The notes beneath the pieces are model-generated. The model saw only the letters and a list, made by a program, of their open reading frames with translations. It did not search any database and was not told the DNA's origin. A stretch of DNA of 44,364 bases. Source: an uncultured Bacteroidota bacterium. Its GTDB lineage: Bacteria; Bacteroidota; Bacteroidia; Bacteroidales; P3. The DNA lies in NCBI GenBank assembly GCA_902790215.1, contig CADAQX010000027.1:74376-118739 (forward strand), read 5' to 3'. Position 1 is the stretch's first letter; every line of letters begins with the position of its first letter. Positions 1-44,364 of this stretch are shown in pieces. The translations under genes were made by a program, and so were the position numbers.

Positions 1-244
1 CTGTCGGCTGATGAGCTGCGGTGACGGTTCCCGCCTATGGGCATACGTTGCCCACCTGTGGGGCTATCTGCTGCGGTTCTGATGATGCACCCACCACGGA
101 CAACAGACACCACCAGCGGGCAGGTTCTGACCTCCACAATGGGCTACAGATTGCCGGGCTGGTACTGACTGAGAGCTGACCGCAACGGCACACCTCCAGC
201 GGTCGGGGTTCTGTTCTCCCTCGGTACTGGGTATGTGTCCTTGC
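1..244. other. GC-rich left edge of the mobile element, nothing recognised
   Basis: No convincing gene is visible. On the minus strand a GTG codon at 248 overlaps the stop of the ADP-ribosyltransferase-like gene and opens a 34-codon frame ending at 144. Another minus frame stays open through most of the stretch without a clear start. The segment is richer in GC than the rest of the element and rich in Pro, Gly, Trp and Cys codons. It may belong to a gene whose remainder lies outside the window. Confidence 0.3.
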
Positions 245-595
245 TCACCATATCATTACAGGCTTCTTGGTTTTATATTTTCCCACATACTCTATATACT
301 CTGGGGCTATCCTGTCCTGCTCCACATACCATTGCCACTGGCTGCATATCTCTGCCACATCGTCTAGTATCAGTGGCTTCTCTATTCCATCCATACTTAC
401 TTTAAACATAGCAAACTCTTTAAGAAATACTTGGTTTAGTGCTATATGGTCTGCTACACAATAAGGTTCCCTATACCACACTGGCTTAATTGAGATATCC
501 TCAAATAAGAATATCTTGCCAGCGTGGGCTTTTAATCCCTCTCGCTGTATTGCTTCAACGTTTCTTGGGTCTGTTATGTGGTATAACTCTTCCAT
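245..595 (-). CDS. Small ADP-ribosyltransferase-like protein (DarT/KptA-like fold)
   Basis: 116 residues. The N-terminus has the LYHIT...NVEAIQREGLK pattern (residues 4-22) seen at the start of ART-fold enzymes such as DarT and KptA: Tyr-His followed by an Ile-x-x-x-Gly-Leu helix. A short FLFED strand follows, and a C-terminal RIAPEYIEYV segment resembles the closing strand of these proteins. ART-fold enzymes transfer ADP-ribose from NAD to protein, DNA or RNA, and in mobile elements they often act as toxins or host modifiers. The protein is short for a full ART, and I cannot identify a complete H-Y-E or R-S-E triad, so activity is uncertain. It lies at the distal end of the visible element. 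Two tandem ATTGTAAAC-type words just upstream (596-615) could be an operator. Confidence 0.45.
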   Translation of the reverse strand: MEELYHITDPRNVEAIQREGLKAHAGKIFLFEDISIKPVWYREPYCVADHIALNQVFLKEFAMFKVSMDGIEKPLILDDVAEICSQWQWYVEQDRIAPEYIEYVGKYKTKKPVMIW

Positions 596-626
596 CGTTT
601 ACAATGTTTACAATCGTTAATACATA

Positions 627-720
627 GAACACTCCAACCAGCAAATAACCAGCACAATTGCCTGTAATTGTGTCTTATACCAAGCAAATATTGAACACTC
701 CAACCAGCAAATAACCAGCA
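627..720. repeat. Two 28-bp direct repeats with a 7-bp hairpin between them
   Basis: The same 28-bp sequence occurs at 627-654 and 693-720, a period of 66 bp. On the minus strand each copy contains the word TTATTTGCTGG, and an extra overlapping copy of that word extends the second repeat. Between them a perfect hairpin CACAATT-GCCTGT-AATTGTG spans 653-672. The block lies between the unknown 108-residue gene and the ART-like gene, so it may be an operator, iteron cluster or secondary origin. Confidence 0.7.
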
Positions 721-807
721 AATAACCACCTTAATACCGATGGGAATTAACGTGTTCATACGACACGGTATTTTTCTTATGATATGTGCCGGGAAAAGAG
801 TTTCTTA

Positions 808-1134
808 TTATTCGAGCGGGTCTATATCGCCACGGTGTTCTAATCCCATGGCCGCCTCCAGTGTCTCAATACGCTGCTTCAAATAATCATCCCTATATTT
901 GCCGATATCCTCCAAAACGTCAAACATAGTGCTAATTGAAAACTGAACACTGTCACCCCACATTGTACCCTCCGTGATTTGTTCAGAAACAAAATGTTGC
1001 AAAAGTAACGCAACCCCTTTTTGAAAGGCCGCAACTTCGCTAAAATCTTTTAGCCCGCAATAATTGACTGGTTCGGCAATCAACATTTTCTTACCGTCTG
1101 CGGTGGCGGTTGTTTTTAATTCTTGCTTATCCAT
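808..1134 (-). CDS. Hypothetical element protein, 108 aa
   Basis: Soluble, mixed-charge protein of 108 residues with no signal peptide or membrane segment. I do not recognise the family. The second half (about residues 68-100) is predicted to be helical and charged (DVLEDIGKYRDDYLKQRIET), suggesting a short coiled coil. A Bacteroidota -7 box, TATCTTTG, lies on the minus strand at 1151-1158, only about 17 bases before the ATG. The gene therefore has its own promoter and a very short leader. It sits between the replication region and the ART-like gene of the integrated element. Confidence 0.55.
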   Translation of the reverse strand: MDKQELKTTATADGKKMLIAEPVNYCGLKDFSEVAAFQKGVALLLQHFVSEQITEGTMWGDSVQFSISTMFDVLEDIGKYRDDYLKQRIETLEAAMGLEHRGDIDPLE

Positions 1135-1138
1135 TGTT

Positions 1139-1369
1139 CTACGATTTTTGCAAAGATACCACTTTTTTTTGATATAGAAAACTATTTTTCAGTGGTCTAT
1201 ATTTCTTTTCGTGGCCGTAGAACACTAATTGATGAAAACATAAAGGGGACAGTTTCCCGTCCCCTCCGTCGGCACCCCAGGCTCCCTTTCGGGTACACCC
1301 AAGGATTTTGTTGGGCTTCGGACTAAAACCGCTATTCCGCCCGGTGGATTTTCGAATGGAATAAGCCAT
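1139..1369 (-). CDS. Possible small basic protein, 76 aa
   Basis: The case for a real gene is its start. A consensus promoter (TTG-N19-TATTTTTG, -7 at 1391-1398 on the minus strand) and a strong AAGGAG Shine-Dalgarno (1376-1381) precede ATG 1369 with a six-base spacing. The product begins MAYSIRKSTGRNSGFSPKPN and is basic and Gly/Lys rich, with no recognised domain. Against it, a hairpin followed by a T-rich stretch (1245-1264) resembling a terminator lies inside the frame, and the last codons cover the next gene's promoter. The functional product could be shorter, or the unit could be a leader peptide with an attenuator. Confidence 0.4.
   Translation of the reverse strand: MAYSIRKSTGRNSGFSPKPNKILGCTRKGAWGADGGDGKLSPLCFHQLVFYGHEKKYRPLKNSFLYQKKVVSLQKS
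1151..1158 (-). promoter_or_regulatory. Bacteroidota -7 promoter box for the 108-aa gene
   Basis: TATCTTTG followed by C matches the TAnnTTTG consensus exactly. The -33 region, about 19 bases upstream, is only a T-run, so this half is weak. It lies within the distal end of the upstream small ORF. Confidence 0.6.
1245..1264 (-). terminator. Terminator-like hairpin within the small ORF
   Basis: On the minus strand GGGGAC-GGGAAACT-GTCCCC forms a six-bp GC stem followed by TTTATGTTTT. It lies downstream of a strong promoter and Shine-Dalgarno site, so it may be an attenuator or an early transcript end. Confidence 0.4.
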
Positions 1370-1521
1370 TCTTTTCTCCTTTTTCGTTTGCAAAAATACA
1401 AAGAAAAATCAAAATAACAACAAAAAAAAGAATGCTATTGTTGCACATTATATGTGTATAAAATCAACAATCTACTGATTATCAATCTGTATTAAGAAAT
1501 CGACTGTTTGTTATAGAGTGC

Positions 1522-1635
1522 AAAATAAAAAGGAGGACTTTGCCCTCCATAACTCCGGTCACCGTGGTGCCTAAGTTTCACGAACTTAATCGGTGCTGCT
1601 CAATGGTATCTGGATTGCTCCAACGTGCCCAAAGA
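1522..1635 (-). ncRNA. Probable small noncoding RNA of the mobile element
   Basis: A complete transcription unit without an ORF. The promoter on the minus strand is TTTG-N19-TAATTTTG (-7 at 1642-1649). About 110 bases later there is a seven-bp terminator hairpin (GGAGGGC-AAA-GTCCTCC by wobble pairing, 1532-1548) followed by TTTTTATTTT. Inside, nested stems can be drawn: CACCG...CGGTG enclosing TAAGTT-CGTGA-AACTTA. It lies just 3' of the replication initiator gene on the same strand. By analogy with plasmid and phage control RNAs it could regulate replication, but no target is proven. I cannot assign a known family. Confidence 0.55.
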
Positions 1636-1641
1636 ACGTTG

Positions 1642-1672
1642 CAAAATTACAACTATTTTTTCACTCACCAAA
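1642..1672 (-). promoter_or_regulatory. Promoter of the small RNA
   Basis: Reading leftwards, a TTTG -33 element, a 19-base spacer and TAATTTTG at 1642-1649. This is one of the closest matches in the window to the Bacteroidota housekeeping promoter consensus. No start codon with an ORF of useful length follows before the terminator. Confidence 0.6.
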
Positions 1673-1757
1673 ATTTATTTTCAGTATATTCATTATCCGA
1701 TATTTATATGCAGCATTTAAGCCTCGCATACTTCACAAATCTTTGTTAGTTCAACAA

Positions 1758-2729
1758 TTATATGGCTTCGTATCTCGCACGTTCAACCGCAACATCTAAT
1801 TGATTGATTAATGAATATCTGCACCCGTTTAACGCTTCCCCTATCATCTTTTTAAGGTCTGCCCGCCTTTGCTTAATCATAACCCCACGTTTGCACAGCA
1901 TTTTTAACGTGTTCTGTAAATAGTCGGCTGGCGCATATTGTAGCAAGTCGGCAAAGATAGCGTTAAACGCTTCTTTCGGGGTAGTGCTGGCGGCTATCCT
2001 GTCGGTGCTGGTTCTGCCAATGCTGCGGTATTCACCAGCCCACAAATTAACCAACTGCGCCCACTGCTGGGGCTTGGTTATGTCCTGTGCCGTCAGCTTC
2101 CGCGCCCCTATCTGCTGGGCAACACTGCCCGATAGTCGCAACTCATACCGCAACAGGTTTTGACAACCTGCCCACGCTGGGGGCATTTCCTGCCCCCTGT
2201 GGTGCATTTCTGCCCGTTTGTCGTAGAGACATAGCGCACGGCCTTTTGAGACGAAATAAAGGGTGTTTTCTCCAATGCTGACACGTTCCATTTCGGCACG
2301 GTTTGACAACTCGCCAATGTAGGCTGCAGGGGCTGCTGGTATGTCGAAAGTGTGTGCGATATCCAATCTCACAACTTCGGCACGTCCAATATTGAGGTGT
2401 ATAGCATCGGACAGACACCCCACACCCTCGGACACCTGCCTACGGGTGGGGGTGCTAACGTTCTCGCCTTGTACAAACTTCGCAATACTGCCCGACAATC
2501 TCACCTGTTCACTATCTGCATACACCCTATATCCTGCAACGTGACCCACAATGTACGGCACACCAGTGCTTACATAAACGCCCGATTTCTCCACGTCGAT
2601 ATAACGTTCTACAGACAGCGGGGAAACGCCCCCGGCATCCTTTGCCGTCATCCTCATATTTAACGTGTCAATCATAGTGTTTATTATAACCCTCTTATTA
2701 TTGGCTGCGCCCGTGGCGCACGTGTTCAT
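1758..2729 (-). CDS. Replication initiation protein, filamentous-phage gene II/X-like
   Basis: Up to 323 residues. The pattern is that of phage/plasmid replication proteins of the gene II/X group: MIDTLNMRM near the start, a LSGSIAKFVQGENV segment (compare G-N-P-A-K-F-L-Q-G in that family), RLDIAHTFDI, LYF...CLYDKRAE and NLLRYELRL. Such proteins nick the origin through an active tyrosine and start rolling-circle replication. I cannot assign the catalytic tyrosine with certainty; YDKRAEMHH and RYELRL hold candidates. The start may be ATG 2675, where the family-like MIDTL begins, rather than ATG 2729. Two inverted repeats lie 36-80 bases upstream of ATG 2729. In this context it would be the replicase of an integrated phage or rolling-circle element. 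Confidence 0.75.
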   Translation of the reverse strand: MNTCATGAANNKRVIINTMIDTLNMRMTAKDAGGVSPLSVERYIDVEKSGVYVSTGVPYIVGHVAGYRVYADSEQVRLSGSIAKFVQGENVSTPTRRQVSEGVGCLSDAIHLNIGRAEVVRLDIAHTFDIPAAPAAYIGELSNRAEMERVSIGENTLYFVSKGRALCLYDKRAEMHHRGQEMPPAWAGCQNLLRYELRLSGSVAQQIGARKLTAQDITKPQQWAQLVNLWAGEYRSIGRTSTDRIAASTTPKEAFNAIFADLLQYAPADYLQNTLKMLCKRGVMIKQRRADLKKMIGEALNGCRYSLINQLDVAVERARYEAI

Positions 2730-2764
2730 TATATATGCTGATATGTTCAGTTACGATTGAGAAA

Positions 2765-2809
2765 GTAACGCTTTTTGCGTTACCTTTTGGTAACGTGTTT
2801 TGCGTTACC
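2765..2809. repeat. Paired inverted repeats upstream of rep (candidate origin or operator)
   Basis: Two adjacent palindromes built from the same word: GTAACGC-TTTTT-GCGTTAC at 2765-2783 and GGTAACG-TGTTTTG-CGTTACC at 2789-2809. The core GTAACG thus appears four times in alternating orientation within 45 bp, directly upstream of the replication initiator. This is the expected place for a nick site/origin or an autoregulatory operator. Confidence 0.7.
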
Positions 2810-2847
2810 TTTTCGGTTGGCTGGTTGCCTGGTATCTCCATTTTTGA

Positions 2848-3030
2848 TTATCGTATTGCCAAAACTTCTTCAACAATACACACCGTGCCTTTGGTCTTAC
2901 ACTTGGTTTGCTGACACTTTGCAAACCGCTGTATGCTTACAACCCTATTATGACGGCAATTTGCACACTTCACAGATTGCTTTTCATAGCCCGTAACGGG
3001 GCATATCCCAGTATCAATTTTTGTGTTCAT
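2848..3030 (-). CDS. Small cysteine-rich protein, possible zinc ribbon
   Basis: 60 residues with seven features of a metal-binding mini-protein: CPVTGYEKQ, then CANC (a C-x2-C pair at about 22-25), and CQQTKC near residues 39-44. Paired cysteines at this spacing usually bind zinc. Its ATG overlaps the stop of the upstream winged-helix gene (ATGA), so it is translationally coupled in an operon of DNA-binding proteins that leads into the replication initiator. Function unknown; a role as replication or transcription accessory factor is inference. Confidence 0.5.
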   Translation of the reverse strand: MNTKIDTGICPVTGYEKQSVKCANCRHNRVVSIQRFAKCQQTKCKTKGTVCIVEEVLAIR

Positions 3031-3314
3031 TGTTCAACCTCCGTTGGCTGGGTAATTAGTCGATAATACTTGTATCTGACCCCGTGGCTGTTCTTTTCCC
3101 ACCTCGTTTCAAATACATAGCCATTGTTTTTCATTGTGCGTATATTAGCCCGTGGGTCTGATACCTTGCACAAGTCCATTAACTGCCGTGTGGTGTACCA
3201 GGCACCGTTACACATTACCCCGTAGATTGCCTTTTGTGCGTAAGCTGCCGGGTCTGTGGGTGCGCTTGCTGGGCTGTTTATTGCATCAAATATTGTGACT
3301 TGCTGATTACTCAT
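3027..3314 (-). CDS. Winged-helix-like small protein, 95 aa
   Basis: The start is set by a strong GAAAGGAGG Shine-Dalgarno and by ATG 3314 overlapping the TGA of the upstream HTH gene. An upstream extension of the frame is not used. Residues about 30-85 (AIYGVMCNGAWYTTRQLMDL...DPRANIRTMKNNGY...YKYYRL) read as a winged helix-turn-helix: helix, recognition helix, then a beta wing. This fits a small DNA-binding regulator. It is the middle gene of a coupled operon (HTH 3616-3311, this gene, cysteine-rich 3030-2848). The exact family is unknown. Confidence 0.6.
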   Translation of the reverse strand: MSNQQVTIFDAINSPASAPTDPAAYAQKAIYGVMCNGAWYTTRQLMDLCKVSDPRANIRTMKNNGYVFETRWEKNSHGVRYKYYRLITQPTEVEQ

Positions 3315-3616
3315 TTTGCGCCTCCTTTCTTGCCGTTCCGTGGTTTGCTGACACAATAGGCTGCTGCGCTTTCCTGCGCTTCCTCCGTGGTCGAAACTCG
3401 GTGCTTTAGTAACCAGTCGCACAGCTCCGACTTCTTGAAATAGGTTTGCTTGCCCCCTGCGCTTTTGTAGTAGGGAATTTTCTTTTCACAAACCAGCCTG
3501 TAAAGGTATGATTTTGATAAACCCGTGTAGGCTGCTGCATCGTCCATTGTTAGGGCATCTTTTGCAGCCAACAGGGTTAATTGTTCAATACGTTCTAATC
3601 TCTGTTCGATAGACAT
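3311..3616 (-). CDS. Excisionase-type helix-turn-helix protein
   Basis: 101 residues. Residues about 20-70 (ALTMDDAAAYTGLSKSYLYRLVCEKKIPYYKSAGGKQTYFKKSEL) are a textbook HTH_17/MerR-like excisionase domain: 'tmdeaAaytGlsksyLyrlv...ipyyk..g.k.yf.k.eL'. These proteins bend or bind DNA and, next to an integrase, usually serve as recombination directionality factor or regulator. It is first in an operon whose promoter (TACTTTTG, 3734-3741, minus) lies after the terminator of the integrase transcript, with a 115-base structured leader. The C-terminal tail is lysine rich. Confidence 0.75.
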   Translation of the reverse strand: MSIEQRLERIEQLTLLAAKDALTMDDAAAYTGLSKSYLYRLVCEKKIPYYKSAGGKQTYFKKSELCDWLLKHRVSTTEEAQESAAAYCVSKPRNGKKGGAK

Positions 3617-3640
3617 TGTTTTTCGTTATTACTCATTGCT

Positions 3641-3676
3641 GGGGACAGTCTGAGGTGCCAGGCTCACCGCGTCCCC
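3641..3676 (-). promoter_or_regulatory. Structured leader hairpin of the HTH operon
   Basis: GGGGAC (3641-3646) pairs with GTCCCC (3671-3676), and GGTG/CACC pairs inside. It lies in the 5' leader between the promoter (-7 box at 3734-3741) and the HTH start codon at 3616. The nine-base word GGGGACAGT is shared with the hairpin at 1245. Confidence 0.4.
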
Positions 3677-3733
3677 GTCCGTGTCATCCTCTCCAATGTG
3701 CTGACAACTCACATTTTCGATTGAATGACGGTG

Positions 3734-3741
3734 CAAAAGTA
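3734..3741 (-). promoter_or_regulatory. -7 promoter box of the HTH/rep operon
   Basis: TACTTTTG followed by C on the minus strand, preceded by a T-rich -33 region. It sits directly after the terminator of the integrase transcript, which separates an integration unit from a regulation/replication unit. Confidence 0.6.
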
Positions 3742-3746
3742 TAAAG

Positions 3747-3804
3747 AAAAACAAACAAAATCCCCGACAATACGGGGGTAATGTCGGGGGTATATACGGG
3801 GGTA
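3747..3804 (-). terminator. Terminator after the integrase transcript, with an 11-bp direct repeat
   Basis: On the minus strand CCCCGACA (3782-3789) pairs with TGTCGGGG (3762-3769), followed by ATTTTGTTTGTTTTT. The loop and the flank carry the 11-bp word ATACGGGGGTA twice (3770-3780 and 3794-3804). Confidence 0.7.
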
Positions 3805-3812
3805 TTATTACT

Positions 3813-4463
3813 CTATTTTAATTTGTTAAGCACTTCAAATATTCTTGTTTGGCTATCTGTTCCACGGCTTTTATAATATGCTTTTTGTAGTGCCTTGCCT
3901 GTCTTTCCTATCAACTTGCCCCAATCGTCCCAATACATTTCCACAGATAGTTTTTCCTGCATTATCTGCGCCACTTTCCCCCAATCTGGCATTGATGAAA
4001 CAGCCCACGGGGTTTGGGTTCTGTCTAACACTTTTCGGTTTCTATAGCCCAGTGTTCCCTCTAATGCAAGTAACATTTTTTCGGCTTTCGTCTCGGTTAA
4101 ATATTCGGGGACTTCAAACGCCTGTTGTTGGTCGGTGTCCGTTCCTGTGGTCGGTTCTGCCGGGGGCTGGTCGGTTCTGCCGGCCATGGCCGTGCTTTGT
4201 TTCATTACAGCAATATGAAAATTACATCTTGAGACAAACTCGTTCACAAAAACTTCTGACGGTTTTATTTGACTCTTTCTCACTAACGACAATATGCAAT
4301 CTCTTACTCTTTCAACATCCTCAACTTTGTTGAGTTCGTATATAATATCAACCAAAGTTCCACACCGCCAATTGTCGGTTATTACTTGCCAGTCTAATTG
4401 TTCAAGGTCTATCGCCTTGCCCTCATTTATTTGCCTCACCGTGAAAGCTGCTAATATGTTCAT
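3813..4463 (-). CDS. Integrase-associated hypothetical protein
   Basis: About 216 residues. ATG 4478 overlaps the integrase stop (TAATG), but ATG 4463 has a good GGAGG site 8 bases upstream, so the shorter start is preferred. The first 100 residues look helical. A Pro/Thr/Gln-rich linker (about 100-120 of the longer form) joins a second basic and aromatic domain with DWGKVAQIMQEKL and YWDDWGKLIGKTGKALQKAYY, which may bind DNA. I do not recognise the family. Translational coupling to the integrase suggests a role in integration or excision. It is followed by a strong terminator. Confidence 0.6.
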   Translation of the reverse strand: MNILAAFTVRQINEGKAIDLEQLDWQVITDNWRCGTLVDIIYELNKVEDVERVRDCILSLVRKSQIKPSEVFVNEFVSRCNFHIAVMKQSTAMAGRTDQPPAEPTTGTDTDQQQAFEVPEYLTETKAEKMLLALEGTLGYRNRKVLDRTQTPWAVSSMPDWGKVAQIMQEKLSVEMYWDDWGKLIGKTGKALQKAYYKSRGTDSQTRIFEVLNKLK

Positions 4464-4477
4464 TTTCTCGCCCTCCA

Positions 4478-5650
4478 TTATAGATTGTTCAACAGGTTCA
4501 CCGCATCCACTTTCTTTTTATCCACTATCTTTGCATAAATCTGTGTGGTGGCAACCTCGGAATGTCCCAACAGCTTACTAACGGTGTAGAGGTCTGCCCC
4601 CTTTGTCAGTAGGGTTGTGGCGTATGTGTGGCGTGCTGTGTGTAGTGTCAAATTCTTGCTTATTCCTGCCCGTTCTGCCCATGCTTTCAACGTGCGGTTC
4701 ATGGCTGGCTCTGTCGGTATGTCGGCAAATACAAGCCCGCTGACGGGCTTTTCTCCCTGCTGCGGTAGAAACTCCCGTGCCTTGCTCGATAGGGGCAAAT
4801 AAAGGGGTGTTTGCGTTTTCTGCTGGCGTATGGTGATAGTCCATTGTTCGCCCTGCTGGTTTATGTCAGCCCACCGCAACGCCTTAACGTCCGATATACG
4901 CAAACCGCAATAACACATAAAGAGGTACGCCCGCCTTGTTTCCTCGCTGGCTGTCGGGGTGTTCTCTAACAACTTCAACTCATCAATGGTAAGATACGCC
5001 CGTGTGCTTTCGGGTACTTTGATTTTGTCCGCATCTGCCAACATATCACACGGGTTTTTGTTTATTACGCCCTCCCTCATTGCCTCGGACAATGCAAACC
5101 TCAAACATTGGTAACGCTTTTGTGCCGTGCTGGCTGCTAAATGCTGCCCTGTGTTCTGCACATTACGCCCGATAACATAACCCGTACGCAAATACTCTAT
5201 AAAGCCCTTGCAAAATTCGGTGTCCACGTCCGACACTCTCACACGCTCACCAGCGTATTGCCTCAACAGGTCGGCTGTGTTCTCTATCGTACGCCCCCAC
5301 GTGTGGCGGTTGGCTGCGGTGCTGGCTCTCTGCCCTGCCTGTTCTGCACAATGTATCATCCAATCCGACAACAGGATTTTCGACTGCCAAACACGCTTTA
5401 ATCCCGCCTCTTCGGCTATGATTGCCCGTGTACGCTCTGCCTTGATAGCGTTTGCAGCGTTCAACACCTCCAAGTTATGCAGCTTGTCAAAGGGTGTCTT
5501 TTCGGGTATTAGATAGAGTTTAAGAAATTCATACTCCCTTTGCCCGTCTTTGTAATAGTCCAGGTACAACGACACATTCCCGTTTGACAGTCTTTTTTCT
5601 CTCAAACGTACCGTTTCTTTCGCCTTGCTGGCAACTTTTTTTCTCGGCAT
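4478..5650 (-). CDS. int: Tyrosine recombinase / integrase
   Basis: 390 residues, the usual length for Bacteroidota phage or conjugative-element integrases. An N-terminal arm-binding region (1-60) and a SAM-like core-binding domain (about 90-195) precede the catalytic domain. Visible catalytic residues are R251 (CGLRISDVKALRW), K278, H337 and R340 (HTARHT), H363 (LLGHSEV) and the nucleophile Y372 (TQIYAKI), so the enzyme looks intact. The gene starts about 205 bases from the 3' end of tRNA-Val(CAC), the classic position for an integrase at its attachment site. Its promoter carries an 11-bp tandem repeat that could be arm-type or operator sites. Confidence 0.95.
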   Translation of the reverse strand: MPRKKVASKAKETVRLREKRLSNGNVSLYLDYYKDGQREYEFLKLYLIPEKTPFDKLHNLEVLNAANAIKAERTRAIIAEEAGLKRVWQSKILLSDWMIHCAEQAGQRASTAANRHTWGRTIENTADLLRQYAGERVRVSDVDTEFCKGFIEYLRTGYVIGRNVQNTGQHLAASTAQKRYQCLRFALSEAMREGVINKNPCDMLADADKIKVPESTRAYLTIDELKLLENTPTASEETRRAYLFMCYCGLRISDVKALRWADINQQGEQWTITIRQQKTQTPLYLPLSSKAREFLPQQGEKPVSGLVFADIPTEPAMNRTLKAWAERAGISKNLTLHTARHTYATTLLTKGADLYTVSKLLGHSEVATTQIYAKIVDKKKVDAVNLLNNL

Positions 5651-5681
5651 ACTCGATAAGATTTAATTTTGTTTCCGATTG

Positions 5682-5727
5682 CAAAGATACAAACTTTTTT
5701 TCATTCGAGTAACAAACGAGTAACAAA
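5682..5727 (-). promoter_or_regulatory. Integrase promoter with tandem 11-bp repeat
   Basis: The -7 box TATCTTTG is at 5682-5689 (minus). The 11-bp sequence CGAGTAACAAA is repeated head to tail at 5706-5716 and 5717-5727, around the -33 region. Such repeats near int usually bind the integrase arm domain, Xis or a repressor. Confidence 0.55.
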
Positions 5728-5826
5728 AATGTACCTTATAACATCAAAACAAGGTAAAACAACACCCAAAACCGCAACGGCTGTATTTCAGTATATTAGC
5801 AATGAAAATCAACACTTTAGGGCATT

Positions 5827-5851
5827 AAAAAAGCCCCTCAAAAAGGGGCTT
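5827..5851 (-). terminator. Terminator of the tRNA-Val transcript
   Basis: On the minus strand AAGCCCC-TTTTTGA-GGGGCTT (5831-5851) is followed by a T-run. It lies five bases past the tRNA-Val(CAC) 3' end and ends transcription before the integrated element. Confidence 0.8.
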
Positions 5852-5855
5852 TCTG

Positions 5856-5930
5856 TGGTCTGTGGCAGATTCGAACTGTCGACCTCTTCCGTGTGAAGGA
5901 AGCGCTCTGAACCAACTGAGCTAACAGACC
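5856..5930 (-). tRNA. tRNA-Val(CAC)
   Basis: Cloverleaf on the minus strand: acceptor GGTCTGT/ACAGACC, D stem GCTC/GAGC, anticodon stem CTTCC/GGAAG with loop TTCACAC (anticodon CAC), T loop TTCGAAT. No CCA is encoded. The T stem GACAG/CTGCC has one A-C mismatch (position 50:64), which is unusual and may mark the border between host sequence and a 3' end supplied by the integrated element. Probable attachment site for the integrase at 4478-5650. Confidence 0.93.
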
Positions 5931-5968
5931 TTCTCCATAAAAAAGGCGAAGCCTCACTTCGCCTCTCT

Positions 5969-6046
5969 TGGTGATCTGTACAAGATTTGAACTTGTGACC
6001 TCTTGCCTGTCAAGCAAGCGCTCTAAACCAACTGAGCTAACAGATC
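5969..6046 (-). tRNA. tRNA-Val(GAC)
   Basis: Cloverleaf on the minus strand: acceptor GATCTGT/ACAGATC, anticodon loop TTGACAG (anticodon GAC), T stem ACAAG/CTTGT fully paired, CCA encoded (5969-5971). It is cotranscribed with tRNA-Val(CAC) from a promoter with -7 box at 6081-6088. Confidence 0.95.
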
Positions 6047-6080
6047 ATTTTCGGCACTTTTCTCTTCCGAAAAGCGGTTG

Positions 6081-6088
6081 CAAAAGTA
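6081..6088 (-). promoter_or_regulatory. -7 promoter box of the tRNA-Val operon
   Basis: TACTTTTG followed by C on the minus strand, about 35 bases upstream of tRNA-Val(GAC). The remaining stretch to 6360 is AT-rich intergenic DNA in which I see nothing else. Confidence 0.65.
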
Positions 6089-6383
6089 CGAACATTTTTC
6101 AAATTGACAAAATATTTTTTTAATAAACCACACAACTAGTTGATAATAAACTACTCTTTTTTGCCAAAACTGTTGCTCATGCTGTGCAAAATGCAATGTT
6201 TCACGCTCAAAATAACCAAAAATGAGGCATGTCTCAGCATGGTGAAAATGCGAAATGGTCACCCCTCTTTTTCATCGTGTCATCAATGTGCCATACAGCG
6301 ACGGAGGTGGATTAACTTATGGAAACATAGACTAATTACAAAACGGGTCTGAACAATATTTTATGTATGTCGTTTTTTCTTTG

Positions 6384-6391
6384 TAATTTTG
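6384..6391 (+). promoter_or_regulatory. -7 promoter box ahead of the cobalamin riboswitch
   Basis: TAATTTTG followed by C, with a T-rich upstream region. Transcription would begin within about ten bases, just where the riboswitch sequence starts. Confidence 0.65.
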
Positions 6392-6393
6392 CA

Positions 6394-6592
6394 GCCGGTT
6401 TGGTCGCCATTATGGCGTGAAAAGGGAATGCCGTGAAAATCGGCAACAGTCCCGCTGCTGTAAGCCCTGTAGTGCAGAGACTGAGAATCAAGGCCACTGT
6501 CCGGCAACAAAGCCGTATGGGAAGGCTGAGTCTCCGCAAGGTAAGTCAGAAGACCTGCCAAACCGGCATGTAACCGGCCTCGAGGAAAGGAA
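6394..6592 (+). promoter_or_regulatory. Adenosylcobalamin riboswitch
   Basis: The conserved core of the AdoCbl riboswitch is visible in order: GGGAATGCCGTGAAAATC, GGCAACAGTCCCGCTGCTG, TAAGCCC, GCCACTG, GGGAAGG and the 3' block AGTCAGAAGACCTGCC. It sits between a Bacteroidota promoter and a TonB-dependent receptor, with the likely ribosome-binding region (GAGGAAAGGAACG) directly after it. Translation or transcription of the uptake genes would be repressed when cobalamin is plentiful. Confidence 0.95.
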
Positions 6593-6602
6593 CGTGAACA
6601 GA

Positions 6603-8639
6603 ATGAACATAAAACATATTATAGCCCTATCGGTCTTTACCTGTATGCTGTACACCATCGGTGCAGCACAGGACACGGTGCGCCGTGCTGTGACGCTCCC
6701 TGCCGTGAGCGTCATCCAGACCAATAGCCGTCCTGAGACCATTAAGGCACAAACTCCTACCCAGGTGGCCACATCCGAAAAGATAGAGCGCCTCGGCGAT
6801 GCCCAGCTGAGCGATGTCCTGCGCCGCATGGTGGGTGTGACGCTTAAGGATTATGGTGGGCTGGGTGGCATAAAGACGGTGTCGGCACGTGGGCTGGGCA
6901 GTCAGTTCAGCACCCTGACCATTGACGGAGTCGCTGTCACCGACTGCCAGAACGGACAGGTGGACCTAGGGCGCTACATGCTGGGCAACAGTAGCTATAT
7001 CTCCTTGTCCAATGGCCAAATGGATAATACCCTCAATGCGGCAAGGTCGTTCTCTTCCGGCAGCATTATTAATATGGAGACCCATGAACCGGAGTTCGGC
7101 ACCCGTCCGTTCAATCTCCGCGCCGGGATAGAAGGCGGCTCCTTCGGACTGCTCTCCCCGACACTCTCTTATGAGCAGCGACTTGGGCGAAAGATGTCCC
7201 TCTCGTTGTGGGGCAACTATTTGCGCTCCGAAGGCAACTACCCGTTCACACTTTACTACACTCCCGGGCGTACCGACAGCTGTTCCCGCGAGGTGCGACA
7301 GAACTCGCAGGTGCGGATGGGTACGGCCGACATGAACTTCTTCTACCGTGTCAACAGTAGTGACCGACTGCATGTCAAGGCGCACTATATGAAAGGCTAC
7401 CACGCCCTTCCCGGCCCTGTGATTTACTACACCGTAAAAGGGTCGGAACACAGTGAGGAACAACTCTTCTTCTCGCAGGCACGCTACCGCCATACAGGTG
7501 CTTGCTGGGACTGGCAGTTGCTGGCCAAATACCAGTCTACCGAAGATATCTACGAGGATACTGCGGTCCACAGTATCGGAGTGTTGCACAACGAGTACAA
7601 TCAGCAGGAAACTTATCTGTCGCAGACAGTGCGGTTCCACACTGGCGATGGCAATCAAGACCACTTCTCCCTCAGCTTTTCTGCGGACGAGGCTGTCAAT
7701 CATCTTGTCAGCAACCTGAACCAGCACAACCAGGTGCGGCGGCTGTCCGCTCTCGGAGTCTTGTCGGCAGAATATCTTTTCCACCAGCTTCCCGACTCCA
7801 TCCGTCCACGCATCAATGCCCACCTTCTTGGCACCTGGATTCGTGACAATGAACTGGCCACTGTCTCTGATCCCTATGTACGCCTGTCGCCTTATGTGGG
7901 AATCACTTGGCCAGTGTACCATTTCACTCTGCGTTACTTTTTTAAGGATAACTACCGCGTGCCCAATTTTAATGAGTTATACTACTATACAATCGGCCAC
8001 AATCTGCGCCCGGAGAAAGCCCGGCAGCACAATATCGGTGTCACCTATCATAGCGACCCCATCCGCATTGGCGAGGCCGTCGAAGCGCATACCGCCACAC
8101 TCGACATGTACTACAACCGTGTGAGTGATAAGATTATAGCCATACCTGTGCAGAACATGTTCCTGTGGTCCATGATTAACATGGGGGAGGTGGAGATTGC
8201 TGGCGTCGATGTAACAGCCAATGTGGCTGTCCGCACGATAGCACTCCCCTATAGCCGTATAGACATAAGCCTTGGCTACTCATACCAGTATGCGGTCGAC
8301 CGTACTGACCCCGATGGCAAGACCTATGGGCACCAAATCCCCTACACACCACGCCACAGCGGCAACGCCACTCTCACGGCCTCCACCCCATGGGGCGACA
8401 TAGGCCTGTCCCTCATGCTGGTGGGCGAGCGCTACGCCAAGCAGCAGAACACCCCGGCCTACCGTGTGCCCGGCTATGCCGACCAGGGCGTCACCCTCAG
8501 CCGCTCTTTCGACCTTGGCAAGTGCGAGCTGAGGGCAAAGATACAGGTGCTAAACATCTTCAATGCACAATACGAGGTCGTGAAAAACTACCCCATGATG
8601 GGGCGCAACTACCGCCTCGGCATCACCTTGACAATCTAA
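6603..8639 (+). CDS. btuB: TonB-dependent cobalamin receptor (BtuB-like)
   Basis: 678 residues from ATG 6603. An upstream in-frame extension is riboswitch RNA and is not coding. A signal peptide (MNIKHIIALSVFTCMLYTIG) is followed by a TonB-box/linker region, a plug domain (about residues 40-150: LSDVLRRMVGVTLKDYGG, VSARGLGSQFSTLTIDGV) and a long beta-barrel with alternating aromatic strands ending at TLTI. The position directly behind an AdoCbl riboswitch identifies vitamin B12 or a related corrinoid as the substrate. BtuB-type receptors take corrinoids across the outer membrane using TonB-ExbBD energy. The BtuG-like surface lipoprotein gene follows within 40 bases and is probably cotranscribed. 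Confidence 0.93.
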   Translation: MNIKHIIALSVFTCMLYTIGAAQDTVRRAVTLPAVSVIQTNSRPETIKAQTPTQVATSEKIERLGDAQLSDVLRRMVGVTLKDYGGLGGIKTVSARGLGSQFSTLTIDGVAVTDCQNGQVDLGRYMLGNSSYISLSNGQMDNTLNAARSFSSGSIINMETHEPEFGTRPFNLRAGIEGGSFGLLSPTLSYEQRLGRKMSLSLWGNYLRSEGNYPFTLYYTPGRTDSCSREVRQNSQVRMGTADMNFFYRVNSSDRLHVKAHYMKGYHALPGPVIYYTVKGSEHSEEQLFFSQARYRHTGACWDWQLLAKYQSTEDIYEDTAVHSIGVLHNEYNQQETYLSQTVRFHTGDGNQDHFSLSFSADEAVNHLVSNLNQHNQVRRLSALGVLSAEYLFHQLPDSIRPRINAHLLGTWIRDNELATVSDPYVRLSPYVGITWPVYHFTLRYFFKDNYRVPNFNELYYYTIGHNLRPEKARQHNIGVTYHSDPIRIGEAVEAHTATLDMYYNRVSDKIIAIPVQNMFLWSMINMGEVEIAGVDVTANVAVRTIALPYSRIDISLGYSYQYAVDRTDPDGKTYGHQIPYTPRHSGNATLTASTPWGDIGLSLMLVGERYAKQQNTPAYRVPGYADQGVTLSRSFDLGKCELRAKIQVLNIFNAQYEVVKNYPMMGRNYRLGITLTI

Positions 8640-8677
8640 ATGTAACGAAATAATACATGACCAAAACATCACAACTC

Positions 8678-9733
8678 ATGAACAAGCACTTTCTCACCGT
8701 CTCCCTGCTGGCTGTTATTCTGCTGGCCGGATGCAAAAAAGACCCTGTTCCCACGCCTGTGGATCCCACTCCTTCCACCGCTCCCATCTATCTGCTCAGC
8801 GAAGGCTCCTGGGGCGGAAACGATGCCGAGATAAGCCTCTTGGATAAAAATAGCGACACCGTTGTCCTCGACTGGTTCAGCCGCAATAATGGCCGTGGTC
8901 TCGGCGACCTTGCCCAGGACTTGGTCCACTATGGCAGCTACCTCTACACCGCCGTCTTCAATTCCAACACCATCGAGGTTATCAATCCGCTTACAGGAAA
9001 GAGCATCAAGCAAATCAACATGGGGCAACGCGGCCCCCGCTACATCGTCCCCCTCAATGGTAAGATTTATGTCACCTGCTACGACAAAACCGTCGTGCGT
9101 ATTGACACCGCAACCTTCGCCATCGAGGCCACCTGTCCGCTCAGCGGCATGCAGCCGGAACAGCTCTGTGTCATAGGCGACAACCTGTATGTGTGCAACT
9201 GCTGGCAGTACGATGCCAACGGCGAAGCCATCTATGACAGTACTGTGTCCATTGTCAATCTCGGCACTTTTACCGAGACGGGCAAAATCACCGTGGGGCA
9301 GAATCCGGGCAAAATCAAAGCCCTCGACTCCCACCGCTTCATCGTGGCATGCGCCGGCGACCACCACTCCCCGGTAACAGTCATCGTCGACATCCTCAGC
9401 CAGGAGAAAACACCCCTTTCTGTGTCTGCTACCAACTTCGACATATACAACAACACCATCTACCTCTACAACACCTCCTACGATGCCCAGTGGAACCCGA
9501 CAGCCTCTTTCTACCGTGTCGATGCCACCACCCTGCAGGTTACCCCCATGCTCGAAAGCTACAGCCGCAAACTCTCCTACGCCTATGGCATCAACGTCGA
9601 CCCCGCCACCGGCAACCTCTACATCTGCAACAGCCCCTACACTGCCAGTGCCGATGTCTATGCCTTCCGTCCCGACGGCACAGAAATCCGCCACGTCGAA
9701 GGATGTATCCTCTCGTCAAAAGTCGTCTTCTGA
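8678..9733 (+). CDS. btuG: Surface beta-propeller lipoprotein, BtuG-like
   Basis: 351 residues from ATG 8678, chosen because it gives a compact lipoprotein signal (MNKHFLTVSLLAVILLAGC, Cys 19). ATG 8657 is also possible. After a Pro/Thr linker come repeated beta-propeller blades of the YncE type, with recurring patterns such as YLYTAVFNSNTIEVINPLTG, KIYVTCYDKTVVRIDT, NLYVCNCW and NLYICNSPY. In Bacteroides, BtuG is a seven-bladed propeller that caps BtuB and binds cobalamin tightly. The adjacency to a riboswitch-controlled BtuB makes this the best assignment. The substrate is inferred from context and fold, not proven. Confidence 0.85.
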   Translation: MNKHFLTVSLLAVILLAGCKKDPVPTPVDPTPSTAPIYLLSEGSWGGNDAEISLLDKNSDTVVLDWFSRNNGRGLGDLAQDLVHYGSYLYTAVFNSNTIEVINPLTGKSIKQINMGQRGPRYIVPLNGKIYVTCYDKTVVRIDTATFAIEATCPLSGMQPEQLCVIGDNLYVCNCWQYDANGEAIYDSTVSIVNLGTFTETGKITVGQNPGKIKALDSHRFIVACAGDHHSPVTVIVDILSQEKTPLSVSATNFDIYNNTIYLYNTSYDAQWNPTASFYRVDATTLQVTPMLESYSRKLSYAYGINVDPATGNLYICNSPYTASADVYAFRPDGTEIRHVEGCILSSKVVF

Positions 9734-9742
9734 CAAACTTTT

Positions 9743-9772
9743 TTTGTAATTAAAAAAAAAGTTGTATCTTTG
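9743..9772 (+). promoter_or_regulatory. Promoter of the outer-membrane barrel pair
   Basis: TTTG at 9743-9746, an 18-base spacer, and TATCTTTG at 9765-9772. The barrel genes therefore have their own start of transcription in addition to any readthrough from the cobalamin operon. Confidence 0.65.
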
Positions 9773-9848
9773 CATGTTCAAAACTATGCCCAAAAGCATA
9801 GAAAGAACATGTAAAGAATATTTATTTAGAAATAACAACATATTATAA

Positions 9849-10709
9849 ATGAAAAGGATACTACTTACCTTAGCTTTGGCAGTCCTCACGCTTTCAGCCA
9901 ATGCACAATTCTTTATTAGCGCCAATGTCGGCGGCAATAAGTTCTCAGGCACCACGCATACGCACACACAAATTTCTGTTGTTGCCGACATCGAGTACGA
10001 CACTGTCAACTTCCTCGAGTCCACCACCTCTTTTACGGGTGGTCTGAAAGCTGGCTACAAATTCGGCAAAGCCCAAGTCGGTGTCGCCGGTAGCTATAGT
10101 ATGTACAACTCAATCCACCAACCGCTCGACCCCACACTGGTGCCTATCATTGGCAACATCATGCCCAACTGGGTCTCCTCGGGTGAGATGTCTTCCCATG
10201 GCTCGTCATTCACGGTGGCTCCCTACTTCCGTTACGATGTGCTCACGGCTGGCGATGTATCCCTTTTTATTGAACTCTCGCTTTTCTATACACAGATGCA
10301 GAACCCTACCATCGACACGGCCAAAGTTGACAACCACATGGAAGTAAACGGTGTCCCTGTCGTTACCTCATACTTCACCTGGGATACCGTCGGCGCTCTT
10401 GTTCCGCGCAACTCCACCACCTATGGTGCCCGTGTCACGCCCGGCCTCACCTGGCAGCTCAGCAAGCACTGTGGCATCGATCTCTATCTCGACTTCCTTT
10501 CCTTGGCCTACTCTCAGACCAAATCCATCGACACACGTCTCGACTATAGCTTTAAAGTCTCCGGCACAGGTACCGTTACCTACGACTATACCCTCACCAC
10601 GGTCAACACCTCGTCCACTGATTTCGGTGGTGCTCTCACAGGCACTCCGCTTCTTACCAAACAAGGAGTCAACAACTGGGTACGTGTAGGCTTCAACTTC
10701 ACTTTCTAA
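9849..10709 (+). CDS. Outer-membrane beta-barrel protein, paralogue 1
   Basis: 286 residues with a signal peptide (MKRILLTLALAVLTLSANAQ). The rest alternates beta strands and ends with WVRVGFNFTF, the typical terminal strand with a C-terminal Phe recognised by the BAM machinery. The next gene is a clear paralogue: the same NAQF.ISA..GG start, a shared GARVTPGLTWQLSKHCGIDLYLD segment and the same ending. Function unknown. Likely a small porin-like or OmpW/OmpX-like barrel. Location after the cobalamin genes is suggestive only, because a separate promoter precedes it. Confidence 0.75.
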   Translation: MKRILLTLALAVLTLSANAQFFISANVGGNKFSGTTHTHTQISVVADIEYDTVNFLESTTSFTGGLKAGYKFGKAQVGVAGSYSMYNSIHQPLDPTLVPIIGNIMPNWVSSGEMSSHGSSFTVAPYFRYDVLTAGDVSLFIELSLFYTQMQNPTIDTAKVDNHMEVNGVPVVTSYFTWDTVGALVPRNSTTYGARVTPGLTWQLSKHCGIDLYLDFLSLAYSQTKSIDTRLDYSFKVSGTGTVTYDYTLTTVNTSSTDFGGALTGTPLLTKQGVNNWVRVGFNFTF

Positions 10710-10721
10710 GTTCCCTAAGTC

Positions 10722-11594
10722 ATGAAAAAAGTATTATTCATCATCGCTTTTGTCTCAATAGCTGCATTGGGCAACGCTCAGTTTGTTATCAGTGCACAGC
10801 TTGGGGGAAGCTACTTTAACGGTTCTTCGTCTTCCGAGTTCATTCATCAAACAGTCAGTGCCGAAACGGGTCAAGACACGACTATTCAGGGATTCGGCGA
10901 CACAATCCATTTTGATAAACCGCTCGCTCTCTCCGGGGGAATAAAAATCGGTTATCAAACGCGCAAGATGCAGTTTGGCATTGCAGCCATCTTCTCTTTC
11001 AGCCATGTCTATGCCGAACAGTCCGCTCTCGAATACTACGCTGCCAACCCCAATACCGAAGTTGTCAAGCCTTCAATGGCTGTTAGATACAAGGACTATG
11101 TCGGTTGGTACAAACAATACCGCACCAGCTACAGCATTGCCCCCTATATCCGCTATGAGCTCATCCAGCTCGGTGACGTGACTTTCTTCGCCGAACTCAA
11201 TGGTTATTTCACCAAGGTGAACAACGCCAAGCATCACGACTTCCTCGACTGGTACTATCGCGAAATGCACAATACCATCGACACCTCTTTCGTCATTCCC
11301 GAATCCTCCACTTCCCTCGGTGCCAAAATCGTTCCAGGCCTCAACTGGCAGCTCTCCCCCCATTGCAGTGTCGACCTCTACTTTGACATCATGGCCTTCT
11401 CGTTCGATTACACTACGGTGTACAAACGCACTGTTATCGACGAGTATGACTACACTACACTGCCTCGCGTTCTGGCACGCCGCACCACCATCGATGCCAC
11501 CACCACCAGCACTGAGATGGGCTTCGCTGTCACCGGCTCCCCGCTTCTCTCCAACCGCAACTGGGTGCGCGTGGGATTCAACTACACGTTCTAA
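10722..11594 (+). CDS. Outer-membrane beta-barrel protein, paralogue 2
   Basis: 290 residues, with signal peptide MKKVLFIIAFVSIAALGNAQ and terminal strand WVRVGFNYTF. It begins 12 bases after paralogue 1 and is surely cotranscribed. It shares the central LGAKIVPGLNWQLSPHCSVDLYFDIMAF block and C-terminus with paralogue 1, but the loop regions (residues about 25-60 and 215-260) differ strongly. That is the pattern of a tandem duplication followed by divergence of surface loops. No substrate can be assigned. Confidence 0.75.
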   Translation: MKKVLFIIAFVSIAALGNAQFVISAQLGGSYFNGSSSSEFIHQTVSAETGQDTTIQGFGDTIHFDKPLALSGGIKIGYQTRKMQFGIAAIFSFSHVYAEQSALEYYAANPNTEVVKPSMAVRYKDYVGWYKQYRTSYSIAPYIRYELIQLGDVTFFAELNGYFTKVNNAKHHDFLDWYYREMHNTIDTSFVIPESSTSLGAKIVPGLNWQLSPHCSVDLYFDIMAFSFDYTTVYKRTVIDEYDYTTLPRVLARRTTIDATTTSTEMGFAVTGSPLLSNRNWVRVGFNYTF

Positions 11595-11630
11595 GGATTT
11601 CCCCGATTATTAATCAAATTTGTAATATGT

Positions 11631-11660
11631 GGGGTTGAAATGTTGTTGCGTTTCAACCCC
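11631..11660. terminator. Perfect 10-bp hairpin after the barrel genes
   Basis: GGGGTTGAAA (11631-11640) and TTTCAACCCC (11651-11660) pair perfectly around a ten-base loop. The following TCTCTGTTTC is only moderately T-rich, so it may be a weak terminator or an mRNA-stabilising hairpin between the barrel pair and the next gene. Confidence 0.5.
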
Positions 11661-11679
11661 TCTCTGTTTCCCGCCGACC

Positions 11680-12507
11680 ATGAAAACTGTCCACAACGCC
11701 ATTGCCTTGCTTCTGGCACTGATGCCTCTCATCGCCACGGCACAGCAGCCTGTCGTGCTCCGCTTGGGCGATTGGCTGCCCGACACCGTTGCACTCAGCG
11801 GCAGCGCCCAGGGCATGGCCATCCACAGCAACTGTGCCGTCATGCTACGCCACGGTGGGCAATGCCTTCTCCTCGACCTGAAGCAGCACAGTCTCATAGC
11901 CTCCTATATGCTCGACGGCAACACCACCCATTGCAACAATGCCTCCTTCTCATCCCTCCGCCCTTACGGCGACGACCTCCCTCTGCTGTACGTCTCTGGG
12001 TGCTATGGCGACAAGGCGTGCTACGTCACTCGTCTCACCCGTTCGGGTTCCTCCGTTGTGCAACGTATCTACTACGATAGCGACTGCTTCCCCGTGGCGC
12101 AGGACTGGTGTCTCGACGCCGACAGCAACCGGCTCTATGCCTATGGTGGGCGGAAAGGCGGTCCTATGTTTCTCAAGCAATTCCGTCTCCCGTCCCTGGC
12201 TGCACCCGAAGTGCATCTCTCCGACTCCGACGTGCTGCGCACCATCCCTGTCAACTGTGTCGCCGTGGCGCAGGGCAGCAAAATCAAGGGCGGCCATGCC
12301 TATCTGCCCGATGGTGACCGCCCCGGACACTTCTGGCTGCACATCATCAGCCTTGCCACTGGACAGGAGGTGCACACCATCGACCTCAACCCCATCGGGC
12401 TTGAGCCCGAAGGCATCGACATCCGGGATGGGTGGATTTACGTTAGTTTCCATACCCCCGATCCACGCGACAACCGAATCTATCGTTTCCCAGACCCCAT
12501 AAGATAA
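11680..12507 (+). CDS. Secreted propeller-like protein
   Basis: 275 residues from ATG 11680, which begins a clean signal peptide (MKTVHNAIALLLALMPLIATAQ). The longer upstream frame runs through a hairpin and is unlikely to be used. The mature part has repeated short beta blades: GMAIHSNCAVMLRHGGQCLLLDL, LPLLYVSGCYGDKACYVTRL, RLYAYGG, HFWLHIISLATGQEVHTIDL and WIYVSFHTP, consistent with a propeller or WD-like secreted protein. It carries no lipobox. It could be another ligand-binding accessory of the neighbouring uptake genes, but nothing in the sequence identifies a ligand. Confidence 0.65.
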   Translation: MKTVHNAIALLLALMPLIATAQQPVVLRLGDWLPDTVALSGSAQGMAIHSNCAVMLRHGGQCLLLDLKQHSLIASYMLDGNTTHCNNASFSSLRPYGDDLPLLYVSGCYGDKACYVTRLTRSGSSVVQRIYYDSDCFPVAQDWCLDADSNRLYAYGGRKGGPMFLKQFRLPSLAAPEVHLSDSDVLRTIPVNCVAVAQGSKIKGGHAYLPDGDRPGHFWLHIISLATGQEVHTIDLNPIGLEPEGIDIRDGWIYVSFHTPDPRDNRIYRFPDPIR

Positions 12508-12535
12508 CCTCGCCCTCCCACCCGCAGTCCAACGG

Positions 12536-12748
12536 CTAAAAGTTCAGCAGTGTCTGTGCTGCTGCCGATGTGCCGTAGCCCGCCAACAGCAGGCCAATCA
12601 AATAGGCCAAGGTCTTCAAGGCTATCACCCACCAGGGTGTCGCCGGTTTCGATGCAGACTCCAATGCCTCAAGGGCGTCCAGAGCCTCTTTCTTGTCGTG
12701 TGTGTCCCCGTCCGGAACTGCTCGTGTTTTGCTCATTGCGTTCTTCAT
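12536..12748 (-). CDS. Small single-pass membrane protein
   Basis: 70 residues (ATG 12748; ATG 12736 is also possible). A charged N-terminal half (KTRAVPDGDTHDKKEALDALEAL) is followed by one hydrophobic segment (WWVIALKTLAYLIGLLLAGYG, about residues 39-59). The layout resembles the small membrane proteins ('smalltalk'-like) often found beside DUF6266-type genes in Bacteroidales, but this one is longer than usual. It is the downstream neighbour of the DUF6266-like gene, separated by a hairpin. Function unknown. Confidence 0.5.
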   Translation of the reverse strand: MKNAMSKTRAVPDGDTHDKKEALDALEALESASKPATPWWVIALKTLAYLIGLLLAGYGTSAAAQTLLNF

Positions 12749-12764
12749 ACTAAGTTTAACAAAT

Positions 12765-12792
12765 AGGGAGAGCCCAAGGCTGGACCCTCCCT
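12765..12792 (-). terminator. Hairpin between the DUF6266-like and small membrane genes
   Basis: AGGGAG (12765-12770) pairs with CTCCCT (12787-12792). On the minus strand it is followed by ATTTGTTAAAC. The T-run is poor, so it may only attenuate. Confidence 0.4.
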
Positions 12793-12817
12793 GTGAAAGT
12801 ACAACTCGTGGAGCCTG

Positions 12818-13693
12818 TTAGTTCTGCTCAACAACATCGTCCAGGTTGGGGGTGAGGAACTCGTCCTGGGTCAGGCCGCCGTAGCTCTTCACGGCATTGT
12901 TAAAGGCCGCGCTGGTCTGGTACTGGGCCAGGTAGGAGTTGTTCACCACGAAAAACTGGGTGCTTACCTTGGTGCCGGAGTGAGACTTGCGGCTGTGCAC
13001 AAACGCCACACCGCCGTTCACGGGACCCGACAGGGCCAGGCATCCGTCCACTACGCTGAAGAAAGAGGTCTCCACGATGTCGCTCAGCATTGTGGTGTCG
13101 GCGTTCTCGTCCAATGTTAGCTCAATGGCGTTGATCTCCACGCGGGGGACACCGGTGGCGGCATCCATCATTTGGTGAGCCACAAACACGGTCAGCTGGT
13201 CACCGGACAGCCATCCCGTATTGTTCTGCACGATGGCGTCGCTGAAGGCTTTCAACGTGGTGCTGTTGCCCAGGGTCAAGGAGCCTACGGCAATGTTGCT
13301 CTCGGGGACGTTGTTGTTGCCAAACTCCACCGACACACCCGGCAGCGAGCCACGGGTCACCTGGTAGGCAGCCACAAGACAGCCGCCCTGCAGCGACTGG
13401 TTCTTGGTGAGGTACACGGGGTTGGCGTTCATGTTCGTGCGGACAAACTCGTTGTAGTCGCTCACTCTCTGCGGCTTGCCCTCGAAACTGGGGTGCAGGT
13501 TGCCCTTGAACGACTGGTACACGTGTATGAGGTTGGCAAACTGCATACGGCTCAGCATCTGTGAGCGGGTGCGTACTGGCACTCCTTTCTTGTCGACTTT
13601 CTGTTTTGCGACCGTCTGGCCGTTTACGCGTGCAAAGGTGTAGCTCCCGATAGAGCCACGCAGTCTGGTGTTGATTCCTGTTAAAATAGCCAT
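12818..13693 (-). CDS. DUF6266-like protein
   Basis: 291 residues. It starts MAILTGINTRLRGSIGSYTFARVNGQTVAK, the pattern I associate with the Bacteroidota DUF6266 family (short Gly-rich N-terminus, then QMLSRMQFANLIHVYQSF). No signal peptide or membrane helix is present. The C-terminal half is beta-rich. The biological role of the family is not known; members often lie near small membrane proteins and mobile or phage-like genes. The transcript starts near 13830 (TACTTTTG at 13830-13837, minus) and has a 130-base leader with a branched hairpin. Confidence 0.7.
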   Translation of the reverse strand: MAILTGINTRLRGSIGSYTFARVNGQTVAKQKVDKKGVPVRTRSQMLSRMQFANLIHVYQSFKGNLHPSFEGKPQRVSDYNEFVRTNMNANPVYLTKNQSLQGGCLVAAYQVTRGSLPGVSVEFGNNNVPESNIAVGSLTLGNSTTLKAFSDAIVQNNTGWLSGDQLTVFVAHQMMDAATGVPRVEINAIELTLDENADTTMLSDIVETSFFSVVDGCLALSGPVNGGVAFVHSRKSHSGTKVSTQFFVVNNSYLAQYQTSAAFNNAVKSYGGLTQDEFLTPNLDDVVEQN

Positions 13694-13707
13694 AACTTTT
13701 ACTCTTC

Positions 13708-13748
13708 GGAACCCGCCCGGTCCTTACTCGGGTTTGTTAGTGGGTTCC
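13708..13748 (-). promoter_or_regulatory. Branched leader hairpin of the DUF6266-like gene
   Basis: GGAACCC (13708-13714) pairs with GGGTTCC (13742-13748), with CCCG/CGGG pairing inside. It lies between the -7 box at 13830 and the start codon at 13693. It may be a cis-acting RNA; no known riboswitch core is recognised. Confidence 0.4.
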
Positions 13749-14017
13749 GTTTCCCTCACGGCGGGAATCGCAGCATTATGGCTTCGCGCGCCAGCCGTCT
13801 GCTACAGCTCCGTTGCCCTGAAAGACGCTGCAAAAGTACAGCCGTCAATTCTGACCCTTGCGTCAACTGGTTTCCAGAAGACTCATCCTTCATATAATTT
13901 CCCAAAGATACCGAAGCGTACCTCAGGCTACTCCAAACTACCACTCCAAACCATGCCAAAACCATCCTCTCAACCCGTGAAATTGAGAAAATGGCCGACA
14001 CTTTACAGAAAAGTGGG

Positions 14018-14285
14018 AATTTTATCCCTAATCGATCATCAGGGTTTATGACAGAAGGTGGGTACTATTAAACCCAAATCGGTCATTAGGCCGACTTTTT
14101 TATCCTTTCTCGCTTTTTCAGGTCTTTTTATGCCATATTAGCATTTCTTTCGGCATCTTGTCCACATCCGAAACAAATACTAATCTGTCATAAACCCTAA
14201 CGACCGATTTGGGTTTATCCCATAGTCGGCCGAATGACCGAATGGGGACTATTGCAACACAAATCAGCCCAATGGGTTTATGGCA
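14018..14285. repeat. Cluster of about five degenerate ~30-bp repeats in mixed orientation
   Basis: The shared core is GACCGATTTGGGTTTA with flanks GTCGGCC or GTCATAAACCCT. Copies lie on the minus strand at about 14020-14052 and 14063-14095, and on the plus strand at about 14187-14218, 14225-14252 and 14260-14285. Exact inverted pairs are 14041-14054 with 14185-14198 (14 bp) and 14070-14084 with 14202-14216 (15 bp). The partners keep the same order on both sides, so they cannot all fold into one hairpin. Confidence 0.7.
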
Positions 14286-14693
14286 CTACGGTTTTAATAG
14301 TTTTGTAAAATCGTCAAGACTCACCACGTTGAATGTCGGAAATGGGGATTGGGCTGCATCGGCAAAATGATTGTCGTTGGTGACAATGGCGTCAGCATCG
14401 CATGCAAAGGCACAGTCGGTAAACTTGTTATCGTCATTATCCTGTTTTATTATCCTCAAACGGAAGTAGGGATCTTTCCGGATAACATTTCGCGAGCGGG
14501 ACAGCAGTTTCATGAATAGGTCGGCAGCAACAGGGGAGGCTTTTGCTTTTATAATCTCTTCGTATTCAAGCAATATTTCTGATGAAATGCAGAGCGTGTA
14601 TTCTCCTTGAATAAACTTGTCCAAAAGAAATGCATATTTGCTCTTTGCCCCAAGAATTTGAAGCAGACAGTTGGTGTCGAGTACTATTTTCAT
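14286..14693 (-). CDS. PIN-domain toxin
   Basis: 135 residues covering a complete PIN domain. It begins MKIVLDTNCLLQIL with the first metal-binding Asp at residue 6, has ISSEILLEYEEII in the middle, and ends with the acidic cluster NKFTDCAFACDADAIVTNDNHF. PIN toxins are Mg-dependent ribonucleases that cut tRNA or mRNA. It is most like the 'putative toxin, PIN family' group rather than classic VapC. Its start codon overlaps the stop of the small upstream gene (TAATG), the usual coupling of antitoxin and toxin. Confidence 0.85.
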   Translation of the reverse strand: MKIVLDTNCLLQILGAKSKYAFLLDKFIQGEYTLCISSEILLEYEEIIKAKASPVAADLFMKLLSRSRNVIRKDPYFRLRIIKQDNDDNKFTDCAFACDADAIVTNDNHFADAAQSPFPTFNVVSLDDFTKLLKP

Positions 14694-14917
14694 TACATCG
14701 CTTTGTAAGGTGTGCGTAAATGTTCGTCAGCCAAAGAGTCCAAAGCGTTCTGGTCGAGAGTGCCGTTATCCCAGAGACGTTGCATTTCACGTTTGAGCCG
14801 TGAGGCATAGAAATCACGCAGCAAATCCATCAAATCGTTTAGCTCTTCCTCGTCACGCGAGGCGGCAAAAGACTCGATTATCATCCGCTGTGTCGGGTTT
14901 ATTGTTGTGGATTCCAT
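14693..14917 (-). CDS. Antitoxin partner of the PIN toxin
   Basis: 74 residues, acidic and helical (ESFAASRDEEELNDLMDLLRDFYASRLKREM...), without a clear HTH or AbrB N-terminus. The identification rests on its size, its position upstream and its overlap with the PIN gene. A -7 box TATCTTTG at 14979-14986 (minus) lies about 60 bases upstream. The long leader between could hold the operator. The family is otherwise unrecognised. Confidence 0.7.
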   Translation of the reverse strand: MESTTINPTQRMIIESFAASRDEEELNDLMDLLRDFYASRLKREMQRLWDNGTLDQNALDSLADEHLRTPYKAM

Positions 14918-14978
14918 TGTGTAACTGCTTTGTGGTGTTTGATTTATTTGTTGTTCATTGCAATAGTAAATGATGCTA

Positions 14979-14986
14979 CAAAGATA
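14979..14986 (-). promoter_or_regulatory. -7 promoter box of the toxin-antitoxin operon
   Basis: TATCTTTG on the minus strand, an exact match to the TAnnTTTG consensus. Confidence 0.6.
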
Positions 14987-15106
14987 CGAACTATTTTTGA
15001 ATTGACAAAGAATAATTGTTTGAGTTTGTATGTCGCCGTGATAAGAGGCTGCTGGAAGGCACTCAATATCTTGGATAGGACTGGATGTACGCTACAACCC
15101 CCAGCC

Positions 15107-15303
15107 GTAGTGCATGGGGTGGAGGTGGGTGATGTCTATGGAGTGGAGCAGTTGCAGGGGGCCGCCGCAGGCTAGCGGGATTCTTTCCCGGTCTTGTCGT
15201 GAATGAATTGTCCCACTTTGGTATAGGAGAGATTGAATAGCATGGAATTATCTTTTTCTTTAAAAAAAACGCCTAATCAAAAAAAAAGATGTATCTTTGC
15301 ACT
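15107..15303 (-). pseudogene. Decayed, internally deleted copy of the 17.8-18.9 kb locus
   Basis: 15109-15165 matches 17814-17872 (the 3' end of the MBL-fold gene), and 15161-15303 matches 18781-18925 (the first codons and upstream promoter of the 133-residue gene). The ~910 bp between these points is missing. The junction falls at a GGGCCGC word present at both original ends, so the loss looks like a microhomology deletion. Many point differences and an interrupted reading frame show that the copy is dead as coding sequence, but the plus-strand promoter at its right end is intact and faces the small-protein cassette. Confidence 0.85.
15292..15299 (+). promoter_or_regulatory. -7 promoter box of small-protein cassette A (duplicated promoter)
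   Basis: TATCTTTG followed by C. The same box with matching flanks stands at 18915-18922 ahead of the DRTGG gene, from which this one was copied. Confidence 0.7.
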
Positions 15304-15376
15304 CTTAAAAAATGTGATAGGCTGAATGAAAATTAGCTTATCTAATTGAAAATAAACAATTAAACTATTTATTAAA

Positions 15377-15616
15377 ATGAAACAAAATATGCAAAAAAAC
15401 ACAAAGTTGAAAATTTACATCTCACCTACCGTAAAAATGGTTTCGTTTACGGTTGAGCGCGGCTTCGCTGGCTCGGATCCCTCAATGGGTGGTGAAGGCA
15501 CAGGTGGCGATGCAGGCGAAACACCAATCGATGATGATGGTATCAATGTTACCGGCTATAGTGGAGGCCTGAGTGCTGACAGCAGAAATTCCTTTGACCG
15601 TGACTTCGCGTTGTAG
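15377..15616 (+). CDS. Small protein of unknown family, cassette A
   Basis: 79 residues (ATG 15377; ATG 15389 possible). The N-terminus is basic (KQNMQKNTKLK), followed by ISPTVKMVSFTVERGFAGSD and then a Gly/Asp/Ser-rich tail. The motif P-x-V-K-x-V-S-F-x-V-E-x-G-F-A-G-S is shared with the small protein at 23108-23305. Both stand immediately upstream of a large fimbrillin-like lipoprotein gene. There is no signal peptide or membrane helix. Similar small proteins before lipoprotein genes occur in Bacteroidales as far as I recall, but I know no assigned function; precursor peptide, chaperone or leader are all open. Confidence 0.65.
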   Translation: MKQNMQKNTKLKIYISPTVKMVSFTVERGFAGSDPSMGGEGTGGDAGETPIDDDGINVTGYSGGLSADSRNSFDRDFAL

Positions 15617-15633
15617 CAGTCCCTTTTTCCGCA

Positions 15634-15666
15634 TTTAATAACCAACAAAATTTAATAACCAACAAA
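15634..15666. repeat. 16-bp direct repeat between small protein and lipoprotein
   Basis: TTTAATAACCAACAAA occurs at 15634-15649 and 15651-15666, a 17-bp period, in the spacer just before the lipoprotein start. Slippage here would change the leader length or ribosome loading of the lipoprotein. Confidence 0.75.
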
Positions 15667-15677
15667 CAATAATTCCA

Positions 15678-17612
15678 ATGAAAAGAAACTATTTTATTCT
15701 CAGCACAGTTTTGCTGGTAACATTCCTTGCAGCATCATGCAAAAAGGAACAGGACGGCGGAGTTGCCGACGGCCCTCGTATTTTTGTTTCTGTAGAAGAC
15801 CTCTTGGGCGAGGACGATGGCACCGAAGCCAAAGCAATCTACGAAATCACCAATTCTACAACGGGCGCAGGTAGGTTCAAATGGAAAAAAAGTGACAAGG
15901 TCCGCATCTATGATGCTGACAACGGATACATTCATCAGGTGTTTGTCGATGAGCAAGCCAATGCTGCATACAACTATAGCACAAACGAGGTGAGCGGTTC
16001 CACTTCTTTCCAGTCGTTTGGTCCTTCCAATGATCCTTTGGATAACACGGGCAATTCGGTGAGCCTGACAGAAACGGGTCACTACTATGCCTTCTATCCG
16101 TCTTTCTATGTGGAAAGGATAGACAACGTATTTCTCTATACTATTCCCCAAAAGTCGGTCATTGACAATAATACTAATATTGTCAAGTGGAAAGAGATGG
16201 TGTTTACCCGTTACCCCATGGCTTGCAAGACCACTGGTTTCCATTTCCAGTTGAAGAACCTTCTTTCGGGTTATAAAATCAAACTCACGAAAGAAAATGT
16301 TTTGGTTAAGAGTATTCAAGTCGAGGCTATCGGCGACCAGCACATTTCTGGCACTTTTGACGTAACTTTTAATGACAGTGGAATCCCCTCGTTGAATCAA
16401 AGGTATTCATCAGCCACTCCCACCGACAAGTCGGTCGTTCTCGAGTTTAACCAACCTGTCAACATTACCAATGGGCATGACTTCTATCTCCCGCTTCCCG
16501 GTGTCAATTACAACCATGGCCTTAAGATTACTGTCACCAACGACAAGAATGAAACTGCAACCTTCACTGTCGGTAAAACAAACGGTATCGAATTCCAGCG
16601 TAATGTTATCAAACGTTCAACGATTCCCGAAAGCAAACTGAATTTTGAAAAAACCCATGGAGAGTTTTCCATCAATAATAACGGCGACAAGGTGTACATT
16701 GCTCCGGGCAATCTGCAGTATTTCAACGCCAACTGGCAATTCGCAACAGAGCAGTACGAGATTCTGCATCCTATGAACTGTGATGGACAAACCACGTATA
16801 GTCCGGGTTACGAGTGGGATCTCTTCCGTTATAGCACTATTAACGGGGCGGCATGGAATGATGCCAATGGCGTATATCAAGACCCCTCCACAAAAGGTTC
16901 GGTATTTGGCACGGTGACGGAGAGTAATGTCCCCTATGAGCCAACAGGCACTCGTGGCTGTCCACAGTTCAAGGACTGGGGGCTGGCTTTTGGACCCACT
17001 TCAAGATGGATTACCCCGTCCAGTGACGAGTTGAGCCATATTATTACTGGGCGTATACGCCAGAGTCAAGTCAACTGCCATGTAGGTAATTTCACCAATG
17101 GCGTCTCGTACGTTCAAGCTGTTCTCACCGACGGCAGCAAATACTATCCAGGTATGATTGTGTTCCCCGACACGTGGGCGAAAGGCTATACTGATGCCAA
17201 TGTGAGCAGCAAAATTGCAGCCCTTAATATTCCGGGTTGTACGTCGGGGTGGAATAGTGACTGGACAATCAATAGCTGGACAGACCGTTGGGTTCGTAGT
17301 GGCAACGGCGTTCCTGAAATGGACGTTAGAGTTTTCAAAGTCTTGGAAGATGCCGGATGTGCGTTCTTTCCCGGTGGTGGTTATATTTCAAGCAGCAATA
17401 TGCAAATAATAAACTATTGTGTCAATGAACAGAATGGAAGTGCCATATGTCACTACTGGACTCGTACTTGTTTTGATCATGGTCAAGGACTTACACAGGC
17501 AAATGTATGGTCTGCTCAAAATTATAATCCAGACTACATTGTTGATCATCAGCAGATTAATGCATCGGTTTATGCTGCTGTCCGCCTAATCATGCCTGTG
17601 CCGAACAACTGA
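15678..17612 (+). CDS. Fimbrillin-like lipoprotein with C-terminal FISUMP-like domain
   Basis: 644 residues. It has a lipoprotein signal with lipobox LAASC (Cys 21). Residues about 30-330 resemble fimbrillin-like (Mfa/FimA type) lipoproteins: a W-K-x-x-D-K-V-R-I-Y strand, YYAFYPS and a FHFQLKNLLSGYKIKL strand. From about 335 (GEFSINNNGDKVYIAPGNLQY...) to the end there is a FISUMP-like domain with WGLAFGPTSRWITPSSDEL, LTDGSKYYPGMIVFPDTW and a final YAAVRLIMPV strand. The protein is probably anchored on the outer surface. It lies 61 bases after the small protein and shares its transcript, and a strong two-way terminator follows at 17667-17709. Confidence 0.75.
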   Translation: MKRNYFILSTVLLVTFLAASCKKEQDGGVADGPRIFVSVEDLLGEDDGTEAKAIYEITNSTTGAGRFKWKKSDKVRIYDADNGYIHQVFVDEQANAAYNYSTNEVSGSTSFQSFGPSNDPLDNTGNSVSLTETGHYYAFYPSFYVERIDNVFLYTIPQKSVIDNNTNIVKWKEMVFTRYPMACKTTGFHFQLKNLLSGYKIKLTKENVLVKSIQVEAIGDQHISGTFDVTFNDSGIPSLNQRYSSATPTDKSVVLEFNQPVNITNGHDFYLPLPGVNYNHGLKITVTNDKNETATFTVGKTNGIEFQRNVIKRSTIPESKLNFEKTHGEFSINNNGDKVYIAPGNLQYFNANWQFATEQYEILHPMNCDGQTTYSPGYEWDLFRYSTINGAAWNDANGVYQDPSTKGSVFGTVTESNVPYEPTGTRGCPQFKDWGLAFGPTSRWITPSSDELSHIITGRIRQSQVNCHVGNFTNGVSYVQAVLTDGSKYYPGMIVFPDTWAKGYTDANVSSKIAALNIPGCTSGWNSDWTINSWTDRWVRSGNGVPEMDVRVFKVLEDAGCAFFPGGGYISSSNMQIINYCVNEQNGSAICHYWTRTCFDHGQGLTQANVWSAQNYNPDYIVDHQQINASVYAAVRLIMPVPNN

Positions 17613-17666
17613 TATGTGCTATGGTGCGAAGGTGTGCCTTTGTGCATAGTATGTGAAATGTACCCC

Positions 17667-17709
17667 AAAGAATCACCCGCATGGTTTAACGCCGTGCGGG
17701 TGATTCTTT
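17667..17709. terminator. Strong bidirectional terminator
   Basis: A perfect 15-bp stem: AAAGAATCACCCGCA (17667-17681) with TGCGGGTGATTCTTT (17695-17709). T-runs follow on both strands, so it can end cassette A on the plus strand and the MBL-fold transcript on the minus strand. Confidence 0.85.
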
Positions 17710-17786
17710 TATTCGATGTTGAAGGATAGGGACGATTGCCTTTTTTGTGACTGTTTCTCGTTATTACAAGAGGAAGGAATTAATGC

Positions 17787-18449
17787 TTAAGTGTTTTTGG
17801 ATAGTCCCCATGTGTAGTGCATGGGGTGGAGGTGGGTGATGTCTATGGTGTGGAGCAGTTGTAGCGGGCCGCGGAGCATCTCTTGTCCCAGGCGGGGGTC
17901 GACGGGGAACATGGCATGGTCTATATGCGGGTGGTCGCGCTTGATGTCGCGCAGGATGGAGAGGAACAACTTCTCCATCTGGTCGGGGGTGGTCTTTACG
18001 CGGTCCTGGTCGCTCTCGTCGGCTTCGGGCGGGAAGTACCAGTTGTTGCAGTCGCCCGCATGGAAGAGGGTGGTGCCGTCGCGCAGGGTGAGGACGGTGC
18101 TCACCCCCACGTCGGTGGAGCGGTACGCGTCGAGGTGGAAGTGGGGCGTTTCGACACTCTCGCCGAAGCGCAGCACCGCCAGGGGCAGACTCTTGTCTAT
18201 GCGCCGCCGCCGCACGGTGTCGTAGGAGGGGAGGAGGTGCCAGTCGGGATGCGAGGCGCACCAGCCGGGGATGTCGGCGTTGAAATGGTCTTGATGGAAA
18301 TGGGAGACAATGAAATACACTGTCTTCCCCGCAGCGGCCTCAAGCAGCGCGGCAAGGCGGCCGCCGGGGTCTTGCCAGTAGTCGAAGACCATCAGGCAGT
18401 CATCCTCTTCGGCGGCGAAGCAGGAATGGTGGATGAAATGCAGCTGCAT
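17787..18449 (-). CDS. MBL-fold metal-dependent hydrolase (UlaG-like)
   Basis: 220 residues from ATG 18449, chosen because it begins MQLHFIHHSCFAAEED right after the upstream gene's stop. The longer frame starts inside that gene. The metallo-beta-lactamase motif VSHFHQDHF (HxHxDH) is at about residues 48-55, and FHAGDCNNWYFPP supplies the later metal ligands. HPMHYTW near the end gives the last His. The family hydrolyses esters, thioesters or phosphodiesters; the substrate is unknown. The gene is coupled to the unknown 133-residue protein (13-base gap). The 3' end of this gene exists as a second, dead copy near 15.1 kb. Confidence 0.85.
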   Translation of the reverse strand: MQLHFIHHSCFAAEEDDCLMVFDYWQDPGGRLAALLEAAAGKTVYFIVSHFHQDHFNADIPGWCASHPDWHLLPSYDTVRRRRIDKSLPLAVLRFGESVETPHFHLDAYRSTDVGVSTVLTLRDGTTLFHAGDCNNWYFPPEADESDQDRVKTTPDQMEKLFLSILRDIKRDHPHIDHAMFPVDPRLGQEMLRGPLQLLHTIDITHLHPMHYTWGLSKNT

Positions 18450-18462
18450 GAGTCTGTGGCGG

Positions 18463-18864
18463 TCAGGGTTTGGGCACAAAGTCGATCATGATGTTCGTCT
18501 CGCTGAAATGGATGTCCTTGATTTCGATGCGGTCGAACACGGGGGCCAGCTGCGGGTTCTTGCCGAGGGAGAGCATCAGGCGGTTGCCGTCGAGGATGCT
18601 GAGCAGTTCGGCGCCCGGCTGTTTCTTGACCTGGCCGAGGGCGGTGCGCACCATAAACTCGATGCCGGCGCCGCCGCTGTAGGAAAGGAAGATGTCGCTG
18701 CCGTTGATGCGCTCCACGTTGATATCAAGTCCCACGGACCCCATAAGGGGCACGCTGTAGGCTATGCGCAGGGTGTGCGGGCCGCCGAAGGCCAGCGGGA
18801 TGTCTTTCCCGGTCTTGTCGTGAATGAATTGTCCCACTTCGGGATAGGAGAGATTGAATTGCAT
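18463..18864 (-). CDS. Conserved hypothetical protein, 133 aa
   Basis: Start at ATG 18864 (MQFNLSYPEVGQFIHDKTGKDIPL). The upstream part of the frame overlaps the divergent promoter and is unlikely to be translated. No signal peptide or membrane helix is seen. The protein is beta-rich with DLNVERINGSDIFLSYSGG-like strands and ends IDFVPKP, suggesting a small lipid-binding or AsmA/DUF-type soluble fold, but I do not recognise it. It is first in a two-gene operon with the MBL-fold hydrolase and divergent from the DRTGG gene. Its N-terminal codons and promoter are duplicated at 15161-15303. Confidence 0.65.
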   Translation of the reverse strand: MQFNLSYPEVGQFIHDKTGKDIPLAFGGPHTLRIAYSVPLMGSVGLDINVERINGSDIFLSYSGGAGIEFMVRTALGQVKKQPGAELLSILDGNRLMLSLGKNPQLAPVFDRIEIKDIHFSETNIMIDFVPKP

Positions 18865-18914
18865 GGAATAATCTTTTTTTTCTTCAAGATAACGCCTAAT
18901 CGGAAAAAAAATTG

Positions 18915-18922
18915 TATCTTTG
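18915..18922 (+). promoter_or_regulatory. -7 promoter box of the DRTGG/PHP operon
   Basis: TATCTTTG followed by C, about 28 bases before the ATG. Its flanks match those of the promoter at 15292. Confidence 0.7.
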
Positions 18923-18949
18923 CACATTCAATTTAAATCAAAACAGACT

Positions 18950-19285
18950 ATGAAAGTAAAGGAACTTGTAGAGAAACTGAACCTCAAGGTGCTTTCGGGC
19001 GCCAATGGGTTGGACCGCGAGATAGAGGGCTGCTATGTGTCCGACTTGCTGAGCGATGTGATGGGCAACGCCGAGATGGGCAATGTGTGGGTGACGCTCC
19101 AGGTGCACAAGAACGTCATGGCCATCGCCTCCCTGAAAGAGCTGGCCTGTGTCATCCTCGTAAAGGGGCAGACCGCCTCGGACGACACCCTCGAGCAGAG
19201 CAACGAGGAGGGCATCCCGTTCCTCAGCACCACGATGGAGACCTTCGAGACCGCCGGCAAAATCTACGAACTGCTCAAGCAGTAA
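18950..19285 (+). CDS. DRTGG-domain protein
   Basis: 111 residues from ATG 18950 (MKVKELVEKLNLKVLSGANGLDREIEGCYVSDLLSDVMGNAEMGNVWVT). The longer start at 18920 lies on the promoter. The pattern 'l..lnlkvl.G...ldreI.G.yvsDLLSdVMgna..g.vWvTlq.H.N.vAvA' is that of small free-standing DRTGG proteins found in anaerobes beside PHP-domain and [FeFe]-hydrogenase or anti-sigma kinase genes. The domain is thought to be regulatory or ligand-binding, and its function is unproven. It is followed 57 bases later by the PHP gene, which keeps that known pairing. Confidence 0.85.
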   Translation: MKVKELVEKLNLKVLSGANGLDREIEGCYVSDLLSDVMGNAEMGNVWVTLQVHKNVMAIASLKELACVILVKGQTASDDTLEQSNEEGIPFLSTTMETFETAGKIYELLKQ

Positions 19286-19342
19286 AGAGAGAGGCTGACG
19301 GATTGTTGTTTCTACTGTCAATACTCAAAAACGCAATCGTAA

Positions 19343-20116
19343 ATGACTCCTTTCAAGGCTGACCTGCACATCCATACGGTGTTGTCGCCGTGCGGCGATT
19401 TGGAGATGAGCCCGTCGGCCATCGTTCAGCGGGCGTTGGCGCGGGGGTTGGACATGATTGCCATCACCGACCACAACACAACCCGGCAGGTGAAGGTGGC
19501 GCAGCGCATAGGCCGTGCCAACGGCCTCTTTGTGCTGGGGGGCGTGGAGGTCACCTCGCAGGAAGAGGCGCACTGCCTCTCCTACTTCGAGACCGACGAG
19601 CAGCTTGACGAGTTCCAGGCGTTTCTGGATGCCCATCTGCCGCCCATCCCCAACGACGAGGACCGTTTCGGCTACCAGCTTATCGTGGACGAGAACGACG
19701 AGATAGTGGGCGAGGAGGAATACCACCTCCTCAACGGCATCGACGTGGACATCGACGGCATCTACGAGGAGGTGCACCGCATCGGCGGCCTCTTCGTGCC
19801 GGCCCATGTCAACAAAGGCACCACCTCGCTCACCAGCCAGCTGGGCTTCGTGCCGCCCGACCTCAAGGCGGACGGGTTGGAAATAAACCGTTTCACCACT
19901 CGCGAGGAGATGCTGAAGAAATTCGCCTACCTCAAGCGCTTCAACTTCATCACCGACAGCGACGCCCATTTCATCGACAACGTGGGCGACGTGTACAACG
20001 TCATCTATATGGAGCACCGCACCTTCGCCGAGTTCGCCAAGGCCCTGAAGGGCGAAGACGGGCGGTATATCGACACAATGGCCTTTCGCACCGCCCCGCT
20101 GCCCAAGATAGCCTGA
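19343..20116 (+). CDS. PHP-domain metal-dependent phosphoesterase
   Basis: 257 residues. Metal-binding motifs appear in order: DLHIHTVLSPCGD (7-19), ITDHNTTRQV (about 41-50), GVEVTSQEEAHC (about 66-77), FVPAHVNKG (about 149-157) and ITDSDAHF (about 204-211). The family includes TrpH/YciV-type phosphoesterases acting on nucleotides or RNA ends. Length and motifs suggest an intact enzyme. It pairs with the preceding DRTGG gene. In many anaerobes this pair travels with hydrogenase or Nuo-like subunits, which are absent here within the window. Confidence 0.88.
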   Translation: MTPFKADLHIHTVLSPCGDLEMSPSAIVQRALARGLDMIAITDHNTTRQVKVAQRIGRANGLFVLGGVEVTSQEEAHCLSYFETDEQLDEFQAFLDAHLPPIPNDEDRFGYQLIVDENDEIVGEEEYHLLNGIDVDIDGIYEEVHRIGGLFVPAHVNKGTTSLTSQLGFVPPDLKADGLEINRFTTREEMLKKFAYLKRFNFITDSDAHFIDNVGDVYNVIYMEHRTFAEFAKALKGEDGRYIDTMAFRTAPLPKIA

Positions 20117-20119
20117 GGC

Positions 20120-20580
20120 GGCCCGCACTCTGGCCGTTCCTTTTTTTGAAAATTGAAAATTGAAAGTTGCTGTCGCATCTGGATAAATCTCAATTCTCAA
20201 TTCTCAACACTCAAGCATTAACACATTAACGCATTCAAGCAATCACTCAAGCGTCGTCATTTATTCGATCGTTATTCGATCGTTTTCCCTTTTTTCTCCG
20301 TTTCAGAAAGGGAAAAACAAGGGAAACATATCGAAAAACGATAGAATAAGGAACGACGCAACCTCGAGCCCGGAAGGCGCACAGAGGAACGGTGGGGACA
20401 AATATGCGACACTTTCGGAACGGTGGAGTAAGTTGGCGAAAATTGGCGTAATACCTCACATAATAAATAGTAACTTCCGCGCGAAGCGGCAAGCGTCTCA
20501 CCGAAAAATAACGTTGCTTGGAGTCGGCACAGCGGGGATGTCGCTGAAGCAGATTTGCAATCCGTCTCATCTGAACCGGG
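20120..20580. other. Intergenic stretch without a recognised gene
   Basis: It contains short tandem words of the CTCAATTCT type near 20186-20212 (also seen at 42435 and 44145), a doubled ATTCGATCGTT palindromic word near 20267-20284, and open frames with no recognisable product or start signal. One minus frame of 124 codons crosses the terminator of the neighbouring gene and looks spurious. I see no RNA gene. Confidence 0.5.
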
Positions 20581-20581
20581 C

Positions 20582-20619
20582 AAAAGAAAAGAGGGTGCCC
20601 GGAACTCCGAAGCACCCTC
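20582..20619 (-). terminator. Terminator of the BspA-like lipoprotein gene
   Basis: On the minus strand GAGGGTGC (20612-20619) pairs with GCACCCTC (20591-20598), followed by TTTTCTTTT. The stem is perfect over eight bp and lies 28 bases past the stop codon. Confidence 0.85.
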
Positions 20620-20646
20620 ATGGTTTCTGCTTATGAAATGTGATTA

Positions 20647-23067
20647 TTACTTGGAAGTGGGTACTGAAAAAGTTGTGTTGTTAGGCGTTTGGGCATTGTT
20701 GGTTTGGTTGGGATAACCGCCATGACTGGTTCGAAGCGTGCCATTTCCGTCTGCGACAAAGAAATCCTTGACAGCCTGTGTGCAAGTAATAGTGCAACCG
20801 GATGCATTCGTACCTAGGTTTTTAAACATTCGTCCAAAATATGAAGTATGTGCAGTTAGTCCGCCTTCAACGCCCGTCATAGTGAAACTAGGATGCAAAT
20901 CAAGAGTGCTCAAGTTCCTGCATTCATTAAACATATCAGACATATTTATCACATAAGTTGTATTGAATGAGGATAGGTTAAGGCTTGTGAGTGCTTTGCA
21001 ATTGTAGAACATTTTTTTCATATTTGTCACATGTCCACCAGTAAAATTGGAGTTGAAAGTAATGCTACTGAGTCGTTGGCATCCATCGAACATACTTTCC
21101 ATATCAATACCCTGGTCGGTTCTGCTAGTGGTGAAACTGGAGATATCGAGAGTAGTCAGCCTGCTGCAACCATAAAACATGCATGTCATGACTCTCACAT
21201 TGTTTGTCTTAAATGTAGCGGGAAATTCTACGGTTGTCAAATTGTTGCAATTCTGGAACATGCGTTCCGTAGTCCACAAAACATTGTTTACGCCATTGTC
21301 CTCATTGTTAAAGAAGGCGGTAAAATTGTTGATGGTGACCAAGTTGGTGCAGTTCTGGAACATTCTTTCCATGGTTTTGACTCTCTTGATGTTGGTGTTT
21401 GAGGGAAGTGTGATTGTTCTCAAACCGCTGCACCCTTCGAACATACACTTCATACTATTTTCACTCGACACATTTTCGGTGTTGAACGAAGAGAGGTCGA
21501 GACTTGTCAGATTAGCGTTGCTGCAACCCTGGAACATACTCTCCATATTATTTACTCTCCCGGTGTTGAAGTTGGAAAGGTTGATGCTTTGCAAAGCACG
21601 GCAATGATAGAACATAGCGTTCATCTCCGTCACCTTTTCTGTGTTGAAACTGCTGAGGGCAGCAATGCTTGCAAGGCTTGTGCAGTCCCCAAACAAATGC
21701 TGCATGCTTGTCACATTCTCAGTAGTGAATGTCGAGTTGCCACTGACGCCTGTATTGGTTACACCCACCAAACTGGTACAACCAGAGAACATTTCTCCCA
21801 TATTCTTCAATGCGTAGGTGTTGGCGAACACGCCGAGGTTGAAGCTCGTCAGGCTTGTGCAGCCCATGAACATCTCATACATCGATGTGACACCCTCCGC
21901 GATGAAGTGGTCGCCATAATTGCCACCCGCAGTCTTGGTGGAGGTGAATCCATCGAAATCAGGGGTTTCCTCCAAGGAGGTAAAGTTCTTGAACATCTCT
22001 TGGCAATTCTTGTCGGCTCTGATTTTCTCGGCAGAAGTGGAGAGGGTCAGCGTCCCATTGCTAAAGGTACCATAAATTGGCGTTTGGGAAGTCGTTGACT
22101 GGAACTCATAATCTGAAGTTGTGCTGGAACCGTATTCGAACACCACATGATGGATATTGCTTAAAGCACCAGCGGCAGTTGCTGCCTGACGATTGAAATC
22201 CGGACCATAGAGCAGTGTGGCGGGGTAGGGTATCAGATTAGAGATGGATTGGGTAAGAGTGACAATTTTGTTGTGTCCCAGAGAGACTCCATCGGCAGTG
22301 GCCTCTACGAAGCCGTTAGCTGTCTCGACAGTGATGGTGACGTCGGAGGTGCTGAACTCCGGCACAAAGATGTCGAAAGTACGGTGCTGATTCTGTGCAA
22401 GCTCCACACTGCCACAGTACAGACTCACCTCATTGCTGCCACTGGTGAGAACGATTTTGTCGTTAGTCTCATGATTGTTGATAGTGGCGGTACCCGTACC
22501 GCTAAGGAAAGTAGTCTGGTTAGAATTCTGATTCTGAGCCTTTATGGTAATCTTGTTAATTTCCATGTTTTGGTTTTGTCCAAGAATATTTGTCAAATCC
22601 AGACGGATGACCGAGCAGAGGTTATGGAACACTAAGGTATTGCCGTTGGCGGTGTGGGCACCCATGGGAAGCTCCACCTTCTGAGTGATGGCATTTGAGT
22701 TGTTCTCGTCCTCAAAAGTGCTGTAGTTCTGTTTGTTCGATAGTGTCACCGACACGGTAGTTGCACTGCTGATGTCGGTACCCGAAGCCACAAGGCTGGC
22801 GGGATAGATGGCCCGGAAGCCGTTTTCGGTCGATGCCACGTCTGGGATTTCGGCGGTAGTATTACTGATATTCTGAAGTGTATACGAATTGCTGTTTACA
22901 TACACTTTGTCACCTTCGTTCCAGCAGGGGTAACGGTCGCCATTAATAAACACCTTGGTGGGCTGGTCAATCACAGCACGGAGGGTGACGAAATCCTGAT
23001 CCTTTTTGCAGCTGGTCATTATGGCAAAGACAGCCAGCATTATGCAAAGTATATATTTTTTCTTCAT
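20647..23067 (-). CDS. BspA-like (DUF285 leucine-rich repeat) surface lipoprotein
   Basis: 806 residues from ATG 23067, which gives a lipoprotein signal (MKKKYILCIMLAVFAIMTSC, Cys 20). The frame continues upstream across the small-protein gene but that part is not coding. Residues about 25-290 form a fimbrillin-like N-terminal region (WNEGDKVYVN, FRAIYPASL, LVFHNLCSVIRLDL). From about 380 onward there are roughly a dozen repeats of the form M..MF.(G/N)C..L..(L/I)..(S)FNT..V..M, the BspA/DUF285 repeat that mediates binding to host or bacterial partners. It is likely surface exposed, and lies 40 bases after a small protein homologous to that of cassette A. Confidence 0.85.
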   Translation of the reverse strand: MKKKYILCIMLAVFAIMTSCKKDQDFVTLRAVIDQPTKVFINGDRYPCWNEGDKVYVNSNSYTLQNISNTTAEIPDVASTENGFRAIYPASLVASGTDISSATTVSVTLSNKQNYSTFEDENNSNAITQKVELPMGAHTANGNTLVFHNLCSVIRLDLTNILGQNQNMEINKITIKAQNQNSNQTTFLSGTGTATINNHETNDKIVLTSGSNEVSLYCGSVELAQNQHRTFDIFVPEFSTSDVTITVETANGFVEATADGVSLGHNKIVTLTQSISNLIPYPATLLYGPDFNRQAATAAGALSNIHHVVFEYGSSTTSDYEFQSTTSQTPIYGTFSNGTLTLSTSAEKIRADKNCQEMFKNFTSLEETPDFDGFTSTKTAGGNYGDHFIAEGVTSMYEMFMGCTSLTSFNLGVFANTYALKNMGEMFSGCTSLVGVTNTGVSGNSTFTTENVTSMQHLFGDCTSLASIAALSSFNTEKVTEMNAMFYHCRALQSINLSNFNTGRVNNMESMFQGCSNANLTSLDLSSFNTENVSSENSMKCMFEGCSGLRTITLPSNTNIKRVKTMERMFQNCTNLVTINNFTAFFNNEDNGVNNVLWTTERMFQNCNNLTTVEFPATFKTNNVRVMTCMFYGCSRLTTLDISSFTTSRTDQGIDMESMFDGCQRLSSITFNSNFTGGHVTNMKKMFYNCKALTSLNLSSFNTTYVINMSDMFNECRNLSTLDLHPSFTMTGVEGGLTAHTSYFGRMFKNLGTNASGCTITCTQAVKDFFVADGNGTLRTSHGGYPNQTNNAQTPNNTTFSVPTSK

Positions 23068-23107
23068 TTTCGTTCTATAATATGAGTAATTATTAACAGA
23101 GAAATGA

Positions 23108-23305
23108 CTACTGCGCGCTTTGACGCCAATTGACTGACCAATCATTCTGATTGTCCAACCGCTGGGTACCCATAGTTGACTCTGTATTGTCACCAACTTT
23201 AGCGGAGCCTGCGAAGCCCTGCTCAACCATGAAAGAAACTGTTTTCACAAAGGGAGGATTGTACCCTTTTTTGATGTTTTTTTTGTCCATGTTGTGCATA
23301 ACCAT
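23108..23305 (-). CDS. Small protein of unknown family, cassette B
   Basis: 65 residues (ATG 23305; ATG 23299 or 23290 possible). Contains PPFVKTVSFMVEQGFAGS, aligning with PTVKMVSFTVERGFAGS of the 79-residue protein at 15377. The tail differs and holds two Trp (DWSVNW). It stands directly upstream of the BspA-like lipoprotein in the same orientation. Shared motif, similar size and identical gene order make coincidence unlikely, so the pair of small protein plus surface lipoprotein looks like a functional cassette. The motif may be recognised by a common partner; nothing shows which. Confidence 0.65.
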   Translation of the reverse strand: MVMHNMDKKNIKKGYNPPFVKTVSFMVEQGFAGSAKVGDNTESTMGTQRLDNQNDWSVNWRQSAQ

Positions 23306-23347
23306 ATATATTTGTTTGATAACTATCTTTCTCTTCTCTTTATAAGT

Positions 23348-23479
23348 GGCGTTTTGACGCCATACATAATAGTGTAGAGCTATTTTTTTTACATGCCAAT
23401 CGGTTTATAAATCATTGCTTCTGTCTATTTCTCAATAATTTGAGTAAACAACGCCAATTCCATTTCGTTTGCAAAAGTA
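23348..23479 (-). promoter_or_regulatory. Promoter and leader of cassette B
   Basis: The -7 box TACTTTTG is at 23472-23479 on the minus strand. The ~160-base leader contains the hairpin GGCGT-TTTG-ACGCC at 23348-23361. The rest of 23306-23660 is AT-rich and I see no gene in it. Confidence 0.5.
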
Positions 23480-23660
23480 CAACTTTTTTTTTTACCGTTA
23501 AGATTTTACTAAAAATTGTCAAGTAAATTTAAGTATTAATTGGATGTGTTTTCCTGTAATTGTTTGACAGAGGAGGTGACAATGGATAATGCAGAGCAAT
23601 CCCTGACTGTTTTGCAAAGTCGGGGCGGGTTCGTTACCGTTAACACCTAAAGGGATTGGG

Positions 23661-24134
23661 CTACTCGTTGTGGTAGGGTTCGTGGTGGAGGATGGTGAAG
23701 GCGCGGTAGAGCTGCTCCACGAAGAAGAGGCGCACCATCTGGTGGTTGAAGGTCATCTGCGACAGGGATATCTTGTCGTGGGCGGCGGCATAGACGGAGG
23801 GGGCAAAGCCAAAAGCCCCTCCCACGACAAAGGCAAGGGTGCGGGTGCCGGCGTTCATCTGTTTCTGCAGGTATTGCGAGAAGCCCACGGAGGTGTGCTC
23901 CTTGCCGTGCTCGTCGAGCAGCACGATGCGGTCGATGCCCTCCAGACGTTTGAGCAGCAGGGCGGCCTCGCGCTCCTTGATTTCGTCGGGTGAGGCGTTG
24001 CGCTGGTCTTTGAGGGCGGGGATGACTTCGAGGTCGAAGTTGACATAGTGCCGCAGCCGCTTGACGTAGATGTCGATGCCTTCCTGCAGGTAGGGGGTGT
24101 CGGTCTTGGAGACTACTATGAGCTTGATGTTCAT
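23661..24134 (-). CDS. rlmH: 23S rRNA (pseudouridine1915-N3)-methyltransferase
   Basis: 157 residues, the normal length of RlmH. It is a SPOUT-class methyltransferase that modifies pseudouridine 1915 in helix 69 of 23S rRNA using SAM. Seen: MNIKLIVVSKTDTPYLQEGI, KEREAALLLKRLEGIDRIVLLDEHGKEHTS, the SAM-binding knot FVVGGAFGF (about 102-110), and the C-terminal LSQMTFNHQMVRLFFVEQLYRAFTILHHEPYHNE signature, all cut here into recognisable blocks. Start ATG 24134. An upstream extension of the frame runs through repeats and the next gene and is not coding. Confidence 0.97.
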   Translation of the reverse strand: MNIKLIVVSKTDTPYLQEGIDIYVKRLRHYVNFDLEVIPALKDQRNASPDEIKEREAALLLKRLEGIDRIVLLDEHGKEHTSVGFSQYLQKQMNAGTRTLAFVVGGAFGFAPSVYAAAHDKISLSQMTFNHQMVRLFFVEQLYRAFTILHHEPYHNE

Positions 24135-24159
24135 GGTTTGTGGTGGGGGGGGGTGGTTT

Positions 24160-24226
24160 TTCTGAATATTCGGATTATTCTGAATATTCGGATTATTCTG
24201 AGTATTCGGATTATTCTGAGTTATTG
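24160..24226. repeat. 18-bp tandem repeat, about 3.6 copies
   Basis: TTCTGAATATTCGGATTA at 24160-24177 and 24178-24195, a one-base variant at 24196-24213, and a partial fourth copy. It lies between rlmH and the FemAB-like gene and overlaps the latter's last codons at most. Confidence 0.85.
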
Positions 24227-25087
24227 TTCTAGTTTTCTTTTTAGTAGGGGGCGGAGGAGGGGGAGGGGGTAGTGTGTCAGTTGGTGATAGGTGGTGGGGT
24301 GGGAGCCGTAGAGGCTGTAGGAGAAGGCTATGCCGGGGTCTCGGCTGCCTTCGAAGTCGAAGGCGCGAGTGTGCCCCGACAGCCGCTGGATGATGTGCCA
24401 GAAGAGCAGGGGAGAGGCGCCGTTGGCGTGTCCGTCGGGGTTGAGTGCAGAGAGAAGTGCATAGGCGCATTGGTTGTCGTAGGCCACGAAGCGTGCAGCA
24501 TGGAGCCGTCCCTCTTGGTCGGCCACGCCGAGCAGGATGCCTTGGTTGCGGTCGAGGGCGGCCTGTATGACGTGCACCATGAAGTCTTGCGACAGCAGGT
24601 CGCGCTGTCCGCGCGAGGCCCAGTATTCGGCATGGAAGAGGGCAAAACGCTGGGGAGAGAGGCTGACGGGCGAGAGCTCTTTCCCGGCCCGGCGTATGGG
24701 GCGTTGCCGCCGCTGTTTGTCGAAGTTGAGGAATACCTGCTGCGGGTCGTCGATGTCGTCGATGCGGTAGGTGGGGCGCGGCACGACGGTGCAGCCGTGC
24801 CATTCCGGGCCTATGGGAGTGCCGGGAGCGAAGCATTGCTGGAAGAAGAGCAGCCGCATGGAGCGGAAGTGCGCGGCCAGCTGCTGCGCGGCGGCGGCAG
24901 TGTCGGTGCCGGGACGGTACCAGGGGCCGTTGAATTGGGTGAGCTGCGGCTGGAGGATGTAGCGCAAGCCCAAGCGCGAGGCGTAGTGGTAGGGCATGGC
25001 TGCGGTGATTAGCCCGTCGGCGTCATGCACCAGCGCCACGTCCCATTGTTTTCCATGACATACTGCGTCCATCCACCAATATTGCAA
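24221..25087 (-). CDS. FemAB/GNAT-like acyltransferase with unclear start
   Basis: At least 288 residues. The fold is that of BioF2-like/FemAB N-acyltransferases: LFLQYWWMDAVCHGKQWDVALV at the start, IGPEWHGCTVVPRPTYRID, DFMVHVIQAALDRNQGILLGVAD and the FDFEGSRDPGIAFSYSLYGS block near the C-terminus. The only usable canonical start, TTG 25087, lies inside the conserved opening, whose IPLF residues come before it. The frame stays open upstream for 31 more codons to the OmpA stop at 25183-25181 without ATG or GTG. The gene may use a non-canonical start or have lost its start. The substrate is unknown. Confidence 0.7.
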   Translation of the reverse strand: MQYWWMDAVCHGKQWDVALVHDADGLITAAMPYHYASRLGLRYILQPQLTQFNGPWYRPGTDTAAAAQQLAAHFRSMRLLFFQQCFAPGTPIGPEWHGCTVVPRPTYRIDDIDDPQQVFLNFDKQRRQRPIRRAGKELSPVSLSPQRFALFHAEYWASRGQRDLLSQDFMVHVIQAALDRNQGILLGVADQEGRLHAARFVAYDNQCAYALLSALNPDGHANGASPLLFWHIIQRLSGHTRAFDFEGSRDPGIAFSYSLYGSHPTTYHQLTHYPLPLLRPLLKRKLEQ

Positions 25088-25146
25088 AAACAGAGGTATC
25101 GACGATGCCTCTGTTTCGCATAGGTGTTTGTATTGTTCTTTGTTGG

Positions 25147-25172
25147 TGATAGAGTTGATAGATTTGATAGAG
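25147..25172. repeat. Three 9-bp tandem repeats
   Basis: On the minus strand TCTATCAAA, TCTATCAAC and TCTATCACC stand head to tail between the OmpA stop and the conserved start of the FemAB-like frame. Copy-number changes here would keep the frame. Confidence 0.7.
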
Positions 25173-25180
25173 AAGATGGA

Positions 25181-26254
25181 TTATTGGATTACTACGGTTA
25201 CGCGGTTGTTGGCCAGGCGGCCGTTGAGGGTGTTGTTGTCGCCCACGGGGTCGTCCTCGCCCTTGGCGATGATTTCGATGCGGTTCTCGGCGATGCCGCG
25301 GCGCATGAGCTGTTTCTTAATCTCGACGGCACGCTGGCGGGAGAGGCCGGTGTTGTAGGTCTCGGTGCCCACGTTGTCGCAGTAGCCGGTGAGCAGCACT
25401 TCGAGGCCGGACTCCTCGTTGAGGTAGGAGGCGAGGCTTTCGATTTCGGGCAGGTAGGAGTCCTGGATGGTGGCGTCGTTGGGGAGGAACTTAATGTCGG
25501 GGAAGGTCTTGGAGCCTTTGGCGGCGCTGGGCAGGAGGTCCACTTTCTTGGAGCTGAAGTCGACGATGAGACCCACGCGTATCAGTTCTTGGGTGGGCTG
25601 GGGTTCGGTGAAGTATTCAGCATCTTTCCAGTAGCGCCAGTCGATTTCGGCCACCTTGTAGGTGACTTTGTTCTTCATCTCTTTTTCGATGAGGATGTCG
25701 CGGAAGTAGTCGAGCGAGATGACGGCCTCCATCTGGGCATTGGCAATGAGTTCATCGCGCAGGTCCTTGTCGGTGACGGTGGGGTTGACGGCGAAGATGG
25801 CGCAGATGTGCATGGGTATGCGTCCGGCGCTGGCCAGGTAGTCCATCACGGGGTCGAATTCTTCCCAGTTGCGATCCTTGTCGCGCTGCCATTTCAGGGC
25901 ACGGAATTTGTTGTAGTCGTAGTCGATGAAATAGAACGTCTTGGCATCGAAGGCGGTGAATTTCCACACCGTGTCGTAGGCAGACTGGCGCACTTTGTGC
26001 TTGCCGCCCATGTCGATGATGGGTTCGGTTTTCTTGCCTTTCTTGCCGGCATCGGGCAGAGTGACCTGCTCATAAAGGCCGCCGACGGTGGGACGCCAGC
26101 TGGTGTCGGCCTTGTTGCCCAGCCACTGGCGGCGGTTCTCACCGTCCTTGATAATATCGGTGGTGGGTCTCTTTTTGCGGTATTGCGCTTGCACGTTGGC
26201 GGCCGGGATAAGCATCAACACGGCCAACAGGATGATGGGAATATGTTTCTTCAT
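25181..26254 (-). CDS. OmpA-family outer-membrane/peptidoglycan-linked protein
   Basis: 357 residues with signal peptide MKKHIPIILLAVLMLIPAA...QAQ. The C-terminal ~110 residues are an OmpA domain: LPEIESLASYLNEESGLEVLLTGYCDNVGT, NTGLSRQRAVEIKKQLMRRGI, RIEIIAKGEDDPV and a final NNRVTVVIQ. This domain binds diaminopimelate in peptidoglycan. The ~220-residue N-terminal part (DYDYNKFRALKWQRDKDRNWEEFDP...) is not recognised; it has some flavour of gliding/T9SS GldN-type proteins but the key blocks are missing, so I do not assert it. A 9-bp repeat and the FemAB-like gene follow in the same frame. Confidence 0.85.
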   Translation of the reverse strand: MKKHIPIILLAVLMLIPAANVQAQYRKKRPTTDIIKDGENRRQWLGNKADTSWRPTVGGLYEQVTLPDAGKKGKKTEPIIDMGGKHKVRQSAYDTVWKFTAFDAKTFYFIDYDYNKFRALKWQRDKDRNWEEFDPVMDYLASAGRIPMHICAIFAVNPTVTDKDLRDELIANAQMEAVISLDYFRDILIEKEMKNKVTYKVAEIDWRYWKDAEYFTEPQPTQELIRVGLIVDFSSKKVDLLPSAAKGSKTFPDIKFLPNDATIQDSYLPEIESLASYLNEESGLEVLLTGYCDNVGTETYNTGLSRQRAVEIKKQLMRRGIAENRIEIIAKGEDDPVGDNNTLNGRLANNRVTVVIQ

Positions 26255-26293
26255 GAAGGTTTTATTTTTCGGTATAACGTGGAATTGGAATAT

Positions 26294-26971
<678 letters not shown>

Positions 26972-26991
26972 GATGGCACTATTTCAAATTG

Positions 26992-26999
26992 CAAAAGTA
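26992..26999 (-). promoter_or_regulatory. -7 promoter box of ftsE
   Basis: TACTTTTG on the minus strand, 20 bases before the start codon of ftsE. Confidence 0.6.
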
Positions 27000-27078
27000 C
27001 TACTTTTTTTCTATATTATATATTTACGTGTCATTATTTTTCCACGGCAGGGTGTTGATTGCCTGTACATCAGTTGTT

Positions 27079-28539
27079 TCATCGTTTCCAGAAGGCTGGG
27101 ATAAAGAGGATGAGCACGGTGAGGCACTCTAACCGTCCCAGGAGCATGAGGAAGGAGCATATGAGTTTGGCAGTGCTGTTGAACGCGGCATAGCAGCCGA
27201 AGCCGCCGCTGGTGCCGAGGCCGGGACCATAGCCGGTGATGCAGGCGATGACGGCGCCGATTGACTCGGTGGCGTTGATGCCGCTGAGCATGAGGAGCAT
27301 GATGCCGAGGAAGATGACCACCACAAAGACCATGAAGATGACCATCACGTTGGTGACGATGTGGGCGGACACGGGTTTGCGGTTGAGACGCACGGGGTTG
27401 ACGGCATGGGGGTGCAGACGGTCGCGGAGTATTTTGCGCACGTGGCGTATGAGAATCAGCACGCGCATGGCTTTCAGTCCACCGGTGGTGGAACCCGCCA
27501 TGCCACCGCAGAGCGACAGGATGACGAAGAGGAAGGTGATGGGCACCCACCACTGCGAGGTGTCGCCTACCAGTGAGCCCGTGGTGGTAAGCACGCTGAG
27601 GGTCTGCACGATGCCGCAGCGAAGGGCATCGGCCCAGGGGTAGTCCATCTTTAGTCGCAGAGCCAGCACCACGAAGACTGCCGCAACGGCATACAGGGCG
27701 AGGTAGAACCGCAGTTGCTCGAACTTGTGTGTCATCTTGTCCCACTGGACAGTGAAGAAGTTGTAGAGCATGGCGAAGTTGACACCACTCAACAGCATGG
27801 CGATGCCCACGATGTACTGCTGAGTATGGGTGAGCCGCTCGAGGCTGTTGTTGTAGATGGAGAAGCCTCCCGAGGAGATGTTGGTGAAGGTGATGTTCAC
27901 CGCGTCCCATATCTGCATTCCGCTTTTGTAAAGCACAAAGACGAAGAGAACCGTCAGGAGGATATACACGCCCAGCGTGTGCCGGATGGTGGAGCCCATG
28001 GAGGAGGCCTGTTTGCCGGTGTTGTCCGCCCCCGAGGCCTCGGCGGTGTAGAGACTGTATTTGTTGATGCCCAGGGAGGGTACCATGGCCAAAACCAACA
28101 GCACGAAGCCGAAGCCTCCGAACCACTGCGTCATGCTTCGCCACAACAGGATGGAGGCCGGCAGCCACTCCACGGCGCTGAATACGGTGGCACCCGTGGA
28201 GGTGATGCCCGAAGTGGACTCGAACAGCGCATCGGAGAAGTTCAGCAGGGTGCCTGTGGCCAGGAACGGCAGTGTGCCGAAGAGGACCAGCACCACCCAC
28301 ATCAGCACCACCAGCAGGTAGGCCATGCGTTGGTTGGCCAGCTGGCGTGCCTTGCGGAAACTGACGACCAGCAACAGGCCCACGTTGAAGGTGAAGAGTC
28401 CCGACACGGTAATGTTCCACCATGTGCCGTCGTTGAAATGCAGCGACGGTATCAGGCAGCTAAGCATCATCACGCCCTCGGCCATGAGCATGATGCCGAG
28501 GAACCGCAGAATGTACTTTATGTCGTTGGCTTTTCGCAT
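27079..28539 (-). CDS. trkH: TrkH-family potassium uptake protein, copy 1
   Basis: 486 residues with about ten hydrophobic segments. Typical TrkH pore-loop blocks are present: FESTSGITSTGATVF, ITFTNISSGGFSIYNNSL, TTTGSLVGD and ITGYGPGLGTSGGFG. The protein forms the membrane channel through which K+ enters, gated by the TrkA ring. It is the distal gene of trkA-trkH-trkH (all minus strand), 30 bases after copy 2. The two TrkH copies are clearly related but divergent, and the order of pore motifs is conserved in both. Confidence 0.9.
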   Translation of the reverse strand: MRKANDIKYILRFLGIMLMAEGVMMLSCLIPSLHFNDGTWWNITVSGLFTFNVGLLLVVSFRKARQLANQRMAYLLVVLMWVVLVLFGTLPFLATGTLLNFSDALFESTSGITSTGATVFSAVEWLPASILLWRSMTQWFGGFGFVLLVLAMVPSLGINKYSLYTAEASGADNTGKQASSMGSTIRHTLGVYILLTVLFVFVLYKSGMQIWDAVNITFTNISSGGFSIYNNSLERLTHTQQYIVGIAMLLSGVNFAMLYNFFTVQWDKMTHKFEQLRFYLALYAVAAVFVVLALRLKMDYPWADALRCGIVQTLSVLTTTGSLVGDTSQWWVPITFLFVILSLCGGMAGSTTGGLKAMRVLILIRHVRKILRDRLHPHAVNPVRLNRKPVSAHIVTNVMVIFMVFVVVIFLGIMLLMLSGINATESIGAVIACITGYGPGLGTSGGFGCYAAFNSTAKLICSFLMLLGRLECLTVLILFIPAFWKR

Positions 28540-28569
28540 TTTTATCGGAGTAACTTTATTGCTTTTTTG

Positions 28570-30090
28570 TTATCCTCTTCTCCAGTAGGCGGGCGAGAAG
28601 ACGGCTATCAAGGCAAAGAGCTCCAGTCTGCCCGCCAGCATCAGCACGGTGAGTGTCCATTTGGCCAGCGCGGGCAGCAGGGAGTAGTCGAGACTGGCGC
28701 CTAAGCTGTTGATAAGAGGAGAGGGACCCAGGTTGCTGATGTTGGCCGCTGCCATGCACACTGCCGCCGGTATGCCGCTGCCGCACAGTGTGAGGATGAA
28801 AGCCCCAGCAACGATAAACACTATATACAGGAACACGAAAGCGAAGACCTTGTTGATATAGTCGGTCTCGACCACCTCGTGGTTAACTTTCACGCGGAAG
28901 ACAGCGTTGGGGTGAATCATCCGTGTCAGGTAATTGGCGATGTACTTCACCATGATGATGATGCGTCTCAGCTTGATGCCGCCGCCTGTGCTGCCTGCGG
29001 TGGCACCGATGGCAATCAGCACAAAGGTCAGCACGCTCACCAAGAATGACCAGTTTGCGGGTCGCGGGATGTAGAAGCCACAGGTGGACATGGTGGAGGC
29101 GATGTGGAAGATGCTGTATTGCAGAGAGGAGACAAAGCCGTTGTCGGCAGCGGTGAACGCCAGTGTGCAGACCACCACGGAGGCAAGGTACAGGATAAAG
29201 TAGATGCGCACCTCCTCGTCGTGAGTCCAGTTGCGCCAGCGCAAGGTGAAGAAACGGTAGAGCACAGCCACATTCACACCGCTGAGAATCATGAATACCG
29301 CCACCGTGGCCAGGGCACCGTTGTTCAGTATCGCCAGTCCCTCGCCCGAGGTGAGGAAACCGCCAGTGGAAACGGTGCTGCATGCCAGACAGAAAGAGTC
29401 CACCACCGGGGTGCCTTGTATGGCCAGAATCACAGCCATGGCGGCGGTGAGGGCGCTGTAGATGGTCCACATGCGAGTGACGCTTTTGGCCAGTCGGGGG
29501 TGCAGCTTGCGCTGCTGAGTGCCGGAGAACTCCGCTTCGTAGAGCCGGAAGGCGCCCTGGGTCAATTTGCGGAGCAGTGCCACGACCAGGAGCATCAGCC
29601 CCAAGCCTCCTGCCCATTGGGTGATGGCCCGGTAGGTGAGCATGGAGGGAGGCAGGTTCTCGGGGTTGGCCAGCACGGAAGAACCCGTGGTGGTGAATCC
29701 GCTGTACGACTCGAAAACCGCGTCGGTGAAAGAGTCCAGAACCCCAGTGAAGAGATAGGGCAGGGTGCCGCCTAACGGGATGACAAGCCATATGATAACC
29801 GTCACCCAGTAGCTCTCGTTCTCCTTCAGATCGTATTCGCGGTTACGCCCCAGGATGTTGCGGAAGAAAAGCCCCGCCATCAGGATAATCAAGGCCGACA
29901 CCACGATGGCAAACTGCATCCCGTCGCGGAAGTAGATGGACACCGCCAGCGGCAGCACCATGGAGGCTGCCAGATAGGTGAGCAGAATCCCCGTCAGGTG
30001 CGTGATAAGCCTGAAGTTGAACTTGCGCAGCCGCAAGCGCCGGTTGGTTATGCCAGGAGATGTCACAGTCGGAAAGGGTAGGGGTTTCAC
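28570..30090 (-). CDS. trkH: TrkH-family potassium uptake protein, copy 2
   Basis: 506 residues, multi-pass membrane protein. Pore-loop blocks: FESYSGFTTTGSSVL, CSTVSTGGFLTSGEG, ASTMSTCGFY and the late NISNLGPSPL segment. It starts 11 bases downstream of trkA, so it is cotranscribed and is the likeliest partner of TrkA. The final pore loop (NLGPSP) deviates from the usual G-Y-G/G-F-G more than in copy 1, which may reflect different ion selectivity or only divergence. Compared with copy 1 it carries an extra N-terminal stretch (MKPLPFPTVTSPGITNRRLRLRK, basic). Confidence 0.9.
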   Translation of the reverse strand: MKPLPFPTVTSPGITNRRLRLRKFNFRLITHLTGILLTYLAASMVLPLAVSIYFRDGMQFAIVVSALIILMAGLFFRNILGRNREYDLKENESYWVTVIIWLVIPLGGTLPYLFTGVLDSFTDAVFESYSGFTTTGSSVLANPENLPPSMLTYRAITQWAGGLGLMLLVVALLRKLTQGAFRLYEAEFSGTQQRKLHPRLAKSVTRMWTIYSALTAAMAVILAIQGTPVVDSFCLACSTVSTGGFLTSGEGLAILNNGALATVAVFMILSGVNVAVLYRFFTLRWRNWTHDEEVRIYFILYLASVVVCTLAFTAADNGFVSSLQYSIFHIASTMSTCGFYIPRPANWSFLVSVLTFVLIAIGATAGSTGGGIKLRRIIIMVKYIANYLTRMIHPNAVFRVKVNHEVVETDYINKVFAFVFLYIVFIVAGAFILTLCGSGIPAAVCMAAANISNLGPSPLINSLGASLDYSLLPALAKWTLTVLMLAGRLELFALIAVFSPAYWRRG

Positions 30091-30101
30091 TTTCTCAAAG
30101 G

Positions 30102-31442
30102 CTATTCAAACAGCTTGGCCACTTGTTCCATGGCCTTGGGCAGGGCAAACACCACCACCTTGTCCTTGGCTTTGATTTGCGTGTCGCGGGTAGGCAGGAT
30201 GGTCTCGTTGCCGCGGATGATGCCGCCGATGGTGGCCCCTTTGGGCAGAGCCAGGTCGCGTATGGTGTGGCGTGTGGCAGGCGACCACTTGCCGACGTTG
30301 AACTCCACCAGCTCGGCATTCGTTCCGCTGAGCCATTTGCTGCTCACGGCTTCGCCTTTTACGATGAAGCGCGAAATGTAGCTTGCCGTGATTAGTTTCT
30401 TGTTGATGATGGTGTCGATACCGATGTCCTGCGACAGGCTGATAAACCCGGTGTTTTCCACCAGGGCTATGGTGCGGTTGACTCCCAGTTTCTTGGCGTG
30501 CAGACAGGTGAGGATGTTGGTCTCTGAAGAGTCTGTCACAGCGATGAAGGCATCGGTGTCCTGCAATCCCTCCTCCTTCAGCAGCTCGATATCAGTGGCA
30601 TCGCCGTTGATGACCAGGGTTTTGTCCAGTAAAGTGGCAGCCTCCTCGCAGCGGCTGCGCGACTCCTCGAAGAGGGTGATGCGTATCTTGTCTTCGAGTG
30701 TCATGGCGGCATAGCGGCCGATGCGTCCGGCACCGACAATCATAGCCTTGTTGATTTGCACATCGTGCTTGCCCGACACCTGCTTGATGGTCTCCAACTG
30801 GTTTGGGCGGCTGATTAGGTAGGCAAGGTCGCCCTGCTGGAAGACCAGTCCGGCATGCGGGATGATGGTCTCGCCGTTGCGCAGGATGGCCACTATGCGC
30901 ACGTGGAGCGTGTTGTAGGTCTGCACCAGTTCCTGCACACTGTGGCCTGTCACAGGGGAGTCGGCCTCGAGCCGTATCAGATACATGGTCAGCAGTCCGC
31001 CGGAGAAGTCGAAGAACTCCGTGGCCACCGAGTTGTTCAGCAGATTGGTGATTTCCTTGGCGGCGATGCGCTCCGGGCACACCAGCTCGTCCACCCCGAT
31101 TTCGCGGAACATATCGCGGTGCTTGGGTGTCAGCAGTTCGGCGTTGCTGATGCGCGCCACCGTCCGTTTGGCTTTCAGCCGTTTGGCCAGGATGCAGCTC
31201 ATCAGGTTGATGCTCTCGTCGTGCAGCACGGCAAGAAAGAGGTCGCAGTCCCCCACGTTAGCCTCCGACAGCACCTGGGGAGAGGTGGACGACCCGGCAA
31301 TGGTCAGCAGGTCCGTCTCCTTCTCCAAGCGTTTAAGCAACTCGGAATTGGGGTCGACCACCGTGATATTGTGGTTCAATTCTGTCAACGATTTGGCCAG
31401 ATAAAAGCCAACTTCACCGTCGCCTGCAATGATAATATTCAT
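30102..31442 (-). CDS. trkA: Trk system potassium regulator TrkA
   Basis: 446 residues from ATG 31442 (MNIIIAGDGEVGFYLAKSL). The frame continues upstream on the antisense of the ligase gene, which is not coding. It has two RCK modules in tandem, each with a Rossmann NAD site (GDGEVGFYLA at 7-16; VGAGRIGRYAA at about 235-245) and a C-terminal TrkA_C domain (residues about 140-215 and 370-446). TrkA binds NAD/NADH or ATP/ADP on the cytosolic side and gates TrkH. It is first of the trkA-trkH-trkH operon and divergent from the acyl-CoA ligase, with a 10-bp hairpin in its leader. Confidence 0.95.
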   Translation of the reverse strand: MNIIIAGDGEVGFYLAKSLTELNHNITVVDPNSELLKRLEKETDLLTIAGSSTSPQVLSEANVGDCDLFLAVLHDESINLMSCILAKRLKAKRTVARISNAELLTPKHRDMFREIGVDELVCPERIAAKEITNLLNNSVATEFFDFSGGLLTMYLIRLEADSPVTGHSVQELVQTYNTLHVRIVAILRNGETIIPHAGLVFQQGDLAYLISRPNQLETIKQVSGKHDVQINKAMIVGAGRIGRYAAMTLEDKIRITLFEESRSRCEEAATLLDKTLVINGDATDIELLKEEGLQDTDAFIAVTDSSETNILTCLHAKKLGVNRTIALVENTGFISLSQDIGIDTIINKKLITASYISRFIVKGEAVSSKWLSGTNAELVEFNVGKWSPATRHTIRDLALPKGATIGGIIRGNETILPTRDTQIKAKDKVVVFALPKAMEQVAKLFE

Positions 31443-31467
31443 TAATATTCCTTGTTTTAAACCATTA

Positions 31468-31490
31468 TACCTGCGGCAGGGCCGCAGGTA
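31468..31490 (-). promoter_or_regulatory. Leader hairpin of trkA
   Basis: TACCTGCGGC and GCCGCAGGTA pair perfectly (10 bp) around AGG. It lies between the trkA promoter and its ATG, so it could affect transcript stability or initiation. Confidence 0.5.
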
Positions 31491-31508
31491 ATCCTTAATA
31501 CCAAACTG

Positions 31509-31555
31509 CAAAAGTACAAAAAAAAACCATATATTTAAAAAAAATTGTACTTTTG
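31509..31555. promoter_or_regulatory. Divergent promoters of trkA and the acyl-CoA ligase gene
   Basis: TACTTTTG on the minus strand at 31509-31516 (towards trkA) and TACTTTTG on the plus strand at 31548-31555 (towards the ligase), back to back with AT-rich spacers that overlap each other. The two units may therefore compete or be coregulated. The ligase transcript has a 125-base leader. Confidence 0.7.
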
Positions 31556-31682
31556 CATTTTCATCTGGGCTGTCGCCCTGCAGTTCCGCCTGCACAAGAC
31601 TGTTAAGCCATAAGAGTGTGCGGGTCATTGCGGACAACGGCTCAGGACATTGCAAAACAATAAAAAAGGAAATAAAACAGAC

Positions 31683-33554
31683 ATGGAAATAACACGTATC
31701 TTCGACCTGCTCGACCATCTTGTCACCAGTTATCCCGACAAGCCCGATATTCTTGCCTGCAAGGAAAAAGGCGAGTGGATTAAATATAGTACACACGATT
31801 ATTATAAGTATTCCCACTATCTGGCCTACGGCCTCATAGAAATGGGACTCAAGCCCGGCGACAAGGTCATCACCATCTCCGGCAACTGCCCTGAGTGGAA
31901 CTTTATGGACATGGCCCTTGCCCTTGCGGGCCTCATCCATGTGCCGGTCTATCCCACGCTCAGCCCCGACAACTACCAGCACATCTTCACCCACAGCGAG
32001 GCCAAATACGTGTTTGTGAGTAACAACATACTCCTGCGCCGCATCCGTCCGGCTCTCGACAAAATGGAAAATCCGCCCATAGTCTATACCCTTGCTAACA
32101 TCGAGGGTGAGCACCGTACGCTCGAAGTGCTCAAGGCCGGTATCGCCAGCCGCGAGAAGAACAGCCCTATCGTGGCGCACCTTAAAGACACCATACAGCC
32201 CGACGACTGGGTCACGCTTATCTACACTTCCGGCACCACCGGCCAGCCCAAGGGCGTCATGCTTTCGCATCGCAACATCTGTTCCAACTTTATCGCCCAC
32301 GAGAAGGTCAACCCCATGACCTCCGAGAGTCGGGTGCTCAGTTTCCTCCCTCTCAACCACATGTATGAGAGGAGCATGAACTACCACTTCCAGCTTAAGG
32401 GAGCCAGCATCTACTATGCGGAGAACATGGGAACCATACAGCAGAACATGGCCGAAATCCATGCCCATGGGTTCTGCGCTGTGCCGCGTGTGCTGGAGAT
32501 GGTATATGATAAACTTTATGCCGCAGGGAAGGACTTCACCGGCCTCCGCAAGAAAATCTATACCCGCGCCTTCAAGCACGGCGCCCGCTACGACTACACC
32601 CTCTTCAAGAAAGTGTCCCTTGGCTACCAAATCTCGCAGTTCTTCTTCGACCGTACCGTCTATCGCCACTGGCGCGAGCGCTTCGGCGGCAACCGCCTTA
32701 TTGTCATTACCGGTTCCTCCAGTATCCAGCCACGCATCATCCGCACCTTCGCTGCCGCGGGTATCTATATCTATGAGGGCTACGGTCTTTCGGAGACATC
32801 GCCAGTCATCGCTGTCAACAACCCGGTCGACGGCTATGTGAAGATAGGTACCGTGGGTCCCATTCTGAAGGGTGTGGAGGTGAAGTTTGCCGACGACGGC
32901 GAAATCCTCACACGCGGACCCCATGTCATGCTGGGCTACTACAAAGACCCCGAATACACCGCCCAGGTCATCGACTCCGACGGCTGGTTCCATACCGGCG
33001 ATGTGGGTGAGATGGTGGGTGGCCTGACTGGCCAGCGCTATCTCCGCATCACTGACCGAAAGAAGGATATTTTCAAACTCTCTGCCGGAAAATACATCGC
33101 CCCGCAGCTGCTTGAAAACAAGCTCCGCGAGTCGGAATACATAGACCAGGCCATGGTTGTGGGCGAGAACGAGAAAAGCGTCGCTGTCATTATCTCGCCC
33201 AACTTCAACACCCTCCACTACTGGGCGCTCAAGCATCATATGCACTATCGCGACAACGGTGTGCTCCTTTCCATGCCTGAGACCAAGGAGAAATACAAGC
33301 AGGTGATTGATAACATCAACCGCGACTTTGCCGCCCATGAGCAAATCAAAAACTTCCGTCTTGTGGTCGATGAATGGTCTTCAGCCAACGGCCTTCTGTC
33401 GCCCACTCTCAAGCTCAAGCGCAACATATTGATGGATAAATATAAGAACCTCATAGCCGAGATTTACGGCAAAGAGGCGGCTCCAGTCAACCCCATCATC
33501 TCTGCTTTCCGCAGTGTGGAACTCCCCAACTTCGGCTTTGGCCGCAAGAAATAG
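31683..33554 (+). CDS. Long-chain fatty-acid-CoA ligase (AMP-forming)
   Basis: 623 residues from ATG 31683 (MEITRIFDLLDHLVTSYPDKPDILACKEKGEW). Adenylate-forming motifs: YTSGTTGQPKGVMLSH (P-loop, about 177-192), YEGYGLSETSPV (about 364-375), WFHTGDVGE and ITDRKKDIFKLSAGKYIAPQLLE. The closing lysine region follows. It activates fatty acids as acyl-AMP and then acyl-CoA for lipid synthesis or breakdown; chain length is not determined by sequence. FadD/FAA1-type length and the LNHMYERSMNYHFQLKGASIYYAE block support a long-chain ligase. Confidence 0.93.
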   Translation: MEITRIFDLLDHLVTSYPDKPDILACKEKGEWIKYSTHDYYKYSHYLAYGLIEMGLKPGDKVITISGNCPEWNFMDMALALAGLIHVPVYPTLSPDNYQHIFTHSEAKYVFVSNNILLRRIRPALDKMENPPIVYTLANIEGEHRTLEVLKAGIASREKNSPIVAHLKDTIQPDDWVTLIYTSGTTGQPKGVMLSHRNICSNFIAHEKVNPMTSESRVLSFLPLNHMYERSMNYHFQLKGASIYYAENMGTIQQNMAEIHAHGFCAVPRVLEMVYDKLYAAGKDFTGLRKKIYTRAFKHGARYDYTLFKKVSLGYQISQFFFDRTVYRHWRERFGGNRLIVITGSSSIQPRIIRTFAAAGIYIYEGYGLSETSPVIAVNNPVDGYVKIGTVGPILKGVEVKFADDGEILTRGPHVMLGYYKDPEYTAQVIDSDGWFHTGDVGEMVGGLTGQRYLRITDRKKDIFKLSAGKYIAPQLLENKLRESEYIDQAMVVGENEKSVAVIISPNFNTLHYWALKHHMHYRDNGVLLSMPETKEKYKQVIDNINRDFAAHEQIKNFRLVVDEWSSANGLLSPTLKLKRNILMDKYKNLIAEIYGKEAAPVNPIISAFRSVELPNFGFGRKK

Positions 33555-33767
33555 CCTTTCCCTTCGCGGGTCAGAGTGCATGGGAATGCTCGCCCATCTG
33601 TCTGTTTGGGTCAGATGGGATGCATTGCAAATACTTCATGGCAAGAGTGTAATGTTCTTTTTGGGACTTCCTTGCCTTTTGGCCGGGAGGGATTGTGGAA
33701 TACTGTGGCAGGGAAAGTTTTCGGGTAGGACACAATAATTTTTTTGAGAGAAAGTTATTTATGCATT

Positions 33768-34445
33768 ATGGAAAATAAGAAAAGACAATTCGCGTGGATG
33801 TGGGGCCTGATTGCCGGCATAATCATTGCGGACCAGATACTGAAGATTTGGGTGAAAACCCACATGCATATGGGCGAGGACATCCCGCTTATAGGCGACT
33901 GGTGCCTGCTGCACTTTGTGGAGAACGAGGGCTTCGCCTTCGGCATGACGCTTGGCGGGACAGTCGGCAAGGTGATTCTGTCACTGGTCAGAATGGTGGC
34001 CTCTGCCGCTCTGATATGGTTTTTGATAAAGAAGATACGGAAAGGTATTCGCATGTCGCTGCTGCTGTGCGTGACCCTGATTACCGCCGGAGCAATGGGA
34101 AACCTGATTGACTGCTGCTTCTATGGTTTGATATTTAATGAGAGCTCTTACTCTGTGGCCCAGTTGTTCCCGCCCGAGGGCGGCTACGCACCGTTCTTGC
34201 AGGGCAAGGTGGTGGACATGTTCTACTTCCCGCTGTTCGAGACGGAGCTGCCTGGCTGGCTGCCGTTCTGGGGTGGCGACCACTTTGAGTTTTTCAGCGC
34301 CATATTCAACATTGCCGATGCGGCCATCACGGTTGGTACCATATGGCTGATAATCGACCAGATGTTTTTCTCGCCCAAAAACTCAAAAAAAGAAGAAGAA
34401 AATGCTTCCGAAAACCCCGAAAAGAGCGAAAAAGTAGTGGCTTGA
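33768..34445 (+). CDS. lspA: Signal peptidase II (lipoprotein signal peptidase)
   Basis: 225 residues from ATG 33768; an upstream ATG at 33744 gives nine extra residues and is less likely. Four membrane segments are predicted. Active-site motifs: NEGFAFGM (conserved Asn/Gly), MGNLIDCCFYG (first catalytic Asp) and FNIADAAITVG (second catalytic Asp). The enzyme cuts prolipoprotein signal peptides after lipid attachment, matching the many lipoproteins in this window. A Bacteroidota-type insertion (YSVAQLFPPEGGYAPFLQGKVVDMFYFP) and a charged C-terminal tail make it longer than the E. coli protein. Confidence 0.95.
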   Translation: MENKKRQFAWMWGLIAGIIIADQILKIWVKTHMHMGEDIPLIGDWCLLHFVENEGFAFGMTLGGTVGKVILSLVRMVASAALIWFLIKKIRKGIRMSLLLCVTLITAGAMGNLIDCCFYGLIFNESSYSVAQLFPPEGGYAPFLQGKVVDMFYFPLFETELPGWLPFWGGDHFEFFSAIFNIADAAITVGTIWLIIDQMFFSPKNSKKEEENASENPEKSEKVVA

Positions 34446-34555
34446 AACCCTTTTTCGAGGTGTTGACGAAGATGGTATGATAAAAAAATTACTCTTATTC
34501 CCAAATAGTTGCAGTTTTTTTTGAAAAAATATTTTGCTGAATGGGAAAAAAGTAG

Positions 34556-34563
34556 TAATTTTG
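34556..34563 (+). promoter_or_regulatory. -7 promoter box of tRNA-Phe
   Basis: TAATTTTG followed by C, about 40 bases upstream of the tRNA. Confidence 0.6.
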
Positions 34564-34603
34564 CAAACGATTTCAAAGGAAGAGAAATCTAGTTTGAAAT
34601 GAT

Positions 34604-34676
<73 letters not shown>

Positions 34677-34698
34677 CAGGAAATGATGAACTTTTCAG

Positions 34699-34732
34699 CA
34701 GGAGGTGCAGTGCAGGTACCTCCTGTCTTTTT
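34699..34732 (+). terminator. Terminator after tRNA-Phe
   Basis: CAGGAGGT (34699-34706) pairs with ACCTCCTG (34718-34725), followed by TCTTTTTAT. Confidence 0.85.
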
Positions 34733-34795
34733 ATATACACTGGCACACGTAACAACAGCAGCCCATAGGACTAACAAACTAACTATTATCCCGAT

Positions 34796-35482
34796 ATGAC
34801 AAAGATACTGGTAGTTGACGATGAGCAGGACTTGTGCGAGATTTTGCGCTTTGACCTCGGTAATGAGGGCTTCGGGGTGGAGACTGCCAACAGTGCAGAG
34901 GAAGCCTTGGCCATTATGGGACAGCGTGCGCCGGGAGAGTTCGGACTGATACTGCTCGATGTGATGATGGAGCATATGTCGGGCTTTGAGATGGCACGGC
35001 AGCTGCGCGGGAACGGAGACAACACCCCCATCATCTTCCTGACAGCCCTTGATTCACACGACGACCAGCTGGCTGGATTCTCGGTGGGCGCCGATGACTA
35101 TATCACCAAGCCTTTTGCTTTCGACACTGTGCTGGCACGTGTGCGTGCCGTGCTGAAACGCACGCAGTCTCCTGCCTTGACCCCCTCCGGGTCGGTGATA
35201 CGCATAGGGGCTTTGCAAATCGACCCCTCGCGCAATACGGTCAGCGTCGGCGGCATCCCCGTGGAACTGACACGCAGGGAGTATATGATATTGTGCCTGA
35301 TGGTGCAGAACCCGGGCATCTATTTTTCACGCGAAGAAATCATGTCGGCCGTATGGCCCAACGATGCGCTGGTAAACGACCGCAGTGTGGATGTGCATAT
35401 AGCCCGGCTGAGAAAAAAAATGGGCAGCGAAGGACGGCGGTTGGTGAACCGCACGGGCTTCGGCTATGCCTTCCAGAATTGA
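34796..35482 (+). CDS. OmpR/PhoB-type response regulator
   Basis: 228 residues. Receiver domain (1-120) with the acidic pocket VVDDEQD (8-10), phospho-acceptor D55 (LILLDVMM), T at FLTALD and K in DYITKPF. A winged-helix DNA-binding domain follows (about 135-228: GIPVELTRREYMILCLMVQNPG, NDRSVDVHIARLRKKMG, VNRTGFGYAF). The cognate histidine kinase starts 34 bases downstream in the same operon. The stimulus is unknown; Bacteroidota PhoB/RprY-like pairs share this layout. Confidence 0.95.
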   Translation: MTKILVVDDEQDLCEILRFDLGNEGFGVETANSAEEALAIMGQRAPGEFGLILLDVMMEHMSGFEMARQLRGNGDNTPIIFLTALDSHDDQLAGFSVGADDYITKPFAFDTVLARVRAVLKRTQSPALTPSGSVIRIGALQIDPSRNTVSVGGIPVELTRREYMILCLMVQNPGIYFSREEIMSAVWPNDALVNDRSVDVHIARLRKKMGSEGRRLVNRTGFGYAFQN

Positions 35483-35516
35483 CGCATAACCCCGGCAGAA
35501 ATCCAGAGACAACGAA

Positions 35517-36362
35517 ATGACAAACACGATTATCATAACGGTAACATTGCTGGGGTTGGCCCTGATTACACTTGTGTGGATGGCTGTGAGGCTGAAGATG
35601 CGTGTGCAGAGCGAGCACCGGCTGCGCGAAGAGGCGGAGGCCTCCAAGCAACAGATTATCGTGGAGCAGAACCGCAACCGCCAGTTGAAGCAGGAGATGA
35701 CGAACAACATCGCCCACGAACTGAAGACTCCCGTGAGCTCGATACGCGGATACCTGGAAATACTGCTGGCCGACAAGCCCGTCAGCGACGAGCAGCGGCA
35801 TTTCTTTATCGAGCGGTGCTACAGCCAGACGCTGCGCCTGTCCAACCTCATCAACGACGTGTCGCTCATCAACAAACTGGAGGAAGCCAACGACCTGTTT
35901 GTAAAAGAGCCTGTGGACATCAAGGCTACAGCCAGGGAGGCCATCAGCGAACTCATGCTCAAGTCGGAGCAGCACGGCATTGCCATCCACGACAACCTGC
36001 CCGACGGAATGGTGGTGAATGGCAACACTATGCTGCTGTACTCCATCTTCCGCAACTTGATAGAGAACGCCATAGAGTATGCTGGCGACGGCAGCACGGT
36101 GTGTATTCAGTGCTACAAGCCCGAGGACGAGACACACTATTTCATACACCTGTACGATACCGGCAAGGGTGTGGGCAATGAGTATCTGCCTCGCCTGTTC
36201 GACCGTTTTCTGCGAATTGACGAAGGCCGCAGCCGGAAGAGCGGCGGCACTGGGCTGGGACTGTCGATAGTGAAACATGCCGTCCTGTTCCATGAGGGGG
36301 ACATCTATGTCAAGAACCGCGTCGAAGGGGGCCTGGAGTTTTTCTTCTCTATCAAGAAATAA
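35517..36362 (+). CDS. Membrane histidine kinase with minimal sensor
   Basis: 281 residues. It has a single N-terminal membrane helix (about 4-24) followed by a coiled-coil linker (about 28-60). There is no periplasmic sensor domain, so it may sense the membrane, a partner protein or a cytosolic signal. H box NIAHELKTP with phospho-accepting H67, N box NLIENAIEYA, G1 DTGKGVG, F box LFDRFLRID and G2 SGGTGLGLSIV are all intact. Partner of the response regulator upstream. The stop codon directly abuts the next ATG. Confidence 0.93.
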   Translation: MTNTIIITVTLLGLALITLVWMAVRLKMRVQSEHRLREEAEASKQQIIVEQNRNRQLKQEMTNNIAHELKTPVSSIRGYLEILLADKPVSDEQRHFFIERCYSQTLRLSNLINDVSLINKLEEANDLFVKEPVDIKATAREAISELMLKSEQHGIAIHDNLPDGMVVNGNTMLLYSIFRNLIENAIEYAGDGSTVCIQCYKPEDETHYFIHLYDTGKGVGNEYLPRLFDRFLRIDEGRSRKSGGTGLGLSIVKHAVLFHEGDIYVKNRVEGGLEFFFSIKK

Positions 36363-36809
36363 ATGTACGAACAATCAATAAAACACAACATGCATAAGAC
36401 ACATATACAATTGCGCTTCAATGATATCGACCAGATGGGGCATGTCAACAACGCTGTCATCATGGAATTCTTTGATTTGGGTAAGTCGGAATATTTTACA
36501 GCGATAGGACTTCCGCCCGAAGAGGGCGATTTCACCGTTATGGTGGTGCGTGTGGAAGTAGACTTCCAGCGGCAAGTCCTTTTCCACGACCACATCCATG
36601 TGACGACCTCGGTGGATCACTTCGGCAACAAGAGTCTGGCGGTGAAACAGCAGTTGGTCGATACTGCGACTGGTGAGGTGTGTGCGTCCTGCCGGACAGT
36701 GATGTCCGGATACAGCCGGATAACACACCGGAGTGCAGTAATACCCGACACAATAAAAGAGCGAATCATGCGTTATGAAGAATTGGAAACTGAAAATAGC
36801 GCGATATGA
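36363..36809 (+). CDS. Acyl-CoA thioesterase, 4HBT (YbgC/FadM) type
   Basis: 148 residues from ATG 36363, immediately after the kinase stop; ATG 36390 (MHKTHIQLRF) is equally likely by family alignment. Hot-dog fold motif LRFNDIDQMGHVNNAVIMEFFDLG with the catalytic Asp of the F-N-D-x-D-x-M-G-H-V-N-N block, then VVRVEVDFQRQVLFHDHIHVTTSV. It hydrolyses acyl-CoA thioesters. It sits in a run of closely packed genes and overlaps ansA by four bases (ATGA). Confidence 0.9.
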   Translation: MYEQSIKHNMHKTHIQLRFNDIDQMGHVNNAVIMEFFDLGKSEYFTAIGLPPEEGDFTVMVVRVEVDFQRQVLFHDHIHVTTSVDHFGNKSLAVKQQLVDTATGEVCASCRTVMSGYSRITHRSAVIPDTIKERIMRYEELETENSAI

Positions 36810-37825
36810 ACAATAAAGTCCTATTACTGTACACGGGTGGCACCATAGGCATGGTGCAGGACGGGAACGGGTCGTTGAAGCCTTTCCCGATGGAGCACAT
36901 CTATGACCTTGTGCCGGAACTGCGGAAATGCCCTTATCAGATAGACACCTGCCAGCTGGACAACATCATTGATTCGTCGAACATGACCCCCTCTTTCTGG
37001 GTGGATATTGCGGAAATCATTGAGCGGAAGTACGACGAGTACGACGGCTTTGTGATTCTGCACGGCACGGACACGATGGCCTACACCGCTTCCGCCCTCA
37101 GCTTTATGTTCAAGAACCTTTCCAAGCCCATCATCCTGACGGGGAGCCAGCTGCCTATGGGTGTGCTGCGCACCGACGGGCGGGAGAATATCATCTGTGC
37201 ATTGGAGCTGGCCTCGTGTCGTGAGGCCTTTATCCCCGAAGTGGGACTGTTTTTCGAGAACCACCTCTACCGGGGCAACCGCAGCACCAAGGTGAGTGCG
37301 GAGAACTTCGACGCTTTCTGCAGTTTCAACTTCCCCTCGTTGGCCAAGGCGGGTATCAACTTCAGTTTCAAACCCCATCTGTTCCTGCCAAAGGGTACCG
37401 AGCCGTTGGAGGTGCGCAAGTGCTTCGACCGCAACATCGCGGTGCTGAAACTGTTCCCTGGCATCACGCCGGAGGTGGTCAATGCCATCCTCAATGCCGA
37501 GAACCTGCACGGTGTGATTATCGAGACTTTCGGGTCGGGCAATGCACCCACTGAGAAATGGTTTATCGACGCCATGTACAATGCGCTGAAGCGTGGAATC
37601 ACCGTGCTGAATGTGACGCAGTGCAAAGCCGGCTCGGTGGTGATGTGCCAGTACGAGGCAAGCTGTGAGATGAACCGCATCGGCATTATCGGAGGCAACG
37701 ACATCACGCTGGAGGCAGCCGTCACCAAGATGATGTACTTGCTGGGGTCGTACCCCAACAACCCCGAGTATGTGCGTAAAGGACTGCAGCTCTCCATGCG
37801 TGGTGAGATGACGGTTCCGTGTTGA
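36806..37825 (+). CDS. ansA: Type I (cytoplasmic) L-asparaginase
   Basis: 339 residues, normal for AnsA. The first catalytic Thr lies in LLLYTGGTIGM (TGGT at 10-13), and the second in FVILHGTDTMAYTASAL (about 87-91). There is no signal peptide, in line with the cytoplasmic low-affinity enzyme that converts asparagine to aspartate and ammonia. The LTGSQLPMGVLRTDGRENI and GNAPTEKWF blocks are typical. Translation is coupled to the thioesterase through an ATGA overlap, though no shared pathway is obvious. Confidence 0.96.
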   Translation: MNNKVLLLYTGGTIGMVQDGNGSLKPFPMEHIYDLVPELRKCPYQIDTCQLDNIIDSSNMTPSFWVDIAEIIERKYDEYDGFVILHGTDTMAYTASALSFMFKNLSKPIILTGSQLPMGVLRTDGRENIICALELASCREAFIPEVGLFFENHLYRGNRSTKVSAENFDAFCSFNFPSLAKAGINFSFKPHLFLPKGTEPLEVRKCFDRNIAVLKLFPGITPEVVNAILNAENLHGVIIETFGSGNAPTEKWFIDAMYNALKRGITVLNVTQCKAGSVVMCQYEASCEMNRIGIIGGNDITLEAAVTKMMYLLGSYPNNPEYVRKGLQLSMRGEMTVPC

Positions 37826-37857
37826 AATAAAGTAGGGATTAACAGCCACACTGTGTT

Positions 37858-38613
37858 TTGAAAAAGCTGATTCCATATCTGATTCTGCTGCTGTGCGCCA
37901 CCCCTGCAGTACGGGCGCAGGTGCGTGCCTCGCACCTGGGCTCTTTCGACAACCAGAAACTGCACTGGGGCATACAGGTGGGCTATACCCAGTCGAAGTT
38001 CGACTTACACTATTCCGAGGATGAAACCCTGAGGCAGACAATTATGGGGGTGACCTCATATTACAGCCCGGGATTCCACATCAATATAATCGGCGACCTG
38101 CGCTTGAATGACAACTTCAACCTGCGGCTCTTGCCTGGCATTACGCTCATCAGCCGCGAGATGGCTTACAGTTGGTCGCCGGAATATACTTCCACACATT
38201 GGAAATATGACTTAAGCCGCACGGTCGAGTCAGTCTATGGGGAGATCCCGCTCGAAGTGAAGTTCCGTGCACACCGCTACACAGACTTCCGGCCATACCT
38301 GACTACGGGTGCCAGTTTCGGCTTCGACTTTGCCTCGCTGTTCAAGAACAAGAATAACAACGACGAGTCTATCATTCGCCTTAACCCCGTTGACCTCCGC
38401 TACACTGCAGGCGTGGGGTTCGACTTCTTCCTCCCCTATGTGAAGTTTGCCATAGAGTTCAAGATGGCTTTCGGGCTTGTGAACCTGAAGGTAAACGACG
38501 ACGACTACTACACTCAATCCACCGACGACCTGAGGTCACGCACGTTCATGCTCTCGTTCACTTTCGAGGGAGATAGCCGGGCACTTTATTTAAGTCATGC
38601 GAAAAATCGTTGA
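37858..38613 (+). CDS. porT: PorT-family type IX secretion outer-membrane protein
   Basis: 251 residues with a TTG start at 37858 followed by a signal peptide (KKLIPYLILLLCATPAVRAQ). It is an eight-stranded-type outer-membrane barrel with the PorT pattern: LHWGIQVGYTQSKFDLHYS, YSPGFHINIIGDLRLNDNFNLRLLPG, TVESVYGEIPLEVKFRAHR, and the C-terminal DDYYTQSTDDLRSRTFMLSFTFE. PorT was one of the first genes found to be required for gingipain secretion by the T9SS in Porphyromonas. Two T9SS cargo proteins are encoded at the right end of the window. The gene overlaps the next one by 17 bases. Confidence 0.92.
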   Translation: MKKLIPYLILLLCATPAVRAQVRASHLGSFDNQKLHWGIQVGYTQSKFDLHYSEDETLRQTIMGVTSYYSPGFHINIIGDLRLNDNFNLRLLPGITLISREMAYSWSPEYTSTHWKYDLSRTVESVYGEIPLEVKFRAHRYTDFRPYLTTGASFGFDFASLFKNKNNNDESIIRLNPVDLRYTAGVGFDFFLPYVKFAIEFKMAFGLVNLKVNDDDYYTQSTDDLRSRTFMLSFTFEGDSRALYLSHAKNR

Positions 38614-40159
38614 CATAGACCTCACCCCTGCTGAATACTGTACGCACGACCTGCTTTGCCGCGCCGTGGCGCATAAGGCACACCTGCATGTGGACGACAT
38701 CGCCCATGTGGAGGTGCTGCGTCGCAGCCTCGACTCGCGGCGGGGAATACGCTACCACGCCACCGTCGAGGTGTACTGTGGCGAAGACTACGTCGCTCCC
38801 GACTATAAGGGACAATATCGCGACTGCCACAACAGCCCTGCGGTCATTATCGTCGGTGCCGGCCCGGCAGGGCTCTTTGCTGCTCTCCGCGCCCTCGAGT
38901 CGGGGCTGAAACCCATTGTCATCGAGCGCGGACAACCGGTGGAGCAGCGCCGTCTTGACATCGCCCAGCTGGGTCGTACACATCAGGTGAACCCCGAAAG
39001 CAACTGGTGTTTCGGTGAAGGCGGTGCAGGCACCTATTCCGACGGCAAGCTCTACACCCGCAGCACCAAGCGCGGGAATATCCAGTATGTGCTGGAACGT
39101 TTTATAGAGCACGGAGCCGACCCCGCCATTGCCATCGACGCACACGCACATATCGGGACCGACAAACTGAGCGGCATCATAGCCAACATGCGCCATACAA
39201 TCGAAGAGCACGGCGGCGAATACCATTTCGCCACCCGCATGGCAGACCTTGTCGTAGAGCGGCAGGGGGCTGAACAGCGTGTGCTGGGTGTTGCGGACAG
39301 CGAAGGCAACGAGTACCGGGGCGTGGCCGTCGTCCTTGCCACAGGCCATTCGGCTCGCGACATCTACCGCCTGTTCCATCGCCAGGGCTGGCTTTTGGAG
39401 GCTAAGCCCTTTGCCCTCGGCATACGGGTGGAGCATCCCCAAAGCCTCATCAATGAGATACAATACCACCGCTCGCCCGACATCAATTACCTGCCACCGG
39501 CAGCCTACAGTCTCACCACGCAGGTGGAAGGCCACGGGGTCTTCTCGTTCTGCATGTGCCCGGGCGGGGTCATCGTCCCCGCAGCCACAGACGGCGGGCA
39601 GCAGGTGGTCAACGGCATGAGCAATTCCAAGCGCAACTCACCCTATGCCAACAGCGGCATAGCCGTCACCGTGAGCCTCGCCGATGTGCCGCAGTATGCA
39701 CATCTTGGCCCATTGGCCTTGCTGCAGTTCCAGCAGGAGGTAGAGCACGCCACATTCCAAGCTGTGGGCAACAGCATTGCGGCCCCCATCCAGCGGCTCA
39801 CCGACTTCTGTCAGGGCATTCCCAGCCGAAGCAACAACAAGAGCAACTACATCGGCGATACGGTCAACCTGCCCCAGCACGAACTGCTGCCCTCCTTTGT
39901 TGTAAAGTGTCTCCAACAGGGCTTTCGCGACTTCGACAGGAAAATGCATGGTTTCCTCACCTCGCAAGCCAGCGTGCTGGCTGTCGAAAGCCGCACCTCC
40001 TCGCCTGTCCGCATCCCTCGCGACGAGACCCTGCAGCATCCCCAGCTGCGCGGCCTCTACCCCTGTGGCGAAGGCGCAGGATATGCCGGCGGCATCGTCT
40101 CCTCGGCACTCGACGGCATCAACATCGTCAACAATATAGCAACTGTCCTGAACTCATAA
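38597..40159 (+). CDS. FAD-dependent oxidoreductase (COG2509 type)
   Basis: 520 residues. An N-terminal domain of about 80 residues with an alpha/beta pattern precedes the Rossmann FAD site [19 protein letters not shown] (about 82-100). Further blocks: [49 protein letters not shown], and [23 protein letters not shown] at the end, all typical of the 'FAD-dependent dehydrogenase' family. The substrate of this widely conserved family is unknown. It overlaps porT and is followed 13 bases later by uvrB, so it is probably part of one transcript. Confidence 0.9.
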
Positions 40160-40172
40160 TACTGTTAAAAGC

Positions 40173-42314
40173 ATGGACTTTGAACTCAAATCCGACTTTG
40201 CCCCCATGGGCGACCAGCCCGAGGCCATCCGCCAACTGGTGGAGGGCGTCCGCAACGGGCAGCGTGCACAGGTGCTGCAGGGCGTCACCGGCAGCGGCAA
40301 GACATTCACCGTGGCCAATGTCATTGCCCAACTCAAACGCCCGACTCTTGTCCTCAGCCACAACAAAACCCTTGCCGCGCAGCTCTACGGCGAGTTCAAA
40401 CAGTTCTTTCCCAACAACGCGGTGGAGTACTTCGTCTCCTACTACGACTACTACCAGCCCGAGGCCTACATCGCCGCCACCAACACGTATATAGAAAAAG
40501 ACCTTGCCATCAACGACGACCTCGACAAACTGCGCCTGCGTGCCTCCTCGGCACTGCTCAGCGGCCGCCGCGATGTCATCGTTGTCAGTTCCGTCAGCTG
40601 CATCTACGGCATCGGCAACCCCGACGAGTTCAAGCGTGGCACCGTCCACGTCAAGGTGGGCGACCGCATCAGCCGCGACAACCTCCTGCTCCAGCTCTTG
40701 GACGGACAATATGTCCGCAACGAAATAGAGTTCATCAACGGACGCTTCCGCGTAAAGGGCGACACCGTTGACGTTTTCCCCTCCTTTGCCGACTTCTGCT
40801 ACCGCATCAGCTTTTGGGACGACGAGATAGAGAGCATCGAAAGCTTCGAGCCCATCAGCGGGCAGAAACTGGACACCTACGACGAGGCCGTCATCTATCC
40901 GGCCAGCAACTTCCTCACCTCAAAAGAGAACATGGCCGATGCCCTGCGCCAGATACAGGCCGACATGTTCGAGCGCCGCGACTACTTCTACTCCATTGAC
41001 AGGCCCCTCGAGGCCAAGCGTCTTGAGGAACGGGTCAACTACGACCTCGAAATGATACAGGAGCTGGGCTATTGCAGCGGTATCGAGAACTACTCCCGCT
41101 ATTTCGACGGCCGCAGCGAGGGCAGCCGTCCCTTCTGTCTTATAGACTATTTCCCCGACGATTTCCTCCTTGTAGTCGACGAGAGCCACGTCACCGTGCC
41201 TCAAATCGGTGCCATGTACGGTGGCGACCGCAGCCGCAAGACTTCTCTTGTCGAATACGGCTTCCGCCTCCCCTCGGCGCTCGACAACCGTCCGCTCAAA
41301 TACGAAGAGTTCTATGCCCTCACAGGCCAGACCATCTACATCAGCGCCACCCCTGCGCAATACGAACTCAGCGAGGCCGAGGGTGTGGTGGTGGAGCAGA
41401 TTATCCGTCCCACAGGACTTTTAGACCCCGTCGTGGAGGTGCGGCCGGCTGTCAACCAAGTCGACGACCTCCTCGACGAGATAGAGAAGACCGTCTACAA
41501 GAACGAGCGTGTCCTGGTCACCACCCTCACCAAACGCATGGCCGAAGAGCTGACCTCCTACCTCATCAACCTCGGCATCCGCAGCAAATACATCCACAGC
41601 GACGTGGACACTCTTGAGCGTGTCGAGATAATGCGCGACTTGCGCATGGGAGTCTTCGATGTCCTCGTGGGTGTCAACCTCCTGCGCGAAGGACTCGACC
41701 TGCCCGAAGTGTCGCTCGTCGCCATCCTCGATGCCGACAAAGAGGGTTTTCTGCGTGGCGACAGGGCCCTTATCCAGACCATTGGACGCGCTGCCCGCAA
41801 CGTCCACAGCAAGGCCATCCTCTATGGCGACACCATCACCGGCAGCATGCAGCGTGCCATCGACGAGACCAACCGCCACCGTGAAAAACAGATACGGTTC
41901 AATCTCGAGCATGGCATTGTGCCGCGACAGATTGTCAAGAGCACCGAGGCCATCATGGGCTCCACCAGCGTCATAGAGCGTGCCGCCGAGGAGCACTACG
42001 AGGAGAAAGCAGCCGAAGGCCCCAACATCCCCAACATCGCCGCCTCGCCCTATGCCCTCAACACCCCGGCGCACCCCGGCAAACAGAAACGCACCGCCGC
42101 CGATTACGATGCCGTGCAGGCCGCCGAACCCGATGCAGCCGTGCAGGAAGACAGTCTGCAGTGGTGCAACAAGACCAAAGCGCAGCTCCGCAAGGAGATA
42201 CGCGAAACCCAGCGCAAGATGCAGCTTGCCGCAAAAGAGATGGACTTCCTGTCTGCCGCTAAGTACCGCGACCAGATACGCGCCATGCAGAAAGCTCTCG
42301 ACACCGCACGCTGA
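40173..42314 (+). CDS. uvrB: Excinuclease ABC subunit B
   Basis: 713 residues. Helicase-like damage-verification protein of nucleotide excision repair. Domains in order: Walker [11 protein letters not shown] (about 37-46), the damage-probing beta-hairpin [10 protein letters not shown] (about 92-101), the UvrA-interaction region, motif DESHVT, helicase motifs [36 protein letters not shown] and QTIGRAARN, and a C-terminal UVR domain ([21 protein letters not shown]) that binds UvrC. About 60 residues of variable linker before the UVR domain are longer than in E. coli. No sign of damage. Confidence 0.98.
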
Positions 42315-42323
42315 CCTTCCTCC

Positions 42324-42469
42324 CCGAAAACCGCTGCAAAAGTACACATTTTCTTTCAGACCTGAACATCAACTTACCTCAACTCGTCCCAAAATACAAA
42401 GAAAGGATGCCGACAAACCGCGCCAGCATCCAACTCTCAATTCTCAATTCTCAATTCTCAACTCTCCAC
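42324..42469. repeat. ~145-bp repeat, copy 1 (3' region of a T9SS cargo gene)
   Basis: This stretch is nearly identical to 44037-44186. It contains a minus-strand -7 box (TACTTTTG), a T9SS-gene terminator hairpin (GGATGC 42405-42410 with GCATCC 42426-42431, followed on the minus strand by TTTCTTT) and tandem CTCAATTCT words. Here the promoter-like box points into the 3' end of uvrB and drives no visible gene. Confidence 0.88.
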
Positions 42470-43840
42470 TACCACCCGGCGGACGGCTGTGCCTTGGGGA
42501 GAGGCGAGGGTGGCCACGTACACCCCGGCGGGCAGGCTGGCGGGCAGGGCGAAGCGGTGTTCCTTCACCTCCATGCGCAGCACCTCGTGCCCGGCGGCGT
42601 CATGCAGGGTGAGCGTCAAGCCCTGCAGCGGCACCTGCCGCCCAATCTCCACCACCTGCCGTGCTCCCGAGCGTGAGGGGTTGGGCACGATGGCAAAGGG
42701 CAGCACCTCCCCGGGGGCAGCGATGCCCTCGGGCTGGTGCGTGGTGTCGGGCATGTGGTCGCCCGTGTAGAAATAGACGGGTGCGCTCCAGGCCGTCCAC
42801 ATCACCGTGTCGTGGATGGGGCAGCGGTGGTGGCAGCGGGCGCGGACACGTGCCTGGTAATAGATGTCGGGGCGTAGCGAATTGTCGAACAATTCAAGAA
42901 ACCTTGCGTTGGTCTCTGCAATGCGCAGGCTTTCCAAGGGTGCGTCATAGGGGCCGTAGGCCACCTGGTGCACCTCATGCTCCGAGGCGGTGTCCCACAC
43001 AAAGGTGGGCGACCCCGCATTCATCCCCGCAAAGCCGAACCCCTCCACCTCCGGGCACCCGAAACTGTCCGTGTCCGGCACAGAGAGAATGGGACATATT
43101 GCCGGACAGAAAGAGCCACCATAATCAAATATAATGCGTTCAACTTCTCCATCTTCTGACAGATAACAGTTGCAAACGCTGCGATACCATACATAAGGCG
43201 TAGAACTGAATCTTCCCAGACAATAATCAAATTCCCACGGCAGACCTTCATTCTCTCCCCAAATACATCCCGGCCAGGACTCCTTGGGACGATAGACGTA
43301 AAAGCCGATATAAAAGGTATCAGTGACAAATATGGGAGGGTCGAAATACAAAGCATGGGCACCGATATATGTTTCGTAAGATAGCTGTCCTTCCTTGCAT
43401 CTTGTGGCTGCTGGAAAATGTACATAGCAGTTGAAACCCTGAGTGTCTTGGTACGTAAGAGTCGAATTGGTCATGTGTATGGTCGGATGGAAGTAGTCTC
43501 CACTGTCAAAGGTGAGCAGCACACCCCGGTATACACTCTCATTGACAGCAGACGGAATAACCGGCAGCGTAACACCTGTCACCATAATCTGCTGGACATG
43601 TGGCGGGACAATGTACCTGTTGGCATGCAGTCCGTTTCTACTCGAAAAAGTGTGGTCTTCGTAGCCGTCAATAAGAATTCCATCCCCATTCCAAATGAGA
43701 CTGTCCATATAAGATACATACTGAATAAATCCTGTATCCACAAATTGAGGGTAGTTGGGGTCATACGGACGAATTGTATCCTGCGCCCTAAGCGTGAACA
43801 AGAATGAGACAAAAATCAATAAATATACTATCTTTTTCAT
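42458..43840 (-). CDS. Secreted protein with type IX sorting domain
   Basis: 460 residues with signal peptide MKKIVYLLIFVSFLFTLRAQ. The last ~80 residues form a type A T9SS C-terminal domain: FAIVPNPSRSGARQVVEI, LQGLTLTLHDAAGHEVLRMEV, ALPASLPAGVYVATLASPQ and a closing VRRVVVES. This sends the protein through the T9SS and attaches it to the cell surface. The mature part has a beta-sandwich region with several Trp/Tyr-rich strands and a fibronectin-like segment (ESLRIAETNARFLELFDNS...YYQARVRARC) just before the tail. Substrate or ligand unknown. The same repeat flanks both ends of the gene. Confidence 0.85.
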   Translation of the reverse strand: MKKIVYLLIFVSFLFTLRAQDTIRPYDPNYPQFVDTGFIQYVSYMDSLIWNGDGILIDGYEDHTFSSRNGLHANRYIVPPHVQQIMVTGVTLPVIPSAVNESVYRGVLLTFDSGDYFHPTIHMTNSTLTYQDTQGFNCYVHFPAATRCKEGQLSYETYIGAHALYFDPPIFVTDTFYIGFYVYRPKESWPGCIWGENEGLPWEFDYCLGRFSSTPYVWYRSVCNCYLSEDGEVERIIFDYGGSFCPAICPILSVPDTDSFGCPEVEGFGFAGMNAGSPTFVWDTASEHEVHQVAYGPYDAPLESLRIAETNARFLELFDNSLRPDIYYQARVRARCHHRCPIHDTVMWTAWSAPVYFYTGDHMPDTTHQPEGIAAPGEVLPFAIVPNPSRSGARQVVEIGRQVPLQGLTLTLHDAAGHEVLRMEVKEHRFALPASLPAGVYVATLASPQGTAVRRVVVES

Positions 43841-44036
43841 GTCTTTTTTTTAAGATTTAAAGGGTCTGTAATATGTTTTTTTTTTTGTGTGTTGTTTTTG
43901 TTTAAATATGGTAATGTCAATGTGTTATGTATGGAATAGGGGAGCCTGACGGAAGTTTTTCTGCCTACAAAGATAATAATACCCGGCAACAGAGCGAGCG
44001 AACAGGACAGAGTATGTCGCAGCCCACAGTCCGCTT

Positions 44037-44186
44037 CCGAAAACCGCTGCAAAAGTACACACTTTCTTTCAGACCTGAACGTCAACTTACCTCAACTCGC
44101 CCCAAAATACAAAGAAAGGATGCCAGCAAACCGCGCCAGCATCCAACTCTCAATTCTCAATTCTCAATTCTCAAATCTCAATTCTC
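44037..44186. repeat. ~145-bp repeat, copy 2
   Basis: This matches 42324-42469 with few differences: the -7 box, the terminator hairpin (44118-44123 with 44139-44144) and the CTCAATTCT words. The copies are 1713 bp apart, one gene length, as expected after tandem duplication of a T9SS cargo gene. This promoter-like box faces the gene at 43840-42458; a second TATCTTTG box lies nearer at about 43966-43975. Confidence 0.88.
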
Positions 44187-44364
44187 CACCACCAGTTTCT
44201 TGGTGGCCACGCCGTGGGGCAGGTACAGGGCTGCTACGTAGGTGCCGCTTGGCAGGCTGCTCACGTCCACCATCGTGGAGATGCCGTCGGCCTCCTGCTC
44301 CAGCACCTTGCGCCCGTCGAGGGAATACAGCTCTATGCGGCTCAGCCTGAACGACGACACCACA
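44178..44364 (-). CDS. Second T9SS cargo protein, C-terminal fragment
   Basis: Only the last ~60 residues are in the window; the gene continues beyond the right edge. They form a type A sorting domain: FRLSRIELYSLDGRKVLEQEADG, VDVSSLPSGTYVAALYLPHG and the terminal VATKKLVVEN. The arrangement repeats that of the neighbour at 42458-43840, including the shared 3' flank. Confidence 0.85.
   Translation of the reverse strand, partial: VVSSFRLSRIELYSLDGRKVLEQEADGISTMVDVSSLPSGTYVAALYLPHGVATKKLVVEN

Follow-up and report, generated by a model that had tools for sequence, protein, structure and literature searches.

What kind of mobile DNA joins a filamentous-phage-type rolling-circle initiator to a tyrosine integrase at a tRNA gene, and how might it move among Bacteroidota? 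The question is raised by the left end of a 44,364-nucleotide stretch from an uncultured Bacteroidota bacterium of the order Bacteroidales (the window; contig CADAQX010000027.1, positions 74,376 to 118,739). The initial annotation proposed a cryptic inovirus or a rolling-circle satellite. The satellite part of this proposal fits, while an inovirus is rejected because the borders are complete and neither Zot/pI nor recognisable coat genes are present. There is about an even chance that the locus, a complete 6.15-kb element, is helper-dependent, a minimal tailed-phage satellite that would work, and be packaged, like the phage-inducible chromosomal minimalist islands (PICMIs).

Borders and gene content

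Coordinates are window positions, and the window begins inside the element. The whole integrated element is a unit of 6152 bp. Its att cores match exactly over 19 nt and are spaced 6152 bp apart, the left one lying in the same contig past the window edge. The element had been described as half-visible, with coat and Zot genes expected to the left. The leftward extension then suggested found the second exact core about 300 bp past the edge; the element is complete, and only about 300 bp of it, followed by chromosome, lie there. The features are as follows.

1..5869, no strand: integrated element, window part; the remaining ~300 bp and attL lie left of the window
245..595, minus strand: P116, cargo protein of 116 aa, no assigned function; also present in L023
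808..1134, minus strand: element protein of 108 aa, no assigned function
1758..2675, minus strand: Phage_CRI (gene II-like) rolling-circle initiator, 305 aa (PF05144)
2676..2735, minus strand: conserved stretch upstream of rep, probably non-coding, candidate origin region
2765..2813, minus strand: two tandem dyads (GTAACGCAAAA..CGTTAC), candidate initiator binding site/origin or operator
2848..3030, minus strand: P60, 60 aa, six Cys; ATGA overlap with the winged-HTH gene
3027..3314, minus strand: winged-HTH regulator (wHTH; HTH_39, 4.5e-6); ATGA overlap with the excisionase gene
3311..3616, minus strand: excisionase/AlpA-like HTH_17 protein (XIS; HTH_17, 1.4e-12; TIGR01764, 1.1e-11)
3813..4478, minus strand: ORF2 (P221), 221 aa, no assigned function; TAATG-coupled to int, varies among relatives
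4478..5650, minus strand: tyrosine integrase (INT; Arm-DNA-bind_5, Phage_int_SAM_5, Phage_integrase)
5705..5737, no strand: 33-nt repeat, candidate integrase arm-type site; 91% identical to a near-attL copy in direct orientation
5851..5869, minus strand: attR core, 3' end of tRNA-Val(CAC); identical 19-nt copy ~301 bp left of the window
5855..5930, minus strand: tRNA-Val(CAC), integration target

The right end of the element, at about 5869, falls within the tRNA, and a second tRNA-Val (5969-6046) is outside it. The copies of the 33-nt repeat stand at 7081-7113 and 1152-1184 in L010 numbering. Profile matches confirmed the tyrosine integrase reported beside tRNA-Val(CAC), as well as the excisionase-like HTH operon. 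Serial ATGA coupling was seen at the XIS/wHTH and wHTH/P60 overlaps, in addition to the TAATG overlap of INT and P221. The integrase gene is under purifying selection (dN/dS 0.05-0.10), and ORF2 gave 0.61-1.04 in the two closest pairs, which hold few changes. A run of 17 N, itself part of the element, immediately precedes the window start; the region around it is present in the relative L023 in unchanged order. Rfam searches at E up to 5 gave three sub-threshold matches near the tRNA and none elsewhere.

Replication initiator and candidate origin

The profile search advised earlier placed the initiator in Phage_CRI (PF05144; E 3.4e-17, 63.4 bits, cut-off 21.7), in keeping with a gene II/X-like protein. 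Its match to Rep_trans (0.003) is under the cut-off of that family, but that to TIGR01629 (19.7 bits) is likewise below the cut-off of 29. The gene, first given as 323 residues, is real; translation probably begins at the second ATG (window 2675), giving 305 residues, because several relatives start there (e.g., L021, L045, L046, and L057) and because L057 has a 1-nt length difference in the stretch ahead of that codon. Purifying selection on rep was found in two divergent pairs (dN/dS 0.19-0.20); the two closest pairs, which hold few changes, gave 0.48-0.60.

The fold of positions 2760-2820, around the dyads, has a z of -5.6, and equally good folding occurred in 0 of 200 shuffles, whereas the conserved stretch at 2676..2735 reaches only -1.9. 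The non-coding stretch 1145-1294 was considered as a single-strand origin and rejected, its fold being unconvincing (z -1.73). As far as its sequence can tell, the element is probably able to excise and to copy itself by rolling circle.

Genes for transfer and packaging

Profile scans of eight element proteins found no relaxase family, in line with the initial annotation, no coat protein family, and no pI (Zot-like) ATPase. Relaxase or conjugation genes in the left flank, or an initiator from an unrelated family, had been named as outcomes that would count against the earlier reading, and neither was seen. Relaxase PF03432, terminase PF03237, and Zot (PF05707) had no match in the host's own genome, which therefore contains no resident helper of these kinds. 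Nor was any helper, particle, excised circle, or concatemer observed. Matches to PF05707 occurred in 3 of 119 genus genomes (E 4e-4 to 7e-4, two of them just above the curated cut-off); they lie in frames of 704-984 residues and were judged to be non-Zot proteins.

A packaging gene (DUF5681 or terminase small subunit, TerS), which some satellite families also lack, was recognised neither in the window copy nor in its two closest relatives; it is present in other relatives. DUF5681-like genes stand downstream of rep at 14 of 31 Rep loci (11 found by motif, L022 by profile, L021 by Pfam, and L058 as near-identical to L021), and TerS-like genes at two more, one match being strong. Neither type was found at 15 of the 31; the sequence of L066 stops 593 nt after rep. 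This count omits loci that are short or that duplicate places already counted (L011-L018, L031-L043, and L070-L079), the partial L068, the later-found L159, and three phylum matches, namely L093 (no Rep-profile match), L094 (split), and L095 (distant). DUF5681-like genes were also found in L138-L140, elements without a Phage_CRI match.

The 4.4-kb relative L091 encodes a terminase small subunit (phrog_309, 3e-13) with 47% identity over 90 residues to a PJN03 phage gene whose sequence overlaps the beginning of the gene for the terminase large subunit. In a myophage, a DUF5681-like gene overlaps the terminase gene, and phage BF1-TP2 has no terminase annotated beside DUF5681. Most DUF5681-like matches are below the Pfam cut-off, and L050 and L065 match no Pfam family at all. 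In Salmonella phage STGO-35-1, a DUF5681 protein is reported as present in the structural proteome (PMC8954984). The DUF5681-like protein is a candidate TerS, not a proven one; if the elements are satellites, DUF5681 gains a testable role as small terminase.

Relatives and modular exchange

Compared with L023, from another species, the element shows 98.1% identity across 4133 nt and 94.2% across 1829 nt, whereas the left host flanks of the two copies are 67-76% identical. This difference indicates recent horizontal transfer of the element between species. A tRNA-Val pair is visible in 8 of 13 neighbourhoods, four without the element (single att core) and four with it. In further species, the same tRNA-Val is empty or holds another element with a closely related attP-integrase cassette and no Phage_CRI. 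The integrase and attP region form a cassette common to sibling elements; in L019, L131, L139, and L140 it is 94-97% identical, and the remaining parts differ. The initiator of L131 is O/DnaD-like, of phage type (phrog_428, 9e-10; phrog_186, 1e-8), and the same element carries a phage-type endonuclease (phrog_93, 4e-10). With its shared integrase cassette and exchanged replication modules, this tRNA site clearly illustrates modular evolution.

Two Rep queries found no relative among 50,697 phage records, nor did viral-contig scans with the window Rep, A2, P116, and the L139 DUF protein; the L065 DUF protein matched only itself. Rep relatives occur in four IMG/VR contigs, plus L159. These contigs are not evidence of packaging, because L065 and L067 carry host-like genes, as judged by eye. 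An integrase search of IMG/VR returned 17 loci, with a Rep match in one (L159) and DUF5681-like genes in two (L149 and L156). In a plasmid collection, the window Rep had no match and the L045 Rep had one (L069).

Comparison with known elements and alternative explanations

PICMIs are found in Vibrionaceae, and their helper dependence has been demonstrated (PMC10803314); for the window element it is presumed. Both are very small, with an integrase coupled to a downstream gene, an AlpA/HTH_17-type regulator, and their own replication protein without capsid genes. Where PICMIs add a DUF3987/DUF5906 primase and a fis site to integrase and regulator, the window element has a Phage_CRI initiator, tRNA-Val, and a Bacteroidota host. 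The DUF5681/TerS-like genes of many of its relatives are another difference. PICIs contain int, xis, a replication gene, and a small terminase gene. The first three are shared by the window element and the fourth by its relatives; compared with PICIs and SaPIs, it is much smaller, has a rolling-circle initiator, and is without TerS or recognised capsid-size genes. Charybdis elements, as outlined in PMC12324425, differ in gene content.

The main rival to the satellite reading is conjugative hitching, which we consider rather unlikely. The locus would then be an integrative mobilisable element whose Phage_CRI initiator doubles as a replicative relaxase, or which has an unrecognised oriT, and a resident ICE would conjugate the circle. 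MOBT relaxases, related to Rep_trans, do act as replicative relaxases, and NBU elements of Bacteroides combine a tRNA site with the order int-orf2-xis-regulator-replication gene, which the window element resembles; its spread across species also suits this explanation. The likeness to NBU and other Bacteroides IMEs covers the tyrosine integrase at a tRNA and the int-orf2-xis order. The Bacteroidetes IMEs outlined with a named relaxase in PMC5704250 use MobP; the window element has no MobP and carries its Phage_CRI initiator. The relaxase of NBU/Tn4555-type IMEs is missing from its eight proteins, no coupling protein was recognised, and PF03432 is lacking from the genome; a conjugative element was rejected on the same grounds. 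Mobilisation families were found in none of the 30 scanned proteins of relatives, whereas DUF5681/TerS were found.

An integrating cryptic rolling-circle plasmid, with no dedicated vehicle and moved by generalised transduction, transformation, or chance co-transfer, appears unlikely. It would agree with a window copy reduced to integration, regulation, replication, and unassigned genes, in which no packaging or transfer gene is recognised, but in relatives packaging-type genes repeatedly follow the replication gene, even where Phage_CRI is absent. Filamentous phages offer a model in RS1, the integrated satellite of CTXphi, which encodes a gene II-like initiator but lacks coat genes. If the element were a satellite of inoviruses or a degenerate inovirus that relies on a filamentous helper for packaging, as RS1 does on CTXphi, it would share these traits, since helper-packaged ssDNA needs no coat genes of its own. 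The initiator and the size of about 6 kb are inovirus-like, and two short hydrophobic ORFs (574-759 and 1332-1448, outside the eight scanned proteins) lie on the coding strand. Nevertheless, such an origin is very improbable. The pI/Zot gene, described as the sole good candidate for a universally conserved inovirus gene (PMC6813254), is lacking from the element and its genome, and no convincing Zot was seen in the genus. Unlike RS1, the element has its own tyrosine integrase and excisionase; L091 carries a tailed-phage TerS, and L131 uses its O/DnaD-like initiator with the same integrase. Pig-gut inoviruses, as outlined in PMC9723715, carry a pI gene and are predicted to infect Firmicutes, unlike the window element.

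Proposed life cycle

As a satellite, the element would be released as a circle by excisionase and integrase. The initiator would nick an origin just upstream of rep, and rolling-circle replication would yield multimers, which a helper tailed phage could package and carry into new cells, where the integrase would insert the element at tRNA-Val. In many relatives, packaging would be guided by the DUF5681-like or TerS-like gene that follows the replication gene; the window copy would depend on chance packaging or an unrecognised gene.

More tentatively, and with somewhat less than an even chance, the relatives may be tailed-phage satellites of 4-7 kb that make up one family across Bacteroidota, in which a fixed attP-integrase cassette is combined with an exchangeable replication-packaging module. 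Initiators of filamentous-phage or O/DnaD-like type would make concatemers, and DUF5681/TerS-like proteins would direct helper packaging. Among the open PMC papers listed by literature searches, none describes such elements in Bacteroidota in its title or in the opening of its abstract. If they are satellites, this would account for a recurrent, easily overlooked kind of mobile DNA and would show a gene II-type initiator feeding tailed-phage packaging.

Two further proteins accompany these modules. P116 gave only weak nucleotide-transferase-like matches (DUF7002, 0.027; NCBIfam RNA 2'-phosphotransferase, 0.08), a PADLOC search for a defence role was without match, and its AlphaFold model is unusable (mean pLDDT 42); both roles were therefore rejected. 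The 108-aa protein was found in four further genomes when 119 genus genomes, its own included, were searched, and three of these four copies lie in elements with this integrase.

Borders of the element and its insertion site

The window covers bases 74376-118739 of contig CADAQX010000027.1, in a genome of 3.0 Mb. At window 5851-5869, the 3' end of tRNA-Val(CAC), stands a 19-nt att core that recurs without a mismatch 6152 bp to the left, about 300 bp beyond the window edge. This second att core emerged when the left flank was read, as the initial annotation had advised. Its view that the left edge cuts the element in half does not hold, since the part inside the window makes up about 95% of the complete element. 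Both core copies are adjoined by a terminator-like hairpin and have a 33-nt repeat close by.

Leftward beyond attL lies host-gene DNA. Aligned with the related locus L023, this host DNA is 67-76% identical, and the element 98.1% over 4133 nt and 94.2% over 1829 nt. Against L056, another relative, the element shows 97.4% identity over 4230 nt, 97.5% over 679 nt and 81% over 234 nt; host stretches common to the window genome and L056 are 75-80% identical. A run of 17 N, with identical short sequence on its two sides, stands directly left of the window start. The same region is present in L023 with its order unchanged, and the run is perhaps an unmerged assembly overlap rather than missing sequence. 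The interval from attL to the conserved host gene (L009 13432-17191) holds an ATPase-like gene, judged by eye, and other genes. Several relatives match this interval scarcely or not at all at the DNA level, L059 has part of it at 91.6% identity, and the interval is possibly a second, older insertion. On the other side, just past the tRNA pair, there is a cobalamin riboswitch (window 6384-6576; RF00174, 105.8 bits) followed by a 740-codon frame, TonB-dependent receptor-like by eye.

The left-side host gene is present in 112 of 119 genomes of the genus, and the tRNA-Val pair was seen in 8 of 13 fetched neighbourhoods of this gene. The search for att cores covered the fetched stretches, mostly of draft genomes; within them, four of the eight sites (L130, L132, L133 and L142) have a single core and no match to the proteins of the window element. 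These sites are free of the element yet not bare: other genes adjoin the tRNA. The terminator loop after the tRNA in L130 and L133 is the loop standing outside attL in the window genome, and in L142 the host gene lies on the opposite side of the tRNAs. By eye, restriction-modification-like genes stand on the 3' side in L130 and HipA-like ones in L132; the tRNA-Val site may therefore be a hot spot for a broader range of insertions. The same integrase type (86-98.7% identical) occupies the other four sites, L131 and L138-L140. In L138-L140 a second core copy stands 5.2-6.2 kb from the first; the contig of L131 ends before such a distance.

Genes and the replication initiator

From the tRNA inward, the genes encode the integrase (int), ORF2 (221 aa), an HTH_17 excisionase-like protein (xis), a winged-HTH protein, a 60-aa protein and the Phage_CRI initiator (Rep), followed by two hypothetical proteins of 108 and 116 aa. 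TAATG joins int and ORF2. The ATGA coupling described for the regulatory genes was confirmed at the overlaps of xis with the winged-HTH gene and of the latter with the 60-aa gene. The initiator is gene II/X-like, as proposed: it matches PF05144 at 3.4e-17, against 0.003 for Rep_trans. The protein is real; its reported length of 323 residues should probably be shortened to 305 aa, with a start at M19, because several relatives start there and L057 shows a 1-nt length difference in the preceding stretch. N90, Y169, K171 and E174 (longer numbering) are among the residues invariant across 17 initiator sequences.

Two tandem dyads precede rep (fold z -5.6; 0 of 200 shuffles as good). The L019 Rep is 44% identical, and dyads of different sequence occupy the same position there, outside the L019 stretch that was folded; this pattern is as expected if, as we infer, the dyad is a site co-evolving with Rep. 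The dN/dS of int is 0.05-0.10 in four pairs. For rep it is 0.19-0.20 in the two divergent pairs; in the two closest pairs, which differ by few changes, it is 0.48-0.60. The ORF2 value is as high as 1.04 in one close pair.

Conserved attP-int cassette

Read as a circle, the element contains an attP-int cassette of about 1.56 kb. One border falls no more than about 20 bp from the int stop codon, the other about 150-160 bp before the left core. The identity of the cassette is 94-97% on both sides in L019, L139 and L140, 96.5% on the int side in L131, 80-83% in L138, and 94% and 89% in L057, with further similarity beyond. Outside the cassette, DNA similarity is absent or patchy in L019, L131 and L138-L140. 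L131 encodes an O/DnaD-like initiator together with a phage-type endonuclease. The Rep profile has no match in L138-L140, where other genes stand in the replication position; all three carry a DUF5681-like gene, and in L139 and L140 no other gene lies between it and the core.

In L088 (integrase 67% identical), a DUF6291 protein occupies the replication position (11398-12078; PF19808 3.3e-11, phrog_15768 3.5e-31) and a 108-aa-type protein lies on the opposite strand, perhaps a further type of replication module.

Packaging-type genes and transfer

Of 31 rep loci, 14 have a DUF5681-like gene downstream of rep. It was recognised by motif in 11 of them and by a profile of 10 such proteins in L022; in L021 and L058 it stands some 1 kb past rep. 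Four proteins (two of L046 and one each of L021 and L048) score above the cut-off of PF18932; those of L019, L051, L057, L138 and L139 match below it, the L050 and L065 proteins have no match, and the calls for L045, L047, L053 and L054 are by motif alone. The DUF5681-like profile also matches two phage genes, one of a Bacteroides phage (L063, 1.3e-22) and one of a myophage (L064, 4e-12), the latter overlapping the terminase gene of the myophage; both loci had been fetched for this similarity. Two points count against a terminase role: no neighbouring terminase is annotated in L063, and one DUF5681 protein is reported from a phage structural proteome (PMC8954984). A terminase small subunit follows rep in L091, a 4.4-kb element at tRNA-Met (phrog_309 3.2e-13). 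It shares 47% identity over 90 residues with a gene of phage PJN03 that overlaps the terminase large subunit gene, and is 37% identical to the small subunit annotated in Flavobacterium phage 1/32. In L055, a weaker match to a terminase (6.5e-5) lies 1.5 kb past rep.

By sequence comparison, on which all the evidence is based, the anatomy supports an element that would excise and replicate by rolling circle. Tailed-phage particles are the favoured candidate for the vehicle, since packaging-type genes stand beside different replication genes. PICMI, a minimal Vibrionaceae satellite, shows that so small an element can be packaged: a phage of about eightfold size takes it up as an 8-copy concatemer (PMC10803314). 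The host genome was searched for PF03432 (relaxase), PF03237 (terminase) and Zot and gave no match, which leaves no sign of a resident helper of these kinds. Rep relatives on IMG/VR contigs are no proof of packaging. Conjugative hitching through the initiator is possible by analogy with MOBT, as described in PMC11389934.

Occurrence of Rep and repeats around its gene

Rep occurs in 6 of 99 relatives and 13 of 393 genomes of the order, and PF05144 in 10 of 395 genomes of the phylum, the window genome being counted each time. An integrase match lies 5' of rep in 16 of 22 loci, the exceptions being L022, L044, L047, L048, L053 and L054.

After rep, L089 (7053-7646) and L090 (5772-6368) encode a conserved protein of some 190 aa (..YPTLLDEVK..); both elements adjoin an mnmE-like gene (by eye), and family searches with the L089 copy gave no match. 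A similar protein lies 504 nt past rep in L022.

In L051 (about 9250-10315), L022, L044 and L054, a candidate origin (CTATATAGTAAG.TGTATT..GTTACC..GGTAACC) occurs as direct copies that bracket rep, one near its start and one past its stop codon; the arrangement is looser in L065, where the upstream copy is 204 nt distant, and, by eye, in L020. Against 20 shuffles per locus, repeats were in clear excess in 5 of 24 loci, L048 being marginal. Such pairs could mean that rep moves as a single-strand cassette, or could mark two origins.
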